From Bacteroidota bacterium (GTDB lineage Bacteria; Bacteroidota; Bacteroidia; Bacteroidales; Prolixibacteraceae): a stretch of DNA of 63,189 nucleotides. Below are positions 1 through 63,189 of the stretch, in pieces (position 1 is the first letter of the stretch; every line of letters starts with the position of its first letter). Both the position numbers and the translations under genes were made by a program. The stretch is from contig JAJUGZ010000010.1 of the NCBI GenBank assembly GCA_029265715.1, positions 1 to 63,189 of the forward strand, given 5' to 3'. The notes below the pieces were generated by a model. The model saw nothing but the letters and a program-made list of their open reading frames with translations. It did not search any database and was not told the DNA's origin.

Positions 1-269
1 AATAGGCCTAGCATATTGATATTCTTCATTGTTGCTCTTTTTTGTACTGTAAAATAGGCAATCTAACCATATATCCCATGCTTAAAATATTAACAATTAA
101 ACAAATATATTAACATTGGGTTTTTAGAGATGCCCTTAATTTTTGAATGCTATATTTCAGCTTCATTGCAGATCTAACCCCGCGTTTTCATCGGATTTTA
201 ACCAAGCATTTTTTGTGTTCCGGGCCGAAATCCATACATTCGGGGGCGAAAATAGTTTTGTAAACCACG

Positions 270-1559
270 ATGCCAAACCGATCTATCGTTTCTTTGTTTG
301 CAGGGCTTTGCTGTCTTTGGGGGCAAGCTGTTTTTTCGCAGGGAGAAGCTGCTTCCGGAGATTTTACCTTTAGCCGGCTGTTTCAGACCGAGAGCAATCC
401 ACTGAGCCCGATTGGCATTTTTTCGCAGGACATGCCTTTTTATTTTCGGGGAAATGAGTCAGGGAGAAACCAGTTGTCGGTGGCCTACTCGATGGGAAAT
501 ACCTGGCATCCGCAGTGCTCTATTCTTTACCCGCAAAACCTGACCCCCCAGCAGCGACAGGAGGTAACTCAAATTTTTATGGCCGACCGGCCCGCGTATT
601 TCGAATTGAACGGGATCGAAACCAAATCGAAAACATTTGAGTCGGATGGCGTGTTGCAGATGTTCCGCTTGTCGTACCTGCACGAGTGGGGCCGGGAAAA
701 TTCACTACTGGTGAATATGAATGCAAACTTGCTTTCGGGTGGAACTTCGCCGGTGCATTTTTTTGCCAGCGACCGGTTTATCGAATTTCTGCACTCCAAA
801 TATTTTATCGAGGATAATTTTGGGAGGCGGTTATTCCCGTTCAACCGGGCATTTATCCAGTTCGAGGACGAAGACGGCCGCATGTTCCGTAAAAACAAGG
901 GCGATGTATTTCTGAGTGTTTTTGATCTGCATTATTTCAGACAGATATGGCATTATTCGGGCCAACGGGCAAAACTGAGCTGGCAATTGGGTGCTCACCT
1001 GAATGTGCCTCTCAATTCGGTTCATCCGTACCTTATTCCGGGGATATCGACCGGGTGGCGTTCTGATTTTTTGCTGGGCGGCACGAATACGATTACCGTG
1101 GCTGCCGACGCCGGTGTGTCCGATCAAACTTTTCTGAGGCTGGGCGAGGGTGTTCGGGCCATCGACTGGAAATACCGCAAGCAGGCTAAATTGTACCTGG
1201 GTTATAATTTTGTGTCGAAACGCCGGAATGTAACCAGCATTGGCATTTTGAACAACTACCAGGACCCGTTGCTGAAAGGATACTATTTTACCTGGAACCA
1301 GACTGGGTATCACGATCTGGGGCTGAAATACCTGAAGTCGGGCGACATCTGGGAAGGAGAGCAGGTGCCGCGCACATTTCACCAGGCCAAGCTGTCGGCA
1401 GCTGCCTTGTATTATTTTTCGTTTAAATCGTACCTGATCCTTGGTTTCCATAAAGGCGCCCGCGAGTTTAATATTTACATCGGCGAAGATCTGGTTTCAG
1501 TCAACAATGCGCCCGACATTCAATATGGCTTTCAGTACCGCTTCCCGATCGGGAACTAA
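270..1559 (+). CDS. Outer-membrane beta-barrel-like protein (DUF3187-like)
   Basis: A 429-residue protein with a Sec signal peptide (about residues 1-23, ending VFS-Q) and a body of alternating aromatic and polar strands that ends in a strand with C-terminal aromatic residues, as in outer-membrane barrels. After the signal comes an NPLSPIGIF...MPF segment that resembles DUF3187 proteins; this is from memory of the family, not a search. A TAGTTTTG hexamer-like -7 box lies at 253-260, which would give a very short leader before the ATG at 270. It stands alone, about 340 bp ahead of aspS on the same strand. Substrate and function are unknown. The barrel call is moderately sure and the family name is tentative. 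Confidence 0.6.
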   Translation: MPNRSIVSLFAGLCCLWGQAVFSQGEAASGDFTFSRLFQTESNPLSPIGIFSQDMPFYFRGNESGRNQLSVAYSMGNTWHPQCSILYPQNLTPQQRQEVTQIFMADRPAYFELNGIETKSKTFESDGVLQMFRLSYLHEWGRENSLLVNMNANLLSGGTSPVHFFASDRFIEFLHSKYFIEDNFGRRLFPFNRAFIQFEDEDGRMFRKNKGDVFLSVFDLHYFRQIWHYSGQRAKLSWQLGAHLNVPLNSVHPYLIPGISTGWRSDFLLGGTNTITVAADAGVSDQTFLRLGEGVRAIDWKYRKQAKLYLGYNFVSKRRNVTSIGILNNYQDPLLKGYYFTWNQTGYHDLGLKYLKSGDIWEGEQVPRTFHQAKLSAAALYYFSFKSYLILGFHKGAREFNIYIGEDLVSVNNAPDIQYGFQYRFPIGN

Positions 1560-1573
1560 AGAGATAGAAATAA

Positions 1574-1643
1574 GATGTTAGATATTAGACGTTAGACTTT
1601 TCCTGACTCCTGACACTTGAAGCTTGCTGCCTGCTATTTGATC
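1574..1643. repeat. Degenerate heptamer (7-bp period) tract
   Basis: The sequence reads as ten consecutive 7-mers: GATGTTA, GATATTA, GACGTTA, GACTTTT, CCTGACT, CCTGACA, CTTGAAG, CTTGCTG, CCTGCTA, TTTGATC. The first three are near-identical and the later ones drift but stay in register. It begins 14 bp after the stop of the barrel gene. The rest of the 1560-1898 gap holds no convincing gene and carries the aspS promoter at its end. Confidence 0.6.
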
Positions 1644-1866
1644 AACCGCCTCTTCCTCACTGCAGTTGGGTACTCCACCTGTCCAGGCCGGAGAAAGAGT
1701 TTGTGATCATTGGGTGTCTTTGCCTTTTTATTTTATCCTTTTGTCTTCAGGGTTTATCCGGATATTGGATATTTTACACCTTCTTACGTTCTGCAGTTTC
1801 TCTGTATGGTGAAACTATGATGGAAAACTTTGTGAGGATTGTCATGCCAAAACTCCAAATTCTGGT

Positions 1867-1874
1867 TATTTTTG
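1867..1874 (+). promoter_or_regulatory. aspS -7 promoter element
   Basis: TATTTTTG matches the Bacteroidota -7 consensus TAnnTTTG, 24 bp before the aspS ATG. A TTG lies at 1839-1841, slightly farther away than the usual -33 spacing. Confidence 0.5.
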
Positions 1875-1898
1875 CACCGAACATAAACAACGACAAAT

Positions 1899-3653
1899 AT
1901 GTACAGAACACATACATGCGGCGAACTGCGCATCGAAAATCAGGGAACACAAGTAACATTGGCTGGCTGGGTCCAGCGCGTAAGGAATCTGGGCGGGATG
2001 ACTTTTGTCGATCTGCGCGACCGTTACGGGATTACCCAGTTGGTTTTTGACGAGAATACTAATCCGACTGTTAAATCGAAGGTCGACGAATTAGGCCGCG
2101 AGTATGTGATCCAGGCTTTGGGTATCGTTCGCGAACGCAGCAGCAAAAACAAGAACATCCCGACCGGCGACATCGAGATTGAAGTGTCTGGGCTAAACAT
2201 ACTGAATGCCTCGTTGGTCCCGCCCTTCACCATCGAAGACGAAAGCGATGGGGGCGACGATATCCGGATGAAATACCGCTACCTCGACCTGCGCCGTAAC
2301 CCCGTCCGCAATACCTTGATCCTGCGCGCGAAAATGGCCCATGCCGTCCGCTCGTACCTGAACAGCAACGATTTTATCGAAACCGAAACTCCGGTGCTTA
2401 TCAAATCAACTCCGGAAGGGGCCCGCGACTTTGTGGTGCCTTCGCGGATGAACCCGGGCGAGTTTTACGCCCTGCCTCAGTCGCCCCAGCAGTTAAAACA
2501 GTTGCTGATGGTAGCTGGTTTCGACCGTTACTACCAGATCGTGAAATGTTTTCGCGACGAGGACCTGCGTGCCGACCGTCAGCCCGAGTTTACCCAGATC
2601 GACTGCGAAATGTCGTTTGTCGAGCAAGAAGACGTACTGAACATGTTCGAAGGGTTGACCCGTTATCTGTTTAACGAAATCAAAGGTGTTGAAATCAGCG
2701 AATTTCCGCGCATGCCGTATGCCGAGGCCACGAAAAACTATGGATCGGACAAACCGGATATCCGTTTCGGGATGCAGATTAAGGAACTGACCGGCCTGGT
2801 GAAAGGGAAAGGCTTTCAGGTATTCGATGACGCTGAATTCATCGGTGGCATTTGCGCCGAAGGTTGTGCTGAATACACCCGCAAGCAACTCGATGAGCTG
2901 ACCAACTGGGTGAAACGCCCGCAGATTGGTGCCAAAGGCATGGTTTACGTGAAATACAATACCGATGGCAGCCTGAAATCGTCGGTCGATAAATTCTATT
3001 CTCCGGAAGAACTGGCCAAATGGGCCGAAGTGTTTGGCGCCAAACCAGGCGATTTGATGCTCATCCTTTCCGGGCCGAAAAACGCTATGTTGAAAGCCAT
3101 TGGCGAGTTGCGCCTTGAAATGGGCAATCAGCTTGGGCTGCGCGATAAAAACGTGTTCAAACCCTTATGGGTGGTCGATTTCCCGTTGCTCGAATGGGAC
3201 GAGGAAACCAAGCGGTTCTATGCGATGCACCATCCGTTTACATCGCCCAAGCCCGAAGATATCCCGTTGCTGGAAACCGATCCGGGAGCTGTTCGAGCTA
3301 ATGCCTACGATTTGGTTATCAACGGTGTGGAGATTGGTGGTGGTTCGGTCCGTATTTTTGATAAAGAATTGCAGGCTCGTATGTTTAATTTGTTGGGCTT
3401 CACTCCGGAGCAGGCCGAATACCAGTTTGGCTTCCTGATGAACGCGTTTAAATACGGTGCCCCGCCACATGCAGGGATTGCTTTCGGGTTCGACCGCCTG
3501 ACCTCGATGTTTGCCGGGCTGGATTCAATCCGCGATACAATTGCTTTTCCGAAGAACAACTCGGGCCGCGACGTGATGATGGATTGTCCTTCGGTCATCT
3601 CAAACGAGCAGCTGGATGAACTTCAACTGAAAATTGATTTGAAAGAAAAATAA
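1899..3653 (+). CDS. aspS: Aspartate--tRNA ligase
   Basis: Charges tRNA-Asp with aspartate in the cytosol. The 584-residue length is normal for the bacterial class II enzyme with an N-terminal OB-fold anticodon domain and an inserted GAD domain. Visible signatures are the start [10 protein letters not shown], motif 2 FRDED at about 218-222, and motif 3 GFDR at about 530-533. The ATG is supported by the conserved N-terminus. The gene is monocistronic: its own TAnnTTTG box lies upstream and a strong terminator hairpin follows 20 bp after the stop. Identification is secure. Confidence 0.98.
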
Positions 3654-3673
3654 TTTTCCGTGTTTTGATCAGT

Positions 3674-3719
3674 AAACAGAGCGGGTATTCCGGATTTTAC
3701 GGGATACCCGCTCTGTTTT
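3674..3719 (+). terminator. Terminator after aspS
   Basis: A 15-bp perfect stem (3674-3688 with 3704-3718) is followed by T residues. It also lies downstream of the convergent uxuA gene, so it may act in both directions. Confidence 0.85.
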
Positions 3720-3756
3720 ATAGTCTCTTTCAAAAAATCCGGATGGAGCCAAACGG

Positions 3757-4830
3757 CTATTGTTCGTCAATCCGTTTCATAGCAGCCATCATAAAGCCCA
3801 TGGCATAAGCCATTCCGGCGTGCCAGGGAGCATCGCAGCTCATTTGGGGCGTATGGTCCGGAATCAGCACTCCCTCGTATCGGTTTGCTTTCAGAATTTT
3901 CAGAATCCGGAACATGTCGATATCGCCTTCGTCGATAAAAACTTCTTTGTAGGTCGGGACTTTACCTTTAATATTCCGAAAATGAATATAGCCGATGCGG
4001 TTTTCTTTGCTAAAAATGTCAGTCTTCTCGTAAATATCGCCTTCAGTCATTTCGGCCAGCGAGCCTAAACAAAACTCCAGTTGGTTGTTCGGGCTGGGGT
4101 TTAAGGCAATCAACCGGTGGTACAAATCGGGTTGATAAACCAGCCGGGGTGTTTTTCGTATTTCCGGCATGGGTGGGTCATCCGGGTGTGCGGCCAGAAT
4201 GACGCCGGCTTCTTCTGCTACCGGAATGATTTGTTCCAGAAATCCCTGCAATCGTTGCCATAGTTGATCTGAAGTGATTGGCTTTTGAATACGTTTTTTT
4301 GTTTTATCAATCCACATGTTCCAGACCATTCCTTCCGGAAGCGGGTTTTCATCCACCCCGTCCATCCCGACCGAGATGGCGCCGCCACGGGCATAAGGGC
4401 CTTTTACACGGCTGGCTACTCCGGCAATCGAAAAATTGTAGCCCAGGCATGGGATTCCAACTTTTCCCATGGTCCGGATGATATCTTTGACGCGTTCTAT
4501 CTGTTCTGCCTTTTGGGGGCCGTCGAGTAAAATATCGTGCCAGTGTGCCGGGTTCAGGTTTTCGATGGCATACCATTCCAATCCATAGGCATTCATTTCC
4601 TGTTTTAGCCGAAGCATTCCTTCCTCAGTCCAGAGAAAATCTTCTTCGGTATCGGCAATTCCCCAGCCATCGCCGGTGTCGGTTGGCTGGTCGTCGGTTT
4701 GCGCCAGTTTCTTTTCCTGCTTAAAATAATCAACTAAGTGAACGACCAGGTGGGTTGCCCCGCATTGCCGTGCAAAACGATAGTTTTCGGGGGTGAGCAT
4801 GTGGCGATACAGTCCAAATCCTAATTTCAT
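3757..4830 (-). CDS. uxuA: Mannonate dehydratase
   Basis: Dehydrates D-mannonate to 2-keto-3-deoxygluconate in glucuronate breakdown. The protein of 357 residues has the UxuA TIM-barrel pattern: N-terminal GFGLYRHML, HLVDY, a central YNFSIAG stretch, AAHPDDPP, then YIHFRN and PDHTPQM near the end, which carry metal-binding His and Asp residues. I chose the ATG at 4830 because the homologous N-terminus MKLGFGLYRH begins there; in-frame extensions (ATG at 4872, TTG at 4911) run into repeat DNA. An SDR oxidoreductase lies upstream on the same strand, the usual partner for making mannonate, but 279 bp of repeat sequence separates the two. The start codon coincides with the repeat motif ATTTCATCTGTA read on the plus strand. 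Confidence 0.92.
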   Translation of the reverse strand: MKLGFGLYRHMLTPENYRFARQCGATHLVVHLVDYFKQEKKLAQTDDQPTDTGDGWGIADTEEDFLWTEEGMLRLKQEMNAYGLEWYAIENLNPAHWHDILLDGPQKAEQIERVKDIIRTMGKVGIPCLGYNFSIAGVASRVKGPYARGGAISVGMDGVDENPLPEGMVWNMWIDKTKKRIQKPITSDQLWQRLQGFLEQIIPVAEEAGVILAAHPDDPPMPEIRKTPRLVYQPDLYHRLIALNPSPNNQLEFCLGSLAEMTEGDIYEKTDIFSKENRIGYIHFRNIKGKVPTYKEVFIDEGDIDMFRILKILKANRYEGVLIPDHTPQMSCDAPWHAGMAYAMGFMMAAMKRIDEQ

Positions 4831-5089
4831 CTGTAAATAATTTGTTTTTAAGTTGTCAGATGGAATAGCCATGATCCGGTTATTATTTTCATTATCGGTT
4901 GGTGTTTGCAAATCATGGCTATTTCATCCGTATAAATTTTCAATGTTGGTTCGTGCAATTTTCGTAACAGCTTTTGCTTTTCAATAAAATTCGCACCGGT
5001 ATGGAATTGAGCTTGCGAAATCCGCGAAGCGAATAGCCATTTGTACATTTCCGGTTGGTATAAGCTTCTGCTTTTATGGCTATTTCATC
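4831..5089. repeat. Stem-loop/spacer repeat array, copy 1 (units A and B)
   Basis: Two stem-loops flank a 72-nt spacer. Unit A has arms GATGGAATAGCCAT (4859-4872) and ATGGCTATTTCATC (4915-4928), a 14-bp inverted repeat with one mismatch and a 42-nt loop. Unit B has AATAGCCAT (5032-5040) and ATGGCTATTTCATC (5076-5089) with a 35-nt loop; its left arm is split by a 27-nt insertion (5005-5031) after ATGG at 5001-5004. The spacer 4929-5000 begins GTATAAATTTTCAA and matches the spacer of the second array at 61661-61732 in about 60 of 72 positions. Between the uxuA start and unit A, 4831-4858 looks like a shortened spacer. The array fills the gap between the SDR gene and uxuA. Confidence 0.85.
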
Positions 5090-5109
5090 CTAATTCTTCC
5101 TGAATGTGA

Positions 5110-5889
5110 TTAAAAACCAATTGAATTTCCGCCATCAACAGCCAGGGTGGCACCGGTGATGTATGATGCGGCATCAGACGAAAGGAAAACTGCAGCAGCT
5201 GCAACTTCTGCCGGAAGCCCGAAGCGGCCAAGCGGTGTGCGCGACAGTACTTTTTCTTTACGTTTCGGGTCGTTGCTCATGGCCTTTTGGGAAATGGCTG
5301 TTTCGATGAATCCTGGTGCGAGGGCATTTACGCGGACACCCCGGGGCCCCAGTTCGATGGCCAGCGTGCGCACCATGCCAGCCATTCCGCTCTTGGCTGC
5401 CGAGTAGGCAATAACCTGTGGAATGCCATAGATGGCAGCCATTGACGAGATCATCAGGATTGAGCCGCCGCCTCCTTCAATCATGTCCGGGAGCAATTCG
5501 TTGTTCAAAGCATGGGCCCCTGTCAGGTTTGTGCGGAGTACATTCTCAAATTCTTCGGGCGAGGTTTCCAGTGCAAATTTTTTCAAATGGATTCCCGCGT
5601 TATTTACCAAGACATTCACCGGGCGACCGTAGTGGGCAATCACCCTCTTCGACAGGCCTGGCATCCGGGAAAAATCGGTAACATCGATAATCTCATATCC
5701 CGAGTTTTCCCCCAGTTCGTTGCAGGCTTCCTGAAGGACTTCTTCCCGGCGTCCGGCAATAATGACACGGGCGCCTGAACTGATAAATGCTTTTGCAATG
5801 GCCAGCCCGATTCCGGAGCCGCCCCCCGTTATAAAGGCTAGTTTCCCTTCGAGCGAAAATAAATTTTGTGTTGATTTCTCTTCCATCAT
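5110..5889 (-). CDS. SDR-family oxidoreductase, probable mannonate/gluconate-type dehydrogenase
   Basis: A classical short-chain dehydrogenase of 259 residues. The cofactor motif TGGGSGIG is at 21-28, NNAG at 96-99, N121, and the catalytic S149, Y162 and K166 (YSAAK). It lies directly upstream of uxuA on the same strand. In Bacteroidota, SDR enzymes near uxuA often replace the canonical UxuB and interconvert fructuronate and mannonate, so that is the likely role. Substrate cannot be read from sequence, and a gluconate 5-dehydrogenase activity is also possible. Two adjacent ATG codons (5887-5889 and 5884-5886) can serve as start. A TACCTTTG promoter box lies at 5921-5928. Confidence 0.85.
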   Translation of the reverse strand: MMEEKSTQNLFSLEGKLAFITGGGSGIGLAIAKAFISSGARVIIAGRREEVLQEACNELGENSGYEIIDVTDFSRMPGLSKRVIAHYGRPVNVLVNNAGIHLKKFALETSPEEFENVLRTNLTGAHALNNELLPDMIEGGGGSILMISSMAAIYGIPQVIAYSAAKSGMAGMVRTLAIELGPRGVRVNALAPGFIETAISQKAMSNDPKRKEKVLSRTPLGRFGLPAEVAAAAVFLSSDAASYITGATLAVDGGNSIGF

Positions 5890-5920
5890 CTTCCAGTCTG
5901 TTATGTCAGAAATACAACAA

Positions 5921-5928
5921 CAAAGGTA
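5921..5928 (-). promoter_or_regulatory. Promoter -7 box for SDR gene
   Basis: On the minus strand this reads TACCTTTG, matching TAnnTTTG, 32 bp before the SDR start. I see no clear -33 TTG upstream. Confidence 0.55.
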
Positions 5929-6006
5929 GCAGATCGGTTGATTTTGGTTATGTCCCGATTTTGACGAGTATTGGTATTATTTTGATTTGATCGGGGAGTG
6001 GAAGGC

Positions 6007-6034
6007 ATAAAAAAACCAGCCGGAGCTGGTTTGA
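6007..6034 (-). terminator. Terminator after sufE-sufT-like operon
   Basis: AAACCAGC (6013-6020) pairs with GCTGGTTT (6025-6032) around a 4-nt loop. On the minus strand the stem is followed by a run of T, so it ends transcription of the operon lying at 6045-6787. Confidence 0.8.
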
Positions 6035-6044
6035 AAACGTATCA

Positions 6045-6347
6045 TTAAAAGAAACCCAGTTCAAGTCGGGCTTCTTCGCTCATCATCGATTTGTCCCACG
6101 GCGGGTCAAATGTTAGTTCAACGGTTGCCTGTTCGATCGTCGGGACCAAAGCCGCCAGTCTCACGTCTTCAACAAGCACATCGGCTACCGGGCAGCCTGG
6201 CGCAGTCAGGGTCATGACGATATGGGCATTGTTGTTCTCATCAATATCGACGTTGTAAATCAACCCAAGGTCGTATATGTTTACCGGTATTTCCGGATCG
6301 TAAACATCGCGAAGCCGTTCAATAATCTGATCAATTCGTGCATCCAT
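6045..6347 (-). CDS. DUF59/MIP18-family Fe-S assembly protein (SufT-like)
   Basis: A 100-residue protein of the DUF59 (MIP18/SufT/PaaD-like) family, which helps Fe-S cluster maturation. It shows the family DPEIPV motif at 17-22, the DLGLIY segment, and the conserved cysteine C52 in TAPGCP. It follows sufE with a 1-nt overlap (TAATG), so the two are translationally coupled in one operon. Its role next to SufE fits cluster assembly or delivery. A PaaD-like function is unlikely without paa genes nearby. Confidence 0.9.
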   Translation of the reverse strand: MDARIDQIIERLRDVYDPEIPVNIYDLGLIYNVDIDENNNAHIVMTLTAPGCPVADVLVEDVRLAALVPTIEQATVELTFDPPWDKSMMSEEARLELGFF

Positions 6348-6787
6348 TATGCATTCTCCTTTCCTGAAATTCTGTTATAAGCAACAGCGTATAATTTAAT
6401 TTGTTTAATCATGGCCAACAGTCCGTTCGAACGGGTTGGCGACAAATGTTGTTTCAATCCAATGGCATCGATGAAATGAAAATCGGTATTCATCAGTTCG
6501 GATGGCGTTTGCCCCGATGCTACGCGCAACAAAAGGGCAACCAGTCCTTTTACAATGACGGCATCGCTTTCGCCCCTGAAAAAGATCTTCCCGTCACGGA
6601 ACTCCGGAACCAGCCAAACCCGCGATTGACAACCTTTTATCAAATGCTGGTCGGTTTTTTCTTTCGGGTCGATGTCTTTCAGGTCGTTACCCAGTTCAAT
6701 CAGATAACTGTATTTGTCCATCCAGTCGTCGTAAGCCGAAAATTCTTCGATTATATCTTGTTGAATGTCTTCGATTGTCATCATCAA
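6347..6787 (-). CDS. sufE: Cysteine desulfuration protein SufE
   Basis: Accepts persulfide sulfur from SufS and passes it to the SufBCD scaffold. At 146 residues it is of normal SufE length, and it has the sulfur-acceptor cysteine C53 in the typical IKGCQSRVW context. The start is ambiguous among three consecutive Met codons (MMMT). It is the first gene of a two-gene operon with the DUF59 gene; the rest of a suf cluster is not in this window. Confidence 0.93.
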   Translation of the reverse strand: MMMTIEDIQQDIIEEFSAYDDWMDKYSYLIELGNDLKDIDPKEKTDQHLIKGCQSRVWLVPEFRDGKIFFRGESDAVIVKGLVALLLRVASGQTPSELMNTDFHFIDAIGLKQHLSPTRSNGLLAMIKQIKLYAVAYNRISGKENA

Positions 6788-7031
6788 AAGTTTTAAGGAT
6801 GCAAATGTCGGAATTTTTTGATTTTTCGCAATGACAAAATTAGTGGTGGTTAAAATTCCGGATTGATGAATCCTGAATTTTCGAAAACGCTTTAACTTAA
6901 ATTTAAATCAGACAGTTATCTCTGCTAAATTTGAATTGGTATAAATAGCCCGATTGGCCAATATTCTGAGCGCATTTTTGTATTTTAGTGAACAAAAGAT
7001 GAGATATCATTAACCATTAAATCATAGCAAC

Positions 7032-7607
7032 ATGGAATCGTTAGCTGGATCAAGAACAGAACAAAACCTGCTCAAGGCTTTTGCCGGAGAATCGCAGGCC
7101 CGTAACCGTTACGAGTTTTTTGCCAAACAGGCCAAAGCCGAAGGGCTGGAACAAATTGCGGCCCTTTTTATGGAAACGGCCGAAAACGAACGTTCGCATG
7201 CCAAACAGTTTTTCAAACAACTGGAAGGTCGTCCGGTTGAGATTACGGCTACCTATCCGGCCGGAAAAATCGGGACAACCCTTGAAAACCTGAAAGCAGC
7301 TGCCGATGGTGAAAATGAAGAGTGGTCCGATCTTTATCCTGAATTTGCCCGTATTGCCGAAGAAGAAGGCTTTAAATCGATAGCTGTTCTCTTCAAATCG
7401 ATTGCCAAGATTGAAAAGCACCACGAAGAACGTTATCGCAAACTGTACGAGAACCTGGAACAAGGCAAAGTATTTAAACGAGAAGACAAAGTGGTATGGA
7501 AATGCCGGGTTTGCGGGTTCCTGCACGAATCGACTATGCCGCCGCAGAAATGTCCGGTATGCGGCCACGCTCAAGCTTATTTTGAAATCGAAGTACAGAA
7601 TTACTAA
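7032..7607 (+). CDS. rbr: Rubrerythrin
   Basis: A non-haem diiron peroxidase that removes hydrogen peroxide in anaerobes and microaerophiles. The 191 residues contain the four-helix ferritin-like domain (E20, E53 and H56 in ENERSH, E128 and nearby His in IEKHHEE) and a C-terminal rubredoxin-like FeS4 site with CRVC at 158-161 and CPVC at 174-177. A TATTTTAG box (6981-6988), one base off the -7 consensus, with TTG at 6954-6956, may be the promoter. A terminator follows, so the gene is probably transcribed alone. Its presence suggests an anaerobic or facultative life style. Confidence 0.97.
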
Positions 7608-7619
7608 TCTCTTCAATTG

Positions 7620-7656
7620 GTCACGACTTTGCTTTGAGTGAAGTCGTGACTTTTTT
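7620..7656 (+). terminator. Terminator after rubrerythrin
   Basis: GTCACGACTT (7620-7629) pairs perfectly with AAGTCGTGAC (7641-7650), followed by six T. Confidence 0.9.
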
Positions 7657-7696
7657 ATCCTGAGCCATCGTTATTTTTATTTTGTCTGATTGAGAG

Positions 7697-8524
7697 ATGG
7701 TCTGTCGCCCGGAGTTAAGTATTCAGCATTATAAACCATCAGCCCGGTTTGAGAAGTTTATCCGTCAGTTTATATTTCTGAAGCAGAGCGCTGTCGGAAC
7801 CTCTTTCCTGGATAAATACATCCCCGACGGTTATACCTCGTTTGTAATTCATTGGGGAGGCAATGTTTATTGCTATCCGCATGACGAAGCTGTTTTGCTC
7901 CCCCGTTTTTTTATCGTGGTGCCACTTCATCAGGCTTTACCTATTCAGGTTTTCCCATCTTGCGATACGATGGTTGTTTCTTTTCATACAACCATGTTTA
8001 CCCGGCTTTTCCGGATAAATTTGAGCCGAATGAAGGAAATGCCTTTTTTGCCGGGCGAAACGATAGGTTGCGAGCAAGAGTTGAAAAAAATACAGGTCCT
8101 CGACACCAATCCTCAGCGTATTGCTTTTATCGAAGAATGGCTTTCCCGGAAATTTGACATCGAAAATTATGAGCCCGATGAAATCGATCAGGTTTTTGAT
8201 GAACTGATGGGGTTTCACGGATCCGTGGCAATCCGTTCCGTGCTTCAGCAAAAACACATCGATTCGCGAACATTCCGGAGAAAATTCTTGCAGCGCACCG
8301 GGATGAATGCCAAGAGTTTTTGCCGTATTGCCCGTTTCCATTATTTGTGGTCCGAGTTTTTGGCTCAAGGCATTGTCAATACGCAGGAAATGATTTATAA
8401 TGCTGGTTTTTATGACCAGTCGCACATGATTAACGATTTTAAACAATTTATCGGCGAATCTCCCAAAAACTTTTTTTCCCGCGACCAGGAATTGGTTCGG
8501 TTTATGTCTGGTAAGAATGTTTGA
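7697..8524 (+). CDS. AraC-family transcriptional regulator
   Basis: A 275-residue DNA-binding regulator. The N-terminal half (about 1-130) looks like the cupin-type DUF6597 sensing domain common in Bacteroidota AraC proteins. The C-terminal part (about 170-265) carries two helix-turn-helix motifs, with a family-typical second HTH around YNAGFYDQSHMINDFKQF. Both neighbours are on the same strand but in separate units: a terminator lies before it and the OmpA-like gene has its own promoter after it. The inducer and targets cannot be inferred. Confidence 0.88.
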   Translation: MVCRPELSIQHYKPSARFEKFIRQFIFLKQSAVGTSFLDKYIPDGYTSFVIHWGGNVYCYPHDEAVLLPRFFIVVPLHQALPIQVFPSCDTMVVSFHTTMFTRLFRINLSRMKEMPFLPGETIGCEQELKKIQVLDTNPQRIAFIEEWLSRKFDIENYEPDEIDQVFDELMGFHGSVAIRSVLQQKHIDSRTFRRKFLQRTGMNAKSFCRIARFHYLWSEFLAQGIVNTQEMIYNAGFYDQSHMINDFKQFIGESPKNFFSRDQELVRFMSGKNV

Positions 8525-8598
8525 ATACGCTTACCTAAAAGCTTAGGCTGATTAGTTCCGGTGACCGTTTTTTCCAATTTTTTCTTTTTTGTATGCCC

Positions 8599-8606
8599 TA
8601 ATTTTG
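8599..8606 (+). promoter_or_regulatory. Promoter -7 box for OmpA-like gene
   Basis: TAATTTTG matches TAnnTTTG, 17 bp before the ATG at 8624. It lies inside a possible longer reading frame, which supports the internal ATG as the true start. Confidence 0.6.
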
Positions 8607-8623
8607 GACAAAAAAGAATTATT

Positions 8624-9931
8624 ATGAAAATTAAAGCTTTGTTTTTTTATTTTGTTGTAGTCCTGATTGTTTTGGCAGATTATAGTTATGCCCAGTTTAA
8701 CATTAAGGACAAGTTTAAAGAAAAATCGACAAACCGCGCTGAAGAAAGAGTTGACGAAGGGATTGACAAGAGTATTGACCGGCTGGAGGAAGGAGTTGGT
8801 AATTTGTTTAAAAAGAAAAAAGCAAGTACGGATGAGAATTCAGAGTCGGAACAATCCGCCCCTGATGATGACCCAGGGAAAGGCAAGAATGCTTCAGATA
8901 AGTCTGAGCTTAAAACTTCGGAGTCTCAAACGTTGAAAGGTTATTCCAAATACGACTTCGTTCCCGGCGATAAAGTCCTCTTTTTCGAAGACTTCTCTCA
9001 GGATGCCATCGGCGACTTCCCTGCCCTTTGGACCACCAACGGCGGTGGCGAAGTGAAAACCGTAAACATTGCTCCCGGCAACTGGTTTCACATGAACAAG
9101 GAAGATGCTGTTTATTGCTACACCAAACAAATCCCTTTCCCCGAAAATTTTATTATGGAATTCGACATCATTCCCGACGGGGATTTTGCCAATGGCTATG
9201 CACTCACTTTTTATGAAGACCCCGAAAATACCGAATTAACCGACGACCTTTATCCCGGGACGAAGGGAATTCATATTTTTTTCGAAGAAGGCCGTTGGTA
9301 CACCAAAGGATATAATAATGGTACGGATGGAGGTGGCTGGATCGAAGGGGAATCAACAACAAATCCGGTAATCCTGGGGCAAGTCAACCACGTGATTATT
9401 TGGGTACAAAACCGTCGGTTGCGCATCTATCATCAGGGCGCCAAAGCTTTCGACATGCCGACAAACATTCATGAAGGAACTAAATTTAACCGGTTACGCT
9501 TCAGTGGGTGGAGCACGAACAGCACGCCTTATGTCACAAACCTCAAAATTACGACTGCCGCACCCGACACCCGCAGCAAACTCATTACCGAAGGGAAACT
9601 GGTTTGCTACGGTATTTATTTCGATGTCAATAAAGATGTGGTAAAAGCAGAATCATTCGGAACCCTTAGCGAAATAGCCAAAACACTGAAAGAAAATCCG
9701 ACCGTGAAAATTAAAATTATCGGCCATACCGACAGCGACGGCGATGATGCCAAAAACCTCGACCTCTCCAAACGACGGGCTGCCGCGGTGAGAAATGCAC
9801 TGACCAACGAGTTCGGCATCGCAGGCGACCGCATCCAAACCGATGGCAAGGGCGAATCGGAACCAGTTTCACCGAACACCACCCCGGAAGGTAAAGCCAA
9901 GAACCGAAGGGTCGAATTTATCAAAATCTGA
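8624..9931 (+). CDS. OmpA-family outer-membrane/peptidoglycan-binding protein
   Basis: A 435-residue secreted protein. It has a signal peptide (MKIKALFFYF..., cleavage near SYAQ), a charged Lys/Glu/Asp-rich, probably disordered stretch to about residue 100, a central domain of about 200 residues that looks like a lectin- or laminin-G-type beta-sandwich, and a C-terminal OmpA domain of about 110 residues with the peptidoglycan-binding signature GHTDSDG...NLDLSKRRA. The in-frame upstream GTG/ATG starts overlap the promoter box, so I use ATG 8624. It probably tethers the outer membrane to the cell wall. The central domain may bind a glycan, but that is inference. Confidence 0.85.
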   Translation: MKIKALFFYFVVVLIVLADYSYAQFNIKDKFKEKSTNRAEERVDEGIDKSIDRLEEGVGNLFKKKKASTDENSESEQSAPDDDPGKGKNASDKSELKTSESQTLKGYSKYDFVPGDKVLFFEDFSQDAIGDFPALWTTNGGGEVKTVNIAPGNWFHMNKEDAVYCYTKQIPFPENFIMEFDIIPDGDFANGYALTFYEDPENTELTDDLYPGTKGIHIFFEEGRWYTKGYNNGTDGGGWIEGESTTNPVILGQVNHVIIWVQNRRLRIYHQGAKAFDMPTNIHEGTKFNRLRFSGWSTNSTPYVTNLKITTAAPDTRSKLITEGKLVCYGIYFDVNKDVVKAESFGTLSEIAKTLKENPTVKIKIIGHTDSDGDDAKNLDLSKRRAAAVRNALTNEFGIAGDRIQTDGKGESEPVSPNTTPEGKAKNRRVEFIKI

Positions 9932-10009
9932 CCGATACGATGCGATAAAAACAAATATCCCGAATAAAAGCACCGGTTGAACCTGGTTTAACGAATTGAT
10001 ATTGCAGAC

Positions 10010-10771
10010 ATGTCTGTTTCACTCCGATATTTTATGATCCCGCTTTGGGGCATAACAGGGCTGTTTTCTGACACCTCAGCCTGGTCGCAGGAAATCGACT
10101 ACCCTCAACTCTGGAAAGATAGTTGGCAAAAAGCGGAGGCCATTTTGCAGGACAACCGGCCTTTTATGAAGCGGGAGGCATCTCGGATGGACATACCCCT
10201 GGATGAAGCTGTGGCTGTTATTTTCCCGGAACTGGTCAGGTATTCTGCTATCCGCGATGCCCTGGAAATCTCTTTATTAAAAACACTTTACGTTTACAAA
10301 GGTGACGATTATGCCGATTTCTCTGTGGGGATATTCCAGTTAAAACCTTCCTGTGCCGTCCAAATCAGGCAGAAAGCAATTTCCATGAAAGACCCGCTGG
10401 TTAAGATGCCAAAATTGACAACCAATATTCCTGATGTAAAATGGAATATGCTGAATGGCGACGACATTAAGGCGTCTGTTAAATATGATGAATTCTGCAT
10501 TGTGCTGGGGAGTCAAATCAAAGATATCAATGGCAATACCATCTTAACCCTGAAGGACAATGTCGATTTCAACGGGGACAATCTTTGGATCAGTTCCGAT
10601 AATAAGCGCTATGCCTGGTTTGAATACGGCACCCTCCATTTTAGCGATGGTAAAGAACTGAACGAGGTAGCCGAAGTTGGGCTGCAAAAGGATGGAAATG
10701 GAACCTGTTTATCTTATTTCTATTATTCTCCCGCCGAGGATGCAATTAAAATGTGCAAGATTGCTTTTTAA
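10010..10771 (+). CDS. Secreted protein with partial lysozyme-like (SLT) N-terminal half
   Basis: A 253-residue protein with a signal peptide (to about SAWSQ). Residues 50-120 resemble the start of Bacteroidota lytic-transglycosylase-like proteins: FPELVRYSAIRD, a conserved Glu in LEISLLKTLYV, and YADFSVGIFQLKPS. The usual remainder of that domain is missing. From about residue 135 the chain changes character and ends FSDGKELNEV ... YFYYSPAEDAIKMCKIAF, which resembles the C-terminus of a different family of secreted proteins that I cannot name. It may be a chimera or an internally deleted protein. Function is unknown; peptidoglycan cleavage is doubtful. Confidence 0.6.
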   Translation: MSVSLRYFMIPLWGITGLFSDTSAWSQEIDYPQLWKDSWQKAEAILQDNRPFMKREASRMDIPLDEAVAVIFPELVRYSAIRDALEISLLKTLYVYKGDDYADFSVGIFQLKPSCAVQIRQKAISMKDPLVKMPKLTTNIPDVKWNMLNGDDIKASVKYDEFCIVLGSQIKDINGNTILTLKDNVDFNGDNLWISSDNKRYAWFEYGTLHFSDGKELNEVAEVGLQKDGNGTCLSYFYYSPAEDAIKMCKIAF

Positions 10772-10929
10772 CCGGTGAACGGAAAATTGATGGGCCTCGG
10801 GAAGCGCCCGGGTTTCAACACCATTGTCCCCGGAAAGGATCCTTCGAAGATGAACCGGATTAACCTTTGGTGAACCCGGAAACGGGGCTCAATATTACTT
10901 AAACCAGTTTCTCATTTAAATTGGGGAAA

Positions 10930-11964
10930 ATGACAAAATTATTTTTAGAGGGATTCTTCATTGTTTTACTTGTTATATCAAGTCAAATAACGATAGCTCA
11001 AAGTAATTACGAACCTCTTCATGGTGTAACAGGATATGATTACAACATCAACGGAGAGTTGGAACTGACCTTCACCCATTCAATCGACTTTAAGAACGGG
11101 AACAAACAAGAAGCGACATACCGCATCAAATCGCCGGTTGTATTGTCATTTAACCTGAACGACCTGAAGTTCTTTAAAGCCAATCCAAAAGAGTTTATTG
11201 GCTATGTCGAAAATCCGGTTATCGCATCTTGTGGCTATCCATGCGGGGGAGGATTGATCGATATTCCGCAAGGCGGTTATCGGGAAGAAGAAAGCTGGAT
11301 GTGGGTCGATGAACATGTCAAATGGTGGGAAGACGGCGAACTAACTGAAATAAAGGCTCGGGGCGAGATATATCCGGTGCTTCAAGGTTATTTTTCCATC
11401 CCCGATTATCCTGATAAATATAAAACTGGTCTCGATCAGCTTCAGTTTCGGGTGATCATCGCCGGCGCTTCCGATTCAAAATATCATCCAACACGGAAAG
11501 TTGTGGTGGAGTACTTTGATAGCCCAATCAAACGGAATGCCGCTGAAGCAAACCCAATGGATGCAGAGACCATGAAAAAGCTTGAACTGACAGATCCTGC
11601 CCTGGCCGCCGACATGAGAGAAGTAGCCGGGTTACTGCAAGGGTTCACTCCCGATCTTTCGGTAAATGTTGGTTGTGGATCGTTCTATGGACCGGATTTG
11701 GTAAGTGCCCTAATGGCCAACAACTTATTGGAAGCAAGCAAAACACAAAAGGAGGCTTTTGAATGCCCGTTTGAGCAAGCCTATTTTAAAGACCTTCCCC
11801 GCATCAACGCCATGAAATTGATTAATTTCCTGATAAAACCCGTGGACGATTATGAAACTCCGCTTGTCGGTTCTTTCTCGTCTGATTCGAAAAATGGATC
11901 GGAGAAAGCAACATACCAAGGGGTGTTGAAGTTGTATGGCAATACGGTTCAGAAGGAGGACTAA
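10930..11964 (+). CDS. Secreted protein of unknown function
   Basis: A 344-residue protein with a Sec signal peptide (MTKLFLEGFF..., cleavage near TIAQ-S). I recognise no family. Visible features are a beta-rich N-terminal half, a Cys pair in CGYPCGGG near residue 97, a Trp-rich stretch (SWMWVDEHVKWW), and two further Cys in NVGCGSF and FECPFE. The ATG at 10930 is preferred over an upstream in-frame TTG at 10921. It lies 158 bp after the SLT-like protein on the same strand, with no terminator seen between, so co-transcription is possible. Confidence 0.65.
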   Translation: MTKLFLEGFFIVLLVISSQITIAQSNYEPLHGVTGYDYNINGELELTFTHSIDFKNGNKQEATYRIKSPVVLSFNLNDLKFFKANPKEFIGYVENPVIASCGYPCGGGLIDIPQGGYREEESWMWVDEHVKWWEDGELTEIKARGEIYPVLQGYFSIPDYPDKYKTGLDQLQFRVIIAGASDSKYHPTRKVVVEYFDSPIKRNAAEANPMDAETMKKLELTDPALAADMREVAGLLQGFTPDLSVNVGCGSFYGPDLVSALMANNLLEASKTQKEAFECPFEQAYFKDLPRINAMKLINFLIKPVDDYETPLVGSFSSDSKNGSEKATYQGVLKLYGNTVQKED

Positions 11965-12029
11965 TTGTTGTTGCCTGCCTCCTAATCGTTGCGATATGAA
12001 AAGCTTTTATTCGGGTAGGTTCATTTTTT

Positions 12030-13031
12030 CTACGGCTGGTAACCCGAGTTTTGCAGTATGTTTTGAGGATCTGTATTTGCCATCAGTGCCGATAACGACA
12101 AGCCCTTGTTCGCTTTCATGTACGACCGTACGATTTGCCAGCCAATCCAAACGCCGGCACGCCCGGGCGATTCCGGAGTAAACGGGTTGGTGTAGGGCCC
12201 GTCGCCGATAAATCGTTTGATCGTCATCCGGTCAGTCGAAAATAGCAGTTTTTGCTCGGCCAGGTAGGTCCACATTTTTGCCTCGTTTTGCCGGCAGAAA
12301 TCAAGTTGCTTTTGAGAATAACCGATGATGACCGAGTCTGGCAGGTCGGGCAACATGGCTTGCGTGAAATAGATCAGCTTGCCTTCATAGATCATCTGGG
12401 CCAGCAGGTTGTTCGAATTTTCGGGAAGCGGGAACTCGGTCATAGCCCAGGCATAGGCTACATCAGACGTAATCTTTCCCGGATACATATTCCTGATTTT
12501 ATAATTCGGGAGTCCAAGCTGGGGGTAGTAAGTACAATCGGCACCGAGGTATTTGTCGAGGCTGATGCCAATCAATCCGGTTGATGTCACAATCGATTGG
12601 TTAAAACCGGAAATGCAGGTGTAAATTGCCGGGATTTCCTTCCCGGGGAAATAGTGTTTGTAATGCCGGAACAGATTATCAAGTTCAGCGGATAGTTTGG
12701 CCGTATCGATTTTTGCGGCCACATCTTTTTGTAACCTTTGAATCAGCGTGTCAGTCACAAAACCAGCCAGTAGCTCCGTATAGTTGGGCTGGTCGGTTCC
12801 GCCAATCCGGATCATCTGGTAGTTGAAGATATCGAAGAATTCGCCGTATTTCTTCTGTAGGAACTCTGTTTTTTCGCCGATCTGTTCCGGGTCAATATGC
12901 AGGATGTCAGCGTCAAAGTGGGCGACTTTCAGATTTATTTTTTGGTCTGAAACATCAATTTTTAACGGGTTTCTGTTGCATGAGACGAAAATAAGCGAAA
13001 ACAAAGCCCCCCAAAGAAACATTCGGTTCAT
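12030..13031 (-). CDS. gldB: Gliding-motility lipoprotein GldB
   Basis: GldB is a lipoprotein required for gliding and T9SS-linked functions in Flavobacterium, and homologues occur widely in Bacteroidota, including non-gliders. The start chosen here gives 333 residues with a lipoprotein signal peptide and lipobox FVSC (Cys18). Family features include FFDIFNYQMIRIG, YTCISGFNQSIV, GISLDKYLGADC, MYEGK-like MIYEGKLIYF, and a GVWIGWQIVRSYM end. An ATG at 13076 would add 15 residues. The PorT-like gene is divergent and nadE lies beyond it; nadE is also found near gldB in Flavobacterium, which supports the assignment. A TAGTTTTG box lies upstream at 13120-13127. Confidence 0.9.
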   Translation of the reverse strand: MNRMFLWGALFSLIFVSCNRNPLKIDVSDQKINLKVAHFDADILHIDPEQIGEKTEFLQKKYGEFFDIFNYQMIRIGGTDQPNYTELLAGFVTDTLIQRLQKDVAAKIDTAKLSAELDNLFRHYKHYFPGKEIPAIYTCISGFNQSIVTSTGLIGISLDKYLGADCTYYPQLGLPNYKIRNMYPGKITSDVAYAWAMTEFPLPENSNNLLAQMIYEGKLIYFTQAMLPDLPDSVIIGYSQKQLDFCRQNEAKMWTYLAEQKLLFSTDRMTIKRFIGDGPYTNPFTPESPGRAGVWIGWQIVRSYMKANKGLSLSALMANTDPQNILQNSGYQP

Positions 13032-13119
13032 AGCAATTCGTTTGAAATTACGTTCTGTTTTACGCGTATTCTGCATTTTTATTGTCTTTTTGGATTATAA
13101 ATTCGAGATTTGTAACGCA

Positions 13120-13127
13120 CAAAACTA
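13120..13127 (-). promoter_or_regulatory. gldB -7 promoter element
   Basis: Minus strand TAGTTTTG matches TAnnTTTG. It lies 89 bp before the chosen gldB start in the divergent gldB/PorT-like intergenic region. Confidence 0.5.
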
Positions 13128-13200
13128 AGTCATTTTGCAAAGTTCTACAGGGAAAAACGCGTATTTGTTTTATGGCTTTGTTCTGAAAAAACAGAAAATC

Positions 13201-13863
13201 ATGAAGAAAACATTGATTGTTGCAATTGGTTGCTTATTAGTTTTTTCATCCTTTTCTCAGCCTGTTGGGAAACTGTCGTTCGAAGTGTCTCCGTCTATCA
13301 ACTGGATGCGGAGTGGTGATTCTGGGACTGATAACCGAAATGCAATTCCGGGGTACGATTTTGGGTTAAATGCCGATATTTTTATGGACGGGAACGAACA
13401 GTACTCGTTCTCAACCGGGTTGTTGGTAACTAACAACGGTGGTGCAATCGAGTACCGGGGAAACAATCCCTTTTCATTTTCCGGGCATACGCTTCCGTCC
13501 AGGGTGAAAATAACCTATCATCTCCGTTATTTGGAAGTCCCGGCAGTTGTTAAGTTAAAAACCAGCTGGTTCGACCGTACCTGTTATTGGGGACAATTTG
13601 GCCTTTCCGGAGGGGTTAATATTGGAGCCCGGGGCGAAAGCAACGATGGCTCGTTTCGTAAAGAGAATATCAACGACGAAGTCCGGTTGTTCAATGTTTC
13701 GCTGAATATTGGGATGGGGTTCGACTACAATCTTGGCGGGTATAATGCCCTGACGCTTGGATTAATTTTTAATAACGGATTGACCGATGTTACCTCGAAT
13801 AATGCGTTTAATGACAAAACCATTCTAAATTCGCTGAAATTTAAAGTAGGTTTGATCTTTTAA
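13201..13863 (+). CDS. PorT-family outer-membrane beta-barrel protein
   Basis: A 220-residue protein with a signal peptide (MKKTLIVAIGC..., ending near SFSQ) and eight or so amphipathic strands typical of the small PorT/OmpX-like barrels of Bacteroidota, including HLRYLEVPAVVKLK, which is common in that family. The ATG at 13201 is preferred over an upstream in-frame start at 13135 because the signal peptide begins there. It is followed 15 bp later by nadE, so the two may be co-transcribed. Its role in T9SS is possible but not shown. Confidence 0.75.
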   Translation: MKKTLIVAIGCLLVFSSFSQPVGKLSFEVSPSINWMRSGDSGTDNRNAIPGYDFGLNADIFMDGNEQYSFSTGLLVTNNGGAIEYRGNNPFSFSGHTLPSRVKITYHLRYLEVPAVVKLKTSWFDRTCYWGQFGLSGGVNIGARGESNDGSFRKENINDEVRLFNVSLNIGMGFDYNLGGYNALTLGLIFNNGLTDVTSNNAFNDKTILNSLKFKVGLIF

Positions 13864-13878
13864 CTGATACAAATCATC

Positions 13879-15522
13879 ATGAAGATAGCACTTGCCCAGT
13901 TAAACTACCACATCGGAAATTTCGGGCAGAATTCAGAAAAAATAATTGCTCATATTGAGAAAGCAAAAGAGCAGGGAGCTGATTTAATTGTGTTTTCCGA
14001 GCTGGCGGTAACTGGCTATTATCCGCACGATTTGCTCGAACGGAAAGAGTTTTATGAGCGGGCCGAACAAACATTGCAGCAAATTGCTCAATCGTGCAGG
14101 GGCATTGCCGCTTTAGTGGGAGGCCCCAGTATCAACCCCGAGTCGAGAGGAAAGAAGTTATTCAACTCGGCTTTTTTCATGAACGATGGGAAGATTGAGC
14201 ACGTTGTGCACAAATCGCTTCTCCCGACTTACGATGTGTTTGACGAGTATCGGCACTTTGAGCCCAACACACATTTTTCACTTATCGAGTACAAAGGAAA
14301 AAAACTGGCCGTTACCATTTGCGAAGATTTGTGGGATGAGCAGGAAACCCAAAACGAGTTTGGTAAAGAGAAATTGTATAAAATCTCTCCGCTCCGGGAA
14401 CTGGCCAAATTAAATCCGGACCTGGTAATTAATTTATCGGCATCACCATTTTCATACAACCAGGAAGATTCCCGAAAAAACATATTGATCAAAAATGCGC
14501 TGACCTATAACTTGCCGATTGTTTACGTGAACCAGGTTGGGGCGCATACCGAACTTATTTTCGACGGAGGCTCGTTCTTTTTGACTGCCGACGGAAAGAT
14601 CCCATTCGAAATGAACTATTTCGAAGAAGATTTTGGCATTGTTGACACCGACAACCCGGAAAAACGGGAACAACCCAAAACCGGTTATATCGAAAAAATC
14701 TATAAGGCGCTGGTGTTGGGCATCCGTGATTATTTCCGGAAAATGGGCTTTAAAAAGGCTACGCTGGGGCTCTCCGGAGGAATTGATTCAGCTTTAACTC
14801 TGGTTTTAGCTGTTGACGCGTTGGGTCGGGAAAACGTTCGTGTTTTGCTGATGCCTTCGAAATATTCGTCGGACCACAGTGTGCAGGATGCTGTTGCATT
14901 GGCCAAAAACATGGGAGTGCAATACGAAATTGTGCCTATCCAGGCGATGGTCGATGCTTTTGAAGCGCACTTGGCGCCCATTTTTAAAAACCTTCCTCCA
15001 GATATTACCGAAGAAAATATTCAGGCGCGGACCAGAGGCGTTTTGGTCATGGCGCTTTCAAACAAGTTTGGGAACATCTTGCTGAATACAACCAACAAAA
15101 GCGAGTGCGCGGTAGGTTATGGGACGCTTTATGGCGACATGAACGGTGGCCTTTCGGTGCTTGGCGATGTTTACAAAACCGACGTATTCAGGCTTTCGCG
15201 TTGGATTAACCGCAACGAAGAGATCATTCCCTGGAATACAATTGTTAAACCGCCCTCGGCCGAACTGCGCCCCGACCAGAAAGATACCGACTCGTTGCCC
15301 GAATATGATGTGCTGGACCAGATCCTGTTCAGTTACATCGAACTAAACCAGTCGCCCAACGAGATTATAGCCAAAGGATTTGACGAACCGACCGTTTTGC
15401 GGGTCGTCCGTATGGTAAACAACAATGAGTATAAGCGGTTTCAGGCACCACCGATATTGCGCATAAGTTCAAAAGCGTTTGGCTTTGGGCGCCGCATGCC
15501 ATTGGTTGCCAAATACAGTTAG
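13879..15522 (+). CDS. nadE: Glutamine-dependent NAD+ synthetase
   Basis: Makes NAD from deamido-NAD using ammonia released from glutamine. The 547-residue protein joins an N-terminal nitrilase-type glutaminase (catalytic E41, K112 and C148 in TICEDLWDE) to a C-terminal synthetase with the PP-loop SGGIDS at 299-304. Both active sites look intact. It is 15 bp downstream of the PorT-like gene. Gene order near gldB echoes the gldB/nadE neighbourhood known in Flavobacterium. Confidence 0.97.
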   Translation: MKIALAQLNYHIGNFGQNSEKIIAHIEKAKEQGADLIVFSELAVTGYYPHDLLERKEFYERAEQTLQQIAQSCRGIAALVGGPSINPESRGKKLFNSAFFMNDGKIEHVVHKSLLPTYDVFDEYRHFEPNTHFSLIEYKGKKLAVTICEDLWDEQETQNEFGKEKLYKISPLRELAKLNPDLVINLSASPFSYNQEDSRKNILIKNALTYNLPIVYVNQVGAHTELIFDGGSFFLTADGKIPFEMNYFEEDFGIVDTDNPEKREQPKTGYIEKIYKALVLGIRDYFRKMGFKKATLGLSGGIDSALTLVLAVDALGRENVRVLLMPSKYSSDHSVQDAVALAKNMGVQYEIVPIQAMVDAFEAHLAPIFKNLPPDITEENIQARTRGVLVMALSNKFGNILLNTTNKSECAVGYGTLYGDMNGGLSVLGDVYKTDVFRLSRWINRNEEIIPWNTIVKPPSAELRPDQKDTDSLPEYDVLDQILFSYIELNQSPNEIIAKGFDEPTVLRVVRMVNNNEYKRFQAPPILRISSKAFGFGRRMPLVAKYS

Positions 15523-15615
15523 CCCGATGCTGGCAGGATCATGACAAAATACTGCAGGGGAAGTTTGGCTATGGAAAATAACCGGTCAAAAAATTTCAAG
15601 TCTCGCAAATTTATT

Positions 15616-15623
15616 TAACTTTG
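15616..15623 (+). promoter_or_regulatory. Promoter -7 box for Crp-type regulator
   Basis: TAACTTTG matches TAnnTTTG, 28 bp before the ATG at 15652. Confidence 0.55.
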
Positions 15624-15651
15624 ATGCTGAAAAACATATAAACCTGAATTT

Positions 15652-16353
15652 ATGCTGAGTCATGAGTTGGGAATAAAAGAAATGCTTGAAAATTCCAGAT
15701 CGATTTTCAGTAAGCTTTCCCCCGAAGAAAAGGATGAACTTCAGAGTAATATCTCTTTAACTATCTTTCGCCGAAACGAGTTCATTTTTAAAGAAGGCGA
15801 AAAACCTAACGGATTTTTGTACCTGATTGATGGTAAAGTCAAAATTTTTAAAGAAGGAGTTGGCGGACGGGAACAGATCCTCCGGATGACCCGGTCGTTG
15901 GGAATTATCGGATACCGGGCGTTGTTGGCCAACGAAATATACAATGCGTCGGCTGTAACACTCGAAGACTCGTTGGTTTGTATCATTTCTCCGGAATACC
16001 TTTACGGTCATCTCCTGAAGAATACCGATTTTGCGGGACTGATCATTTTTAAACTGGCCAAAGAACTGGGATTCTCCAATTCGCGTACTGTTACCCTGAC
16101 CCAGAAGCACATTCGCGGGCGCTTGGCCGAATCAATCTTGCTTCTGAAAGAAAAATACGGTATGGAAAACGACGGGGCCACGCTGAAGGTGTATCTCTCT
16201 CGAGAGGATATCGCAAACTTGTCGAATATGACAACTTCTAATGCGATCCGAACCTTGTCGACTTTTGCCGGAGAAAAAGTGATTGCCATCGATGGCAGGA
16301 AAATCCGGATTCTCGATTATCACAAGCTGGAACGAATTAGTAAACTCGGATAA
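15652..16353 (+). CDS. Crp/Fnr-family transcriptional regulator
   Basis: A 233-residue regulator with an N-terminal cyclic-nucleotide-binding-like beta-roll (about 20-135) and a C-terminal winged helix (about 150-225, with LSREDIANLSNMTTSNAIRTL as recognition region, given here in outline only). It has no N-terminal Cys cluster for an FNR-type Fe-S centre, so it is not an oxygen sensor of that kind. The ligand is unknown. It has its own promoter box and is followed immediately by a 14-bp perfect hairpin. Confidence 0.9.
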   Translation: MLSHELGIKEMLENSRSIFSKLSPEEKDELQSNISLTIFRRNEFIFKEGEKPNGFLYLIDGKVKIFKEGVGGREQILRMTRSLGIIGYRALLANEIYNASAVTLEDSLVCIISPEYLYGHLLKNTDFAGLIIFKLAKELGFSNSRTVTLTQKHIRGRLAESILLLKEKYGMENDGATLKVYLSREDIANLSNMTTSNAIRTLSTFAGEKVIAIDGRKIRILDYHKLERISKLG

Positions 16354-16354
16354 C

Positions 16355-16389
16355 GAACAAAGGCTGTCACCAAACGACAGCCTTTGTTC
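16355..16389 (+). terminator. Perfect 14-bp hairpin after the Crp-type gene
   Basis: GAACAAAGGCTGTC (16355-16368) pairs without mismatch with GACAGCCTTTGTTC (16376-16389) around a 7-nt loop. It starts 2 bp after the stop codon. There is no T run beyond TTTG-TTC, so termination is probable but not certain. Confidence 0.65.
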
Positions 16390-16476
16390 ATACAATGAAA
16401 AAGCTTACTTAAGGGCCGGGGGACAGACAGGCTTCGGTTTTTATTCTTTAAATTCGTGCCATTAACAACAAAAAGT

Positions 16477-17277
16477 ATGTTCAGATTTTTGGTTCTTCTG
16501 CCGTTTTTATTTTGGGCTTCGTTTTCCGGGGCCCAGCCGATGAATGCAACCGATGCTGCCGGAAAGAAGCAGGGCTACTGGGAAAAGCGCGATACAAACG
16601 GGAAATTGGTTTATCAGGCAACGTTTAAGGACGACAGACCTGTTGGCGAAATGAAACGCTTTCATCCGAACGGTAAACTAAAAGCAGTGCTAAATTATCC
16701 GGAAAATTCGGACGAGGCAACGGCTGTTCTTTTTGATGAATCCGGTCATAAAATCGCCGAAGGGAAATACCTGGGGCAAAAAAAATCCGGGGAATGGTCG
16801 TATTATTCCGAAGAAAAACTCATTGCAACCGATGTGTTCGAAAATGATGTCAAAAACGGATTGTCGAAAAAATATTATAAATCGGGCGAAATTCTGGAAG
16901 AATGTCCGTGGGAAAACGGCCTTCAACAAGGGGTTTACCGGGCCTATTTCAAAAATGGGAAGCCTTATCTGGAATGTAAATACGAGAACGGGCGGCTGAG
17001 CGGCTATACAGTTAGCTACTTCGAAAACGGGAACCCGGAGTCGGAATCATTCTATCAGAATGGATTATTGCAGGGAGAGAGCCGGTTTTTTGATGAGTCG
17101 GGAAATATATTGTATGTCCTGAAATACGACCAGGGGAAACTGCTGAACCCGGAAGTGCTCGATAGTGTGATGCAAAGCCGCAACCTGGATTTTGAACCCA
17201 TAAAGAAAATCCCCGATCCGGAGAAGTACATGCAGGATCCTTCGGAATATTTGCGGCAATTAAATCAGGGACAATAG
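16477..17277 (+). CDS. Secreted MORN-repeat (YwqK-type) protein
   Basis: A 266-residue protein with a signal peptide (MFRFLVLLPF..., cleavage near SGAQ) followed by about eight MORN-variant repeats of the G-x-Y-x-x-Y-x-x-G type, such as GYWEKRDTNGKL, GEWSYYSEEK, GLSKKYYKSGEI and GVYRAYFKNGKP. Such proteins are often annotated as 'YwqK family antitoxin', but no toxin partner is present here and the secreted form argues against an antitoxin role. I chose the ATG at 16477 rather than GTG 16456 because the signal peptide starts there. TAAATTCG at 16449-16456 is a weak -7 box. Function unknown. Confidence 0.8.
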   Translation: MFRFLVLLPFLFWASFSGAQPMNATDAAGKKQGYWEKRDTNGKLVYQATFKDDRPVGEMKRFHPNGKLKAVLNYPENSDEATAVLFDESGHKIAEGKYLGQKKSGEWSYYSEEKLIATDVFENDVKNGLSKKYYKSGEILEECPWENGLQQGVYRAYFKNGKPYLECKYENGRLSGYTVSYFENGNPESESFYQNGLLQGESRFFDESGNILYVLKYDQGKLLNPEVLDSVMQSRNLDFEPIKKIPDPEKYMQDPSEYLRQLNQGQ

Positions 17278-17372
17278 TATTCTGCGAAATTCCAGAATTC
17301 TGTGCTGTCCGGGGTTTCGAATCGGATATTGATGGAATTAACAAATATCCCGGAGCCGGATTGAAGGTTGCT

Positions 17373-19028
17373 ATGAAACTTATTCGTTACATAATCCTGT
17401 TGGCAGGTTTGTTTGTCCTGTTTGTACCCCGAATATGGGCTGAAGGCCATGTTCCGTCAACCTATTGGGTGAAACTACGCGATAAGGCCGGCTCCCGTTA
17501 TTCCGTCAACCATCCGGAACAGTTTTTATCTGGTCGGGCCATCGAGCGGCGCAACCGATATCGTATTGCCATCGATGAATCCGATTTGCCGGTTTCTGAT
17601 ATATATTTAGATAGCCTGAAGCGGTTGGGATTACAGGTTGTTCATACATCGAAATGGCTAAATGCCGTTACAGTAAAATCAGCCAATAGTTTGTTGATTG
17701 ATACTATTTCATGTCTGGACTTTGTCGATACCGTATTGTTGTCGAAACCGGCTTTGCCCCTGAAATCAGCATTTAACAAATTCGAAACCGATTTTGGACC
17801 CGCGGCAATCGACACCGGATACTATGGTTCAGCTGTTTATCAGGTAGGACAGCTGAATGGCCAGGCGTTGCATGATCGGGGATACCGGGGGAAGGGGATC
17901 CGGATTGCAGTTCTGGATGCCGGGTTTTACAAGGTCGATCAATTCGAAGCATTTGATAGCTTATGGGTTAACGGGCAAATATTGGGAATAAAAGACTTTG
18001 TTGACCCAGCTGCTGATTTTTATACCCAGAACTACCACGGGATGAGCGTGCTCTCAACGATGGGAGGCAATTGGCCAGGCAAGTTAATCGGAACGGCTCC
18101 CGATGCCTCGTATTATCTCTTTCGTACCGAAGATGTGGCAACCGAGTATCCGGTTGAAATGGACAATTGGATTGCAGCAGCCGAATTGGCCGACAGTTTG
18201 GGCGTTGACGTCATCAACTCGTCGCTGGGCTATTTTGTGTTTGATGATACCGCGATGAGTTATTCCTACAAAGATATGAATGGGCAAACCACGCGTGTGG
18301 CGAAAGCGGCTGGCATGGCTTTCGAAAAGGGAATACTGGTGGTGGCCAGCGCCGGAAATGAGGCCAACAATGCCTGGAAGTACATTGTTTCCCCGGCTGA
18401 TGCCGACGAGGTGATTGCAGTTGCCGCTGTCAGCAAAGATGGTGCCCGTGCTTCATTTAGTTCGGTCGGGCCGGCTTACGGAGGAAACATTAAACCGAAT
18501 GTGGCGGCCATGGGCTACTGGACAGCCTTGGTAACTTCGTCCGGAATATTGGGAGCTGCCAGCGGAACTTCTTTTTCGTCGCCAGTTTTGGCCGGCCTGG
18601 CAGCCTGCCTGATCCAGGCAATGCCTGAGGCCGGACCGACAGCCATTAAATATGCCATCGAGCAAAGCAGCGACCATGCGGCCCGCCCCGACAGCCTGAC
18701 CGGGTATGGAATCCCCAATTTTGAAAAAGCTTTTGAGATCCTGAAATCGGGCGAAAGTACGAATACCGCCAGGTCCGGCGAATGGAGCGTTTTCCCCAAC
18801 CCGTTTTCCGTCGAAATTGTTATTCGCGGGGCTGCGAACAATCAATCCGGCTCCAAACAACTTTACCTCTACAATACAACCGGAGCCTGTGTTTTGTCTC
18901 GCGAATTTTCGGGCGGATCCGACTACGTTCTCCGGAATCTTACTAAATTGCCCGATGGTTTTTATTTCCTGAAAATTGTTTCCGGCCAAGTGGTTTTTCC
19001 GGCCAAGCTTGTAAAAGCAGGGAGATGA
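17373..19028 (+). CDS. Subtilisin-like S8 serine protease with T9SS C-terminal signal
   Basis: A secreted protease of 551 residues. It has a signal peptide (1-23, ending IWA), a propeptide-like region with the Bacteroidota-typical FLSGRAIERRNRY segment, then the S8 domain with catalytic D182 (VLDAG), H222 (YHGM), oxyanion N329 (SAGNE) and S400 (GTSFSSP). The last 80 or so residues begin VFPNPF and form the type A sorting domain that directs export by the type IX system. The triad is complete. The ATG at 17373 gives the signal peptide; the upstream TTG at 17361 is less likely. It is followed 42 bp later by xseA. Confidence 0.95.
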   Translation: MKLIRYIILLAGLFVLFVPRIWAEGHVPSTYWVKLRDKAGSRYSVNHPEQFLSGRAIERRNRYRIAIDESDLPVSDIYLDSLKRLGLQVVHTSKWLNAVTVKSANSLLIDTISCLDFVDTVLLSKPALPLKSAFNKFETDFGPAAIDTGYYGSAVYQVGQLNGQALHDRGYRGKGIRIAVLDAGFYKVDQFEAFDSLWVNGQILGIKDFVDPAADFYTQNYHGMSVLSTMGGNWPGKLIGTAPDASYYLFRTEDVATEYPVEMDNWIAAAELADSLGVDVINSSLGYFVFDDTAMSYSYKDMNGQTTRVAKAAGMAFEKGILVVASAGNEANNAWKYIVSPADADEVIAVAAVSKDGARASFSSVGPAYGGNIKPNVAAMGYWTALVTSSGILGAASGTSFSSPVLAGLAACLIQAMPEAGPTAIKYAIEQSSDHAARPDSLTGYGIPNFEKAFEILKSGESTNTARSGEWSVFPNPFSVEIVIRGAANNQSGSKQLYLYNTTGACVLSREFSGGSDYVLRNLTKLPDGFYFLKIVSGQVVFPAKLVKAGR

Positions 19029-19070
19029 GACGGAAAAACTGAATTTGGATGATTAACTGGCTTTACGTTA

Positions 19071-20540
19071 ATGACTAATACGAGGCAATATTCTCTTTAC
19101 GAACTGCAGGTGCAGGTAAAAAACACACTCGAGGATGTGTTTGCCGGGCTGGTATGGATCCGGGCCGAAATCGGAGAAATTACGGTGAACCGGAGCGGAC
19201 ATTGTTACCTCGATCTGGTCGAAACGGAACCCGGATCCGGGCAGGTTGTTGCACGGGCCCGCGCCACAATCTGGTCGTACACGTTCCGCATGCTAAAACC
19301 GTATTTCGAGACCACCACGGGGCAGGCTTTTACACAGGGGATCAAAATACTTTTTCAGGCAAAGGTCGAGTATCACGAGGTTTTTGGGTTTAGTCTGAAT
19401 GTTCGAGATATTGATCCAGCCTATACGATGGGCGATTTGGCCCGCCAGCGGCGCGAAATTCTCCGGAAACTGGAAGAAGAAGGTGTGCTGGAAATGAACA
19501 AGGAACTGGAATTGCCGCTGGTCCCGCAGAAAATTGCTATCGTTTCGTCGCCGACGGCAGCCGGGTTGCAGGATTTTTTAGATCAGTTGCACAATAACCC
19601 GCAAGGCTTTATTTTTTACACTAAGCTGTTTCCGGCTGTGATGCAGGGGAGCGAAGCTGCCGGGAGTATTATCGGCGCACTGGAGCGGATTTATGGCTAT
19701 GATGATTTTTTCGATGCCGTTGTGATAATCCGGGGCGGCGGTGCGCAAATCGATCTGGCTTGTTTCGATAATTACGATCTGGCTTATCATGTAACACAGT
19801 TTCCGTTGCCGGTTTTGACCGGGATTGGCCACGATAAAGACGATTCGGTGGTTGATTTGGTCGCACACACTAGGTTGAAAACCCCGACTGCGGTTGCCGA
19901 ATTTTTAATTTCCGGGGTCAATGCTTTTGCCACAAAACTCAGCGAGTTGGAACAGCAATTTTTGGAACTGGTGACCGATCAGATTGCAGAAAACAGGGAG
20001 CGGTTGGCTGATTTGGCTACGGAGCTAAACTACCGGGTTTTACGGCTGATCCAGATACGAAAAAGCCAGCTGGACCTGGCCGGGTTGCAGTTGAATAATA
20101 GCGTTGGCTCTTTCCTGAAGGCCAAACAGGCGGAGGTGCGCGATTGTGCCGGACAAACACAAAGCCTGACAACCCGTTTTGTAACGAAGCAGGAACATGG
20201 GTTGGAAGTCCTGAAAGGGCAGTTGTTGTTTGTGACAAAAGGCAAAATCTATCAGGGAGGGAAACAGGTTGAGCAATGGGTTAGGATATTGAAAATAAAG
20301 ACTTTTGAGCAGCTTCGGTTTGAAAAACAGAGACTGTCGGGGGATGAAGAAAAATTACGGCTGATCGATCCGCAAAACATTATTCGCCGGGGATTCTCGA
20401 TAAACCTCAGGAATGGGAAAATTATTAAATCGGTCGATCAGATCGAGGTGGGTGATTTGCTGGAAACCTTACTGAGCGATGGAACAGTTGAAAGTAAAGT
20501 AATTAATAAACAACGATATGGCAACGAAAAAAGAGATTAG
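19071..20540 (+). CDS. xseA: Exodeoxyribonuclease VII large subunit
   Basis: Catalytic subunit of exonuclease VII, which degrades single-stranded DNA from either end in repair. The 489 residues include the N-terminal OB fold (about 8-110), the core with the IAIVSSPTAAGLQDF and RGGGAQIDLACFD signatures, GIGHDKDD and THLKTPTA-like THxRLKTPTA segment, and a coiled-coil region before the C-terminus. It overlaps xseB by 23 bp, a usual sign of coupled translation. Confidence 0.97.
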   Translation: MTNTRQYSLYELQVQVKNTLEDVFAGLVWIRAEIGEITVNRSGHCYLDLVETEPGSGQVVARARATIWSYTFRMLKPYFETTTGQAFTQGIKILFQAKVEYHEVFGFSLNVRDIDPAYTMGDLARQRREILRKLEEEGVLEMNKELELPLVPQKIAIVSSPTAAGLQDFLDQLHNNPQGFIFYTKLFPAVMQGSEAAGSIIGALERIYGYDDFFDAVVIIRGGGAQIDLACFDNYDLAYHVTQFPLPVLTGIGHDKDDSVVDLVAHTRLKTPTAVAEFLISGVNAFATKLSELEQQFLELVTDQIAENRERLADLATELNYRVLRLIQIRKSQLDLAGLQLNNSVGSFLKAKQAEVRDCAGQTQSLTTRFVTKQEHGLEVLKGQLLFVTKGKIYQGGKQVEQWVRILKIKTFEQLRFEKQRLSGDEEKLRLIDPQNIIRRGFSINLRNGKIIKSVDQIEVGDLLETLLSDGTVESKVINKQRYGNEKRD

Positions 20541-20721
20541 TTACAAAGAGGCGGTTACCGAAATTGAAGAAATACTCGAAAAGATTGAAAACGAGGAATT
20601 AGATGTAGACGAACTGGCGGATAAAGTCAAGCGGGTTTCGGCGCTGATCACAATTTGTAAGGATAAGCTCCACAAAACCGAGAGCGAAGTCGAAAAGATA
20701 CTAAAAGATATGAATGGGTAG
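20518..20721 (+). CDS. xseB: Exodeoxyribonuclease VII small subunit
   Basis: A 67-residue, charged, all-helical protein with the family pattern SYKEAVTEIEEILEKIE and a Leu/Val heptad in the second helix. It binds XseA coiled coils and is needed for activity. It starts inside the 3' end of xseA (23-bp overlap). Confidence 0.95.
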   Translation: MATKKEISYKEAVTEIEEILEKIENEELDVDELADKVKRVSALITICKDKLHKTESEVEKILKDMNG

Positions 20722-20853
20722 GGATTGCTCATATTGACTATATAACATCATTTTAAACAGTGTTTTTCTTATTCGGGGGAAAATCAAATTGTTACTTTTA
20801 CAAACTGAATAAGGCAGATTGCGTTTACCAGTCTGCTTGAAAAATGCAGGGCA

Positions 20854-21975
20854 ATGAATTTTATCGGGGGCGATCGTTTTTTTATTGAACCGGTCCATTC
20901 GGAATTATCGATTTTTGAGCAAATAAGTGATTGTTTTAATCAGGTGAACAATCGGGCAAACGTTGTTTATAAACTCAACTTTTTTGTTCGTACATCTTCT
21001 TACGAAGATTATAAAAGCATCCAGAATTATGTAAGCTCTTTGATCCATGCTTTATTTGTTCATAGACCGGTTCTTCTGAATGTAATTGCACAGCCTCCTT
21101 TCGAGCAGGATGTGATCCTTGAAGTATTTACCTATAATCCGGATTGGTGGCAAATTCAGGAATATGGGGACGAATTTGGGCGAGCCCTTGGTTTTCGTCG
21201 GGGCGATAGTTCTTTTTTGTTTGGGCAGAGCCAGGCGAATAGCAACCGTACTTGTCAGGAGCAATCGACCCTGGCTTTTGAAGCGATGATGCGGTTGTTG
21301 CAGCAAACCGGATTTCCGTTGGGCTCGGTAATCAGACAATGGAATTATATTGAAAATATTTTGCTGGTCGAGAATGGTTTGCAGCATTACCAGGTTTTTA
21401 ACGATGTACGTTCGGCTTTCTATGGGAACGCTTTCTTGGAAAATGGCTATCCGGCAGCAACCGGTATTGGCATGAACCGGGGAGGTGTCATCATCGAGTT
21501 TATTGCCATGCTTTCGGATAAGGCCGTTTCGGTTCCGGTCGATAACCCCAATCAGGTGGCAGCGTACCGCTACAGCGAAAACGTGCTGGTTGGTAAAAAG
21601 GGCATAAAAACCACACCTAAGTTTGAACGGGCCCGGTTCCTGAAAACAGAAGAAGTGCGCCATATTTTCATTTCGGGAACAGCCGCGATTACCGGTGAAA
21701 AGTCGGTTGCAGAACACGACGCATCCGAACAAGCCGGACAAACCATCAGCAACATCCGGAGGTTGTATTCTTCCGGGTTACTGGCTTCCTTGGGGATCGG
21801 GGCGCATGTTGCAAAACCCGACCACTTGCGGGTTTATGTGAAAAATCCATCTGATTTCCAGCGTGTCCGCGAGGTGTGCCGGGCTGAGTTTCCCGGCGTG
21901 GGTGCGGCATTCATTCAAGCTGATATTTGCCGCGAAAATTTGTTGGTCGAAATCGAGGGCGAGGTTGAACTTTAG
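20854..21975 (+). CDS. Chorismatase (FkbO/Hyg5)- or RidA-like protein
   Basis: A 373-residue protein whose C-terminal two thirds resemble the FkbO/Hyg5/XanB2 chorismatase family, which is built from RidA-like folds. Visible likenesses are VFNDVRSAFYGN, YPAATGIGM and FISGTAAITGEKSV followed by an AGQT segment, where the families have SGTAS and AQ. Chorismatases split chorismate into hydroxybenzoates used for pigments or polyenes, but no aryl-polyene or flexirubin genes are visible here. The active-site residues cannot be checked by eye, so the activity is uncertain. Its TAG stop overlaps the stop of the convergent jelly-roll gene. Confidence 0.55.
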   Translation: MNFIGGDRFFIEPVHSELSIFEQISDCFNQVNNRANVVYKLNFFVRTSSYEDYKSIQNYVSSLIHALFVHRPVLLNVIAQPPFEQDVILEVFTYNPDWWQIQEYGDEFGRALGFRRGDSSFLFGQSQANSNRTCQEQSTLAFEAMMRLLQQTGFPLGSVIRQWNYIENILLVENGLQHYQVFNDVRSAFYGNAFLENGYPAATGIGMNRGGVIIEFIAMLSDKAVSVPVDNPNQVAAYRYSENVLVGKKGIKTTPKFERARFLKTEEVRHIFISGTAAITGEKSVAEHDASEQAGQTISNIRRLYSSGLLASLGIGAHVAKPDHLRVYVKNPSDFQRVREVCRAEFPGVGAAFIQADICRENLLVEIEGEVEL

Positions 21976-22988
21976 AACCTTCGCTTGTTTTTCCAGTATT
22001 TCCGAAACTGGTCTTGCGAGATGATCCCCACCGGGCCTTCGAGAATTCCGCCTTCGCCGCCTGTATCTAATACCCTGATTTCAATTAGATTATCCTGGTC
22101 GGTTTTCAAGACGTCTGGCGCAATAAAATAGTTCCTAAACTCGGCATACACTGTCCGTCCGTTTCGCGAGTTGAAGTTTCCGGTTTGCCCGATGACCTGA
22201 CCATTAATGGCTACCTGGTCTGTATCGTCGATGCGTCCGGCAACCAGAACCAACCGTTTGCCTGCCAGTGATTTGGGAAGGCGCACTATGCGCGAATAAA
22301 CCGCATATCCATCATAGTTGTAAAAGCCCTGATTTTCCCATTGCCCTGGCACCATGATGCTGGTTGTTGCTCCCGCCGTATATTGGCGGCCTTTATTGAA
22401 CTGCCATTCGCCCGAGAGATTGATATCGAACGGCGCGATTTCGCCGGAGGTAAATAGTTTAATATCTCCGGATACAATGCCCCCGGAAAGTTGTGAATCG
22501 TAAACCCGGACAGCGATCGTATTTTCTGTGCCAAAGTTGATTACCTCGTTGGGAACCTGGTATTTGCGCAATGCGTTGTAGGCCGATTCATAGTGTGGAG
22601 GAAATGAGCCGGACTGCCCGATTTTCTTCCCATTGATATAAACCTCGTCGGCATCGTCAATATAGCCCAGCTGCAAAACGAGGGTTTGATTTTTCAGTTC
22701 TGTGGGGATTTTTATGGTGGTCCGGTACCAGGCAAACCCATCGTACCCTTGGTAGCCAGCGTCTTCCCAGCGGGCTGGGACCCGAATGTCGTCCCAATCG
22801 CGGTCGTTGTATGTTGGCGAGGCCCATTCCGTCCGGTCTCCAATGCGGAATTTCCACATTCCTCTCAGGCTAATTTCCTCCGGAATAAACTCGACAGCCA
22901 ACGTGCGAGAGGCCAAGACCATCAAAATTGCGGCTATGCATAAGCCTTTCACGGAGGGTGCTATTTTATATGAGCTCAATAATTTCAT
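21972..22988 (-). CDS. Secreted protein with two GH2-type jelly-roll domains (paralogue 2)
   Basis: A 338-residue secreted protein (signal peptide with hydrophobic core about 15-31, ending TLA). It carries two tandem copies of a carbohydrate-binding-like jelly roll, about residues 42-180 and 190-325, as found at the N-terminus of family 2 glycosidases. Each copy has W-x-F near its start, WE-x-x-GY-x-x-YDG-x-A-x-Y, and G-x-IDD-x-D-x-V-x-x-NG-x-x-IG. No catalytic domain is present. It lies 5 bp downstream of a paralogue with the same layout. Glycan binding is a plausible but unproven role. Confidence 0.75.
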   Translation of the reverse strand: MKLLSSYKIAPSVKGLCIAAILMVLASRTLAVEFIPEEISLRGMWKFRIGDRTEWASPTYNDRDWDDIRVPARWEDAGYQGYDGFAWYRTTIKIPTELKNQTLVLQLGYIDDADEVYINGKKIGQSGSFPPHYESAYNALRKYQVPNEVINFGTENTIAVRVYDSQLSGGIVSGDIKLFTSGEIAPFDINLSGEWQFNKGRQYTAGATTSIMVPGQWENQGFYNYDGYAVYSRIVRLPKSLAGKRLVLVAGRIDDTDQVAINGQVIGQTGNFNSRNGRTVYAEFRNYFIAPDVLKTDQDNLIEIRVLDTGGEGGILEGPVGIISQDQFRKYWKNKRRF

Positions 22989-22993
22989 GGCGA

Positions 22994-24055
22994 TCAGTCA
23001 AAAATGTGAAATACATTCCAGATATTAAAATTCCAGTCGCCTTCGTTGTCGCGGCGATGGTTACTGAGTATTTTTTCAGCCGCTTCGGGCGAGGCCAGGC
23101 CAATAGGCCCTTCATAAATTCCTCCGTCCAGATAAACGTCTCCCACACGAACGGAAATCACATTTTGCGATTTTAGCAGTCCTTTGGGAATTTTGTAAAC
23201 CCGCATTAGACGGTATGAGTTGTTGCGTCTGAAGCGCGAATAGGCTTCCAGGTTTTCGACACGGCCAATAAATTTCCCGTTTAAATAAACCTCGTCGAAG
23301 TCGTCGATTTTGCCAAGAACCAGATAAAATTCGCGGCCTAGAAAAGATGTTGGCACCGAAAAGTGTTTTCGGTAAAAGGCTTCTCCGTCGTAATTGGGGT
23401 AGCCCTGAGCTTCCCAGGTCATCGGAACTGAAATTTCTTTCCAGTCGCTGTCGTCGAAGTTGACCGAGTTGATGTTGAAATAATCGTCGGTACTGAATTT
23501 CCACTTCCCGCTCAAATTCAGGCTCAGCAATTCTTCTTCCCGGTCGTAATAAATGCCAAACCGGTTGGCCCGGATAATCCCGCCTTCGCCAGCCTCGTCG
23601 TAAACGCGAATGGCGATAACATTTCCGGACTCTTTCAGTAGCGAAGTTGGAATAACATAACGGCGTTCTTTATCGTAGCCTGTTTCGTAGTTCGGGAAAA
23701 ATTTTCCGGTTTGTCCGATCTTTTGTCCGTTTAGGAAGACCTCATCCACATCGTCGATGTAGCCCAGAAAAACGGTGACCAAATTCGATTTGGGCATCAG
23801 TTTCAGATTAAATGATTTCCGGTACCACCCGTATCCGTTGTACTTTTCGTAATATCGTTCCCAGTTGCCCGGGGCCTGTATCTGATCCCAATCCTGTGTG
23901 CTGGTTTCGGGTTTTGACCATTCCGGATCGTCGCCGACCGTAAATTGCCAGGTCCCCTGAAATTCAGCAACCTGACGCCAGTCTGCTGCTTTTAGTCCGG
24001 TCGGGCTAAAAGTCAGCAGAACGAGCGTCGTGCCAATTATTAACTTCCCAAACAT
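22994..24055 (-). CDS. Secreted protein with two GH2-type jelly-roll domains (paralogue 1)
   Basis: A 353-residue protein with a signal peptide (ending near GLKA-A) and two jelly-roll domains, about residues 33-175 and 180-330. They share WQF/WKF starts, GYIDDVDEVFLNGQKIG and GKIDDFDEVYLNGKFIG cores, and GGI near the ends. It is the first gene of a tandem pair with the gene at 21972-22988, spaced 5 bp, so the two are surely co-transcribed. No enzyme domain is seen. Sequence likeness among the four domains shows both within-gene and whole-gene duplication. Confidence 0.75.
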   Translation of the reverse strand: MFGKLIIGTTLVLLTFSPTGLKAADWRQVAEFQGTWQFTVGDDPEWSKPETSTQDWDQIQAPGNWERYYEKYNGYGWYRKSFNLKLMPKSNLVTVFLGYIDDVDEVFLNGQKIGQTGKFFPNYETGYDKERRYVIPTSLLKESGNVIAIRVYDEAGEGGIIRANRFGIYYDREEELLSLNLSGKWKFSTDDYFNINSVNFDDSDWKEISVPMTWEAQGYPNYDGEAFYRKHFSVPTSFLGREFYLVLGKIDDFDEVYLNGKFIGRVENLEAYSRFRRNNSYRLMRVYKIPKGLLKSQNVISVRVGDVYLDGGIYEGPIGLASPEAAEKILSNHRRDNEGDWNFNIWNVFHIFD

Positions 24056-24108
24056 TTGTATTACTCCTTTATAAATTTAACAGCATCAAAATTTCAAAAT
24101 ACCCCGGA

Positions 24109-24474
24109 TCAGAATGTTTCGTAGCGCAAGTCCAAGTTCATGCGGAATGTCAACCCGACCAACGATTTGTCCCCTGTCATGTTTTGGGTATTAAAAATGT
24201 ACTTTACGTACTTTATTGCATCCGGATCTTTTGACTCTACTTTAATCAGTTCAAGTTTTTTGTCAGCATTAACCCAGAAAGTAACTACCGCTTTTTCTTT
24301 CAGTAAAGAAACATCATTTTTGTAGAAAAAATTTGGGTAATGGTTCATCTCTTCGTGCATTACAGTCTGAATGGTTTCACTCAGGTTCTTTCGGGCTTCA
24401 TCGGCTGTTGTTTGACCGGCATAACTAAAACTGACAACGAACATCAGTAAAATGGTTGTTACAATTGTTTTCAT
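24109..24474 (-). CDS. Small secreted protein of unknown function
   Basis: A 121-residue protein with a clear signal peptide (MKTIVTTILL..., cleavage near SYA-G). The mature part of about 100 residues has a predicted mixed alpha/beta pattern with VVTFWVNADKKLELIKV, loosely like the TonB C-terminal fold of small Bacteroidota proteins. No family is recognised. It has a well-formed promoter (TAGATTTG at 24524-24531) with a phased array of TTGTCA motifs upstream, so it is probably under tight control. The jelly-roll pair starts 53 bp downstream on the same strand and may be read through from the same promoter. Confidence 0.75.
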   Translation of the reverse strand: MKTIVTTILLMFVVSFSYAGQTTADEARKNLSETIQTVMHEEMNHYPNFFYKNDVSLLKEKAVVTFWVNADKKLELIKVESKDPDAIKYVKYIFNTQNMTGDKSLVGLTFRMNLDLRYETF

Positions 24475-24523
24475 GGCTTTTGTGTTTTTTGTTATTAATA
24501 CTGTTTGTTAATTGTTTTCACTG

Positions 24524-24558
24524 CAAATCTACAGTGGCCTTGTAATTTGCTTGTCAAA
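24524..24558 (-). promoter_or_regulatory. Promoter of the small secreted protein
   Basis: On the minus strand, TTTG (plus 24555-24558) is followed after 23 bp by TAGATTTG (plus 24524-24531), matching the Bacteroidota -33/-7 pattern. The expected leader is about 40 nt. Confidence 0.6.
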
Positions 24559-24598
24559 CGTGTATCACACGTTGTCAGAGATTGTCACAGAATTGTCA
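24551..24598 (-). promoter_or_regulatory. Phased TTGTCA direct repeats (putative operator)
   Basis: TTGTCA (TGACAA on the transcribed strand) occurs at 24551-24556, 24572-24577, 24582-24587 and 24593-24598. The spacings of 21, 10 and 11 bp put all copies on one face of the helix. Between the first two lies a palindrome, AACGTGT-atc-ACACGTT (24557-24573). The array abuts the -33 box of the minus-strand promoter. The rest of the 24475-24845 gap contains no gene that I can support. Confidence 0.6.
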
Positions 24599-24845
24599 CA
24601 GAAAATGAATATGACATACCGAACAGAGTATTGCTGATATTAGGTAGCACGTTTATAGCGAAAATGAAGATGTGGTTGTCATAGTAGGCTCAATGCCTCT
24701 TGAGATTTGCCGCAATGTCAGGCATGGGCGCGATAGAATGGAATGCTGAATTTGATTTACTTTACTGACAACCGAAGATTTTGCGCCGATTTACTGTCCG
24801 ATTTCCGGAAAACTATTACTTTTAATCCGTTAATCCCAAAGATCT

Positions 24846-27032
24846 ATGCCGCGATTTCCCTTTTTTCAGCAATACGATGCCATGGATTGTGGCCCTACTT
24901 GTCTCCGGATGATTGCTGCTTTTTACGGGAAGAATTATTCTCTCCAGCAATTGCGAAAGTTGGCTCACATTACCCGCGAAGGGGTTTCGTTACTGGGTAT
25001 CAGCGATGCGGCCGAAGCGATTGGTTTTCGTACCATCGGGGCGCGCGTTACGCTGGAGCAATTAATCAGCGCGCCAATGCCTTGTATCGTTCATTGGAAA
25101 CAGGTGCATTTTGTGGTTGTTTACCGGGTGAAGAAAGGAATGGTCTACGTGGCCGATCCGGCTTTTGGGTTAATTGAATACCCGCTCGACGAGTTTAAAA
25201 AGCAATGGCTTTCGACGGTCAAAAAAGGAGAAGAGAAGGGAATTTGTATGTTCTTGGAACCAACCCCTTCGTTTTTTGAGCAAAAAGGAGAAACGGAAAA
25301 ACGTACCGGTTTGGGCTTTTTGCTCAGTTACCTGAAACCTCATAAAAAGCTGGTAAGCCAGTTGGTACTGGGTTTTCTGACCGGTAGTATTCTTCAGTTA
25401 ATTTTCCCGTTTTTGACCCAGAGTATTGTCGATGTCGGAATCAGCACGCAGGATATCAATTTTATTTATCTGGTGCTGATTGCCCAAATGGTGTTATTTA
25501 TCAGCCGGATGACCGTTGATTTTATCCGGTCGTGGATTTTACTGCACATCAGTACCCGCATCAATATTACCATCATTTCTGATTTTTTGATTAAGCTGAT
25601 GAAATTGCCTATTGGCTTTTTCGATACCAAAATGATTGGCGATTTGTTGCAGCGCATCAACGATCATAAGCGGATTGAGCGCTTCCTGACATCGCAGTCG
25701 CTGGGTGTGCTTTTTTCGGTATTTAATATTGTCGTGTTTGGAATTGTGCTGGCTATTTACAGCCTGAAAATATTTGGCGTCTTTATGTTGGGGTCGGGTC
25801 TGTATTTTTTGTGGGTTTTCCGGTTTATGAAAAAGCGCCGAGAACTCGATTACAGAAAATTTACCCAGCTGGCCGACAACCAAAGTAAACTGATTCAGTT
25901 GATCAACGGGATGCAGGAAATCAAACTGAATAATTATGAACGGCAAAAACGGTGGGAGTGGGAACGCATTCAGGCCCGCTTGTTCCGGGTAAATGTTCGC
26001 AGTTTGTACTTGCAGCAATACCAGCAAGCAGGGTCGGTTTTTATTAACGAAGCAAAAAATATCCTCATCACTGTCCTGGCGGCGACGGCTGTTGTTAATG
26101 GGAACATGACACTGGGGATGATGGTGGCTGTACAATATATTATTGGGCAAATGAACAGTCCGCTCGATCAGTTGATCGATTTTCTGTATGTTTATCAGGA
26201 TGCGCAGATTAGCCTTGAACGCTTGGGCGAGGTTCATGCTAATAAAGATGAAGAACCCGAGATTGAAGGAAAACTCGACAGTCTGCCGGCCGATCGGGGG
26301 ATACATATCTCAGACCTTGTATTTCAATACGAAGGGCCTCATTCGCCCAAAGCAATCGATCATGTTACACTTGATATTCCTGCAGGAAAAGTAACGGCCA
26401 TTGTCGGGACCAGCGGCAGTGGAAAAACAACCCTGGTAAAACTTTTGCTTGGATTTTATCCCCCCGTTTCCGGGGAAATTAAAATTGGGGAAAGCCGTCT
26501 GGAAAATTATAGTCAGCACTGGTGGCGCAGTAAATGTGGCGCGGTGATGCAGGATGGTTTTATTTTCTCGGATACCATTGCGGCCAATATCGCGGTTGGC
26601 GACGAGTTTATTGACAAAGAACGGTTGTTATATGCTGTCCGGATGGCCAATATTCAGGAGTTTATTGAAAGTTTGCCCCTGAGTTATAACACGAGGATCG
26701 GGCAAGAGGGTGTCGGACTGAGCCAGGGACAAAAGCAGCGGTTGCTCATTGCCCGGGCGATTTATAAAAACCCGGAATTTTTGTTTTTTGATGAGGCAAC
26801 CAATGCGCTCGATGCCCAAAACGAGAAAGTAATCATGGAAAACCTGGATGAATTTTTTGCAGGTAAAACCGTGGTGGTGGTGGCCCATCGTTTAAGCACG
26901 GTTAAAAATGCCGACCAGATTGTTGTAATCGAAAAAGGACGGATCGTTGAAACCGGAACCCACCGGGAATTAACCGAGAAACAAGGCTCGTATTTTACGT
27001 TGGTGAGAAATCAGTTGGAATTAGGTGGATAA
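24846..27032 (+). CDS. C39-peptidase ABC transporter (bacteriocin-type exporter)
   Basis: A 728-residue inner-membrane exporter of the peptidase-containing ABC transporter type, which cuts double-glycine leaders and exports the peptide. Domain order: C39 peptidase (about 1-140) with Q9, catalytic C15 (DCGPTC), H88 and D104; six-helix membrane domain (about 165-460); nucleotide-binding domain with Walker A GTSGSGKTT at 521-529, signature LSQGQ, and Walker B FLFFDEATNALD. All key residues are present. The HlyD-type adaptor follows after 25 bp. I find no double-glycine precursor peptide nearby, so the substrate is unknown. Confidence 0.95.
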   Translation: MPRFPFFQQYDAMDCGPTCLRMIAAFYGKNYSLQQLRKLAHITREGVSLLGISDAAEAIGFRTIGARVTLEQLISAPMPCIVHWKQVHFVVVYRVKKGMVYVADPAFGLIEYPLDEFKKQWLSTVKKGEEKGICMFLEPTPSFFEQKGETEKRTGLGFLLSYLKPHKKLVSQLVLGFLTGSILQLIFPFLTQSIVDVGISTQDINFIYLVLIAQMVLFISRMTVDFIRSWILLHISTRINITIISDFLIKLMKLPIGFFDTKMIGDLLQRINDHKRIERFLTSQSLGVLFSVFNIVVFGIVLAIYSLKIFGVFMLGSGLYFLWVFRFMKKRRELDYRKFTQLADNQSKLIQLINGMQEIKLNNYERQKRWEWERIQARLFRVNVRSLYLQQYQQAGSVFINEAKNILITVLAATAVVNGNMTLGMMVAVQYIIGQMNSPLDQLIDFLYVYQDAQISLERLGEVHANKDEEPEIEGKLDSLPADRGIHISDLVFQYEGPHSPKAIDHVTLDIPAGKVTAIVGTSGSGKTTLVKLLLGFYPPVSGEIKIGESRLENYSQHWWRSKCGAVMQDGFIFSDTIAANIAVGDEFIDKERLLYAVRMANIQEFIESLPLSYNTRIGQEGVGLSQGQKQRLLIARAIYKNPEFLFFDEATNALDAQNEKVIMENLDEFFAGKTVVVVAHRLSTVKNADQIVVIEKGRIVETGTHRELTEKQGSYFTLVRNQLELGG

Positions 27033-27057
27033 TATCCTATAAATTGTATCGGATAAC

Positions 27058-28377
27058 ATGGAAGAACAAAAGCCCGAAACAAGAATAGAATTAAGAAGCG
27101 ACGAGGTTCAGGAGATTGTTAGCCAGGTGCCGGGATGGACGGTCCGGGCTGGCATTACGATGATGCTGGGATTTCTGGTGTTGTTGTTAATTGGCAGTTG
27201 CTTTTTTCATTATCCGGATATGATCAGTGCGCGGGTTGTAATTTTGTCAGAGAACCCACCGGCATATTTGTCGGCCCGTTCAACCGGGAAAATAGATCAC
27301 CTTTTTGTGGAAGACCGTCAGATGGTCGAAAAAGGGCAGGTGATTGCTGTACTCGAAAATACAGCCAATTACGATGATGCTTTCCGGTTGGAAGATCAGA
27401 TAAAAGCGATGGAACCTTTCCTGACAACCTTCGATACAACGTTGATTGTTCGTTTGGATGCAGGCCTTCAGTTGGGAGATATTCAATCGGACTATTCCGG
27501 ATTTGTGCGGTTGCTGGATAATTACCTGACCTTTCTGAACCTGAATTTTTATCCGAAGAAGATAAAGGGGCTGAAAGAGCAAGTCCGGATGGATAACATT
27601 TATTACGACCGGTTGTGGGCGCAGCGCGGCGTGCTCGAAAGCGACCTGAAAATAGCCTCAAATCAGTTTAAACGCGACTCGTTGTTGTGGCTGAAAGGTG
27701 TTTTGTCTGAACTTGACCTCGAAAAGACAAAAGCTACCCTGTTGGAGAAAAAGTACAATTTTAATAAACTCCGGAGCGATTTGGCTGAAACACAGCGAAC
27801 TATTCTCGAACTGGAGCAACAGGTGGTTGACTCGGAAATGGAATTTGCCGACCAAAAGAAAAAACTTCAAAATGAACTGGTCGAATCGATGAATGTGCTG
27901 AAAAGCCGCTTGTCGTATTGGGAGCAGAGTTTCGTGCTTCGCACGCCTATTGCCGGGAAAGTTACGTTTACGAACTTCTGGACCAAAAATCAGCAGGTAA
28001 AAAAAGATGATGTTGTTTTTTCGGTTGTTCCGGAAGAGCAGTCCGAAATTATAGGCCGCATCTCATTACCGTTGAAAGGTGCCGGCAAAGTGCACGAAGG
28101 ACAGCGTGTGAATATTCGGTTCGATAATTTTCCATATATGGAATACGGTATGCTGCAGGGAACCGTCAAAAGTATTTCGCTTCTCCCGACCAACGATAAT
28201 TATATAGTAGAAGTTTCGGTGCCCCAGGATTTGAAAACTAATTATAATATCGCCCTGAATTTTAGCCAGGAGATGAAAGGCGACGCCGAGATTGTGACCG
28301 AAGATTTGAGGCTGATCCAGCGAATTTATAATCCGGTGAAGTATATTCTGAAGCATCGTATGGCCGAAACGAAGTAA
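27058..28377 (+). CDS. HlyD-family membrane-fusion adaptor
   Basis: A 439-residue periplasmic adaptor that pairs with the upstream C39 exporter to cross the cell envelope. It has a short cytoplasmic N-terminus, one membrane helix (about 37-58), a lipoyl-like half motif (KIDHLFVEDRQMVEKGQVIAVLE region), a long coiled-coil hairpin (about 165-285), the second lipoyl half (RTPIAGKVTF) and a beta-barrel region. It lies 25 bp after the exporter. No TolC-like partner is in the window. Confidence 0.93.
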   Translation: MEEQKPETRIELRSDEVQEIVSQVPGWTVRAGITMMLGFLVLLLIGSCFFHYPDMISARVVILSENPPAYLSARSTGKIDHLFVEDRQMVEKGQVIAVLENTANYDDAFRLEDQIKAMEPFLTTFDTTLIVRLDAGLQLGDIQSDYSGFVRLLDNYLTFLNLNFYPKKIKGLKEQVRMDNIYYDRLWAQRGVLESDLKIASNQFKRDSLLWLKGVLSELDLEKTKATLLEKKYNFNKLRSDLAETQRTILELEQQVVDSEMEFADQKKKLQNELVESMNVLKSRLSYWEQSFVLRTPIAGKVTFTNFWTKNQQVKKDDVVFSVVPEEQSEIIGRISLPLKGAGKVHEGQRVNIRFDNFPYMEYGMLQGTVKSISLLPTNDNYIVEVSVPQDLKTNYNIALNFSQEMKGDAEIVTEDLRLIQRIYNPVKYILKHRMAETK

Positions 28378-28452
28378 TCCGTTTTCGGGCTGCCTGAAAT
28401 GTTAATTCTTTGAGAGGCAGCAAAAAAAAAATCATAAAATTTTACAGATTTA

Positions 28453-28483
28453 TTGGGTCATGTCCTGATAATTAGTACTTTTG
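28453..28483 (+). promoter_or_regulatory. rpsL promoter P1
   Basis: TTG (28453-28455) followed after 20 bp by TACTTTTG (28476-28483), matching the Bacteroidota -33/-7 pattern. It lies about 118 bp before rpsL. Confidence 0.65.
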
Positions 28484-28507
28484 CGTGCCGTTTTTATAGG
28501 GAGGACT

Positions 28508-28591
28508 ATGCTAACGGCTTGGAAAGCATTGTGTTTACGCTGGAAAGGTGTAACTTTGCGGTCCGATTTTTTGAATTTTCACAATAATTAA
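28508..28591 (+). CDS. Possible 27-residue leader peptide before rpsL
   Basis: An ATG at 28508 preceded by GGGAGGA opens a 27-codon frame ending TAA at 28591, 9 bp before rpsL. It would be translated only from promoter P1, because P2 lies inside it. Sequence starts MLTAWKALCL. No family is known, and coding status rests only on the unusually good Shine-Dalgarno sequence and the position. Confidence 0.25.
   Translation: MLTAWKALCLRWKGVTLRSDFLNFHNN
28529..28558 (+). promoter_or_regulatory. rpsL promoter P2
   Basis: TTG (28529-28531) followed after 19 bp by TAACTTTG (28551-28558). It lies 75 bp downstream of P1 and 42 bp before the rpsL ATG. Both boxes are followed by CG. Confidence 0.65.
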
Positions 28592-28600
28592 AAAAGCTTT

Positions 28601-28975
28601 ATGCCAACGATTCAACAGTTAGTTAGAAAAGGTAGACAAAGTAAAGTGGACAAAAGCAAATCTCCTGCATTGGATTCTTGTCCACAGAGGAGGGGCGTAT
28701 GTGTGCGCGTTTACACAACTACTCCTAAAAAACCAAACTCAGCAATGCGTAAAGTAGCCAGGGTTCGGTTAACAAATGGGAAAGAAGTGAATGCCTATAT
28801 CCCGGGAGAAGGGCACAATCTTCAGGAACACTCTATTGTATTGGTGCGTGGAGGTAGGGTTAAAGACTTACCAGGGGTACGTTATCACTTAATTCGCGGT
28901 GCATTGGACACTGCCGGTGTAGAAGGCCGTAAACAGCGTCGTTCGAAATACGGTGCAAAACGTCCTAAAAAATAG
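28601..28975 (+). CDS. rpsL: 30S ribosomal protein S12
   Basis: A 124-residue decoding-centre protein and the first gene of the ribosomal superoperon. The streptomycin-region segments [10 protein letters not shown] and the KDLPGVRYH loop are standard, with no resistance-type change obvious by eye. Two tandem TAnnTTTG promoters and a possible leader peptide precede it. rpsG follows after 127 bp. Confidence 0.99.
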
Positions 28976-29102
28976 TTTTTATTTTTTTATTTTTTTACGT
29001 TCTGGCTTAGTGGTTTGAGTTGAGTAAAGAGGCCTTTGGTAAAGGCCGATTGAAGCCTGCAAATCGACAGCTAATTTAAATTAACACTAAAGCATTTAAA
29101 TA

Positions 29103-29579
29103 ATGAGAAAAGCAAAACCAAAGAAAAGGATCATTTTACCCGATCCGAAATTTAACGACGTGTTGGTTACACGCTTTGTTAATGACTTAATGAGAGACGG
29201 TAAAAAATCGATCGCTTATCAAATTTTCTACGATTCGTTGGATATCGTTGGCCAACGCATGAAGGACTCAGAACTCAGTCCACTTGATATTTGGAAAAAA
29301 GCTTTGGAGAAAATTACTCCTCACGTTGAAGTGAAAAGCCGCCGCGTCGGTGGTGCAACTTTCCAGGTTCCTATGGAAATCCGCCCGGAAAGAAAAACAT
29401 CAATTTCAATTAAAAACTTAATCCTGTTTGCCCGTAAACGTTCAGGTCGCTCAATGGCTGAAAAACTGGCAGGCGAAATTCAGGCAGCATATAACGAAGA
29501 AGGTGGAGCATACAAGAAAAAAGAAGATACCCACCGTATGGCTGAAGCGAACCGTGCTTTTGCTCATTTCCGTTTTTAA
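29103..29579 (+). CDS. rpsG: 30S ribosomal protein S7
   Basis: A 158-residue protein that nucleates the 30S head and contacts the E site. It shows the MRKAKPKKR start typical of Bacteroidota and the [15 protein letters not shown] core. Position between rpsL and fusA is the standard str-operon order. The 127-bp gap before it is AT-rich with no terminator seen. Confidence 0.99.
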
Positions 29580-29633
29580 TTTGCCGAAAAAGTGAAATCA
29601 TAGTCACAGTAGTAAAAGGAAAAAATTGGTAAA

Positions 29634-31748
29634 ATGGCAAAACAAGATTTGAGGTTTACAAGAAACATCGGCATCATGGCACATATCGATGCCGGGAAAA
29701 CCACCACTACGGAGCGTATCCTGTATTATACAGGTCTTACCCACCGCATTGGAGAAGTTCATGATGGCGCAGCTACCATGGACTGGATGGAGCAGGAACA
29801 GGAGCGTGGTATTACTATTACTTCAGCTGCAACCACAACGTTCTGGAAATACCAGGACCAACAGCATAAAATCAACATCATCGATACCCCCGGGCACGTT
29901 GACTTTACCGTTGAGGTAGAACGTTCGCTTCGTGTACTCGATGGAGCTGTCGCTTTGTTTTGCGCTGTAGGCGGTGTTGAAGCCCAGTCGGAAACAGTAT
30001 GGCGTCAGGCTGAAAAATATGGCGTTCCACGTATCGGGTTTGTTAATAAGATGGACCGCCAGGGAGCCGACTTCTACAATGTAGTGTCAGAAGTTCGCGA
30101 AAAACTGGGCGCCAATCCGGTTCCGTTCACCATTCCGATCGGAGCAGAAGAAACTTTTGAAGGAATTGTTGACCTGATTGAAATGAAAGCAATTCGTTGG
30201 AAAGACGATGCTACATTGGGTACAACGTATTATATGGAAGAAATTCCGGCCGATATGAAAGAACAGGCCGACGAATACCGGGCCAAATTGGTTGAAGCGG
30301 TTGCAGAATACGATGACGAATTACTGGAACGCTTCTTCGAAGACCCGGATTCAATTACTGCCGAACAAATGTTGCCGGTAATCCGCAAAGCAACGATCGA
30401 TATGAAGATCGTCCCGATGATGTGTGGTTCTGCATTTAAGAACAAAGGCGTTCAGCGTTTGTTGGATGCAGTTTGTGCTTTCTTGCCAAGTCCGCTTGAT
30501 AAAGGCGACATCAAAGGAACAGAACCTGGCGACAGCTCAGTTGAACTTGTTCGTCGCTCAGACTCAGAAGAACCGCTTGCCGCATTGGCATTCAAAATTG
30601 CAACCGACCCGTATGTAGGCCGTTTGTGCTTTATCCGTGTTTATTCCGGAAGAATTAATGCCGGTGACACCGTTTTCAATTCACGTACGGGCAAAAAAGA
30701 GCGCATTTCGCGTCTGTACCAGATGCACTCCAATAAACAAAACCCGATCGAAATAATCGAGGCTGGCGATATTTGTGCAGCCGTAGGTTTCAAAGATATC
30801 CGTACTGGCGATACCTTGTCGGATCTTGATAAACCGATCGTACTGGAAAGTATGGACTTCCCGGAACCGGTTATCGGTATCGCTGTCGAGCCAAAAACTC
30901 AGAAAGATTTGGACAAACTGAGCATCGGTTTGCAGAAACTGGCCGAAGAAGACCCGACTTTCAAAGTAAATACCGATCCGGATTCTGGTCAGACCGTTAT
31001 CCGCGGGATGGGTGAGCTTCACCTCGAAATTATCATCGACCGTCTGAAACGTGAATTCAAAGTTGAATGTAACCAGGGCGCTCCTCAGGTTGCCTATAAA
31101 GAAGCAATCAGCAAACCGGTTGAGCTTCGCGAAGTGTTCAAGAAACAGACAGGTGGTCGCGGTAAATTCGCCGATATCATCGTACGTGTTGAACCGACAG
31201 AAGATGGGAAAGTTGGTTTGGAATTCGTGGATGCCGTAAAAGGTGGTAACATTCCTCGCGAGTACATTCCTTCGGTTCAGAAAGGTTTCGAGTCGGCATT
31301 AAGCAATGGCCCGCTGGCCGGGTTCCCGGTTGACAGCTTGAAAGTTACCCTGTTGGATGGTTCGTTCCACCCGGTTGACTCTGACCAGTTGTCATTCGAA
31401 ATCTGTGCCCGTCAGGCATTCAAGAATGCAGCAGCAAAGGCAGCTCCCAAGTTGCTGGAGCCGGTTATGAAGTGTGAGATTGTAACTCCGGAAGAATACA
31501 TGGGTGATATTATCGGAGACCTGAACCGTCGTCGTGGTCAGGTTGAAGGGATGGAAGAAAAATCCGGCGCCCGTGTAATCAAAGCCTTGGTTCCGCTTGC
31601 CGAGTTGTTCGGATACGTAACCGTTTTGAGAACTTTGTCTTCAGGGCGTGCTACATCATCAATGGAGTTTGCAAAATATGTCGAGTTGCCCAAAACACTG
31701 GCTGTTAAAGTACTCGAAGATTTGAAAGGTAGAACAGACTTATTATAA
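29634..31748 (+). CDS. fusA: Elongation factor G
   Basis: The translocase GTPase of protein synthesis, 704 residues. G motifs are intact: AHIDAGKTT (16-24), DTPGH (84-88), NKMD (138-141). Domains II-V follow in normal order, including GMGELHLEI and the C-terminal RGQVEGME. It is a housekeeping EF-G by position. tuf, which follows fusA in many bacteria, is absent; rpsJ comes next after 21 bp. Confidence 0.98.
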
Positions 31749-31769
31749 ACTGTATTATAAATTCTCACT

Positions 31770-32075
31770 ATGAGTCAAAAGATCAGAATTAAGCTGAAAT
31801 CGTATGATCACAACTTGGTTGACAAGTCGGCTGAAAAGATCGTTAAGACAGTAAAAACTACCGGTGCAGTAGTAAGCGGGCCGATCCCGCTTCCTACTCA
31901 CAAACGGGTTTTCACTGTATTGCGCTCAACCTTCGTAAACAAAAAATCGAGGGAACAATTTCAGTTGTCGTCATACAAACGTTTGATCGACATTTACAGC
32001 TCAACAGCTAAAACAATCGACGCCTTAATGAAGCTTGAATTACCAAGTGGTGTTGAAGTTGAAATTAAAGTTTGA
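31770..32075 (+). CDS. rpsJ: 30S ribosomal protein S10
   Basis: A 101-residue 30S head protein that also serves as NusE in antitermination. It has the family [10 protein letters not shown] start and [17 protein letters not shown] segment. It opens the S10 part of the superoperon directly after fusA. Confidence 0.99.
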
Positions 32076-32098
32076 TAACCTGTATTAATTTAAAAACG

Positions 32099-32716
32099 AT
32101 GGCAGGAATAATCGGTAAAAAAATCGGAATGACATCCGTATTCAGTGTTGAGGGGAAGAATATCCCATGCACTGTGATTCAGGCCGGTCCTTGTGTTGTA
32201 ACACAGGTCAAAACGGAAGAAACAGATGGCTACAGCGCTATTCAGGTAGGTTTTGAAGAAAAGAAAGAAAAAAACACTACCAAAGCTGAATTTGGCCATT
32301 TCAAAAAAGCCGGTACTGAACCTAAACGTAAAGTTGTTGAATTTAAAGAATTCAGCGGCGAGTATAAACTGGGAGATACTCTTACGGTTGATGTAATCGA
32401 TCCGGATGGATGGGTTGACATTACTGGGATTACAAAAGGTAAAGGTTTCCAGGGGGTAGTTAAGCGTCACGGCTTTGGCGGTGTTGGTGGCCAGACTCAC
32501 GGTCAGCATAATCGTTTAAGAGCTCCGGGTTCTCTGGGGGCATCATCGTATCCGTCACGCGTATTTAAAGGTATCCGCATGGCTGGTCGTGATGGTAACG
32601 ACAAAGTTACTGTTCAGAACCTGAAAGTTTTGAAAGTAATTCCTGAGTCTAATTTATTGGTAGTGAAAGGATCAATTCCTGGAGCTAAAGGATCTTACGT
32701 AATCATTTATCAGTAA
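32099..32716 (+). CDS. rplC: 50S ribosomal protein L3
   Basis: A 205-residue protein that organises the peptidyl-transferase region. The start [15 protein letters not shown] at 32099 is the family N-terminus; an in-frame upstream ATG at 32072 within rpsJ is not used in homologues. Its TAA overlaps the rplD ATG by 1 nt (TAATG). Confidence 0.98.
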
Positions 32717-33345
32717 TGGAAGTAAAAGTATTAAATACAGCAGGACAGGAAACCGGAAGAACTGTTTCTTTAAATGATCAGATCTTCGGTATTGAGCCCA
32801 GCGATCATGCCATTTACCTCGATGTAAAACAGATCATGGCCAACAATCGCCAGGGAACTCATAAATCAAAAGAAAGAGGAGAAGTAGCCGGAAGCACCAA
32901 AAAGCTGAAAAAGCAAAAAGGCACCGGCGGCGCCCGTGCTGGTAGCATCAAATCTCCGGTATTCCGTGGTGGTGGTCGTATTTTCGGGCCACGTCCGCGC
33001 AACTATGGCTTTAAATTGAATAAAAAAGTTAAAGCCCTTGCCCGTATGTCGGCATTGAGCTACAAAGCAAAAGAAGACGCTATTCTGGTTGTTGAAGATT
33101 TTTCGTTCGAAGCACCAAAAACACGCGAATTGGTTAAAATCAGTAATAATCTGAAAATTACTGATAAAAAGTCACTTTTCGTTTTACCGGACGAAAATAA
33201 AAACATATATTTGTCATCCAGAAATTTACAGGGCGTCTCTGTTGTAATTGCTTCAGAATTAAATACTTACGACATTTTAAATGCCAAAAAAGTAGTTGTT
33301 CTGGAAAGCTCTGTGAATAAGATTGAAGAATTATTTAAGATTTAA
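32716..33345 (+). CDS. rplD: 50S ribosomal protein L4
   Basis: A 209-residue protein lining the exit tunnel. The extended loop is visible as [20 protein letters not shown]. It is translationally coupled to rplC. In proteobacteria L4 represses the S10 operon; no equivalent leader structure is evident here. Confidence 0.98.
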
Positions 33346-33356
33346 AGGGCTTAACA

Positions 33357-33647
33357 ATGGATATTTTAATTAAACCCATAGTGACCGAAAAACTGACCGG
33401 GCAGGCTGAGAAACTCAACCGCTACGGTTTCATCGTTAATCGGGAAGCTGATAAATTACAGATTAAAGCAGCCGTTGAAAAATTGTACAACGTGTCTGTT
33501 GTATCTGTAAACACGATAGTCCATGGCGGGAAACGCAAAAGCCGTTATACCAAAGCTGGCATCATCAACGGTACCACCGGGGTGAGCAAAAAAGCTATCG
33601 TGACATTAGCTGAAGGAAATTCGATTGATTTTTATAGTAATATTTAA
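33357..33647 (+). CDS. rplW: 50S ribosomal protein L23
   Basis: A 96-residue exit-tunnel protein that docks trigger factor and SRP. It has the PIVTEKLT start and ends in the NSIDFYSNI region typical of Bacteroidota. It lies 11 bp after rplD and 5 bp before rplB. Confidence 0.98.
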
Positions 33648-33652
33648 TACAA

Positions 33653-34477
33653 ATGGCAGTAAGAAAATTAAAACCAATTACTCCGGGTCAAAGGCACAAA
33701 ATTATTGGAGCCTTTGATACTATTACTGCATCTACACCTGAAAAATCATTGTTGCAGCCTGTGCGTAAGACTGGCGGTCGTAATAGCCAGGGACGCATGA
33801 CAATGAGGTATATAGGTGGTGGCCATAAGCAGAAATTCCGTACTATCGATTTCAAACGCGATAAAGATGGCATTCCTGCAAGAGTTGAGTCGATTCAGTA
33901 CGACCCGAACCGTACAGCACGTATCGCATTATTGATCTATGCTGACGGAGAAAAACGCTACATGCTTGCACCCAACGGCTTAAAAGTTGGTCAAAGCATC
34001 GAAAGCGGAAGTGGTGTTGCCCCTGAAATCGGAAACACTCTGCCACTTGCCGAAATTCCTCTTGGTACGCTGATTCACAACATTGAGCTTCATCCAAATC
34101 AAGGTGGTGTGATGGCTCGTAGTGCCGGAACTTATGCTCAGTTAACTTCTCGCGAAGGTAAATATGCTATCGTGAAATTACCTTCAGGCGAATCTCGTAT
34201 GGTGCTCGTAACTTGCCGTGCTACAGTTGGCACTGTTGGTAACATCGAACACAACCTGGAACGGTCGGGTAAAGCTGGTCGTTCGCGTTGGTTGGGTATT
34301 CGTCCTCGCGTAAGGGGCGTTGCAATGAACCCTGTCGATCACCCAATGGGTGGTGGTGAAGGCCGCTCTTCAGGTGGACATCCACGCTCTCGCAAAGGCT
34401 TGTTGGCAAAAGGTCTGAAAACCCGCGCTAAGAAAAAAGCCTCCAACAGATATATTGTAGAAAGAAGGAAGAAATAA
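33653..34477 (+). CDS. rplB: 50S ribosomal protein L2
   Basis: A 274-residue primary 23S-binding protein needed for subunit joining and peptidyl transfer. The conserved C-terminal loop with [13 protein letters not shown] (the functionally important His lies here) is intact. Confidence 0.99.
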
Positions 34478-34493
34478 TTAAACGGAGAATAAA

Positions 34494-34760
34494 ATGAGTC
34501 GTTCATTAAAGAAAGGGCCTTTTATCGATTTCAAACTGGAACGTAAAGTTCTTGCCATGAATGAGAGCAACAAAAAGTCGGTAGTTAAGACTTGGGCCAG
34601 AGCATCAGTTATTTCTCCTGACTTTGTAGGGCATACCTTTGCAGTTCACAACGGGAATAAATTCATTCCGGTTTACGTAACTGAAAACATGGTTGGCCAT
34701 AAGCTTGGTGAATTTGCACCTACAAGAACATTCAGGGGACATGCCGGCAACAAACGCTAG
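34494..34760 (+). CDS. rpsS: 30S ribosomal protein S19
   Basis: An 88-residue 30S head protein with [12 protein letters not shown] and [11 protein letters not shown] signatures. A GGAG lies about 9 bp before the ATG, one of the few Shine-Dalgarno-like sites in this operon. Confidence 0.99.
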
Positions 34761-34796
34761 GCACGAGATTCTCATTAACTATTAAAAGAATTCACG

Positions 34797-35204
34797 ATGG
34801 GTGCTAGAAAAAGAAATACAGCAAACGAACGTAAAGAAGCCAAAAAACAGCAATACTTTGCTTCGTTGAAGGACTGTCCGACTTCGCCACGAAAAATGCG
34901 GCTTGTTGCCGACATGGTTCGCGGAATGGAAGTGAACAGAGCACTGGATGTGCTGAAATTTTCCTCCAAAGAAGCTTCACGTAAAGTTGAAAAACTTCTG
35001 ATGTCGGCCCTTGCCAACTGGCAAGCCAAAAACGAAGGTGTACGCCTGGAAGAAAGCAAATTGTATGTGAAAAATATCTCAGTTGATTCAGGCCGTATCC
35101 TGAAACGTTTACGCCCGGCTCCTCAAGGTCGTGCACACCGGATCAGAAAGAGATCAAATCACGTTACGGTTAGTCTTGACACTTTAACTACAGTTAACGA
35201 ATAA
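34797..35204 (+). CDS. rplV: 50S ribosomal protein L22
   Basis: A 135-residue tunnel-wall protein with the hairpin loop near [20 protein letters not shown]. The N-terminus ([14 protein letters not shown]) is longer than in E. coli, as is usual in Bacteroidota. Confidence 0.98.
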
Positions 35205-35214
35205 ATAATAATAC

Positions 35215-35952
35215 ATGGGACAAAAAGTTAATCCAATCGCTAATCGTCTGGGAATCATCAAAGGATGGGATTCCAATTGGTTCGGTGGAAACGACTATGG
35301 TGATAAGCTTGTTGAGGATACAAAAATTCGCGAATACCTGAACGCCCGTTTAGCCAAAGCGAGTGTTTCCAAGATTATCATTGAACGTACTCTTAAGCTC
35401 ATTACCATTACAGTACACACTTCGAGACCAGGTATTATTATTGGTAAAGGTGGTCAGGAAGTTGATAAACTGAAAGAAGAGCTTAAGAAGATCACCAATA
35501 AAGAAGTTCAGATCAATATCTTCGAAATCAAACGTCCGGAATTGGATGCCAACATCGTTGCAAGCAACGTTGCCCGCCAGATTGAAGGTAAAATTGCTTA
35601 CCGTCGTGCGGTTAAAATGGCCATCGCTTCAACTATGCGGATGGGTGCCCAGGGGATTAAAATCCAGGTATCAGGTCGTTTGAACGGAGCAGAAATGGCT
35701 CGCTCAGAAATGTACAAAGACGGTCGTACTCCGTTGCATACATTGCGTGCCGATATTGATTATGCCCTTGCAGAAGCTTTGACTAAAACCGGTTTGCTCG
35801 GCGTTAAAGTGTGGATTTGCAAAGGTGAAGTCTACGGAAAACGCGACCTTTCCCCAAATGTTGGTCAGAAACAACAATCTACTGGTTCGGCAAGCAGCCG
35901 CACTGGTGCACCGGGAGCAGGTAAAGGCGGTTTTAAAAAGAAAAGAAAATAA
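35215..35952 (+). CDS. rpsC: 30S ribosomal protein S3
   Basis: A 245-residue mRNA-entry protein with the KH motif ([11 protein letters not shown]) and a basic Gly/Lys-rich tail ([10 protein letters not shown]). Normal order after rplV. Confidence 0.99.
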
Positions 35953-35979
35953 TTTGTAAACCTTTCAGAATAAAGAAGG

Positions 35980-36414
35980 ATGTTACAACCTAAGAAGACA
36001 AAATTTAGAAGAGTCCAAAAGGGACGGATGAAAGGGATTGCACAGCGAGGCAATCAGTTGGCATTCGGATCTTTCGGTATAAAAGCGTTGCAGGAAGCAT
36101 GGCTTACCGGACGCCAGATTGAGGCGGCCAGGGTTGCGGTAACTCGTCACATGCAACGTCAGGGTCAGATTTGGATCCGTATTTTCCCGGATAAGCCTAT
36201 TACGAAAAAGCCTGCAGAGGTACGTATGGGTAAGGGTAAAGGTGCTCCCGAAGCATTTGTTGCTCCGGTTACTCCAGGTAGAATTTTGATAGAGGCAGAA
36301 GGTGTTCCGTACGAAATGGCTAAAGAAGCTCTGCGTCTCGCGGCACAAAAACTACCGGTTACTACGAAGTTCGTTGTAAGACGCGATTATGTTGAAACTG
36401 CAAACGCTGAATAA
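35980..36414 (+). CDS. rplP: 50S ribosomal protein L16
   Basis: A 144-residue protein at the A-site tRNA contact. [11 protein letters not shown] start and the GKGKGAPE segment are family standard. Its stop overlaps the rpmC start by 1 nt (TAATG). Confidence 0.99.
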
Positions 36415-36608
36415 TGAAACCATCAGAGATTAAAGAATTATCGACTGCTGAAATTCGTGAACGAATTCAAACAGAGAAAGAATCCCTGGCACGTCTGAAA
36501 ATGAACCATGCAATTTCTCCGCTCGACAATCCACAACAGATTGTAGTAGCACGTAGAAACATTGCCCGTTTGAAAACTATACTGCGTCAGAGGGAAATTA
36601 ACCAATAA
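36414..36608 (+). CDS. rpmC: 50S ribosomal protein L29
   Basis: A 64-residue two-helix protein near the tunnel exit. [10 protein letters not shown] start and NIARLKTILRQRE end fit the family. Coupled to rplP by a 1-nt overlap. Confidence 0.97.
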   Translation: MKPSEIKELSTAEIRERIQTEKESLARLKMNHAISPLDNPQQIVVARRNIARLKTILRQREINQ

Positions 36609-36623
36609 CAGAGAAGTTAGTAA

Positions 36624-36881
36624 ATGGAATCAAGAAATCTAAGAAAGGAGCGTATCGGGGTTGTTGTCAGCAATAAAATGGACCGTACAATCGTGGTGGC
36701 CGAACACCGGAAAGAAAAACACCCGATCTATGGAAAATTTGTGAACAAAACATCCAAATTTTACGCCCACGACGAGAATAATACCTGCAATATTGGCGAT
36801 ACGGTACGGATTATGGAAACCCGTCCGCTCAGCAAACAGAAATGTTGGAGGTTAGTCGAAATCATTGAAAGAGCTAAGTAA
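36624..36881 (+). CDS. rpsQ: 30S ribosomal protein S17
   Basis: An 85-residue OB-fold primary 16S binder. Signatures are [14 protein letters not shown] and [14 protein letters not shown]. rplN starts 2 bp after its stop. Confidence 0.98.
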
Positions 36882-36883
36882 TC

Positions 36884-37249
36884 ATGATACAACAAGAATC
36901 AAGATGTACAGTGGCCGATAATAGTGGTGCAAAAGAAGTGCTTTGCATCCGCGTTTTAGGCGGAACAAGAAAGCGCTATGCAACACTTGGCGATACCGTG
37001 GTCGTTTCAGTAAAGAGTGCTATCGCGGGAAGTGACATGAAAAAAGGAGCCGTATCCAAAGCAATTGTGGTACGGACTACTAAGGAAGTTCGTCGTCCGG
37101 ACGGATCATACATCCGTTTCGATGACAATGCTGTAGTTTTGCTGAACAATGCTGGTGAAATGCGCGGGACCCGTATCTTCGGACCGGTTGCCCGTGAACT
37201 TCGTGACAAAAACATGAAAATTATTTCACTTGCTCCTGAAGTACTTTAA
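36884..37249 (+). CDS. rplN: 50S ribosomal protein L14
   Basis: A 121-residue protein at the intersubunit bridge. [18 protein letters not shown] start and GPVARELRD end are family standard. Confidence 0.99.
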
Positions 37250-37266
37250 TGCGTAAATTAAAAGCA

Positions 37267-37590
37267 ATGCAGAAGAAATTACATATCAAAAAAGGTGACA
37301 CTGTTGTTGTAAACGCAGGTAACTATAAAGGACGGCAAGGCAAAGTACTTGAAGTTAACAGAGATACCGAAAGAGCTATTGTGGAAGGCGTTAATATGGT
37401 AAAAAAACATACCAAGCCGAATGCGGCAAACCCCCAGGGTGGTATTGTTGAAAAGGAAGCGCCTATTCATATTTCAAACCTGAACGTGTTGGATGCAAAA
37501 ACCGGAAAAGCAACACGCATCGGACGGAGGCTCAATAATGAAGGTAAATTAGTTCGTTATTCAAAAAAATCAGGAGAGGAGATTAAGTAA
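37267..37590 (+). CDS. rplX: 50S ribosomal protein L24
   Basis: A 107-residue assembly initiator with a KOW motif ([20 protein letters not shown]). Family N-termini match [11 protein letters not shown] at 37267. An earlier in-frame ATG at 37249 overlaps the rplN stop (TAATG) and would add six residues; either is possible. The tail carries AGGAGAGGAG, which could serve rplE as a Shine-Dalgarno site. Confidence 0.93.
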
Positions 37591-38147
37591 TGGCTTACGT
37601 ACCAACACTTAAGAAAAAATATTTAGACGAAGTTGTTCCTGCATTAGTGAAGGAATTCAGCTATAAAAGCGTAATGCAGGTTCCACGGTTAGAGAAAATC
37701 GTCATCAACCAGGGTGTTGGAGCTGCTATCGCCGATAAGAAACTGATCGAAGTTGCTACTGAAGAAATCACACTTATCGCCGGACAGAAAGCAGTCCAGA
37801 CCAAATCGAAAAAAGACATCTCTAACTTCAAACTGAGGAGAAAAATGCCAATCGGCGTACGCGTAACACTGCGCCGCGAACGCATGTACGAATTCCTCGA
37901 TCGTTTGATTAGCGTATCTCTTCCCCGTATCCGCGATTTCAAAGGGATCGAAAGTAAAATGGACGGACAGGGAAACTATACCCTGGGCATCCCGGAACAG
38001 ATTATTTTCCCGGAAATCGTGTTGGACAAAGTAACCCGTATCAATGGTATGAACATTACTTTCGTAACTTCTGCCGGATCAGACGAAGAAGGATTTGCTT
38101 TGTTAAGAGAGTTAGGTTTACCTTTTAAAAACGTCAAAAAGAACTAA
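37590..38147 (+). CDS. rplE: 50S ribosomal protein L5
   Basis: A 185-residue 5S rRNA-binding protein. [22 protein letters not shown] and FPEIVLDKV segments identify it. Its ATG overlaps the rplX stop by 1 nt. Confidence 0.99.
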
Positions 38148-38150
38148 GAA

Positions 38151-38420
38151 ATGGCTAAGGAATCAATGAAAGCCCGCGAAGTAAAAAGGGCAAAACTTGT
38201 TGAAAAATTTGCCGAGAAAAGAGCCATGCTTAAGGCGGAAGGTGACTACATCGGCTTGCAGAAATTGCCGAAAAACTCTTCGAAAGTCAGAATGCACAAT
38301 CGTTGTAAATTATCTGGCCGTCCGAAAGGCTATATGCGCCAGTTCGGAATCAGCAGGATCGATTTCCGCGAAATGGCATCAGCCGGTTTAATCCCGGGCG
38401 TTAAAAAAGCAAGTTGGTAA
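38151..38420 (+). CDS. rpsN: 30S ribosomal protein S14
   Basis: An 89-residue, zinc-independent long-form S14: it lacks the CxxC pair of the short zinc form. [13 protein letters not shown] start and [14 protein letters not shown] are typical. Confidence 0.98.
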
Positions 38421-38440
38421 TTTTTAAAAACCAGAAAGTA

Positions 38441-38848
38441 ATGAGTAAAATTACAGATCCAATAGCAGATTATCTGACACGATTGAGAAATGCCCAGAAG
38501 GCCAAACATCGTGTGGTTGATATCCCTGCCTCCAATATCAAGAAAGAGATTACCAAAATTCTGAAAGATAAAGGATATATCCTGAATTATAAATTCGAGG
38601 ATGAAATCAACTATCAGGGAAACATCAAAATAGCGCTGAAATATCATCCAGAAACCCGCGTTCCGGCTATCAAAGCGTTGAAACGGGTGAGTAAACCTGG
38701 TTTGCGCCGGTATTGTGACTCAGAAAACATCCCGCGCGTACTGAATGGATTGGGAATTGCAGTATTATCAACCTCCAAAGGCATTATAACCGACAAAGAA
38801 GCTCGGGAACTTGGCGTTGGCGGTGAAGTGTTGTGTTACGTTTATTAA
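38441..38848 (+). CDS. rpsH: 30S ribosomal protein S8
   Basis: A 135-residue protein central to 16S folding. The family start [17 protein letters not shown] sets the ATG at 38441. The conserved VLSTSKGI and GGEVLCYVY end are present. Confidence 0.98.
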
Positions 38849-38851
38849 TCT

Positions 38852-38868
38852 TAGGAGGAAAAGTAATG
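38852..38868 (+). promoter_or_regulatory. Strong Shine-Dalgarno before rplF
   Basis: AGGAGGA lies 8-14 bp before the ATG at 38866. Such a site is unusual in Bacteroidota, where most mRNAs lack one, and it settles the rplF start. Confidence 0.75.
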
Positions 38869-39423
38869 TCAAGGATAGGTAAACTACCCATTGAAATACC
38901 AGCAGGAGTAACTATTACGGTAAGCGACGAGAACCTGGTTACCGTAAAAGGGCCTCTGGGTACCCTTTCTCAGCAAGTTGATCCGGAGATCGAGGTTGCT
39001 GTTGAAGGCAAAGTAATCAACGTTAATCGTCCTACCGATCAGAAAAGACACCGTGCACAACATGGTTTATACCGTGCTCTGATTAACAACATGGTTGTTG
39101 GTGTATCGAAAGGTTACGAAGTAAAAATGGAACTCGTTGGTGTTGGATATCGTGCCGAAAACGATGGCCAGGTTTTAGACCTTGTTTTAGGTTATTCGCA
39201 CCATACTTACCTGCAGCTTCCTCAGGAAGTACAGGTTACAGCTGTGACAGACAAACGTAGTAACCCAACTGTTACCCTGAAAAGTTGTGACAAACAGTTG
39301 ATCGGCCAAATCGCTGCTAAAATCAGATCCTTCAGGAAACCTGAACCTTACAAAGGAAAAGGTATTAAGTTTGTAAATGAAGTTATCAGGCGGAAAGCCG
39401 GTAAATCAGCGGGTGCTAAATAG
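38866..39423 (+). CDS. rplF: 50S ribosomal protein L6
   Basis: A 185-residue protein near the factor-binding site, made of two related domains. MSRIGKLPIEIPAGV start and the EPYKGKGIKF C-terminal motif are standard. It has a strong Shine-Dalgarno sequence. Confidence 0.98.
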   Translation: MSRIGKLPIEIPAGVTITVSDENLVTVKGPLGTLSQQVDPEIEVAVEGKVINVNRPTDQKRHRAQHGLYRALINNMVVGVSKGYEVKMELVGVGYRAENDGQVLDLVLGYSHHTYLQLPQEVQVTAVTDKRSNPTVTLKSCDKQLIGQIAAKIRSFRKPEPYKGKGIKFVNEVIRRKAGKSAGAK

Positions 39424-39438
39424 TTAAAATTTTGAATC

Positions 39439-39795
39439 ATGGCTTTAACTAAGCAAGAAAGAAGATATAGAATTAAAAAACGGATTCGTAAAATCGTTTC
39501 CGGTACTGCCGAGAGGCCACGTCTGAATGTATTCAGAAGCAACAAGCAGATTTATGCCCAGTTGATTGACGATCTTTCAGGAAGAACAATTCTGGCAGTT
39601 TCTTCTCTGAACAAAGAGTTGGAAGGTGCCGAAGGTACCAAAACCGAGATTGCTGCTAAAGTGGGAAAAGCGCTGGCCGAAAAAGCATTGGCTGCCGGTG
39701 TTTCTCAGGTTGTATTCGATCGGAATGGTTATTTGTATCACGGTAGAGTTAAACAATTAGCTGATGCTGCCCGTGAAGGTGGCCTTAAATTTTAA
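39439..39795 (+). CDS. rplR: 50S ribosomal protein L18
   Basis: A 118-residue 5S rRNA-binding protein. [16 protein letters not shown] and [13 protein letters not shown] segments identify it. Confidence 0.98.
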
Positions 39796-39800
39796 TAGTT

Positions 39801-40316
39801 ATGGCAGGAAATATCAGAAAAGTAAAAACCAGTGATCTGGAACTGAAAGACCGGTTAGTAGCTATCAACCGTGTTACAAAAGTAACAAAAGGGGGGCGTA
39901 CCTTTAGTTTTTCGGCAATCGTAGTTGTCGGCAATGAAAACGGCATCGTAGGCTGGGGTCTCGGAAAAGCCAGTGAAGTGACCGCAGCTATCGCCAAAGG
40001 CGTTGACGCTGCAAAGAAAAACCTGGTGAAAGTTCCGGTTATCAACGGAACAATACCTCACGAACAAACAGCTAAATTTGGCGGGGCCCGCGTATTCCTG
40101 AAACCTGCAACTTCAGGTACCGGAGTAAAAGCGGGGGGTGCCATGCGCGCTGTTCTCGAAAGTGTTGGCGTTCACAACATCCTTTGCAAATCAAAAGGAT
40201 CGTCGAACCCTCACAACCTGGTAAAAGCAACCATGGAAGCATTGCTCGAATTGCGCGATGCCCATACGGTAGCTGAACACCGCGGAGTAACTTTAGATAA
40301 AGTATTTAACGGATAA
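39801..40316 (+). CDS. rpsE: 30S ribosomal protein S5
   Basis: A 171-residue decoding-fidelity protein with [17 protein letters not shown] and [12 protein letters not shown] motifs. Starts 5 bp after rplR. Confidence 0.99.
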
Positions 40317-40322
40317 GGGAGT

Positions 40323-40502
40323 ATGGCTAAGATAAAAATTACACAAATCAAAAGTAAGATTGGTTCTGATAAAACCCAGAAAGCAACTTTAGAAGCCTTG
40401 GGTATCAAAAAAATGAACCAGTCAGTGGAAAAAGAAGCAACTCCACAGATTATCGGGATGGTGAACAAAGTGAAACACCTGGTAAAAGTTGAAGAAATTT
40501 AA
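40323..40502 (+). CDS. rpmD: 50S ribosomal protein L30
   Basis: A 59-residue protein read directly from the sequence: it starts [14 protein letters not shown] and contains [14 protein letters not shown], the usual L30 signature, ending [10 protein letters not shown]. It sits between rpsE and rplO, as expected, and ends 19 bp before the rplO ATG. Confidence 0.96.
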
Positions 40503-40521
40503 AAAATTAAGATCAATAACT

Positions 40522-40968
40522 ATGGATTTAAGTAATCTTAAACCTGCAGAAGGTTCCACCAAAAACGTAAAACGTATTGGTCGCGGACAAGGTTCAGGTC
40601 ACGGAGGCACTTCCACACGTGGGCATAAAGGAGCCAAATCGAGATCTGGTTACAAAAGTTCGCGTGGGTTTGAAGGTGGTCAGATGCCTTTGCAGCGTGT
40701 TGTGCCAAAATTTGGTTTTAAGAATATCAACCGGGTTGAATACAAAGCGATCAATCTAAGTACCCTTCAGGAACTTGCATCGAAAGCAAACCTTTCAACC
40801 GTCGATGTTGATACATTAGTAGGAGCAGGTTTAGCTTCCAAAGGGGATAGAATTAAGATCTTAGGAAACGGGGAGTTGAAAGTTAAATTGGAAGTTAAAG
40901 CACATGCATTCTCAAAAAGTGCAAAACAAGCAATCGAAAAATTAGCAGGAACCACTGAAATACTCTAA
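40522..40968 (+). CDS. rplO: 50S ribosomal protein L15
   Basis: A 148-residue late-assembly protein with the Gly-rich [20 protein letters not shown] segment. The family start [12 protein letters not shown] sets the ATG at 40522; an in-frame ATG at 40489 within rpmD is not used by homologues. Confidence 0.98.
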
Positions 40969-40972
40969 CCTG

Positions 40973-42319
40973 ATGAAAAAGCTTATTGAAACCCTAAAGA
41001 ACATTTATAAAATTGAAGACCTTCGGTCTCGTTTGGGAGTTACTTTGTTTCTTCTTTTAATTTATCGTCTTGGATCATACATTTCTCTTCCGGGAGTTGA
41101 TCCGGCTCAGTTAGGACAGTTGGAACAACAAACTTCTGAAGGTTTGCTTGGGTTGCTTAACATGTTTTCAGGTGGGGCATTTTCAAAAGCGTCGATTTTC
41201 GCTTTAGGCATCATGCCTTATATTTCTGCATCGATTGTAATTCAGCTTTTGGGAATCGCAGTTCCATACTTTCAACGTTTGCAAAAAGAAGGTGAGTCAG
41301 GAAGACGTAAAATCAATCAGTTGACACGTTATTTGACTGTTGTGATTTTGTTGTTCCAGGCTCCTGCCTACTTAACCAATCTTCATTATCAGCTGTCCGG
41401 AAGCACAGCAATTGCTATTTCCGGAGCGTGGTTCTCTGTTCCATCAACGATCATCCTTACCGCTGGTTCAATGTTTGTAATGTGGCTAGGAGAGCGTATT
41501 ACCGATAAAGGTATCGGGAACGGAATTTCGTTGATAATCATGATTGGTATCATTGCCCGGTTACCTTATGCTGTTTTCGCCGAGTTTATTTCTCGTATCG
41601 AGCAGCAAGGTGGTGGTTTGGTAATGTTCCTTGTTGAGTTTGTAATCCTCATTGTTGTATTTATGGGTGCAATCTTGTTGGTACAAGGTACCCGTAAAAT
41701 TCCGGTACAGTATGCCAAACGTATTGTCGGGAACAAACAGTATGGCGGAGTACGTCAATACATTCCATTGAAAGTAAATGCTGCCGGGGTAATGCCAATT
41801 ATCTTTGCCCAGGCTATTATGTTTATTCCTATTAGTTTAGCAAGTTTTGCCAGTTCGGAAAGTTTGAGTGGGTTTGCGGCTGCATTCACCGACCATACGA
41901 GTTTCTGGTATAACTTCTCTCAGTTTGTACTAGTGGTGTTATTCACGTATTTCTACACAGCTATCACGGTGAATCCGGTTCAAATGGCCGAAGACATGAA
42001 GAAAAACGGCGGATTTATTCCCGGGGTTAAACCTGGGAAGAAAACTGTTGAGTTCTTGGATACAGTAATGTCTCGCATTACTCTTCCTGGTTCTATCTTC
42101 CTGGGCATCGTTACTATTTTGCCAGCATTTGCCATGATGATTGGAATCAATACGCAGTTTGCTTACTTCTTTGGAGGTACTTCGTTGTTGATTCTTGTCG
42201 GTGTAGTTTTGGATACATTGCAACAAATCGAGAGCCACCTGCTAATGCGCCACTATGATGGTTTGATGAAATCAGGCCGGATCAAAGGTCGTACAGGCAG
42301 CGTTGGAGCTATGTACTAA
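40973..42319 (+). CDS. secY: Protein translocase subunit SecY
   Basis: The channel subunit of the Sec translocon, 448 residues, ten membrane helices. Plug and gate regions (SGGAFSKASIFALGIMPYISAS area) and the cytoplasmic loop KKNGGFIPGVKPGKKT are conserved. It is the last gene before a terminator, so the superoperon is split here. The map gene, often found after secY, is absent. Confidence 0.98.
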   Translation: MKKLIETLKNIYKIEDLRSRLGVTLFLLLIYRLGSYISLPGVDPAQLGQLEQQTSEGLLGLLNMFSGGAFSKASIFALGIMPYISASIVIQLLGIAVPYFQRLQKEGESGRRKINQLTRYLTVVILLFQAPAYLTNLHYQLSGSTAIAISGAWFSVPSTIILTAGSMFVMWLGERITDKGIGNGISLIIMIGIIARLPYAVFAEFISRIEQQGGGLVMFLVEFVILIVVFMGAILLVQGTRKIPVQYAKRIVGNKQYGGVRQYIPLKVNAAGVMPIIFAQAIMFIPISLASFASSESLSGFAAAFTDHTSFWYNFSQFVLVVLFTYFYTAITVNPVQMAEDMKKNGGFIPGVKPGKKTVEFLDTVMSRITLPGSIFLGIVTILPAFAMMIGINTQFAYFFGGTSLLILVGVVLDTLQQIESHLLMRHYDGLMKSGRIKGRTGSVGAMY

Positions 42320-42409
42320 GATCTGATGAATTAAAGCTGGAAACGGTTTTAAGTCCAGGTATTCAAGAAAGTTCCAAACTTGTAAGAAATATCGTATTAA
42401 ATAGTTAAA

Positions 42410-42442
42410 AAATCCGGCAAAACTTATAGCTTTGCCGGATTT
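42410..42442 (+). terminator. Terminator after secY
   Basis: AAATCCGGCAAA (42410-42421) pairs perfectly with TTTGCCGGATTT (42431-42442) around 9 nt. The T tract is short, so termination may be partial. Confidence 0.7.
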
Positions 42443-42470
42443 ATTGGAGAATCGTAAAAAAATAGGTTTC

Positions 42471-42478
42471 TATTTTTG
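42471..42478 (+). promoter_or_regulatory. infA/alpha-operon promoter -7 box
   Basis: TATTTTTG matches TAnnTTTG, 59 bp before the infA ATG and downstream of the secY terminator. Confidence 0.55.
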
Positions 42479-42537
42479 ATTTTTTAATTGCAAAATTGTA
42501 TAAATCAACGGTTTATTTAAACGGATAAAGTTATTTT

Positions 42538-42759
42538 ATGGCAAAACAAGCCTCAATCGAACAAGACGGAACAATCATTGAATCATTATCGAATGCAATG
42601 TTCAGAGTTGAATTGGAGAATGGACATGTCATTACGGCTCACATTTCAGGGAAGATGCGGATGCATTACATCAAGATTCTTCCGGGAGACAGAGTGAAAG
42701 TCGAAATGTCTCCATACGACCTGACAAAAGGTAGAATATCGTTTAGATATAAAAATTAA
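42538..42759 (+). CDS. infA: Translation initiation factor IF-1
   Basis: A 73-residue OB-fold factor that blocks the A site during initiation. [13 protein letters not shown] start, [19 protein letters not shown] core and [13 protein letters not shown] end are standard. It opens the alpha-operon part after its own promoter. Confidence 0.98.
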
Positions 42760-42770
42760 AGCACTAAATA

Positions 42771-42887
42771 ATGAAAGTAAGAGCATCCATTAAAAAACGT
42801 AGCGCTGACTGCAAAATTGTACGCAGAAAAGGCCGTTTGTACGTGATAAACAAAAAGAATCCGAAGTACAAACAACGTCAGGGATAA
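42771..42887 (+). CDS. rpmJ: 50S ribosomal protein L36
   Basis: A 38-residue protein read directly from the sequence: [16 protein letters not shown] to NPKYKQRQG. It has a single Cys (residue 14), so it is the zinc-free form, as in other Bacteroidota. It lies between infA and rpsM. Confidence 0.97.
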
Positions 42888-42914
42888 TTAATTAACTTTG
42901 TAAAAATTTATTTT

Positions 42915-43289
42915 ATGGCTCGTATAAGTGGCGTTGACATCCCGAATAACAAAAGAGGAGAAATCGCATTAACCTACATTTATGGAATTGGACGTAGTCT
43001 ATCAAATACAATTCTTGCAAACGCTGGTGTCGATCGCGACATCAAAGTTCAGGATTGGACAGACGATCAGTTGGCTGCGATCCGTGCTGAGATTAGTCAA
43101 ATTAAGGTGGAAGGAGAACTTCGTTCTGAAACACAGCTCAATATTAAACGTCTGATGGATATCGGTTGCTACCGTGGGATTCGTCATCGTATTGGTTTGC
43201 CATTACGTGGTCAGAGCACAAAAAACAATGCCCGCACACGTAAAGGAAAGAGAAAAACTGTTGCTAATAAGAAGAAAGCCACTAAATAA
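42915..43289 (+). CDS. rpsM: 30S ribosomal protein S13
   Basis: A 124-residue head protein that contacts the 50S and P-site t[29 protein letters not shown] start and [14 protein letters not shown] tail identify it. Confidence 0.99.
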
Positions 43290-43303
43290 TTGAGATTTAA
43301 ATT

Positions 43304-43693
43304 ATGGCAAAAAAAACTGGTATCACCAAAAAAAGAGTTGTTAACGTTGAAGCTACCGGACAAGCTCATATCCATTCATCGTTTAATAACATTATCGTTT
43401 CATTGTGCAACAACAATGGCGAGGTAATCTCTTGGTCATCAGCCGGAAAAAAAGGATTCAGAGGTTCTAAGAAAAATACTCCTTATGCTGCCCAGGTAGC
43501 ATCAGAAGAATGCTCCAAGACAGCTTACGATCTTGGTCTTCGTAAAGTAAAAGTATACGTTAAAGGACCGGGTAATGGTCGTGAGTCGGCTATTCGTGCT
43601 ATTAGCAGTGTTGGTATTCAGATCAGCGAAATCGTTGACGTTACACCGCTGCCACACAACGGATGTCGTCCGGCAAAGAGAAGACGTGTTTAA
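43304..43693 (+). CDS. rpsK: 30S ribosomal protein S11
   Basis: A 129-residue platform protein with [11 protein letters not shown] and the [14 protein letters not shown]-terminus. Confidence 0.99.
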
Positions 43694-43715
43694 TTTTATT
43701 TTAATTTGAAGAGTA

Positions 43716-44324
43716 ATGGCAAGATATATTGGACCAAAATCAAAAGTAGCACGGAAATTCGGTGAGCCGATTTTCGGACCGGATAAAGTTCTTGAAAAGA
43801 AAAATTATCCTCCTGGTTTTCATGGTTTAGCCAGCCGCAGACGTAAAAAATCAGAATATGGTTTGCAATTGCGCGAAAAACAGAAAGCTAAATATACTTA
43901 CGGTGTTCTTGAAAGACAATTCTCGAACCTGTTTAAAAAAGCCTCGGCAGCCAAAGGTGTAACCGGCGAGGTTTTACTTCAGCTCCTTGAAGCCCGCTTG
44001 GATAACGTAGTATTTCGTTTGGGTTTAGCAGCTACGCGTGCAGCCGCCCGTCAGCTTGTTTCTCACAAACATATTGTGGTGAATGGTGAAGTAGTCAATA
44101 TTCCATCATACCATATTCGTCCTGGCGATATCGTTGGAGTTCGTGAAAAATCAAAGTCGTTGGAAGTAATCAACGAAGCATTGACTTCACGTCGTTACAA
44201 CAAATATGCTTGGTTGGAATGGGATAACAGCCAGATGGCCGGTAAATTCCTGAACCGTCCTGAAAGAGCTGAAATTCCTGAAAACATTAAAGAACAGCTT
44301 ATCGTAGAGTTGTATTCTAAATAA
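43716..44324 (+). CDS. rpsD: 30S ribosomal protein S4
   Basis: A 202-residue 16S assembly initiator with an S4 domain ([30 protein letters not shown]). It lacks the N-terminal Cys ligands, so it is the zinc-free form. Confidence 0.99.
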
Positions 44325-44343
44325 TAAATTACTCAGTATTATT

Positions 44344-45336
44344 ATGGCAATATTAGCGTTCCAAAAACCCGACAAAGTTATAATGATTGAAACCGACGAC
44401 AAGTTCGGAAAATTTGAATTCCGTCCATTGGAGCCTGGTTACGGTATCACGATTGGTAATGCCCTGCGCAGAATCCTCTTATCATCTTTGGAAGGTTATG
44501 CAATTACTACTGTTAAAATTGAAGGCGTTGACCACGAATTTGCTACAATTAAAGGAGTAATGGAGGATGTAACCGAAATTATCCTGAATTTGAAACAGAT
44601 TCGCTTTAAACGCGAAGTTGAAGATTTTGACAGCGAAAAGGTTTCTATTTCAATTACCGGTCAGGAGAAATTTACGGCTGGTGATATAAACAAATTCATG
44701 ACCGGATTCCGGGTATTAAATCCCGAATTGGTTATTTGCCGCATGGAGCCAGAGGTAAAATTGCAGATGGATATCACCATCAACAAAGGTCGCGGTTATG
44801 TACCAAGCGCTGAGAACAAGCCGGTTGATGCTGAGTTTGGAGTTATTCCGATCGATTCAATTTATACGCCGATCAAGAACGTTAAGTACACGGTTGAAAA
44901 CTATCGCGTAGAACAAAAAACCGACTACGAAAAATTGGTTTTTGAAATTACTACCGATGGCTCGATTCATCCAAAAGATGCGCTGAAAGAAGCCGCAAAA
45001 ATTCTGATCTATCACTTCATGCTGTTCTCTGACGAGAAGATTACGCTCGATTCGGATGAAAAATTTGCAAATGAAGAATTTGATGAAGAAGTGCTTCACA
45101 TGCGTCAGCTTTTGAAAACCAAACTGGTTGATATGGATCTGTCGGTTCGTGCTCTTAACTGTTTGAAAGCTGCTGATGTTGAAACTTTGGGCGAGCTGGT
45201 TACTTATAACCGCAACGACCTGCTGAAGTTCCGTAACTTCGGGAAAAAGTCTCTTACAGAGCTTGACGATTTATTGGTAAGTCTGAATCTGACTTTCGGA
45301 ATGGATATTAGTAAGTATAAACTTGACAAGGAATAA
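44344..45336 (+). CDS. rpoA: RNA polymerase subunit alpha
   Basis: A 330-residue subunit that nucleates polymerase assembly. N-terminal domain includes [18 protein letters not shown]; the C-terminal domain (about 255-325, [27 protein letters not shown]) binds upstream DNA and regulators. Confidence 0.99.
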
Positions 45337-45342
45337 GAACAA

Positions 45343-45846
45343 ATGAGACATAATAATAAAATCAACCACCTTGGCCGTACTACATCTCACCGGAAGGCCT
45401 TGATGGCTAACATGGCCAGCTCGCTGTTCTTTCACAAGCGTATTACAACAACTCTTGCGAAGGCTAAAGCGCTGCGTACCTATGTTGAACCACTTATTAC
45501 AAAAGCAAAGGATGATACAACTCATTCGCGCAGAACTGTATTCAGCTATTTGAAAAGCAAAACTGCTGTTTCGGTTCTTTTCCGCGATATAATTGAAAAA
45601 GTTGGAGATCGTCCGGGTGGTTATACCCGTATCTTAAAAACTGGTAACCGGTTAGGCGATGGCGCTGAAATGTGTATCATTGAGTTGGTAGATTTCAATG
45701 AAAACATGCTGGCAGCTAAATCTGAAAAGGTAAAGGCCAAACGGTCGCGTCGTGGTGGCGGTAAGAAAGCTGCCGAGAAGGTTGTTGAAGCTCCCAAAGC
45801 AGAAGAAACTGCTGCTCCGGAAGCTGAAGCAAATGCTGAGGAATAG
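45343..45846 (+). CDS. rplQ: 50S ribosomal protein L17
   Basis: A 167-residue protein at the tunnel exit. The conserved core [20 protein letters not shown] is followed by an Ala/Glu/Lys-rich tail of about 45 residues ([18 protein letters not shown]) that proteobacterial L17 lacks. It is the last gene of the superoperon and is followed by a strong terminator. Confidence 0.98.
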
Positions 45847-45860
45847 TATTTTGAACTTGA

Positions 45861-45905
45861 CAGATACAAAAAAAGCTGGCAGAATGCCAGCTTTTTTTGT
45901 ATCTG
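45861..45905. terminator. Bidirectional terminator (21-bp perfect stem)
   Basis: The arm 45861-45881 pairs without mismatch with 45885-45905 around a 3-nt loop. A and T runs on both sides allow termination of rplQ on the plus strand and of the response-regulator gene on the minus strand. Confidence 0.92.
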
Positions 45906-45924
45906 CAAATGTCAGCTAAATAAG

Positions 45925-46305
45925 CTACATTTTTACATATTGAGGTTGTAGAAGATCTTCAATTTTTGCTAATAGTGTTTGAGCATCAATTGGTTTTAGC
46001 ATATAATCGGTTGCCCCGGCATCGAAACAACGCTGTTTTTCATGCTCGAAATCGTTTGTGGTAACAAAGATGACAGGTATTTCAGATATTTTTTTATTGG
46101 CCGAATTTCGTATCGCAGCGGTGGCCTGAACTCCATCCATTATAGGCATGGCTAGATCCATAAGAACAAGATCCGACGGGCTTTTTTCGAGTTTCTGGAG
46201 CGCTTCTTTCCCATTGCTGGCCGTTTCAATTTCATAAAACCGCTTCAGGGAATAATAAAGAAACTTAAGATTTATCGGATTATCGTCAACAATTAATATT
46301 TTCAC
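45925..46305 (-). CDS. Stand-alone response-regulator receiver protein
   Basis: A 126-residue CheY-like receiver with acidic pocket D7/D8, phospho-acceptor D50 (LMDLAMP), T82/T83 and K104 (LKP). There is no output domain and no histidine kinase nearby. It may act by protein contact or as a phosphate carrier. It has a TAATTTTG promoter box at 46335-46342 and is divergent from ettA. Confidence 0.93.
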   Translation of the reverse strand: MKILIVDDNPINLKFLYYSLKRFYEIETASNGKEALQKLEKSPSDLVLMDLAMPIMDGVQATAAIRNSANKKISEIPVIFVTTNDFEHEKQRCFDAGATDYMLKPIDAQTLLAKIEDLLQPQYVKM

Positions 46306-46334
46306 GTCTTGCTCTTTCTGGTTATCGACTATTT

Positions 46335-46342
46335 CAAAATTA
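46335..46342 (-). promoter_or_regulatory. Promoter -7 box for the response regulator
   Basis: Minus strand TAATTTTG matches TAnnTTTG, 29 bp before the start codon. It lies 24 bp from the divergent ettA box. Confidence 0.5.
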
Positions 46343-46366
46343 CTGTATTTGGTACTTAAAAACAGC

Positions 46367-46374
46367 TATTTTTG
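46367..46374 (+). promoter_or_regulatory. ettA promoter -7 box
   Basis: TATTTTTG matches TAnnTTTG, 68 bp before the ettA ATG. A TTTG at 46348-46351 could be the -33 element at short spacing. Confidence 0.5.
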
Positions 46375-46442
46375 GTAACCCAAAAGCCGATTTGGGTAAT
46401 TGATTTAAATCTTTTGATTAGTGGATTTTTAAAACATCAAAA

Positions 46443-48128
46443 ATGGCTGATGATAAGAAAATAATTTTTTCAATGTACCGGGTAAGTAAAATATACCCGC
46501 CGCAAAAACAGGTATTAAAGGATATTTCCCTTTCATTTTTCCTGGGAGCCAAAATTGGGATTATCGGATTAAACGGATCAGGAAAATCTACCTTGCTAAA
46601 AATAATCGCAGGTCTCGACAAATCGTATCAGGGAGAGGTCGTATTTTCTCCCGGATATACTGTTGGATATCTTGAGCAGGACCCAAAGCTCGACGAATCG
46701 AAAACGGTGAAAGAGGTCGTACAGGAGGGGGTTCAGGAAATTGTTGATGTACTTAAAGCTTATGAGGACATCAACCTGAAGTTTGGCGACCCGGCTGTAT
46801 ATGAGGACCCTGATCAAATGGACAAGCTTTATGCCGAGCAAGCTGTTTTGCAAGATAAAATCGATCAGTATGATGCATGGAATCTGGATAGTAAGCTGGA
46901 ACGGGCAATGGACGCTCTGCAGTGCCCCCCAGATGATCAGTTGGTGGGCGAGCTTTCGGGGGGTGAACGTCGCCGGGTCGCTTTGTGCCGTTTGCTTTTG
47001 AAAGAGCCGGATGTATTGTTGCTTGACGAGCCGACCAACCACCTGGATGCTGAATCGATTCAGTGGCTTGAAATGCATTTGCAACAATATAAAGGAACTG
47101 TCATTTGTATTACACACGACCGCTACTTCCTGGATAATGTGGCCGGATGGATACTGGAGCTGGATCGGGGAGAAGGTATTCCCTGGAAAGGGAACTATTC
47201 TTCATGGCTGGAGCAGAAGACGCAGCGCATGGCTCAGGAAGAGAAGCAAACTTCCAAACGGAGGAAAACCCTCGAACGGGAGCTTGAATGGATCCGGATG
47301 GCGCCCAAAGCCCGTCAGGCTAAATCGAAAGCCCGGTTGGGCGCGTATGACCGGTTGCTTTCAGAAGATGTGAAACAGAAGGAGGAAAAGCTTGAAATAT
47401 TTATTCCGAACGGACCTCGTTTGGGTGATAAAGTTATTTCAGCCGAAAATGTGTCGAAAGGTTATGGAGACCGGTTATTGTTTGAGAACCTGAATTTTGT
47501 TTTGCCTCCCAACGGAATTGTGGGGGTTATCGGGCCAAATGGCGCTGGCAAAACAACGTTGTTCCGCTTGATCATGGGGCTTGAAAAGCCTAATGCCGGC
47601 ACATTTGATGTTGGTGAAACCGTGAAGATTTCATACGTCGATCAGACCCATAAGGCCATTGATCCGGAGAAAACGGTTTTTCAGGTTATATCCGGAGGCA
47701 ACGACTTGATTACAATGGGCGGACGCCAGATTAATGCCCGTGCATATGTTTCCCGCTTTAACTTCTCCGGAAGCGACCAGGAGAAAAAATGCGGTGTTCT
47801 TTCGGGCGGGGAACGTAACCGATTGCATTTAGCCATGGCATTGAAGGAAGAAGGGAACGTGTTATTATTGGACGAGCCCACGAACGACATCGACGTAAAT
47901 ACATTGCGGGCTCTGGAAGAAGGGTTGGACGATTTTGCTGGTTGCGCGGTGGTGATTTCGCACGACCGTTGGTTCCTCGACCGGATTGCTACCCATATTT
48001 TAGCATTCGAGGGCGATTCAAAGGTTTATTTCTTCGAAGGAGGCTATTCGGAATATGAAGAAAACCGAAAAAAACGGATGGGAGATACTGCTCCTCACCG
48101 CATCAAGTATAAAAAATTGACAGAATAA
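46443..48128 (+). CDS. ettA: Energy-dependent translational throttle protein EttA
   Basis: An ABC-F ATPase that binds the ribosomal E site and links translation to the ATP/ADP ratio. The 561 residues hold two ATP-binding domains, Walker A GLNGSGKST at 42-50 and GPNGAGKTT at 364-372, both with LSGGE signatures and DEPTNHLD/DEPTNDID Walker B motifs, joined by a basic linker (P-site tRNA interaction motif) with the MAPKARQAKSKAR stretch typical of EttA. No membrane domain. It is followed by a probable terminator. Confidence 0.95.
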   Translation: MADDKKIIFSMYRVSKIYPPQKQVLKDISLSFFLGAKIGIIGLNGSGKSTLLKIIAGLDKSYQGEVVFSPGYTVGYLEQDPKLDESKTVKEVVQEGVQEIVDVLKAYEDINLKFGDPAVYEDPDQMDKLYAEQAVLQDKIDQYDAWNLDSKLERAMDALQCPPDDQLVGELSGGERRRVALCRLLLKEPDVLLLDEPTNHLDAESIQWLEMHLQQYKGTVICITHDRYFLDNVAGWILELDRGEGIPWKGNYSSWLEQKTQRMAQEEKQTSKRRKTLERELEWIRMAPKARQAKSKARLGAYDRLLSEDVKQKEEKLEIFIPNGPRLGDKVISAENVSKGYGDRLLFENLNFVLPPNGIVGVIGPNGAGKTTLFRLIMGLEKPNAGTFDVGETVKISYVDQTHKAIDPEKTVFQVISGGNDLITMGGRQINARAYVSRFNFSGSDQEKKCGVLSGGERNRLHLAMALKEEGNVLLLDEPTNDIDVNTLRALEEGLDDFAGCAVVISHDRWFLDRIATHILAFEGDSKVYFFEGGYSEYEENRKKRMGDTAPHRIKYKKLTE

Positions 48129-48145
48129 TATTTCGTTTAATTTAG

Positions 48146-48200
48146 AAACTGCAGGTCATGTGTATTCCGGAAGGGGGCGCGTGGCTTGCAGTTTTTCTTT
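48146..48200 (+). terminator. Probable terminator after ettA
   Basis: AAACTGCAGGTCA (48146-48158) pairs with TGGCTTGCAGTTT (48182-48194), 13 bp with two G-T pairs, a 23-nt loop and a T-rich tail. It ends just before the WbuC-like start at 48212. Confidence 0.55.
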
Positions 48201-48211
48201 ATGCTTTTTCA

Positions 48212-48712
48212 ATGAAAGTAATTGATAGTCACATTTTGGACCGATTAATTCTGGAGGCAAAGAATTCACTCCGGTTGCGAAAAAACCTGAATCATCATGA
48301 AGCATTCTCTGATCCGATTAACCGGATGTTGAATGCCTTTGAACCTGGTACTTATGTTCGGCCTCATAAACATGAGAATCCGGACAAAAGAGAGGTTTTT
48401 TTGATTTTGAGAGGGAGACTTGAGATGTGCTTTTTCGATGATTCCGGAAAGCTTATTTCTCATTTCCTGCTTGATCCTGAAATCGGAAATTACGGTATCG
48501 AAATTCCTCCTTCCGTATGGCACACGGTTGTTTCACTTAAATCCGGAACGGTTGTGTATGAAATAAAAGACGGTCCGTATCAAGTTGAAACGGACAAAAA
48601 TTTTGCTTCGTGGGCCCCAGAAGAAGGTACTGTGGATTGTCAGAAATATTTGGAATCGTTACATGCAGCGCTGGGTACGTGCGATCGGCAGTCGTGCTGC
48701 AGCGACTTTTAA
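48212..48712 (+). CDS. WbuC-family cupin metalloprotein
   Basis: A 166-residue cupin. The motif RPHKHENPDKREVFLILRG carries the metal-binding His and Glu residues of cupin motif 1, and PPSVWHTVVSL gives motif 2. The family is found next to O-antigen genes in E. coli, but none are here. A Cys-rich C-terminus (CDRQSCCSDF) is unusual. The ATG at 48212 is chosen because the family N-terminus MKVIDSHILD begins there; the upstream frame overlaps the ettA terminator. Function unknown. Confidence 0.8.
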   Translation: MKVIDSHILDRLILEAKNSLRLRKNLNHHEAFSDPINRMLNAFEPGTYVRPHKHENPDKREVFLILRGRLEMCFFDDSGKLISHFLLDPEIGNYGIEIPPSVWHTVVSLKSGTVVYEIKDGPYQVETDKNFASWAPEEGTVDCQKYLESLHAALGTCDRQSCCSDF

Positions 48713-48841
48713 CATCCTTTAAGTTCGATAAATATGTGTTAACAGTTTTTCGCCGTACCTTTGATATAAAGAGAAAGGAAGTACAAGTTTTTTCATAGAT
48801 TAGGTTAAAGCAGAAAAGGATGGCAGCGACCATCCTTTTTT
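48711..48841 (+). ncRNA. Probable small RNA gene, copy 1
   Basis: A promoter-transcript-terminator unit. Conserved upstream block from AACATCCTTTAAG, then TACCTTTG at 48756-48763 (matches TAnnTTTG). Predicted transcript about 48769-48841 (about 73 nt), containing GTACAAG, a T run and CATAGATTAGGTTAA. It ends in a terminator whose stem AAAAGGATGG (48814-48823) pairs with CCATCCTTTT (48830-48839). The unit begins in the stop codon of the cupin gene. A second copy follows 198 bp downstream. No convincing protein is encoded. Confidence 0.7.
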
Positions 48842-48908
48842 GTTACGTGGATGTTTGATTGATCCAGAATCGGTTGTTGTGCTTTTTGCTTGATTCGTAA
48901 ATAGTTTT

Positions 48909-49046
48909 AACATTCTTTAAGGTTGCTAAATATGTATTAACGGTTTCTCTCCGTACCTTTGTTTCGAAGACAAGAAGATAAGTTAGTACAGTTTTTTTTC
49001 ATAGATTTGGTTAAGATGGAAAGGATGGCAGCGGTCATCCTTTTTT
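48909..49046 (+). ncRNA. Probable small RNA gene, copy 2
   Basis: A paralogue of the unit at 48711-48841. AACATTCTTTAAG is again 45 bp before TACCTTTG (48954-48961). Predicted transcript about 48967-49046 (about 80 nt) with GTACAG, a longer T run, CATAGATTTGGTTAAG, and a terminator with stem AAAGGATG (49020-49027) pairing with CATCCTTT (49036-49043). The copies share promoter, core and hairpin but differ in the first 25 transcribed nucleotides. hisS starts 97 bp later from its own promoter. Confidence 0.7.
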
Positions 49047-49082
49047 CTTTTATACAAATTACAATCAGAAGACATATATTCG

Positions 49083-49114
49083 TTGACCGGTTTCCTGATT
49101 TTTACTTAATTTTG
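49083..49114 (+). promoter_or_regulatory. hisS promoter
   Basis: TTG (49083-49085) followed after 21 bp by TAATTTTG (49107-49114), matching the Bacteroidota -33/-7 pattern, 28 bp before the hisS ATG. Confidence 0.65.
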
Positions 49115-49142
49115 TGGCCTTTCAGGAAAAACTCAAAGTAAA

Positions 49143-50507
49143 ATGGCACAAAAACCTTCGATTCCCAAAGGGACCCGCGACTTTTCGCCCATAGAAATGG
49201 CTCGCCGGAACTATATTTTTGATACAATTAAACGTATTTTCCGTTTATACGGGTTTCAGCCGATCGAGACTCCGGCCATGGAAAACCTGTCAACTTTAAT
49301 GGGGAAATATGGTGAAGAAGGAGATAAATTGTTATTTAAAATCCTGAATTCCGGAGATTTTATGACCGGGCTTTCTGACGAAGAATTGTTGGAGCGAAAC
49401 AGCATTCGGTTGACAAACAAGATTTCGGAAAAAGGTTTGCGATACGATCTTACCGTACCTTTTGCCCGGTTTGTAGTCCAACACCGAAACGAGATTTCTT
49501 TTCCGTTCAAACGATACCAGATTCAACCGGTTTGGCGTGCCGACCGCCCTCAGAAAGGGCGCTATCGCGAGTTTTACCAGTGCGATGTCGATATTGTTGG
49601 TAGTGATTCGTTGCTGAACGAATTGGAGCTGGTTCAGATAGTCGATCAGGTTTTTCGAAACCTGAAGATAAACGTTGTGGTAAAGATCAATAACCGTAAG
49701 ATCCTGGCTGGAATTGCCGAAGTTATTGGGGAAATCGATCGCATTGTCGATATCACGGTCGCCATCGATAAACTCGATAAAATTGGGCTGGAGAAAGTGA
49801 ATGATGAGCTTCTGGAAAAAGGAATTCCGCAGGAAGCAATCGATAAGTTGCAACCCATTTTGCATTTATCGGGGACAACTATCGAAAAGCTGGCTCAACT
49901 TGAATTGGCAATTGGATCATCAGAAATAGGACGTAAGGGTATTGACGAGGTTCGGACGTTGTTTGATTATATTGCCGGAAGCAATTTGCAAACAGAGGTT
50001 GAACTGGATCTTACTTTGGCTCGTGGCTTGAACTATTATACCGGAGCTATTTTCGAAGTGAAAGCCAAAGATGTTCAGATTGGAAGCATTAGTGGGGGAG
50101 GGCGTTACGATGATCTGACCGGGATATTTGGGATGCCGGGTGTTTCAGGTGTTGGGATTTCATTTGGGGCCGATCGTATTTACGATGTATTGACACAGCT
50201 CGGTTTATTTCCTGAGGAAACTGTTGATTCAACCCGGTTGTTGTTTGTTAATTTTGGGGAGAAGGAAGAAAAATATTGCTTGCCTGTTTTAACTGCGGTT
50301 CGAAATGCGGGAATCAACGCTGAAATATATCCCGATCAGGCAAAAATGAAAAAGCAAATGACCTGGGCCGACCAAAAGAAAATACCGTTTGTCGCAATCG
50401 TCGGGGAGGAAGAAATGGCCCAAAACAAAATCAACCTGAAAAATATGGTTTCGGGAGAGCAGAAGCTGGTCGATGCTCAAGAGCTGATAAAAATCCTTTC
50501 AGAATAG
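49143..50507 (+). CDS. hisS: Histidine--tRNA ligase
   Basis: Charges tRNA-His. The 454-residue class II enzyme has motif 1/2 segments ([31 protein letters not shown]), the HisA motif [10 protein letters not shown] at 292-301, GGGRYDDL, and a C-terminal anticodon domain. It has its own promoter downstream of two probable small-RNA genes. Confidence 0.97.
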
Positions 50508-50680
50508 ATCTGCTTTCCCCTTATTGCCGAATATTTTCAGGCAATGGGAGCGTTCAAGAAAGAATATCGTTTTTCAAAAATAGTGGGGGGAGACATCCGT
50601 TTCCCCTGATTTCATTTCATATCCTGATATTTTCAAGTTATCAGCTGTGTTATTATTTTTAACTGAAAACCATCGAGAAT

Positions 50681-52180
50681 ATGAAAAGAGACGTATTTCT
50701 TATCACCCCTGAAAAACTAACATTCGAACTTATTGAAAATATTCTTAGCAAGCATCTTTGGCTTGAATTGTCGGATGAATCCTGCACTCGGATCGAGAAG
50801 AGCAAGGCATGGCTCGATAAGAAGATCGCCGAAAGCGACAGCCCGATTTATGGAATAAATACCGGTTTTGGGGCATTGTGCGATATTGAGATATCGAAGG
50901 ATGATCTAAGCAAACTTCAGGAAAACCTGGTTCTTTCTCATGCCTGCAACCTGGGGCCCGAAGTACCTGCCGATGTGGTCCGCCTGATGTTGCTCCTGAA
51001 AGCCCATGCACTGGCCAAAGGGAATTCGGCAGTTCAACGAACGACCGTGCAGCGTATTCTGGATTTGTATAATGAAGATATTTTACCGGTGGTTTGTGAG
51101 CAGGGGTCGTTGGGAGCGAGTGGCGATTTGGCTCCGCTGGCGATGTTATTCCTGCCGTTACTTGGGCTGGGCGAGGTAAATTACAAGGGGCGACGCCGGT
51201 ATGCCGACGAAGTTCTGGCTGAAAAAGGCTGGGAGCCGGTTAAACTGGGAGCCAAAGAAGGGTTGGCCTTGTTGAATGGCACGCAGTTTATGAGCGCCCA
51301 TGGTGTTTTTACTTTGCTGAAAGCCTTTAAAATCGTGAAATATGCCGACATTATCGGGGCGCTGTCGCTTGATGCCTACGATGGTTTGCTGGAGCCCTTT
51401 ATGGCTCAGGTACAGGAAATACGCCCACATGCCGGGCAAATTGAAACGGCTGCCAATTTCCGGTTTTTGCTGGAAGGAAGCGAACTGATCAGTCGTCGGA
51501 AAAAACACGTACAGGACCCGTATTCATTCCGTTGTATCCCCCAGGTACACGGGGCGGTGAAAGATGCGGTGAAATATGTGTCGTCGGTCATTGAAACCGA
51601 GATTAATTCCGTTACGGATAACCCTACGGTTTTCCCGGACGACGATCTGATTGTGTCTGGTGGAAATTTTCATGGAGAACCGCTGGCGCTTTCGCTGGAT
51701 TTTTTGGCCATAGCGTTGTCGGAGCTGGGAAGTATTTCGGAACGACGGACTTACCGGTTGATTTCCGGCGAGCGTGGCTTACCCGAGTTTCTGGTGGCAA
51801 ATCCCGGCTTAAATTCCGGGTTTATGATTCCTCAATATGCGGCAGCTTCAATTGTTAGCCAGAACAAGCAACTGAGCACTCCGGCTTCGGTCGATTCGAT
51901 TCCTTCGTCGAACGAACAGGAAGACCATGTGAGCATGGGGGCCAACGCGGCTACCAAAGCGCTGAAAGTGGTGGATAACGTTTATAAGATTTTAGCCATC
52001 GAGCTTTTCAACGCAGCGCAGGCACTGGAGTTTAGAAGACCCTTAAAAACATCGGAGTTTTTGGAAGAGTTCATGAATCAATATCGGGCCCGGGTTGATT
52101 TTGTCGACGAGGATACGTTGATGTATCGATGGATTAACGAGACGATCGATTTTCTGGAATCCGGAAGATTGATAGAATGA
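50681..52180 (+). CDS. hutH: Histidine ammonia-lyase
   Basis: Converts histidine to urocanate. The 499-residue protein has the MIO-forming Ala-Ser-Gly at 146-148 (GSLGASGDLAPLA), catalytic Y57 in YGINTGFG, and the substrate-selecting pair S86-H87 in LVLSHACN, which is typical of histidine lyases rather than tyrosine or phenylalanine lyases. Other hut genes are not in this window. It lies 173 bp after hisS and ends in a strong terminator. Confidence 0.92.
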   Translation: MKRDVFLITPEKLTFELIENILSKHLWLELSDESCTRIEKSKAWLDKKIAESDSPIYGINTGFGALCDIEISKDDLSKLQENLVLSHACNLGPEVPADVVRLMLLLKAHALAKGNSAVQRTTVQRILDLYNEDILPVVCEQGSLGASGDLAPLAMLFLPLLGLGEVNYKGRRRYADEVLAEKGWEPVKLGAKEGLALLNGTQFMSAHGVFTLLKAFKIVKYADIIGALSLDAYDGLLEPFMAQVQEIRPHAGQIETAANFRFLLEGSELISRRKKHVQDPYSFRCIPQVHGAVKDAVKYVSSVIETEINSVTDNPTVFPDDDLIVSGGNFHGEPLALSLDFLAIALSELGSISERRTYRLISGERGLPEFLVANPGLNSGFMIPQYAAASIVSQNKQLSTPASVDSIPSSNEQEDHVSMGANAATKALKVVDNVYKILAIELFNAAQALEFRRPLKTSEFLEEFMNQYRARVDFVDEDTLMYRWINETIDFLESGRLIE

Positions 52181-52182
52181 CG

Positions 52183-52220
52183 ATAATAAAAAAGCCGCTT
52201 TTTGCGGCTTTTTTTATTGT
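52183..52220 (+). terminator. Terminator after hutH
   Basis: ATAATAAAAAAGCCGC (52183-52198), T5 loop, then GCGGCTTTTTTTATT from 52204. The A-rich and T-rich flanks could also end the convergent Spy-like operon. Confidence 0.9.
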
Positions 52221-52229
52221 CTCTTGTCA

Positions 52230-52688
52230 CTAATCGTTTCTGTCTTTTCTGAACTCCCTGATCAGGTGTGCCCTGAACTGGTTTTCGACCTGGTAGATCA
52301 TCAAAACCTTTCGTGCCGGTAAAATCCGGAGAAATAGTTTGTTGTAGTCCTTGGTTATCAGTACTTCTTTTTCGAGCAGATCGGTATATTCGACGGTTAA
52401 TTTTTCCAATTCGGCATTGCTCATCCTGGCCAGTTTTTGCTGATCCTGATGTTCAAAGTCCCAGATTTCGCGGTGAACATCCATTTTCTTTTTTTCATAT
52501 TCATTGTAAATTGGCCAAAAATCTTGGGCTTCTTTGGTGGTGAGCTCGAGTTTGCTGGTAAAAAACGATATCTTTTCTGCTTTGATTCGTTCGAGCATTT
52601 CCGGGGACGGCATCCCTCCCCTGCCTTGTGCAAAAAGTGCAGAAATACCTGTAAATCCTAAGAGGATGATTGCGAAAAGTCTCTTCAT
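52230..52688 (-). CDS. Spy/LTXXQ-like periplasmic protein
   Basis: A 152-residue secreted helical protein: signal peptide (to about LFAQ), then charged helices with LELTTKEAQDFWPIYNEYEKK, the pattern seen in Spy-like and heavy-metal-sensor proteins of Bacteroidota. It is the last gene of a three-gene unit with an ECF sigma factor and an anti-sigma-like protein. It may sense envelope stress or chaperone periplasmic proteins; this is inference. Confidence 0.7.
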   Translation of the reverse strand: MKRLFAIILLGFTGISALFAQGRGGMPSPEMLERIKAEKISFFTSKLELTTKEAQDFWPIYNEYEKKKMDVHREIWDFEHQDQQKLARMSNAELEKLTVEYTDLLEKEVLITKDYNKLFLRILPARKVLMIYQVENQFRAHLIREFRKDRND

Positions 52689-52698
52689 CAGTATTTGT

Positions 52699-53154
52699 TT
52701 ATTTTATTTCAGCATAAATATCATAGTCGTTAAAATCACTGGCCATATAGTCAATAACATCGTTGTTATTTAATGATCCGGCGTTTGAGTCTTCCTGGGT
52801 GATGGCTGAATAGAATGCACTTCCATTTATGCAAGTCAGGTTTGTCATCAGATATTCTTCCATGACTGTTGTCGTTTGTGTTGTGTCGGCGGCATTTTTT
52901 GCCTGATAGTCCGGGAAGAATGTTTTCATCGGGACATAAACAAGCAGGAAGATCCCGGCAAATGCGGCAGCCAGCCCAATAATCGGGCGCAATATCCTGA
53001 TTTTGGGATTTTTGCCCAACGAGATTTCTTTCTGGTATCGGATGTTGGCCATTAAGCGGTCCTCGAATGTTTCAAAATATCCTTCGGGCACTTTGAATGG
53101 GTTTTTCCCCTGGCCGTTCCCGTCAAAATCGTATATGTTATTCTGTCCGTTCAT
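52699..53154 (-). CDS. Membrane protein, probable anti-sigma factor
   Basis: A 151-residue protein with a cytoplasmic N-terminus of about 50 residues (NPFKVPEGYFETFEDRLM, a segment often seen in Bacteroidota sigma-associated proteins), one membrane helix (about 56-76) and a periplasmic tail. It has no zinc-binding HxxxCxxC motif. Position directly after an ECF sigma gene suggests it holds that sigma factor. No family search was possible. Confidence 0.6.
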   Translation of the reverse strand: MNGQNNIYDFDGNGQGKNPFKVPEGYFETFEDRLMANIRYQKEISLGKNPKIRILRPIIGLAAAFAGIFLLVYVPMKTFFPDYQAKNAADTTQTTTVMEEYLMTNLTCINGSAFYSAITQEDSNAGSLNNNDVIDYMASDFNDYDIYAEIK

Positions 53155-53212
53155 GAATTTTAATTCGTGTTGTTTTGACTAAAGCAATTCAAAAAAGTTT
53201 AATCGTATGATT

Positions 53213-53761
53213 TTAATCAGTCATTTTCAGATAGTCTTCGATCTTTTTTACCGCATGGTGGTACGACGCTTTTAATGCACCTACCGATGTTTCCAGGATG
53301 TCGGCCATGTCCTGGTATTTTAAATCGTCGAAGTATTTCATATTGAAAACCAATCGTTGTTTTTCTGGGAGCTGGGCAATTGCCTGCTGAAGTTTCATTT
53401 GAAACTCGTCGCCATCAAAATGATCGTCGGTTTCGAGGTTTTCCATCAGGTATTGGTTTTCTTCAGTGATTCCGATGGTCGATTTGCGTTTTTTCTGGGT
53501 CAGGAACGTGATTGATTCGTTGGTCGCAATTCGGTAAAGCCATGTAAAAAGGCTCGACTCCCCCCGAAATGCGTCAATGCCGTTCCAGATTTTAATAAAT
53601 GTATTTTGCAGAATGTCGTCGGCGTCATCGTGGTTCATGACAATTTTTCGGATATGCCAGTACAGCCGTTCTTTATAGCTGCCAACCAAAAGCCGGAATG
53701 CCTGTTCTCTGGTATTCGGGTCCTTAAGGCCAATAACTATTTCCAAATCGCTATGCTGCAT
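53213..53761 (-). CDS. ECF-family RNA polymerase sigma factor
   Basis: A 182-residue sigma-70-type factor with region 2 (about 25-95, DADDILQNTFIKIW, FTWLYRIATNE) and region 4 (about 125-175, LPEKQRLVFNMKYFDDLKYQDMA). It lacks regions 1 and 3. The anti-sigma-like and Spy-like genes follow on the same strand (58 and 10 bp gaps), suggesting an envelope-stress unit. Confidence 0.95.
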   Translation of the reverse strand: MQHSDLEIVIGLKDPNTREQAFRLLVGSYKERLYWHIRKIVMNHDDADDILQNTFIKIWNGIDAFRGESSLFTWLYRIATNESITFLTQKKRKSTIGITEENQYLMENLETDDHFDGDEFQMKLQQAIAQLPEKQRLVFNMKYFDDLKYQDMADILETSVGALKASYHHAVKKIEDYLKMTD

Positions 53762-53834
53762 GTTGTGACCAAAATTTCAACTCTGACCGTTAATTTGCCG
53801 TTGGGTTTAAAGCGGAAGCTCAAAATTTTGTTTT

Positions 53835-54584
53835 TTATTCGATCCGGAAGTTCAGCCCTTCCTTTTTTAAGCGGTTGTAATTTGCCATATCGAACTGATA
53901 GAGCTTTGCTGCCCGGTGAGCCACGTTTTTCTGCTTTTCGTTCGTGTCGATCAGTAAGTTCATTTTGCTGATTTTTTTTCGAAAATTCCGGGTGTCTAAT
54001 TTCTTGTTCAGCAGTACTTCGTATAGCGTTTGGAACTCGGTTAATGTAAATTTTTCCGGAAGCAGGTGGAACCCGACTGGCTGGTACATGGCTTCCCAGC
54101 GAAGTTTTTCAAGACCTTTGCGGATAATCTCTGCATGGTCGAAACAAAGTGGAGGAAGTTCGGTTACATTAAACCACTGAAGGGTTTTTGCAATAGCCGA
54201 TTTCCTTAAATCGTGGTAGGCTGGGTTGATCAGGGCATAATACCCAACAGTGATAACCCGGGTGTAAGGAACCCGTTTAGCAGCGCCAAATGCTTCAATT
54301 TGTTGCAGATATACATTCTTTAGTCCGATTGCACGACGGACCAGGTCTAGTGCAAAAGCATCCAAATCCTGATCAACCGGTACATGGGCAGCGAAGAGGT
54401 TCCACAGGGTTTCGTCCAGCATTCCCGGATGGTGGTCGTATAAACGGCTGATCTGTTCTTCTGTTATTTCCGAAGGCAATGTTTGCTGCAATACTTTGCG
54501 GTTAATCTGGTGAAGAAGCACTTTCAGGCTTGTACCGTCAAAACCAAAAATGACACAGTCAACCGAGACATCGTCTAAAATCAT
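53835..54584 (-). CDS. NrtR-like transcriptional regulator (NUDIX-fold)
   Basis: A 249-residue protein with an N-terminal NUDIX-like domain (about 1-150) and a C-terminal winged helix (about 165-245, FTLTEFQTLYEVLLNKKLDTRNF). The catalytic Nudix box (REUxEE) is missing, as in regulators of the NrtR type. Bacteroidota members commonly control sugar (arabinose, xylose) or NAD genes, but no such operon is adjacent. It is divergent from ychF and has a TACTTTTG promoter box at 54603-54610. Confidence 0.85.
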   Translation of the reverse strand: MILDDVSVDCVIFGFDGTSLKVLLHQINRKVLQQTLPSEITEEQISRLYDHHPGMLDETLWNLFAAHVPVDQDLDAFALDLVRRAIGLKNVYLQQIEAFGAAKRVPYTRVITVGYYALINPAYHDLRKSAIAKTLQWFNVTELPPLCFDHAEIIRKGLEKLRWEAMYQPVGFHLLPEKFTLTEFQTLYEVLLNKKLDTRNFRKKISKMNLLIDTNEKQKNVAHRAAKLYQFDMANYNRLKKEGLNFRIE

Positions 54585-54602
54585 AACTAAAAAATTTGAT
54601 TA

Positions 54603-54610
54603 CAAAAGTA
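54603..54610 (-). promoter_or_regulatory. Promoter -7 box for NrtR-like gene
   Basis: Minus strand TACTTTTG matches TAnnTTTG, 18 bp before the start codon. Confidence 0.5.
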
Positions 54611-54717
54611 ATAAACCCGCCTGAATCGTCACTATCTGTAAGTTATTAAATGAAAGGCAGAATCCGGGATGAATTTAAAATTTAAAATCCTGCTAAATAT
54701 TAATCGGGCGAATCGTT

Positions 54718-54725
54718 TATCTTTG
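54718..54725 (+). promoter_or_regulatory. ychF promoter -7 box
   Basis: TATCTTTG matches TAnnTTTG, 27 bp before the ychF ATG. Confidence 0.5.
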
Positions 54726-54752
54726 CAGCTCAATTTTATAAAGAGATAGAAA

Positions 54753-55853
54753 ATGGCTTTACAGTGTGGGATCGTGGGATTGCCCAATGTCGGGAAATCG
54801 ACACTTTTTAACTGTTTGTCGAATGCAAAGGCGCAATCTGCAAACTTTCCGTTTTGTACAATTGAACCCAATCTGGGCGTAATCACAGTTCCTGATGAAC
54901 GGTTGAATAAGTTGGCCGAATTAGTTCATCCCGAACGAATTGTACCTACTACTGTCGAAATTGTCGATATTGCCGGTTTGGTTCGTGGCGCCAGCAAAGG
55001 GGAGGGATTAGGAAATAAATTTCTTGCCAATATTCGTGAAACAGATGCAATTATCCATGTTCTGCGTTGTTTCGAAAATGATAACATTACACACGTTGAT
55101 ACAACCATCGATCCGGTCCGCGACAAAGAAACCATTGATATTGAGCTGCAGTTAAAGGATTTGGAAACGGTTGAAAGCCGTATTGTAAAAGTTGAAAAAC
55201 AGGCTAAAGCAGGGAACGACCCGGAAGCTAAGCGTATGTTTAAACTTCTGACGCAATACCGCGATGTGTTAATGCAGGGGAAATCGGCAAGAACAGTGGA
55301 GATCGAGGAGGCTGACCAAAAGCTTGCAAAAGATCTGCAATTGCTGACCAATAAACCAATTTTGTATGTCTGCAATGTCGATGAAGCATCGGTTATTTCA
55401 GGAAATGCATTTGTTGATGCAGTGAAAGAGGCGATTAAAGATGAAAATGCTGAATTGCTTGTAATTGCAGCAGCAACTGAAGCTGATATTGCTGAACTCG
55501 AAAGTTATGAGGAACGTCAGATGTTCCTGGAAGATCTGGGCTTGAAAGAATCGGGGGTTAATAAATTAATTAAGAGCGCCTACCGCCTGTTGCAACTTGA
55601 AACTTATTTTACGGCAGGGGTCAAAGAAGTTCGGGCGTGGACTTATAAACGTGGGTTCAAAGCTCCCCAGGCTGCCGGTGTCATTCATTCAGACTTTGAA
55701 AAAGGGTTTATTCGCGCAGAGGTTATTAAATATGCTGATTTTATAACTTACGGATCGGAACAGGCTTGCAAAGAGGCTGGAAAAATGTCGATTGAGGGGA
55801 AGGATTATGTCGTTCAGGATGGCGATATTATGCATTTTCGGTTTAATGTGTAA
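54753..55853 (+). CDS. ychF: Ribosome-binding ATPase YchF
   Basis: An OBG-type P-loop protein, 366 residues, that hydrolyses ATP and binds ribosomes. Walker A is GLPNVGKST (9-17), with DIAGLVRGASKGEGLGN and the altered NVDE nucleotide-specificity motif, followed by a coiled-coil insert and the C-terminal TGS domain (TYKRGFKAPQAAG, GDIMHFRFNV). Confidence 0.97.
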   Translation: MALQCGIVGLPNVGKSTLFNCLSNAKAQSANFPFCTIEPNLGVITVPDERLNKLAELVHPERIVPTTVEIVDIAGLVRGASKGEGLGNKFLANIRETDAIIHVLRCFENDNITHVDTTIDPVRDKETIDIELQLKDLETVESRIVKVEKQAKAGNDPEAKRMFKLLTQYRDVLMQGKSARTVEIEEADQKLAKDLQLLTNKPILYVCNVDEASVISGNAFVDAVKEAIKDENAELLVIAAATEADIAELESYEERQMFLEDLGLKESGVNKLIKSAYRLLQLETYFTAGVKEVRAWTYKRGFKAPQAAGVIHSDFEKGFIRAEVIKYADFITYGSEQACKEAGKMSIEGKDYVVQDGDIMHFRFNV

Positions 55854-55889
55854 CCCGATCCGGAGCCAAAAGCTTCTGATAAAATATAG

Positions 55890-55937
55890 AAGAACGCTTT
55901 TGTCTTGTTTTATCAAGGCAGAAGCGTTCTTGTTTTT
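55890..55937 (+). terminator. Terminator after ychF with a competing hairpin
   Basis: AAGAACGCTTTTG (55890-55902) pairs with CAGAAGCGTTCTT (55919-55931, one G-T pair), followed by GTTTTT. An upstream segment (55872-55884) can pair instead with 55908-55913 and 55919-55925. The rest of the 405-bp gap to asnB is AT-rich with only the asnB promoter visible. Confidence 0.7.
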
Positions 55938-56180
55938 GGGGAATGGGGATGTTGTAGAAAAAAAAGGAGGGAGCCGGGTAAATTTGTGTTTTTTTATTCT
56001 GGTTGGTGTGTTTGAGGGGGCTTATTTGAAAATGATATTCTGTTTTTTTTGATGAAGTGGGTGCTAATTGAGGGGAGTACTTTGGAAAATGTATTTTTCA
56101 ATTTGTCAATCTTTTGGAAGTTCGGTCGCAAATGAGTTATTTTTGTTGTTAAAAATCACAAAAAAAGACAGAATTTGTTT

Positions 56181-56208
56181 TTGTAATAGAGCAAAGTGTT
56201 TATTTTTG
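56181..56208 (+). promoter_or_regulatory. asnB promoter
   Basis: TTG (56181-56183) followed after 17 bp by TATTTTTG (56201-56208), about 50 bp before the asnB ATG. Confidence 0.65.
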
Positions 56209-56258
56209 GTGTCTCGTTGAGTAAAAAAGATTGAATAGATTTTAAAAATTTTGGCAAA

Positions 56259-57929
56259 ATGTGTGGATTTGTAGGAGCATTTGATTTAAAAGTGGATGTA
56301 GCAGAGTTGCGTCCTCAGGTTTTAAAGATGTCGAAACGTATTCGTCACCGCGGGCCCGACTGGTCTGGTGTTTTTGCGTGTGACAAAGCGATATTATCTC
56401 ACGAACGTCTTTCAATTGTAGACCCGGAATCGGGAGGCCAGCCTCTTTACAGTAAAGATGGGAATCTGGTGTTGGCTGTAAATGGCGAAATTTACAATCA
56501 CCATGAAATCCGGAAAAGGCTGAGTGGTTCTTATGAATTTTTAACCCAGTCGGATTGCGAGGTAATTCTGGCCCTGTATCAGGAAAAAGGGATTGACTTT
56601 TTGGAAGACCTGAACGGGATTTTTGCTTTTGCCCTTTACGATCAGAAAAATGATTGTTATCTGGTTGCCCGCGACCATATCGGAATTATTCCGCTTTATA
56701 TGGGTTGGGATGCAAATGGAACTTTTTATGTGGCTTCCGAATTAAAATCACTCGAAGGGTTCTGCAACAAAATTCAGGAATTTATGCCGGGAACCTACCT
56801 TTATAGTGGTGATGGAGAAGTAAAGACCTGGTATAAGCGTGACTGGATGCAATATGATGCCGTGAAAGATAATCCAACATCGATTGACGATTTGCGCAAT
56901 GCGCTCGAGGCTGCTGTTCACCGTCAGCTGATGTCTGATGTTCCTTACGGTGTTTTACTTTCAGGAGGGCTGGATTCGTCTGTTATTTCAGCGATTGCTA
57001 AAAAATATGCTGCATTCCGGGTCGAATCGGATGAACCGCAAACGGCCTGGTGGCCTCAGTTGCACTCGTTTGCCGTTGGTTTGAAAGGATCCCCGGATTT
57101 GGCAGCCGCCAAGAAAGTAGCTGAGCACATTGGAACTGTCCATCACGAAATACATTTTACCGTACAGGAAGGACTGGATGCGATCCGCGATGTAATTTAT
57201 CATCTGGAAACATACGATGTAACGACGGTCCGGGCGTCGACTCCCATGTACCTGATGGCCCGGGTTATCAAATCGATGGGGGTAAAGATGGTCCTTTCCG
57301 GTGAAGGGGCCGACGAAGTTTTCGGAGGTTATCTGTACTTCCATAAAGCGCCTAACGCTCAGGCTTTCCATGAAGAAACGGTTCGCAAACTCAGCAAACT
57401 GCATTTGTATGATTGTTTGCGAGCCAATAAATCGCTGGCAGCATGGGGGGTTGAAGGTCGTGTTCCGTTTCTCGACAAAGAATTCCTAGATGTGGCCATG
57501 CGCCTGAACCCGGAAGACAAAATGGCAAAAAATGGTCGGATGGAGAAATGGGTTGTTCGGAAAGCATTTGAAGATTACCTGCCTGCTAGTGTTGCCTGGC
57601 GCCAGAAAGAACAGTTTTCTGACGGCGTTGGATATAACTGGATTGATTCATTGAAAGCGATGGTTGCTGAAAAAGTTTCTGACGAGCAGATGAAAAATGC
57701 CAAATATCGGTTCCCGATAAACACGCCGATGTCGAAAGAAGAGTATTTCTATCGTTCGATATTCACCGAACATTTTCCATCTGATTCGGCTGCAATGTGT
57801 GTTCCGTCAGTGCCTTCGGTCGCTTGTTCTACTCCGGAAGCGCTTGCCTGGGACGAAAGTTTTAAAAATAATATCGACCCATCTGGTCGCGCAGTAGCCG
57901 GTGTGCATATCGATGGATACAAAAAATAG
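56259..57929 (+). CDS. asnB: Asparagine synthase (glutamine-hydrolysing)
   Basis: Makes asparagine from aspartate, ATP and glutamine. The 556-residue protein has the N-terminal nucleophile C2 (MCGFVGAF), glutaminase domain (about 2-190), and synthetase domain with PP-loop SGGLDSS at 235-241 and the SGEGADEVFGGY segment. Length and layout match AsnB of E. coli type. It is transcribed alone with a long leader region and a terminator after it. Confidence 0.97.
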   Translation: MCGFVGAFDLKVDVAELRPQVLKMSKRIRHRGPDWSGVFACDKAILSHERLSIVDPESGGQPLYSKDGNLVLAVNGEIYNHHEIRKRLSGSYEFLTQSDCEVILALYQEKGIDFLEDLNGIFAFALYDQKNDCYLVARDHIGIIPLYMGWDANGTFYVASELKSLEGFCNKIQEFMPGTYLYSGDGEVKTWYKRDWMQYDAVKDNPTSIDDLRNALEAAVHRQLMSDVPYGVLLSGGLDSSVISAIAKKYAAFRVESDEPQTAWWPQLHSFAVGLKGSPDLAAAKKVAEHIGTVHHEIHFTVQEGLDAIRDVIYHLETYDVTTVRASTPMYLMARVIKSMGVKMVLSGEGADEVFGGYLYFHKAPNAQAFHEETVRKLSKLHLYDCLRANKSLAAWGVEGRVPFLDKEFLDVAMRLNPEDKMAKNGRMEKWVVRKAFEDYLPASVAWRQKEQFSDGVGYNWIDSLKAMVAEKVSDEQMKNAKYRFPINTPMSKEEYFYRSIFTEHFPSDSAAMCVPSVPSVACSTPEALAWDESFKNNIDPSGRAVAGVHIDGYKK

Positions 57930-58030
57930 TATATTTGTGGACGTTTAACAGATCTGTTGAAAGAATTATCAAATTAAGATATTCCCAAATAGCTGTTTAC
58001 CAGCTGTTAAATTGCCAAAATTGAGTGTGT

Positions 58031-58061
58031 GGGCCGAAACGTGAGTTTCGGCTCTTTTTTT
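58031..58061 (+). terminator. Terminator after asnB
   Basis: GCCGAAAC (58033-58040) pairs with GTTTCGGC (58045-58052) around GTGA, followed by TCTTTTTTT. It lies about 100 bp after the asnB stop. Confidence 0.85.
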
Positions 58062-58120
58062 CATTCCGGATAAAGAACCAATTTTTTGATAACTTCGCGG
58101 CATATTCCTGAAATCAAATT

Positions 58121-59032
58121 ATGCGACCGTATTGGGGAGAAATTGCCGCCTTGCTGACGGCCTTTTTCTGGACTGTCACCAGTCTTTCGTTCGAATCGGC
58201 CGGGAAGCGGGTGGGTTCGCTGTCGGTCAATCTGATCCGTTTAGTGTTTGCCTTCTTGATTTATGGTGTTGTAAATTATATCCGGCGCGGTTTATTTTTC
58301 CCGGTTGATGCTACTCCCCAGGCTTGGATGTGGCTGGCTTTGTCGGGACTGGTTGGCTTTGTTATTGGCGATTTGCTGCTTTTCCAGGCGTATGTGGTGA
58401 TTGGCGCCCGCATTTCGATGCTGATCATGGCATTGGCACCTCCTGTGACTGCTTTTGTAAGCTGGCTGATGCTGGGCGAAACCATGTCGCTCATGAAATG
58501 GGTCGGGATGGTTGTTACGCTGAGTGGTATTGCCATCGTGATCCTGAAACGGGAGAAAAAAGAATTGGATTCGCAGGCCCGGGCCCGAATTACGACCGGC
58601 TATCCGATTAAAGGAATTTTACTGGCATTCGGGGGCGCTATTGGGCAGGGGGTCGGGTTGGTCTTCAGTAAAAAAGGGATGGGCGATTACGATGCGTTTG
58701 CTGCGTCACACATTCGTGTAATGACCGGGATGCTTGGTTTTTTCGTCTTGTTTCTGATATTGAAGCACTATAAAAGGGTGTGGGAAGCCCTGCACAACGT
58801 GCCAGCAATGAAGCGTATTGCGCTGGGATCGGTGTTTGGTCCATTTCTGGGCGTTTCATTTTCGTTGTTGGCTATTCAACATACGCAGGCCGGGATTGCT
58901 GCAACCCTCATGTCGATTGTGCCGGTGCTGATCATCCCTCCGGCCTTGTTCCTTTTTCATGAAAAAGTGAACTGGAAAGAGATTGTCGGGGCCCTAATTA
59001 CAGTGGGTGGGGTGGCTGTGTTCTTTTTATAA
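58121..59032 (+). CDS. DMT-superfamily transporter (EamA)
   Basis: A 303-residue inner-membrane protein with about ten helices in two EamA repeats (about 5-140 and 165-300). Family members export amino acids or other metabolites; the substrate here is unknown. TAACTTCG at 58089-58096 is a near-consensus -7 box. Two small membrane-protein genes follow closely on the same strand. Confidence 0.9.
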   Translation: MRPYWGEIAALLTAFFWTVTSLSFESAGKRVGSLSVNLIRLVFAFLIYGVVNYIRRGLFFPVDATPQAWMWLALSGLVGFVIGDLLLFQAYVVIGARISMLIMALAPPVTAFVSWLMLGETMSLMKWVGMVVTLSGIAIVILKREKKELDSQARARITTGYPIKGILLAFGGAIGQGVGLVFSKKGMGDYDAFAASHIRVMTGMLGFFVLFLILKHYKRVWEALHNVPAMKRIALGSVFGPFLGVSFSLLAIQHTQAGIAATLMSIVPVLIIPPALFLFHEKVNWKEIVGALITVGGVAVFFL

Positions 59033-59066
59033 CTATTTTTATAACTTAATTAACGTGTTTCTGCAA

Positions 59067-59357
59067 ATGAGCCCTAAGCTGAAATCAATTTTAGCCCATT
59101 TGACAATTCTTGGCTGGATTGTTGCTTTTATTTTTAACCGGATGGATCCGGATTCGGTTACCGGCTTTTATTTAAGGCAAACCCTTGGTTTATATTTGTT
59201 TATATTAATCGGGGGATTAATCCCTTCAATTAAAGTTTTGATTGTCATGTTACTTTTTGTTTTGTGGGTTTTCAGCTTTGTTGGTGCGACACAGCAACAG
59301 CAAAAGGAAATCCCTTATCTTGGTCCAGTCTTTCAACGGTGGTTTAAAAACATTTGA
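59067..59357 (+). CDS. Small membrane protein (DUF4870-like)
   Basis: A 96-residue protein with about three membrane segments. The YLRQTLGLYLFILIGGLIP stretch resembles DUF4870-type proteins. The ATG at 59067 is preferred to an in-frame start inside the EamA gene. It begins 34 bp after the transporter and overlaps the next gene by 1 nt (TGATG). Function unknown. Confidence 0.65.
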   Translation: MSPKLKSILAHLTILGWIVAFIFNRMDPDSVTGFYLRQTLGLYLFILIGGLIPSIKVLIVMLLFVLWVFSFVGATQQQQKEIPYLGPVFQRWFKNI

Positions 59358-59770
59358 TGAAGGAAGAATTTAAACGTCTTTTTACCCGCCCGTTTCTGTA
59401 CATTTTGTCCGGAATGATTTTTATGGCCATGGTTATTAGCATTGCCCGGACAAACTGGTTCTTGTTTTGTTACATTCCGCTGATGCTGGCAGCGATTGGC
59501 ATCTCCCTGAATAATATACCGATGTATCCGGAAGCCACCCTGCCGGGAAAATGGATGCGCGTAATTTTCTTCTCGCTGGGCATGATTATCGCAGAAATTA
59601 TATATCTCCTGGGCTTTTTAATGCGAAACAGATTCGATCTGTCTCATGAGGCCTGGATAAGTACTATAAGCGTAGTTGGTATCGAGTTAATCCTTGCTTT
59701 GCTCGCATTCGTACTTTTTTGGTCGATTGCCGAAGGGGTCCGCTATTTGTTTAAGAAGTACCTTGGTTAG
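59357..59770 (+). CDS. Four-helix membrane protein of unknown function
   Basis: A 137-residue protein with four predicted membrane helices (about 14-31, 35-53, 65-88, 101-128) and basic ends. The ATG overlaps the previous stop by 1 nt, so the two are coupled; a TTG at 59354 is less likely. No family recognised. Confidence 0.65.
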   Translation: MKEEFKRLFTRPFLYILSGMIFMAMVISIARTNWFLFCYIPLMLAAIGISLNNIPMYPEATLPGKWMRVIFFSLGMIIAEIIYLLGFLMRNRFDLSHEAWISTISVVGIELILALLAFVLFWSIAEGVRYLFKKYLG

Positions 59771-59907
59771 CTTGCAGCCACGGGGAAGTCTGATCCAATA
59801 ATTTGAGTTGATTACCGGATCGGCCTCGGTCATAACTTTTTTGTTCGGGGTTTTCCGGGTTCTGTTTTTGTTGAGATACTGATCTTAGAAGACCTGTGTG
59901 ATGTTCG

Positions 59908-61524
59908 TCAGTTGATTAAGATCTTGGTCGATATGGGCAGATGGTTTCTGAAATACATTTTAAGTACGTAAGTCCCGTGAGGGAGATCTGAAACCGAAAT
60001 TTTTTTGTCGCTTGTTTCTGTTACCCGACAGACTTTGGCCTTAGTTCCCAAAATCGTGAAGAATTCGATCAAATTCAGGTCTCCTGAACTTTCCAGATAT
60101 ACATATTCGGTTGCAGGGTTGGGAAAAAGTCTGTAGCTCAATCCTTGATTGTACACGATTGGTATGGTCGTTGCCGATTGTCCCGGCATGTTTTTATCGA
60201 GCCAGTTGATACGAGTAGTAATCCAGGTACGCAGTTTTTCAACTTCGCCGGAATAGGAATTCGGAATGGCATCAACTTCAGGCGCACCAACGTTTTGTCC
60301 CAGAATTGGCCATTGGCTGTAATGCCTGACTTGCGCTTCGGCAACCAGTGTTTTAACCGAGTCAATGTAATGGTTAATGTAATTGAGACTTAAGTACGAG
60401 TTTCTTAGTTCAAAATATCGCTGGTTAAGGGCATTGGCGAAATTCGGGTCTTGTAGTAACCGCACCATCCAGCCGGGCGATGTTGGCCACGGGTTGCAGT
60501 CGTTTAGCATGTAGCTCCAGCCCGAGCCATCGGTTTGGCTAAACATATAGCAGTCCCAGATGTTCTTCCAGGCCCAGTCGAAATCCCAAACCGGACCGGC
60601 GTGCAAACGGCCATCCTTGCTGTTTTTGTCTTTGTAGAAGTACTCGCTTTTTTTGAACGCATCAACGTTTCTGGATACTTCGCTGACAATGAAATAATCG
60701 ATAAACGATTGTACATCAATCCAAGCCTGGTATCCTGTTGCCGGATTCGCAAAGTTGTTGCTGTACAGAGTTGTTTCGAATGAATTGACAAAGTCTTTCA
60801 GGTAACTTTTTTGCTGGTAAACCAGTTCGGTTGGTTTAGGGTCATGATAAACAAAATATACGCTTTTCCCGGGATGATCGATAGGCGAGTAATTGCTCTT
60901 CCAACTGTTCGACGAGTCGTAGTAATCTACTTTAAAGATATAACCGCCTGTAACGTCGTCGCCTGAAATATCGGTCGTTTTCAGGTTGGCAATATTCACG
61001 CGCCCTTTGTCCCGCTTGATTTTTTCTGTAAAAACATAAATTCCCTGATATTGTCCGTTGACGAGCACTTCGCAAAGTTGGGTACGGGGAGCATAATGGC
61101 CCATTTTACGGAACAGATCGAAGGCCAGTGTGTTTCGCATAAATGATTTATCGTTGTAGTTGGCCAACAGGATCCAGTCGTTTTCGGCAGGCATTCCGAG
61201 CAGCGAAACATCAAAATTGTTCCCGTTTGAGTCGCGTGTTTCAATTCCGTATGGTTTTTGTGGCAGGGAGGCTGAATAAGACCCGCGTATTTCAATACCA
61301 ATCTTTCCATCGTAAACATTGCCCGGGTCGGTTGGCTTATTGGGAATCCCGGGGCCATTGCTGATTATCTTCATGGATGCATCTATTTTATAGGCATCAG
61401 GGATTGTTTTTCCATTGGTATTGATAATAATCAGAGGAAGGTTGGATGATGTAAATGCGGTTGTGCCGGCAATGGCACGACTATATACCAATCCGAATAG
61501 AAGCAGGAAGAGTGCAAGTTTCAT
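59908..61524 (-). CDS. CotH-kinase-family protein with T9SS C-terminal signal
   Basis: A 538-residue secreted protein: signal peptide (MKLALFLLLF..., ending AIAG), a CotH-type domain (about 70-430) with GIEIRGSYSASLPQKPYGIE, WILLANYNDKSFMRN, GQYQGIYVFTEKIKRDKGR and the metal-site-like GPVWDFDWAW, then a T9SS type A sorting domain from YRLFPNPATEY. CotH proteins of spores are atypical protein kinases, but the role of the many secreted bacteroidotal members is not established. The start codon sits exactly at the edge of a repeat array. Confidence 0.9.
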   Translation of the reverse strand: MKLALFLLLFGLVYSRAIAGTTAFTSSNLPLIIINTNGKTIPDAYKIDASMKIISNGPGIPNKPTDPGNVYDGKIGIEIRGSYSASLPQKPYGIETRDSNGNNFDVSLLGMPAENDWILLANYNDKSFMRNTLAFDLFRKMGHYAPRTQLCEVLVNGQYQGIYVFTEKIKRDKGRVNIANLKTTDISGDDVTGGYIFKVDYYDSSNSWKSNYSPIDHPGKSVYFVYHDPKPTELVYQQKSYLKDFVNSFETTLYSNNFANPATGYQAWIDVQSFIDYFIVSEVSRNVDAFKKSEYFYKDKNSKDGRLHAGPVWDFDWAWKNIWDCYMFSQTDGSGWSYMLNDCNPWPTSPGWMVRLLQDPNFANALNQRYFELRNSYLSLNYINHYIDSVKTLVAEAQVRHYSQWPILGQNVGAPEVDAIPNSYSGEVEKLRTWITTRINWLDKNMPGQSATTIPIVYNQGLSYRLFPNPATEYVYLESSGDLNLIEFFTILGTKAKVCRVTETSDKKISVSDLPHGTYVLKMYFRNHLPISTKILIN

Positions 61525-61793
61525 TCGTATAAATTTTCAAAGTTGTTTCTTACAATTTTCGTATCTATTTCTGTTTTTCAAACTAGTTTTTCAACGAGAT
61601 GGAATAGCCATTTATACATTCCCGGTTGGTATAAGCTTCAGCTTTTATGGCTATTTCATCTGTATAAATTTTCAAAGCAGGTTCGTAAAACTTTCGTAAC
61701 AGCTTTTTCTTTTCAATCAAATTAGCACCGACATGGAATAGCCATTTGTACATTTTCGGGTGATATGAGCTATGGCCCTTATGGCTATTTCAT
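61522..61793. repeat. Stem-loop/spacer repeat array, copy 2 (units C and D)
   Basis: From the cotH-like start codon outward: spacer 61526-61597 (72 nt), unit C (arms 61598-61611 and 61647-61660, 35-nt loop), spacer 61661-61732 (72 nt), unit D (arms 61733-61745 and 61781-61793, 35-nt loop). The loop of C matches that of unit B in array 1 at 32 of 35 positions. Period is about 135 bp. Each right arm reads GATGAAATAGCCAT on the minus strand, placing ATG-AAA-TAG where the gene has ATG-AAA. The remaining 118 bp to the next gene hold nothing I can name. Confidence 0.85.
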
Positions 61794-61911
61794 ATTAGCT
61801 TCGCGTAATGATGATTGTTCGTTTGTTATTGAAACGAAATATAAACTTATTTTTTGTAAGTTTTGTGTTCGCAACGGGGTGTTAATTTGACAGGAAGTGT
61901 TCTTGAACAAG

Positions 61912-63180
61912 TCAGATTACATAAAGGATGAGTGATGCTGTTAATCCGGAAAGAATAAGGATTCCGAAACTCCAGCTTAGTTTTTTCCGGATTTGGGAGC
62001 CTGAAAGAGCGACCGCATAAATCATTTTCAGAAGATTGTTGCTGTTGGTGGCATTCAGAATGGACAGCGCAACGGTGGTCTGGTTAATTCCGGAGCTTTG
62101 CTGGAGCAGGTTTAGCAGGAACGGGTCGATATCGGTAACGCCAACCACAAAAGCCAGGTTTGTTACCCCGGAATTCCCGTAATTTTTCAGTACATAGTCG
62201 GTAACGATGGCAAAAAACACGAACAGGGCTCCGAATACAGAGGCTGTTTTTAGTTCGAGTGGATTTTTCGAGGGACTGAGTGGGTTTACTTCGGTTGATG
62301 GCCCGGAGGGGAGTGCGATAATCTTTGAAAGCAGAAAAGAAATTCCAAATAAAATTAGAAACGGGATGGCTAATATCTTAGCAATTGTCGGACTGAATAT
62401 CAGTGCCAGAACCAAAATCCGGAGGTACATCATGCCGTTGGCCAGCATAATAGCCGAAACCGTTTCTCTGCCGTGGGGCTCGGTCCGTTCTTTTCGGGCC
62501 AGGATCACGGTTGTTGCCGTACTGCTGTATATTCCGCCAAGGATGCCGGTCAGGGTTAATCCGGAGTCGGGGAAAACGAATTTTTTTAGGATATAACTGG
62601 CGTATGATATTCCGGAAACAACCAAAATGGCCAGCCATAAATGGTAAGGAGAAACAGGGATATGTTCTGAAATGTTCTTTTCGGGGAGCAAGGGTAAAAT
62701 AATACCTGCAAATGCAATGAATTTAGCCAGGGTAATGAATTCTTCTTCCGACGCTTTTTTCGACAGAGTGATGAAATGGCTTTTCATCTCGGTCAGGATT
62801 AGAATGGCAACGACAAACGATAATACCAACCAAACGGGCTGTGTAAAAATCATGATTGGTAAACAATAGGTTAGAAGGGCCAGAATGGAACTGGTAAGCC
62901 CGTAGCTGGAATGCTGGCTTATTTTTTGGAAATATTGAACGGTCAGTAAAAGGCCGATGACTGAAAAGCCAATCAGAAATGGAACATAGGTTTGCGTGTC
63001 GGCAATAAATAAGACATATCCCAATAGGCCGATGAACGTAAATGTGCGATCGGTCCCAAACAACAAATCTTCATTTTCGTGGAGATGATGCCGTCGCTGT
63101 TCCAGTCCAATCAGTAAAGAAAATACAAGAACTAACAGGAAGTTGATAATTTCTTCGGGTATGTAGTTTAAGATTTCCAT
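61912..63180 (-). CDS. MgtC/SapB-DUF4010 family membrane protein
   Basis: A 422-residue polytopic membrane protein. The N-terminal third has the MgtC-like FSLLIGLEQRRH and TFTFIGLLGY segments; the rest, with GGIYSSTATTVILARK and NLAFVVGVTDIDPFLLNLL, fits DUF4010. About 12 helices are visible. Function is unknown. Its ATG is at 63180, 9 bp from the window end, so its promoter is not included. Confidence 0.88.
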   Translation of the reverse strand: MEILNYIPEEIINFLLVLVFSLLIGLEQRRHHLHENEDLLFGTDRTFTFIGLLGYVLFIADTQTYVPFLIGFSVIGLLLTVQYFQKISQHSSYGLTSSILALLTYCLPIMIFTQPVWLVLSFVVAILILTEMKSHFITLSKKASEEEFITLAKFIAFAGIILPLLPEKNISEHIPVSPYHLWLAILVVSGISYASYILKKFVFPDSGLTLTGILGGIYSSTATTVILARKERTEPHGRETVSAIMLANGMMYLRILVLALIFSPTIAKILAIPFLILFGISFLLSKIIALPSGPSTEVNPLSPSKNPLELKTASVFGALFVFFAIVTDYVLKNYGNSGVTNLAFVVGVTDIDPFLLNLLQQSSGINQTTVALSILNATNSNNLLKMIYAVALSGSQIRKKLSWSFGILILSGLTASLILYVI

Positions 63181-63189
63181 AAAATCTAT

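Follow-up and report, generated by a model that had tools for sequence, protein, structure and literature searches.

Short hairpin elements behind TTCAT, often at start codons, in genomes of Bacteroidota

Introduction

The window analysed here is a stretch of 63,189 nucleotides from a Bacteroidota bacterium of the family Prolixibacteraceae. Four similar stem-loops lie in it in front of two genes 56 kb apart, and the question arises what these hairpins are, how they came to stand exactly there and what they mean for the genes that follow. An initial annotation of the DNA had offered two answers, namely a mobile non-coding element or a family of RNA regulators.

Architecture of the two arrays

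All four stem-loops are real and are found on the plus strand at 4860-4927, 5028-5088, 61599-61659 and 61733-61793. Three of them had been annotated correctly to within a few nucleotides; for the second one the start given, 5001, is that of the foot ATGGAA and not of the stem, since a 27-nt insert (5008-5034) parts the two. The arms of the window hairpins are ATGGAATAGCCAT / ATGGCTATTTCAT, and loops of 35 nt are present in three units, as the annotation had it. Read on the plus strand, the hairpins belong to two arrays of two units each (4831-5088 and 61525-61793), and TTTCAT directly precedes every unit. The layout is TTCAT, then a left part (29 or about 73 nt), then ATGGAA-stem-loop-stem'-TTTCAT.

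Array 1 starts behind the target TTTCAT at 4825-4830 (plus strand), whose CAT reads on the minus strand as the start codon of uxuA. There follow unit A (4831-4927, plus strand, 97 nt), with a left part of 29 nt (4831-4859) and the hairpin 4860-4927 that ends in TTTCAT, and a unit B with internal insert (4928-5088, plus strand, 161 nt), composed of the left part 4928-5000, the foot ATGGAA at 5001-5006, the insert and the hairpin 5028-5088, again with TTTCAT at its end. Array 2 has its target TTTCAT at 61519-61524 (plus strand), with CAT as complement of the cotH start codon, and contains a unit B with a variant left part (61525-61659, plus strand, 135 nt, hairpin 61599-61659) followed by a further unit B (61660-61793, plus strand, 134 nt) whose hairpin 61733-61793 ends in TTTCAT. 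The 72-nt spacers 4929-5000 and 61661-61732 are identical at 60 of 72 positions, exactly as claimed before, and the remaining spacer pairs agree at 50/72 and 46/72. If the boundaries of the elements are taken as the measure, three units have left parts of 73, 74 and 73 nt and the first unit has one of 29 nt. An insert of 27 or 57 nt with a small palindrome of its own (GCTTGCGAAATCCGCGAAGC) between foot and stem is common to several units and to other species (5008-5034 in the window; L033, L035 and L040; L002-L004).

Folded as single-stranded DNA and compared with 200 shuffles, unit A reaches z = -4.2 (0/200 as good), the hairpin 61599-61659 z = -3.6 (1/200), the hairpin 5028-5088 z = -2.5 (5/200) and the hairpin 61733-61793 only z = -1.7 (16/200). 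Among the whole units three beat their shuffles as single-stranded DNA to a varying degree (z -4.2, -2.9 and -1.1). Three units were also folded as sense-strand RNA: unit A is stable (z = -4.9), and the two long units of array 2 are no better than shuffles (z = -0.8 and 0.05).

Both arrays lie in the leaders of minus-strand genes, as had been stated, and end exactly at the ATG of uxuA (4830-4828) and of cotH (61524-61522); TTTCAT before each array is the complement of codons 1 and 2 (ATG AAA) of these genes. The first gene (3757-4830, minus strand), whose start abuts array 1, encodes a UxuA-like mannonate dehydratase (PF03786, E 5e-49, under the NCBIfam cut-off for uxuA), and its nearest named homologues include those of Maribellus luteus and other Bacteroidota. 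Upstream of it and co-directional lies the gene of an SDR dehydrogenase (5110-5889, minus strand). Without array 1 the gap between the SDR stop codon and the uxuA start is only 21 nt (5089-5109), and therefore array 1 probably stands inside an operon. The second gene (59908-61524, minus strand), whose start codon abuts array 2, codes for a CotH kinase-like protein with a T9SS sorting tail.

In the remainder of the window a Peptidase C39-ABC transporter adjoining an HlyD-type protein (24846-28377) is a probable exporter of peptides (bacteriocin-like), and two near-identical terminator-like palindromes of 37 nt (48808-48844 and 49013-49049) lie intergenically, 205 nt apart. A prophage considered for 28-49 kb was rejected, the proteins there being EF-G, SecY, RpoA and an ABC-F-like protein.

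Copy number and spread

It had been held that the repeat before uxuA is shared only with the cotH-like gene, and a search of the genome and of relatives with a covariance model had been suggested. Such a model, built from the 61-nt hairpin, finds at least 150 matches in the source genome of the window (G000), at least 149 of them with E below 0.01; the exclusive pairing is correct inside the window and wrong genome-wide, and further copies are very many. An independent pattern for the left end is found 159 times in the genome; reversed as a control, it is never found. The elements are about 90-190 nt long, and several contigs of this genome terminate in or near a copy. The hairpin is present in 27 of 100 genomes of the family sample (own genome included) and in 16 of 294 other genomes of the order sample (17/295 with the own one). 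Viral contigs gave 0 matches to the exact pattern and plasmids no match. Rfam yields nothing at or above a gathering score in the window, the two arrays showing only sub-threshold matches with E from 0.05 to 5, and no published description of the repeat was found in a literature search that covered result summaries of mainly open-access literature. Apparently, these short mobile hairpins of non-coding DNA form a large and undescribed family in Bacteroidota.

The same genome contains the sister subfamilies D, E and Y, which have different left parts and stems; their 5' foot is mostly ATGGAA (with variants such as ATGAAA and ACGGAA) and their 3' foot is TTTCAT or TTCAT. Stems change in step across genera (TAGCC/GGCTA, TCGCC/GGCGA, TACCC/GGGTA, ACATCC/GGATGT), and the loop sequence around CATTTTCGGTT is conserved across them. 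In 24 aligned hairpins 96.8% of the cells are paired, against 33-44% when the arms are slid. The covariation that the initial annotation had expected in the arms exists as compensated changes across genera but is weak: 6 cells are changed on both sides, a number that 0 of 500 shuffles reach, yet they fall on 2 of 13 pairs only, and the count of covarying pairs alone is reached by 41/500 shuffles. The foot is nearly constant and therefore uninformative by covariation. A conserved upstream mini-ORF of two codons (ATGAAATAG) was considered and dropped, as some genera, those with the stem ACCC or CATCC, do not keep it.

Insertion behind TTCAT

The insertion rule was read from 91 arrays of the source genome that have a recognisable left end and enough flank, the left ends being recognised without use of the flank. 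Set aside were 121 arrays whose left end was not recognised (in many cases the same near-palindromic hairpins read from the opposite strand; true copies with decayed left ends are pooled with these readings), 5 chains that start with an unrecognised unit and 3 arrays with too little flank. TTCAT closes the flank of 87 of the 91 arrays, where 0.15 would be expected from the composition of the window, and TTTCAT closes that of 69; the base before TTCAT is variable. In 18 TTCAT arrays the left base at -6 is not T, and the right end still has T there in 18/18. As the right ends keep their T where the left base differs, they have not arisen by copying of a 6-nt target, and most simply the right-hand TTTCAT is the element's own sequence. 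A 5-nt duplication of exactly TTCAT and an element-borne end give the same sequence; a duplication of 6 nt is excluded by all 18.

Left end (CYGTATAAATTTT..) and right end are not complementary to each other, i.e. there are no terminal inverted repeats such as define MITEs, and the left end is without a clear hairpin. The foot ATGGAA is complementary, with one G-T pair, to the 3' foot TTTCAT, which forms the last bases of the element itself and at the same time repeats the target sequence. Among the 24 aligned hairpins the foot is ATGGAA in 22 and AGCGAA in two insert-bearing units; the pairing ATGGAA/TTTCAT is found in the same proportion (22/24), too constant to covary. Both tandem and mosaic arrays are seen, with left parts and hairpins swapped between units.

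A core-like TTTCAT that flanks the units, together with tandem arrays that fit exchange at a shared core, could also suggest site-specific recombination. A tyrosine recombinase or an RNA-guided one (IS110-like) would then use TTCAT as common core and the hairpins as recognition sites, comparable with attC of integrons. On inspection, however, no symmetrical arms surround the core at either end, and we regard this explanation as quite unlikely.

Preference for start codons

Of the 91 arrays 52 adjoin the first codon (ATGAA) of an open reading frame of at least 60 codons; 46 of these have an in-frame stop within 40 codons upstream and 6 have a more distant or unreadable upstream. The other 39 comprise 11 arrays behind another TTCAT-ended repeat, 24 that open shorter frames, being neither at a frame of 60 codons nor behind a recognised repeat, and 4 without TCAT. 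The family combines high copy number with a mostly intergenic position, as REPs do: one of the 91 arrays was identified within the 3' end of a gene (L017), the individual placement in relation to genes covering the arrays other than the 24 with frames under 60 codons. With the nested arrays and those without TCAT subtracted (91 minus 11 minus 4), start-codon placement amounts to 52/76. The control consists of the TTTCAT sites of the window, 75 after removal of 7 inside the two arrays, and 12 of these look like starts (p 5e-11). The strict rule, applied to the control too, leaves 46/70 at starts (p 1e-9). As the control is a single window that includes coding sites, part of this excess must be due to selection against insertions inside genes.

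Ten host frames were named by profiles, some of them cut by the end of the stretch and several under the curated cut-off: eno, leuB, rhaB, accC, dnaN, recQ, rlmH, yaaA, a cobalamin adenosyltransferase and a KDG kinase-like protein. In dnaN, rlmH, yaaA, eno and leuB the first profile position is matched at residues 1-4 from the codon beside the element, which supports this codon as the real start.

In other genomes of the family a TTCAT standing 18-120 nt left of the hairpin opens a frame of 60 codons or more at 21 of 25 loci (L081 and L106 were omitted as duplicates of L005 and L004); in the same test 109 of 1720 random positions do so. The four misses are three hairpins that the script did not recognise and one true miss (L090). 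Other families of the order show 15 of 18 loci at start codons; here L370 is a true miss, L358 is cut by the end of the contig and at L357 the hairpin belongs to the second of two tandem units, the first of which follows a TTCAT that opens a frame of 132 codons. The element is thus inserted precisely 3' of TTCAT, is spread across an order and prefers start codons.

Such a position is also what a dispersed cis-regulatory RNA leader would occupy, riboswitch-like or acting on translation, which selection would keep before a regulon and rare copying would spread. The leaders of 52 of 91 hosts, the loop conserved across genera, the start-codon loci (15/18) in the low-copy genomes of other families and the good sense-RNA fold of unit A all agree with it. 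But the named hosts (dnaN, eno, leuB, rhaB, recQ, yaaA, rlmH, cotH) have no common function, and the idea of a regulon was given up as the ten scanned host frames proved mixed. Moreover, 11 arrays stand behind other repeats, one copy interrupts the 3' end of a transposase gene whose homologue is empty, the two long units that were folded show no unusual stability as sense RNA, the two-codon frame is lost in some genera, and the Rfam matches at the arrays (up to E 5) are far below the gathering scores of their families. We therefore consider a regulatory leader unlikely.

As to the effect on the host gene, the leader that the element brings is A/T-rich, with A at -12 and -13 and C at -3. The Bacteroidota-type promoter has the consensus TTG-17..24-TAnnTTTG. 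A promoter of this kind borne by the element was rejected, as none of the 91 first units contains it (shuffles: 0.14); its TAnnTTTG part by itself is present in 5/91, where shuffles give 2.9. In Flavobacterium A at -3 favours initiation (PMC6847099), so that the element leader with its C is not optimal there. Since housekeeping genes such as dnaN and eno carry copies, expression must be tolerated.

Evidence of movement and search for the mover

The only Y1_Tnp match of the source genome (L017) is a gene that a 134-nt copy of the element splits close to the 3' end. A homologue in G024, a genome of another genus, is uninterrupted, and its protein ends ..YDERYLWTD. Positions 1384-1923 and 2052-2165 of L017 match the adjoining parts 1961-1423 and 1428-1317 of L024, with an overlap of 6 nt, and the joined flanks of L017 read ..EYDEKYLWT across a single TTTCAT. 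This is a single case of a filled site with its empty counterpart, and it compares genera, not strains. Together with copy number, fixed insertion rule and tandem and mosaic arrays it supports the earlier suggestion of a mobile non-coding element.

The interrupted gene itself (L017 1384-2165, C73 of G000) has a motif that resembles Y---Q--HH and is flanked by palindromes of its own, one GCCCTGAAAGGGC-like and one CCCAAGGCG-like (CCCAAGGCG/CGCCTTGGG), which also flank the G024 homologue. Genes of this kind, subclass 1.2, are generally without typical terminal IS200 structures (PMC6006769). As one copy overlaps the 3' end of this gene, the repeats might be taken as the REP family of the resident RAYT in the ordinary sense. 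Its flanking palindromes are other ones, though, likewise at the G024 homologue, whose locus is without a copy of the present hairpin. For this reason the resident RAYT was rejected as the mover, and the chance that it explains the family is very small. A related element lies before the ATGAAA start of a Y1 transposase gene of another species (L176 857-924, C334 of G124).

That no transposase explains the repeat, as first annotated, still holds after a targeted, incomplete search. The search for Y1 genes gave 107 matches in 22 genomes, and at none of the 50 loci inspected is the hairpin the gene's own flanking repeat; the two family hairpins found there, at the L017 3' end and the L176 start, both fit insertion at TTCAT, and one looser pattern match in L023 was taken as chance. 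The second, YIHxNP-type of Y1 transposase has matches in 15 of 20 genomes, some of these without hairpin matches, and none in the source genome; 20 fetched loci contain no hairpin of the present family, and this type was dismissed as mover since the flanks that were read (9 of 11) show other palindromes or none. A Y2 transposase occurs in 5 of 14 genomes, the source genome not among them, and no hairpin of the present type in the Y2 loci fetched. TnpB was found in 0 of 10 genomes.

ISC/IscB (HEARO) transposons insert next to ATGA. Remnants of such transposons would stand on the same side of the same sequence, TTCAT being the complement of ATGAA, and like them the present element has a structured non-coding part. 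IsrB recognises NTGA targets (PMC9581776). Nevertheless, the element is much smaller, no HEARO RNA scores over the cut-off in 22 genomes (one weak match, E 0.2, in G095), Rfam gives no match over a gathering score in the window, and the RRXRR domain of IscB gave no match in 100 genomes, a test in which the control genomes were likewise without a match. An origin from HEARO elements is hardly probable.

Long autonomous copies were not seen in 20 stretches of the source genome, the only genome read in this way. On these stretches 22 left ends, taken from the first 100 of the 159, were followed onward. A right end comes within 135-192 nt in 8 cases and is missing from the available 0.1-3.4 kb in 13 (2 of them reach the contig end), and for one the next right end is 1.7 kb off in a neighbouring array.

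Proposed mechanism and relation to known systems

Since no mover was found among the loci searched, the mechanism is one that we infer. The reading we favour, with moderate confidence, is a non-autonomous element moved in trans and inserted 3' of TTCAT, with an HUH-type single-strand transposase as the probable agent. A transposase acting in trans on single-stranded DNA would cut after TTCAT, and the foot ATGGAA may act as the guide, by analogy with IS200/IS605 and REP systems. For IS200/IS605, and in part for REPs, pairing has been described between a guide that lies 5' of a hairpin foot and a short sequence in the flank or at the terminus (PMC6006769). By this analogy ATGGAA and TTTCAT would fit the IS200/IS605 guide rule, with one hairpin replacing two. 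As each unit supplies a new TTTCAT at its end, later units would insert behind earlier ones and so build up tandem arrays. TTTCAT is the complement of ATGAAA, a frequent start context, so that in sparse non-coding DNA many of the usable sites would be gene starts. Insertions inside genes would be removed by selection. At a start the element keeps ATGAAA intact and supplies the gene with a new A/T-rich leader.

A wider proposal is made tentatively, as a possibility with rather less than even chances. The elements may form a self-propagating class of single-hairpin transposons targeted to start codons, whose foot would pair with the flanking and with the own terminal TTTCAT, so that one hairpin would serve both ends. 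The leader would be swapped and the start codon kept, the translation of scattered genes might thereby be rewired across an order, and the mover would be a transposase not yet linked to such repeats.

The present element works like a REP or a non-autonomous IS200/IS605 derivative, yet its foot sequence is not that of REPs and no cognate gene appeared among the 50 of 107 Y1 matches screened. With REP/BIME and their TnpA_REP (RAYT) it shares short non-coding high-copy hairpins between genes, a tag at the foot and the lack of an own transposase (PMC6006769). It differs from them by the foot (ATGGAA instead of GT[AG]G), by a hairpin of 59-69 nt with a 33-43-nt loop plus a left part of roughly 30-75 nt, and by insertion at a fixed place, 3' of TTCAT and in many cases at a start codon, with no cognate RAYT among the examined loci.

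Non-autonomous derivatives of IS200/IS605 are known as PATE-like elements. Like them, the present family inserts 3' of a fixed sequence of a few bases, probably with no target duplication, and it may share with them a guide, 5' of the hairpin foot, that pairs with the end or target sequence (PMC6006769 for the rule). In contrast, they have a hairpin at each end where there is one here, the left end being without a clear one; the guide/target pairing here covers 6 nt and is continuous with the stem, and in the 20 stretches of the source genome no autonomous element with the present ends was found. MITEs and the pneumococcal BOX and RUP are likewise small, dispersed and moved in trans, but the present family is placed at start codons and is without terminal inverted repeats with target duplication.

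Mobile elements usually damage genes on insertion, and the present one often lands at the tolerable edge of a start codon. It provides a natural set of leader swaps for the study of initiation without Shine-Dalgarno sequence in Bacteroidota, is likely a new HUH-type substrate and offers an explanation for some contig breaks and gene-leader repeats in these assemblies.

Other repeats behind TTCAT

A second repeat family of about 150 nt, which starts with AAGTAAATATTGTTGT and ends with CATGTTCGTTTCAT, also stands behind TTCAT and is found at L032, L040, L076, L108, L109, L130, L134, L141, L146, L149, L152, L155 and L166. The present elements are often inserted behind its TTTCAT end. Two more hairpin families that end in TTTCAT occur in the source genome, one beginning with CTGTTTATAATTTGAT (L035, L041, L050, L071, L134) and one ending with CATGCTCATTTCAT (L037, L040, L067, L123).
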